Shown in pieces: positions 1-6,448 of a stretch of 6,448 nt of DNA. Source of the DNA: Promethearchaeota archaeon (GTDB lineage Archaea > Asgardarchaeota > Lokiarchaeia > Sigynarchaeales > SOKP01). Location: contig JAEOTL010000478.1 of the NCBI GenBank assembly GCA_016839845.1, forward strand, positions 1 to 6,448, written 5' to 3'. Below the pieces are notes generated by a model that saw only the letters and a list, made by a program, of their open reading frames with translations, was not told where the DNA came from and did no database searches. Made by a program: the position numbers and the translations under genes. How positions within the stretch are numbered: position 1 is the stretch's first letter; each line of letters begins with the position of its first letter.

Positions 1-1
1 A

Positions 2-106
2 TTAATAATTATAACAAGGCTTATTCTAATATTGAGTGCATTTTGTTGGTATGGTGGTTTTATCATGCCTAGGTGGATGAAGAAGTACCTTCTGAGAAAA
101 AAATAA
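2..106 (+). CDS. C-terminal tail of a membrane protein (5' end outside window)
   Basis: An open frame enters from the left edge and stops with TAA at 104-106, leaving 34 visible residues. They begin with a strongly hydrophobic stretch (LIIITRLILILSAFCWYGGF) and end with a lysine/arginine-rich tail (PRWMKKYLLRKK). This is the pattern of a final transmembrane helix followed by a cytoplasmic basic tail under the positive-inside rule. A T7 tract follows five bases after the stop, which supports a real gene end. The protein family cannot be told from so little sequence. Coding is inferred from this pattern alone, so a chance open frame is possible. Confidence 0.45.
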   Translation, partial: LIIITRLILILSAFCWYGGFIMPRWMKKYLLRKK

Positions 107-110
107 TTAC

Positions 111-117
111 TTTTTTT
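111..117 (+). terminator. Oligo-T terminator after the partial membrane gene
   Basis: A run of seven T begins five bases after the stop codon at 106. Archaeal RNA polymerase commonly terminates at such U-tracts without a hairpin. A second run of eight T at 152-159 could act as a back-up site. Both lie ahead of the GTPase gene and would insulate it from upstream transcription. Confidence 0.45.
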
Positions 118-172
118 CTATTATAATACCTCGATATTATCTGGATTCATATTTTTTTTCTAATCATTGTTT

Positions 173-180
173 CATATTAA
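173..180 (+). promoter_or_regulatory. Possible TATA box for the GTPase operon
   Basis: The sequence CATATTAA is centred about 27 bases before the ATG at 203. That is the archaeal TATA-to-transcription-start distance, so the mRNA could begin at or very near this ATG as a leaderless transcript. No Shine-Dalgarno site precedes either candidate start, which fits. The whole region is AT-rich, and other TATA-like strings occur at 121-128 and 133-140, so the choice is weak. Confidence 0.3.
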
Positions 181-202
181 GATAATATAATTGTATGCAA
201 CA

Positions 203-736
203 ATGTTGAGTTCAGAACTCGGTAAATTAGTGAAAATAACTCTTATGGGCTCACCTGCAGTTGGAAAGACAACCATAGTCAGTCTTCTTTCAGAGGATAC
301 GTTAAATAGGTTTTATATGCCAACTCATGGATTCGATTTAAGAACTATAAAGTTTGATGGATATCATCTAAGACTTTGGGATTTAGGTGGTCAAAATCGT
401 TATTTAAGAACATATTCTAAAGATTACTTATTAGGGTCTGATATTATCTTTATTGTTACTGATTCTTCTCCTCGAAATGTGTTAAATTCGAGAGAATTGA
501 TTAATTATGCATGTCATTTTGTAGGAAAAGACTGCCCTATAATTTGTATAGCAAATAAACAAGATTTAGTAAAAACAGATGGTAGAATGAATGCTAAAAG
601 AGTTGAGGATCTTTTGCATGTAAAAACTTATGGTTTAACAGCCATAAATCCATCAGAACGCAACAAATTGTTGAATATATTAAAAAAAGAATTAAAAAAA
701 ATTAGAAATAGGAGGGAGTTAAAAAATGAACTTTAA
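203..736 (+). CDS. Arf-like small GTPase (Ras superfamily)
   Basis: This is a 177-residue GTP-binding molecular switch with all the motifs of the Arf/Arl/SR-beta/MglA side of the small GTPase superfamily. The P-loop GSPAVGKT is at 16-23. Switch I PTHGF at 40-44 holds the Mg-binding Thr41 and parallels PTIGF of Arf. Switch II WDLGGQ at 59-64 has the double glycine and catalytic-type glutamine of Arf proteins. The guanine-specificity motif NKQD is at 118-121, and a degenerate G5 (TAI) at 146-148. Arf's N-terminal amphipathic helix and myristoylated Gly2 are absent. The C-terminus is a short polybasic tail (about 164-177). I chose ATG 203; an in-frame TTG at 191 would add four residues, and neither has a Shine-Dalgarno site. 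The end overlaps the start of the longin-like gene, so the two are probably co-translated, and that protein is the obvious candidate partner or regulator. Confidence 0.93.
   Translation: MLSSELGKLVKITLMGSPAVGKTTIVSLLSEDTLNRFYMPTHGFDLRTIKFDGYHLRLWDLGGQNRYLRTYSKDYLLGSDIIFIVTDSSPRNVLNSRELINYACHFVGKDCPIICIANKQDLVKTDGRMNAKRVEDLLHVKTYGLTAINPSERNKLLNILKKELKKIRNRRELKNEL
711..718 (+). promoter_or_regulatory. Strong Shine-Dalgarno site inside the GTPase gene
   Basis: GGAGGGAG lies seven bases before the ATG at 726 and within the last codons of the GTPase gene. It fixes the start of the downstream gene and points to translational coupling, in contrast to the GTPase gene, which has no such site. Confidence 0.8.
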
Positions 737-1283
737 TGAAAATGAGTTATTTGGGGCTGCTTTAATTGGATTTGATATGATTGACGGTCCATTTCTTAAA
801 TGGAAGAAGGAATATAACAGAACAAAAAACATGGTAGCAATTGACGATTTTGCAATGAATTTCTATCTAGCTTTCCGAGGTGGGAACGCATCTGCTAAAA
901 AGCCAAAAGCAATTCTTTATGACAGCTTTTATATTGTAGCATTTCCAAGGGATTTGGAACTCTGTTGCTTATTCATGAAACCTCAAGATCTTAATGAAAA
1001 CTTTAAACAATTAAATAAGGTTGCTTCAAGAATAATTACTGAAATGGAAATTATTGAACCAGAGATGGAAATACCACAACAATCTGATGAAAACACTGTT
1101 GAAGAGATGAAAAGAATAATTCCAAACTTACTAACTGAAAATAAAATGTCAACCCCGGAATTGAGAAGATATTTTAAAATAAGTAACTCACAGATTTGGA
1201 AATTGATGTCTAGTTTAGAAAATTCAAACATAATCAAAAGAGCAGAGAAAAAGGGCAGAACAATATATTGGACTACAGTTTAA
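726..1283 (+). CDS. Longin/roadblock-like protein with C-terminal winged helix
   Basis: This 185-residue soluble protein has no signal peptide or membrane segment. Residues about 7-105 look like a longin/roadblock-type alpha-beta domain: an opening strand and hairpin (GAALIGFDMIDGPFLKWKKE), a helical middle, paired strands at about 62-85 (ILYDSFYIVAF, then ELCCLFM) and a closing helix at about 90-108. An acidic linker covers about 109-125. Residues about 126-185 look like a winged helix: helix 126-138, helix 142-149 (STPELRRYF), recognition helix 153-165 (SNSQIWKLMSSLE) and a basic wing (KRAEKKGRTIYW). Longin and roadblock folds are known platforms or regulators for small GTPases. Here the gene overlaps the end of an Arf-like GTPase gene by 11 bases, so a stable pair is likely. 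The winged helix may bind DNA or only proteins. Both domain calls rest on pattern reading; the winged helix is the surer one. Confidence 0.8.
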   Translation: MNFNENELFGAALIGFDMIDGPFLKWKKEYNRTKNMVAIDDFAMNFYLAFRGGNASAKKPKAILYDSFYIVAFPRDLELCCLFMKPQDLNENFKQLNKVASRIITEMEIIEPEMEIPQQSDENTVEEMKRIIPNLLTENKMSTPELRRYFKISNSQIWKLMSSLENSNIIKRAEKKGRTIYWTTV

Positions 1284-1307
1284 ATGAAAATCTCACTGAT
1301 TTCTTTT

Positions 1308-2123
1308 CTACCTAGTCCTGTGATCCCAATTTTTTTGTTTTGTAAAATACCTTGAAAAGACAATATAGCAGATATCAGGTAAATCATTATCACCGTATTG
1401 CACGGCAATATATCTTAGGATATGATTCAAAAGGAAGATTCCAATAAATTCAGTATGATAAATATCTAAATTTTCTGCGAGTTTTTCACCCTCGAAATGA
1501 ATATCAAGACCAGTATCGTTATCCCATAATATTTCTATGAAGAATTCTGGGAAGATTTCCTTTTTAATTCTCCAACCATTTATTGTTTTCCTCACTTTCG
1601 CCCCGATAAAAATCTCAAGATCTTTTTGATCATCTTCTCTTAGGAATTTGAAAGGTTCAGCTCTCTGTAATAAAACTTTTTCCATTAATTCTGATTTTGA
1701 ATTATAATTTTTGTCAAATGGTTCTTGCCCCTTTAACTTTCTTTCAATGAAATCCATAACAATATCGATGTAAGTTGCACTATCTTCACCTGGAACCCAC
1801 ATAGCGTGTTCTCCAGAGAAAAAGAACTTAAATTCTGCTTCAATTCCATCCCCAAACTCATCCCCAAAATAAGAAAATGCCATATGTATATTTACGTCAG
1901 GAAACATTTCAATAGTTATTGTCCAATCTTCGTTGAACCCTATGTTTTCAATAATACCGCCCAAATCTTCTTGGACAATTTTCTCTAATTTTTTTAGATC
2001 TATATTTACAAAAAGAGCAAATTTGGATTTGCTCACATCTTCTAATTCTTTTTCATGGGGACCTCTGACTCCTGTTGCGTCAATTTGACCAACAGTAACG
2101 AATTTTCTCTTCTCATTTGACAT
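1308..2123 (-). CDS. Uncharacterised acidic protein with internal duplication
   Basis: I do not recognise the family of this 271-residue soluble protein, which has no signal peptide or membrane helix. It looks like two copies of one domain. Copy one (about 42-130) has WTITIEMFPDVNI at 67-79, and copy two (about 157-239) has WRIKKEIFPEFFI at 184-196, giving the shared pattern W-x-I-x-x-E-x-F-P-[DE]-x-x-I. In both copies a helix and a glycine-containing turn (LGGIIENI, then IGAKVRKTI) precede this, and acidic strands then an amphipathic helix (YIDIVMDFIERKL, then FIGIFLLNHILRYI) follow. The first 30 residues look like a flexible lead. No catalytic motif stands out; a binding or scaffolding role is possible but unproven. 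ATG 2123 is supported by a TATA box that would place the mRNA start about 12 bases upstream. The gene is transcribed separately and converges on the GTPase operon. Confidence 0.85.
   Translation of the reverse strand: MSNEKRKFVTVGQIDATGVRGPHEKELEDVSKSKFALFVNIDLKKLEKIVQEDLGGIIENIGFNEDWTITIEMFPDVNIHMAFSYFGDEFGDGIEAEFKFFFSGEHAMWVPGEDSATYIDIVMDFIERKLKGQEPFDKNYNSKSELMEKVLLQRAEPFKFLREDDQKDLEIFIGAKVRKTINGWRIKKEIFPEFFIEILWDNDTGLDIHFEGEKLAENLDIYHTEFIGIFLLNHILRYIAVQYGDNDLPDICYIVFSRYFTKQKNWDHRTR
1330..1341 (+). terminator. Possible oligo-T terminator of the GTPase operon
   Basis: T7-G-T4 lies 47 bases past the operon's stop codon, within the 3' end of the convergent gene on the other strand. A weaker TTTCTTTTCT lies at 1300-1309. 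Either could end the plus-strand transcript in the archaeal manner. Because the converging stops are only 24 bases apart, the two mRNAs probably overlap at their 3' ends. Confidence 0.35.
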
Positions 2124-2158
2124 ACGACTAACTTCTTAACTAGTATGAGTTTTACTTA

Positions 2159-2166
2159 TATTTATA
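2159..2166 (-). promoter_or_regulatory. TATA box for the 271-residue protein gene
   Basis: On the minus strand this reads TATAAATA, a near-ideal archaeal TATA box, with a purine-rich AAAAAAAGGG stretch just upstream. Its centre is about 40 bases from the ATG at 2123, so transcription should start near 2136 and leave a leader of roughly 12 bases. There is no clear Shine-Dalgarno site, consistent with a very short leader. Confidence 0.6.
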
Positions 2167-2254
2167 CTGCCCTTTTTTTGAATTTTCCGATAAGGAATCC
2201 TTTAGTAGATTGAGATATAGCAATTAATCTGCCTGTTCTCAAAAATAGATATGT

Positions 2255-2272
2255 AAAAAAAAGGGAAAAAAA
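2255..2272 (-). terminator. Double oligo-T terminator of the large surface-protein gene
   Basis: Read on the minus strand this is T7-CCC-T8, starting seven bases past the TAA of the 1105-residue gene. Paired U-tracts without a hairpin are the usual archaeal intrinsic terminator. It separates the long gene from the promoter of the next minus-strand gene at 2159-2166. Confidence 0.65.
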
Positions 2273-2279
2273 TTAGAAT

Positions 2280-5200
2280 TTAGGTTATATCTAATGGGAT
2301 TATTAGCCCTTTTCTTTTCAAAGAAATAATAGAACTAATTATTTCATCCCTCGATGCTTTTCTTCCCGCTAAACCGAAATTTAGTAGGCTAGAGACAAAG
2401 AAGAACTTCCTCTCCTTTTGAATTTGCTCTGCTACCTCCATAAGTGCCTTTTCTAAACCTTTAAGCTTTACTACGCCATAATGCTTTCCTAATTGAAGGG
2501 GATATACAAAGGTTACATTAAAATATTTCTCAATCAGATCATCAGTTTCTCTAAACGGGGTAATGTCACCAGAAAAATCTTTCAAATTAGCTTCAAATCT
2601 CCGTTGGAAGTGCTCTGTAAAGGCTATCTGACTTTCTTTTAAGTTTTCAGAAGGAATACCATCCAGAATCAAAGCTACCCGGATATGATCACCATCAGTT
2701 ATAACAATTTTGAAATCATAATAATCCATTTCGAAACCTTTTCCCATTGCACCTTTTTTTATTTCTGTTCTGAATTGTGAGATTGCATGTAAAAATCCCG
2801 AGATTAAGTCAGCATCAATTCCCTCTAGAGATATCTGCTTATCATAAATTGATACACCCACATCCTTGTGGATTATCATAATATAACTGATTTTCAGTAG
2901 GTCATCTAAGATTTTGGATTCCCCTGCCCATACTTTCCTCTGCCTGGCATGTCTAACATATCTAACTGAAATAATTGTTGCTATCGCAACCAACCCTATG
3001 ATTATATAAGGTAAATAACGCATCAAGTTATCCATGAAAAGAGTAAGTTCACTAACAACTTTAATATAGCTTGAAGCTACTTCGGCACCGGTGTACATAC
3101 CACTTTCTGCAAACAATACTCGAATAAGGAAACCACTACCAGTACTTTCAAACTGCATTGAAGCTGTTGCGATTCCTTCTTCATTTGTGGATGCTGTAGT
3201 TTCATAAACTGTAACATTGTTAGCATTTAACAATTCAAATACAATTTCAACATTTTGCATCGGTTTACCTCCTGGTTCGAATGCTTTAGCAGAAAAGAAT
3301 GTTGCCCCCGTCATGTACTGAGTGGCAGGAATTTCTAAAAATTCGATGATAGGAATAACCTTGAAAATTTCATATGTCCCATCTACATCGAATCTTATCG
3401 AATGCCATAAGGAGGTCACATTAAATTCAAAGTATCCTTGAGAGATATCGGCATTATCGATATCTTCGACCCATGTTCCTTCATTAATTCCTCCATCTAT
3501 AATGTCTGTGCCGAAATTTTGCATTTTTATATCTGAAGGACTCAGCATATTATTGTTAAGACCTAATCCTATAGATGATGCGATATCTGACGTAATTGCA
3601 TTTTGAATATGAAAGTTTAAACTAAACTCATTAATTGAAACATTGAATCCAAAATCAGAGGAACTGTTAGTGTAATACAATAAGATGAAAGTCGCTTGAT
3701 TATTAAGTGATTCATTTAATATATTTAAAAAGATCCATGTAAAACCAGCATCAAAAGGAAGTACTACAGTAGTTTCATTTTCATGGGCAAACTCTTGGAC
3801 ATCACTCATTATAATCCATTCTCCTTCATTTGTCTCATCATCAAGAATATCAAATGTTTGATTACCCTTATAAAGAGCTAATGCCGCGAGGGGGAGGTTG
3901 TCGGGTTTACTAACATTTGAAGTGATCCTAATTTCTGCAAATGGGATAATTGGATTTGGATATGAGGCAATCCATTCATAATAATCAACGTCCCATAACG
4001 AACTATCGAGTTCATTTAGAACATTGAAAGTTATAAAAAATGCCAAACTGTAAGTAAAAGCCTGAGCCTGATAAAATTCATCGTCATTGTATTCAAGTGA
4101 TTCTAAAGTCTGAGGTCCAAACGGTGCGCTAGTTCCATTCATGAGACCTACATAAGTAGGAAAATCTAACTCTTGAACTAATGGATCATGTGGTTGTATT
4201 GTATCAAGATTCTCTAGTTCTCTTACTTCTACTTTAAACTGATTTACAGACACACTAAAATTACCCATCCCGTTTCCAATAAATTCAAGTTTAAATCTAA
4301 GAGTATTATTAGCTGTAGGTTTTATTGGATTATTATCCATTACACTTAATATTCCTATTTTCTCCCAAGGATTGGTTACTGAGTAAAAGATTGTAGTTTC
4401 ATTGTCTTTGATAAGATCATACTCGAGATTCACCCAAGGATCCGTCATTGGCCCCGCTTTAAAATTGTGCATCGACAGATTACCAGATTGGATATTTTGG
4501 CTATTTGATACATTTACTACAAGAGTAATGTCAAAACTAAAGATATATTTATAGTGTTCGATCCACCACTCTAGGAATTTATGATTCCATAATAATTCCC
4601 AATATGTAAAAGGAGAATTCTTTAATTCATGTAGATTAAATTCAACATCAATGGTCACATTGTTGGCATCCTCAGCTATGTATCTATTTTCATCAATATC
4701 TCTGAACGAGTTTAAATCACCCTGTAATAATGTTCCATTCGGGACCGTAGAAGCTCTTACATTATTCAAAGTATAGTCATCAAAAAAGAAATCAGGAGAT
4801 ATCGCAAAAGTTGCGCCTTCCCCAATATCTTGTGGATCATCCCCATCCGGATTGAAATAGAGAAATTTCGGACCTCCGCCTGTAAGTTCATCATCTTGAG
4901 GGATTTTTATTCTAAAAGCAAACCAGTATTTATCATTACCATTCTCGTTGGTTGAGTTTGTTTTAGTAATATCCAAAAAAATTGGACCACTTCCTGAATT
5001 TTTAAAATCAAAAACTTCCCAATGGGCAGCATAGACAAGCGGGTGGGGTTTCTGCATAACTCCTAAGGTATCGAATGTATTAGGCGTACCATAAACGTCA
5101 CTAGAACAATTTACAATAGCCACTTCCCAAGCGTTCTCATCGGTAAAAGAAAGAGGATTATTAATATCTTGGATTAGAATACTTACATTATTAACGTATT

Positions 5201-5597
5201 GACTTAATTCCACAGCAAATTTCTGGTATATATACGTTGGACCACGATAAGAACTAACAATAAATTCTGTAAAATCATCCTCAATATATCTTGTATAATT
5301 AATTGCTGTTATATTTTCAAAACTCATTGTGGCATGCGAGATGTTATAATTTGGAATATAGATACTTGGTTGATTATCTAAACTTGGTTGCTCTCGATTC
5401 ACATAACAATTTTTATTAATTCGAGTTATATTACTGAAAATTTTACCTGTACGATTAATCGCTTGAGTCTGGGGAATATATAAGGAATTTTGAGAGCGCG
5501 AATCACTATACTCGATTAGTTGTGAGTTATATAAAGGCACAGCAATGAAAGTTATAAGAAAAAACATGAGGAGCATTCTGCTTTTAACAGTTTTCAT
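2280..5597 (-). CDS. Large single-pass surface protein with cytosolic longin-like domain
   Basis: I choose the ATG at 5597 (1105 residues) because GAGGA (5605-5609) lies seven bases before it and a signal peptide follows at once: MKTVKSR, then hydrophobic LLMFFLITFIAV at 9-20. A TTG at 5648 would add 17 basic residues ahead of the signal. Residues about 25-857 are outside the cell and rich in beta strands, with about two dozen N-x-S/T sequons and only two cysteines (64 and 164). Beta modules appear at about 112-233, 300-460 and 500-670, the last two looking like duplicates. An Ig-like domain (about 750-848) precedes the transmembrane helix (about 861-880) and a basic stop-transfer region. Inside, residues about 900-1026 resemble a longin/roadblock domain (YIMIIHKDVGVSIYDK, helix DADLISGFLHAISQF, strand FKIVITDGDHIRVALIL, helix). 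Residues about 1047-1105 look helical or winged-helix-like. The likely role is an adhesin or receptor that binds a GTPase-type partner in the cytosol. Architecture is confident; function is inferred. Confidence 0.9.
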   Translation of the reverse strand: MKTVKSRMLLMFFLITFIAVPLYNSQLIEYSDSRSQNSLYIPQTQAINRTGKIFSNITRINKNCYVNREQPSLDNQPSIYIPNYNISHATMSFENITAINYTRYIEDDFTEFIVSSYRGPTYIYQKFAVELSQYVNNVSILIQDINNPLSFTDENAWEVAIVNCSSDVYGTPNTFDTLGVMQKPHPLVYAAHWEVFDFKNSGSGPIFLDITKTNSTNENGNDKYWFAFRIKIPQDDELTGGGPKFLYFNPDGDDPQDIGEGATFAISPDFFFDDYTLNNVRASTVPNGTLLQGDLNSFRDIDENRYIAEDANNVTIDVEFNLHELKNSPFTYWELLWNHKFLEWWIEHYKYIFSFDITLVVNVSNSQNIQSGNLSMHNFKAGPMTDPWVNLEYDLIKDNETTIFYSVTNPWEKIGILSVMDNNPIKPTANNTLRFKLEFIGNGMGNFSVSVNQFKVEVRELENLDTIQPHDPLVQELDFPTYVGLMNGTSAPFGPQTLESLEYNDDEFYQAQAFTYSLAFFITFNVLNELDSSLWDVDYYEWIASYPNPIIPFAEIRITSNVSKPDNLPLAALALYKGNQTFDILDDETNEGEWIIMSDVQEFAHENETTVVLPFDAGFTWIFLNILNESLNNQATFILLYYTNSSSDFGFNVSINEFSLNFHIQNAITSDIASSIGLGLNNNMLSPSDIKMQNFGTDIIDGGINEGTWVEDIDNADISQGYFEFNVTSLWHSIRFDVDGTYEIFKVIPIIEFLEIPATQYMTGATFFSAKAFEPGGKPMQNVEIVFELLNANNVTVYETTASTNEEGIATASMQFESTGSGFLIRVLFAESGMYTGAEVASSYIKVVSELTLFMDNLMRYLPYIIIGLVAIATIISVRYVRHARQRKVWAGESKILDDLLKISYIMIIHKDVGVSIYDKQISLEGIDADLISGFLHAISQFRTEIKKGAMGKGFEMDYYDFKIVITDGDHIRVALILDGIPSENLKESQIAFTEHFQRRFEANLKDFSGDITPFRETDDLIEKYFNVTFVYPLQLGKHYGVVKLKGLEKALMEVAEQIQKERKFFFVSSLLNFGLAGRKASRDEIISSIISLKRKGLIIPLDIT

Positions 5598-5604
5598 TAT
5601 AAAA

Positions 5605-5609
5605 TCCTC
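5605..5609 (-). promoter_or_regulatory. Shine-Dalgarno site of the surface-protein gene
   Basis: On the minus strand GAGGA lies seven bases before the ATG at 5597. It decides between this start and the TTG at 5648, which has no comparable site and would put a lysine-rich extension ahead of the signal peptide. Confidence 0.75.
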
Positions 5610-5700
5610 ATTTATTAATTTTTTTTTTGTAAATAACTTTAGTAACAAATGAGAGATTATCCTTTTAAAATTAGTTTTTCTACTCAGTTAGAGGATAACA

Positions 5701-5710
5701 TTAAAATATA
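5701..5710 (-). promoter_or_regulatory. Possible TATA box of the surface-protein gene
   Basis: On the minus strand this reads TATATTTTAA. It would place the transcript start near 5680 and give a leader of roughly 80 bases ending in the GAGGA site. A weaker alternative, TTTTAAAA, lies at 5663-5670. The AT-rich setting makes either choice tentative. Confidence 0.3.
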
Positions 5711-5761
5711 TCAAAGTATCATTGATTTCTCTCTTTTGGGATTTAAGATTTAACCTAACAA

Positions 5762-5779
5762 AAAAATATTAATATTTTT
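5762..5779 (+). promoter_or_regulatory. 18-bp AT-only palindrome, possible promoter or operator of the transporter gene
   Basis: AAAAATATTAATATTTTT is a perfect inverted repeat about 56 bases before the transporter ATG. Its centre could serve as a TATA box with transcription starting near 5797 and a leader of about 40 bases, enough to hold the GAGGA site. A symmetric site over a TATA box could also bind a dimeric repressor. In AT-rich DNA such a palindrome can also arise by chance. Confidence 0.35.
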
Positions 5780-5825
5780 CTAATACTCTCTATGATGTAT
5801 TAATTTATGTTCTTTAATGAAAGAA

Positions 5826-5830
5826 GAGGA
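5826..5830 (+). promoter_or_regulatory. Shine-Dalgarno site of the transporter gene
   Basis: GAGGA lies five bases before the ATG at 5836 and supports that start. Confidence 0.7.
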
Positions 5831-5835
5831 TTGAT

Positions 5836-6448
5836 ATGTGGGTAATTTTACTGGTCTGGATTGTTGTGATTTTTGTTTCAACGGTATTTATTAGTCAGTA
5901 TATAAAAGTACAAAAAAGGGAAGATGTTGCCATTGCTTTCTATGTGCTATTTATTACGATCTCTCAGCTACTGGCCGCAAAAATTGGAGATTTCAGTGTT
6001 GGACCGTTATTTATTACTGCCCCTGTAGCTGTGCTTATATTTCCATTTACTTTTCAGATAACAGACATGGTAAACGAAAATTTTGGGCAACGAGCAACCC
6101 ACAGAATGATTTTCATCGCTTTTATTACTCAAATATTTATGACTATCTTTATCTGGTTTGGTATAGAAATTTCAAGCGCATCCTTCTGGGGATTTGATTT
6201 TGGGAGTAACCCCGTTGAAGCTCAAAGGTTTTGGGCAAGCTTCTTAGGCTCAACAGTCAGAATTACAGCAGCATCATGGATTGCATTTCTAGTAACGGAA
6301 AACCTTGATGCTTTGTTATATGCAAAAATAAAGAAGCTAACCAAAGGGAAAAATTTATGGGTACGAAATGTATTAAGTGATATCCCAACGCTTGCTTTAG
6401 ATAGTCTTATCTTTGTCAGTATAGCATTTGGAGGATTATTTTCAATGA
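5836..6448 (+). CDS. Queuosine/archaeosine precursor transporter, YhhQ/VUT family (3' end cut)
   Basis: An ATG frame runs 204 codons to the window edge with no stop; the family is usually about 220-240 residues, so only a short tail is missing. It is a multi-pass membrane protein with hydrophobic segments at about 3-20, 31-48, 57-76, 92-110, 134-153 and 183-202. Family-typical stretches are FPFTFQITDMVNENFG at 69-84 (conserved TD and NE), ASWIAFLVTENLDALLY at 146-162, GKNLWVRNVLSD at 171-182 and an in-membrane aspartate in ALDSLIF at 187-193. Family members import the 7-deazaguanine precursors preQ0 or preQ1. In an archaeon the expected use is salvage of preQ0 for archaeosine (G+) in tRNA. 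That substrate is inferred, not visible in the sequence. The gene is divergent from the surface-protein gene and shows no functional tie to it. Confidence 0.85.
   Translation, partial: MWVILLVWIVVIFVSTVFISQYIKVQKREDVAIAFYVLFITISQLLAAKIGDFSVGPLFITAPVAVLIFPFTFQITDMVNENFGQRATHRMIFIAFITQIFMTIFIWFGIEISSASFWGFDFGSNPVEAQRFWASFLGSTVRITAASWIAFLVTENLDALLYAKIKKLTKGKNLWVRNVLSDIPTLALDSLIFVSIAFGGLFSM

What the first reader, a model, noticed from the sequence alone, without database searches (positions are those of the whole stretch)
2280..5597. Giant sequon-rich ectodomain fused through one membrane helix to a cytosolic longin-like domain
Longin and roadblock domains are normally small cytosolic GTPase or trafficking modules. 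Here one appears (about residues 900-1026) on the cytosolic side of an 1105-residue surface protein with an Ig-like stalk. This layout suggests a receptor or adhesin that relays outside contact to an intracellular small GTPase or cytoskeleton, a eukaryote-like logic in an archaeon.
Basis: partly seen in the sequence, partly recalled or inferred. Interest (0 to 1): 0.75.

Follow-up and report, generated by a model that had tools for sequence, protein, structure and literature searches.

The report
Longin-tailed giant Asgard surface proteins
A Lokiarchaeal cell-surface protein appears to carry, just inside the membrane, a longin domain (a fold that eukaryotes use to hold and control small GTPases), and the same layout recurs in many related archaea, which makes it a testable candidate for an outside-to-inside GTPase signalling receptor.

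Summary
The protein is not unique. Its tail profile hits 210 of 227 genomes of a relative's phylum. All 55 complete, non-duplicate frames examined with the longin after residue 600 (841-3031 aa; 46 genomes plus the window) have a hydrophobic helix just before it; 54 also a signal-like N-terminus.
The GTPase link is supported but unproven. Window-type genes sit near the same Arf-like GTPase and its partner gene in 21 of 25 loci, and three genomes hold a protein matching both the longin and the GTPase profile. But only 5 of 22 other surface-longin loci show a GTPase gene in the fetched flanks, and binding was not tested.
Best reading: a receptor or adhesin whose longin tail docks or regulates a small GTPase. 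No description of longin-tailed surface proteins was found in the listings and passages seen.

The parts
2280..5597 (-). coding sequence of the 1105-aa surface protein (stop included)
   Evidence: homologues
5523..5597 (-). signal-peptide-like N-terminus, residues 1-25 (no dedicated signal-peptide program was available)
   Evidence: hydrophobic stretch; hydrophobic start in homologues
4818..5459 (-). membrane-distal domain D1, residues 47-260; the most conserved part of the ectodomain (64.7% mean identity to 54 homologues)
   Evidence: (model)
4089..4805 (-). beta-rich domain D2, residues 265-503, homologous to D3
3423..4085 (-). beta-rich domain D3, residues 505-725
3051..3359 (-). macroglobulin MG4 / Ig-like membrane-proximal domain, about residues 747-849
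2961..3020 (-). single membrane helix, about residues 860-879, positive inner flank
2508..2894 (-). cytosolic longin-fold domain, residues 902-1030
2295..2498 (-). C-terminal helical module, residues 1034-1101; winged-helix-like by eye only, no database match; 75.7% mean identity to 54 homologues
   Evidence: helices; no assignment
203..736 (+). Arf-like small GTPase, conserved neighbour; best candidate partner
   Evidence: Pfam Arf E 9e-20; nearest solved ARL3 E 6.8e-19 with the family profile
726..1283 (+). 185-aa protein whose gene overlaps the GTPase gene; C-terminal winged-helix-like part (weak matches), N-terminal half unassigned
1308..2123 (-). 271-aa protein of unknown function downstream of the surface gene, conserved neighbour

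Best explanation
This is one orthologous group (window type) of an Asgard superfamily of large, probably N-glycosylated type I membrane proteins with a cytosolic longin tail. Shown by sequence and model: signal-like N-terminus, multi-domain ectodomain with a strongly conserved distal domain, one membrane helix, longin, and a helical C-terminus. Inferred: the conserved distal domain binds a partner (another cell, a matrix or a soluble ligand); this changes the clustering or orientation of the tails; and the longin acts as a membrane-anchored platform that recruits or regulates a small GTPase, for the window type most likely the Arf-like GTPase encoded at 203-736, perhaps together with its partner at 726-1283, whose gene overlaps the GTPase gene.
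Against: No binding, exchange or signalling data. Surface and GTPase genes lie on opposite strands, so they are not one operon. The neighbourhood also holds an rRNA methyltransferase-like gene, DUF2070 and PAC2 genes, so slow rearrangement could explain the order, and one upstream family is also fairly conserved (9 of 13). In other surface-longin subfamilies only 5 of 22 loci have a GTPase gene in the fetched flanks (flanks unequal, loci not scored). The same longin family is also fused to a histidine kinase and to an MFS transporter, so it need not always serve GTPases. The longin assignment rests on a predicted structure.
Confidence: 0.5

Rival explanations
1. The protein is mainly a structural surface stalk (coat or adhesin), and the longin is a passive cytosolic anchor: it dimerises, stops the protein being pulled out, or docks a membrane scaffold, without regulating a GTPase.
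For: Large beta-rich, sequon-rich ectodomain with repeats and a macroglobulin-like domain; a cultured Loki shows numerous surface proteins instead of an ordered S-layer (PMC9834061, passages). Only 5 of 22 loci of other subfamilies have a GTPase gene in the fetched flanks.
Against: A ~130-residue longin plus conserved C-terminal helices is much more than an anchor needs; the tail is the most conserved part; the window-type GTPase neighbourhood.
Confidence: 0.25
2. The longin is a generic cytosolic signalling module (like PAS or GAF) and the output is transcriptional or phospho-relay, with the C-terminal helices as the effector, not a GTPase.
For: In one genome (G009) a longin of this family lies between a membrane part and HisKA/HATPase (L070), and another is followed by a winged-helix-like part (L066, Pfam below cut-off); the window partner 726-1283 has weak winged-helix matches.
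Against: The C-terminal module matched no HTH family convincingly and did not match the partner's winged-helix part; the 50 entries listed by VIA-align for the tail are, by title, longin or roadblock proteins or their complexes.
Confidence: 0.15
3. The tail is a trafficking or sorting signal: a longin that retains the protein in, or steers it to, a membrane domain, as longins do in SNAREs and adaptor complexes.
For: Closest folds are trafficking longins: Sec22b, synbindin, Ykt6, VAMP7, AP sigma/mu, COPI.
Against: Order reversed relative to longin SNAREs, with no room for a SNARE motif between membrane helix and longin; no internal membrane compartments reported in the two cultured Lokiarchaea (PMC10933270, passages).
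Confidence: 0.09
4. Artefact: chance similarity or a chimeric assembly joins an ectodomain gene to an unrelated cytosolic gene.
For: Probably metagenome-derived sequence; no sequence-level match of the window tail to Pfam or PDB longins.
Against: 152 homologues (120 listed, most over 1000 aa) and 14 loci carry the match; where complete, they have the same order; confident model; many assemblies.
Confidence: 0.01

Closest known systems
Longin domains of SNAREs and trafficking complexes (Sec22b, Ykt6, VAMP7, TRAPP synbindin, AP sigma, COPI zeta)
   Different: In the SNAREs the longin is N-terminal (recalled), elsewhere a soluble subunit; here it is in the C-terminal cytosolic tail of a surface protein, at 6-16% identity.
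SRP receptor: SRalpha SRX longin bound to the Arf-like GTPase SRbeta
   Different: In SR (recalled) the GTPase, not the longin, carries the membrane helix, and SRX precedes an NG GTPase domain; neither is so here.
Asgard longin, roadblock and longin-GTPase fusion proteins (PMC10933270, Tran et al. 2024; PMC4917890, 2016; passages read)
   Different: The passages seen describe no signal peptide-ectodomain-membrane helix-longin proteins, and say MK-D1 GTPase genes generally are not in operons with longin genes.
MglA/MglB of Myxococcus and Thermus
   Different: MglB is a roadblock homodimer (PMC10933270 passages); the window tail is closer to longins.
Macroglobulin MG4 / bacterial Ig-like domains
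   Different: A stalk element only; no thioester or complement architecture is claimed.

Membership tests
Longin fold | b-b-a-b-b-b-a-a order and a clear structural match to solved longins over the whole domain | tested here: met
Pfam PF13774 Longin (regulated-SNARE-like) sequence family | match above the curated cut-off | tested here: not met
   no match for the window tail; 1 of 27 diverse family members matches, best E 0.002; L066 is below cut-off (16.9 against 26.2 bits)
Pfam PF04099 Sybindin (TRAPP longin) sequence family | match above the curated cut-off | tested here: not met
   not matched by the window protein; one relative (L067) below cut-off, 19.4 against 25 bits, E 0.0011
Roadblock/LC7 | a-bb-a-bbb-a topology, better match to roadblocks than to longins | tested here: inconclusive
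Longin SNARE | N-terminal longin, SNARE motif, C-terminal anchor (recalled) | tested here: not met
   longin lies C-terminal of the membrane helix
SRP receptor alpha | SRX longin followed by an NG GTPase domain (recalled) | tested here: not met
   the protein ends about 75 residues after the longin; Pfam found no GTPase domain
Arf-family small GTPase (neighbour 203-736) | G1 GxxxxGK[ST], PTxG switch, WDxxGQ and NKQD motifs (motifs recalled), profile match | tested here: met
   13 of 13 rows of A3 carry each motif; Pfam Arf E 9e-20, above cut-off
Type I single-pass surface protein | signal peptide, one membrane helix, sequons outside, positive inside flank | tested here: met
   (hydropathy and sequence only; localisation not tested)
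GTPase-binding longin platform | binds a small GTPase | not testable with these tools
   needs pull-down or co-structure
Cell-surface receptor or adhesin | binds an extracellular ligand and transmits or adheres | not testable with these tools
   no ligand known

The most novel reading that the evidence does not exclude
Asgard archaea possess a phylum-wide, expanded class of true transmembrane receptors: giant glycosylated ectodomains of several kinds wired through one helix to a common longin tail that switches small GTPases, so that plasma-membrane sensing upstream of Ras-superfamily GTPases would predate eukaryotes, and longins may first have become membrane platforms there.
Probability: 0.33. 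Interest if true: 0.9.

Novelty: new variant of a known kind. Interest (0 to 1): 0.72.

Why it matters
Asgard genomes carry dozens of small GTPases and longins whose wiring is unknown; passages of one paper say partners are hard to predict from genome layout, and passages of another list operon analysis as an open question (PMC10933270 and PMC4917890). This locus supplies a concrete candidate trio (surface protein, Arf-like GTPase, coupled partner) and a recognisable architecture across the phylum. If the longin tails bind GTPases, outside-to-inside signalling through small GTPases existed before eukaryotes, and some of the surface proteins seen on Loki cells would have a cytosolic output.

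Tried and rejected
Sequence-level proof of the longin: failed for the window tail. phmmer, the profile of 25 tails and the profile of 27 diverse family longins found no longin among PDB sequences; Pfam gave one Longin match among 27 members and one sub-threshold Sybindin match in a relative. The assignment rests on the predicted structure.

The idea that the neighbour 726-1283 is itself a roadblock or longin: plausible by eye, but hhalign against the tail profiles gave nothing, and PDB and Pfam gave only weak winged-helix-type or chance matches. A protein search found 534 relatives at E <= 0.01, of which the 120 listed are 184-189 aa, without precomputed Pfam domains and 69-98% identical to the window protein. 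Left unassigned.

The idea that the last ~70 residues are a winged helix: the helix pattern fits by eye, but Pfam and PDB (low E-values only to pentatricopeptide-repeat proteins, with no single stretch passing) did not support it.

A free-standing tail: the 38 hits include proteins named partial and several short contigs; I did not establish a genuine stand-alone orthologue.

A GTPase gene beside every surface-longin gene: rejected. Of 22 distinct surface-longin proteins of other subfamilies in the loci have one within 5 kb (L071, L073, L093, L097, L099). The 22 leave out the short automatic loci L015-L060, one duplicate (L095), L076 (no membrane helix), the L067 transporters and the later loci L102-L121.

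Single membrane helix throughout the family: not strictly. 3 of the 55 frames fall short of the plain layout: L061, L077 and L102 have one further hydrophobic stretch above 1.9 (L102 also lacks the signal-like N-terminus), and at the looser limit L093, L103, L105 and L106 also have one.

Literature: what I saw of the searches is titles and abstract openings of the listed papers: 25 of 49; 20 of 26; 0 found; 15 of 409; 20 of 21; 12 of 119; 4 of 4; 2 of 2. None describes ectodomain-membrane-longin proteins in archaea. Passages only were read of PMC10933270, PMC9834061, PMC4917890 and PMC10307638 (no occurrence of 'longin' in its main text). Only licence-open PMC papers are held; absence here is not proof of novelty.

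Not done: co-folding of tail and GTPase, structure prediction of 726-1283 (both prediction jobs went to the tail and the ectodomain), any profile search outside the phylum.

Full report
What is in the window. The frame on the minus strand from ATG 5597 to the stop at 2280 encodes 1105 residues. The window also encodes an Arf-like GTPase (203-736), an overlapping 185-aa protein (726-1283), a 271-aa protein (1308-2123, minus) and the start of a queuosine-precursor-transporter-like protein (5836 on; TIGR00697 E 1.2e-20). No whole genome is held for the window. Where named, homologues of the surface protein come from records labelled Lokiarchaeota, Lokiarchaeia, Promethearchaeota or other Asgard groups, besides unassigned metagenome entries.

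Topology. There is an N-terminal hydrophobic stretch and one strong membrane helix near 861-879, followed by RYVRHARQRK. The ectodomain has 24 sequons in 835 residues, twice the shuffled expectation (11.5 +/- 3.0; 0 of 2000 shuffles reach 24); the tail has one. The outside is acidic (41 K+R, 112 D+E). This fits a type I protein with a glycosylated outside; location and glycosylation themselves were not tested.

It is a superfamily. The tail profile finds matches in 14 of 14 Loki genomes at E <= 0.01, 8 to 23 per genome, and in 210 of 227 genomes of the phylum of one relative (G004) at E <= 1e-5; 41 of 41 genomes that I re-searched, mostly weaker-scoring ones, have matches at E <= 1e-6. Among fetched loci, 55 complete non-duplicate frames have the longin starting after residue 600 (46 genomes plus the window; genomes counted from the place tables). 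All 55 have a hydrophobic helix just before the longin and 54 also a hydrophobic N-terminus; lengths are 841-3031 aa. Three of the 55 have one further hydrophobic stretch. The largest, L071, has 108 sequons in its ectodomain against 49.7 shuffled. Loci were chosen for long frames, so this shows that the architecture is widespread, not what share of longins has it. Against a pure surface role, the same longin family also occurs in 457-aa proteins without a predicted membrane helix (L062, L063), at the C-terminus of an MFS-type transporter and of a similar neighbouring frame (L067), in a membrane histidine kinase (L070), with a winged-helix-like part (L066) and fused to a GTPase (L068).

Link to the GTPase. 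In 21 of 25 loci with a window-type gene, the same GTPase group and the 726-1283 homologue lie nearby downstream on the opposite strand. L008 (partner present), L085 and L087 end at a contig edge, and L011 is a true absence, being a second copy in a genome whose other copy (L101) has the cluster. The GTPase and its partner gene overlap by 1, 4 or 11 bases in 19 of those 21. As an internal control, the upstream side is less conserved: one family in 9 of 13 loci and the others at most 4 of 13, against 22, 20, 20 and 15 of 23 for the four downstream families within four genes. In each of 11 genomes the best match to the GTPase profile (E 8.6e-84 to 1.7e-101) is the gene of this cluster, out of 29-57 matches per genome. 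In L068 (G009) a longin of this family (E 2.8e-14) is fused to an Arf/Roc-type GTPase (E 2.7e-32 to the window group's profile), and in G004 and G007 one open frame is likewise matched by both profiles. Published work already notes longin-Arf fusions in Loki (PMC4917890, passages). Evidence against: the surface and GTPase genes are not one operon; the neighbourhood includes an RsmB/F-type methyltransferase, DUF2070 and PAC2 genes, so it may simply be an old, slowly rearranged block; and only 5 of 22 surface-longin loci of other subfamilies have a GTPase gene in the fetched, unequal flanks.

Mechanism. Shown: anatomy, conservation, gene neighbourhood, and fusion of the two domain families. Inferred: D1 binds a partner; binding clusters or reorients the tails; the longin holds or regulates a small GTPase at the membrane, as SRX (recalled), TRAPP and MglB platforms do (PMC10933270 passages). 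I give 0.5 to this reading, 0.25 to a passive anchor of a surface stalk, 0.15 to a non-GTPase signalling output, 0.09 to a sorting signal and 0.01 to artefact.

Novelty. Longins, roadblocks and longin-GTPase fusions are known in Asgards. None of the titles and abstract openings listed, nor the passages read, describes longins as tails of giant surface proteins; one search found no paper. PMC10933270 states that MK-D1 GTPase genes generally are not in operons with longin genes and that matching GTPases to regulators from the genome is difficult (passages); the cluster here is a usable exception in neighbourhood, though not an operon. PMC9834061 reports numerous surface proteins on a cultured Loki in place of an ordered S-layer (passages).

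Noticed in passing
window 203-736 and 726-1283; loci L001-L014, L081-L089, L101: The Arf-like GTPase gene overlaps its partner gene (unassigned N-terminal half plus winged-helix-like C-terminus) by 1, 4 or 11 bases in 19 of 21 loci; the partner is very conserved (63-82% to the window), which suggests a tight GTPase-partner pair.
   Followed up: partly
window 1308-2123: 271-aa protein of unknown function, among the four genes downstream of the surface gene in 22 of 23 loci.
   Followed up: partly
L070:3302-5185: Membrane protein with the longin between its membrane part and HisKA/HATPase, beside several GTPase-like genes.
   Followed up: no
L067:2119-5617: Two adjacent multi-helix membrane proteins with a C-terminal longin; one matches MFS_1 just above cut-off, the other matches MFS_1 and Sybindin below cut-off.
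   Followed up: partly
L071:3738-12833: 3031-aa surface protein with 108 sequons in its ectodomain and a longin tail; a GTPase-like gene of 358 aa lies 870 bases away.
   Followed up: no
L083:11560-12708: In an assembly with a 3.34 Mb contig the window-type gene is only 382 aa, without most of the ectodomain, in an otherwise intact cluster; truncated gene or sequencing error.
   Followed up: no
L086:1773-8938: Tandem duplication of the surface gene, with a fragment matching the 271-aa neighbour at the junction.
   Followed up: no
L099:9288-10043: A 251-aa protein with its own longin (E 8e-7) ends 23 bases from a convergent surface-longin gene: a possible longin-longin pair.
   Followed up: no
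window 5836-6447: Queuosine precursor transporter-like gene (TIGR00697), upstream neighbour, running off the window.
   Followed up: no
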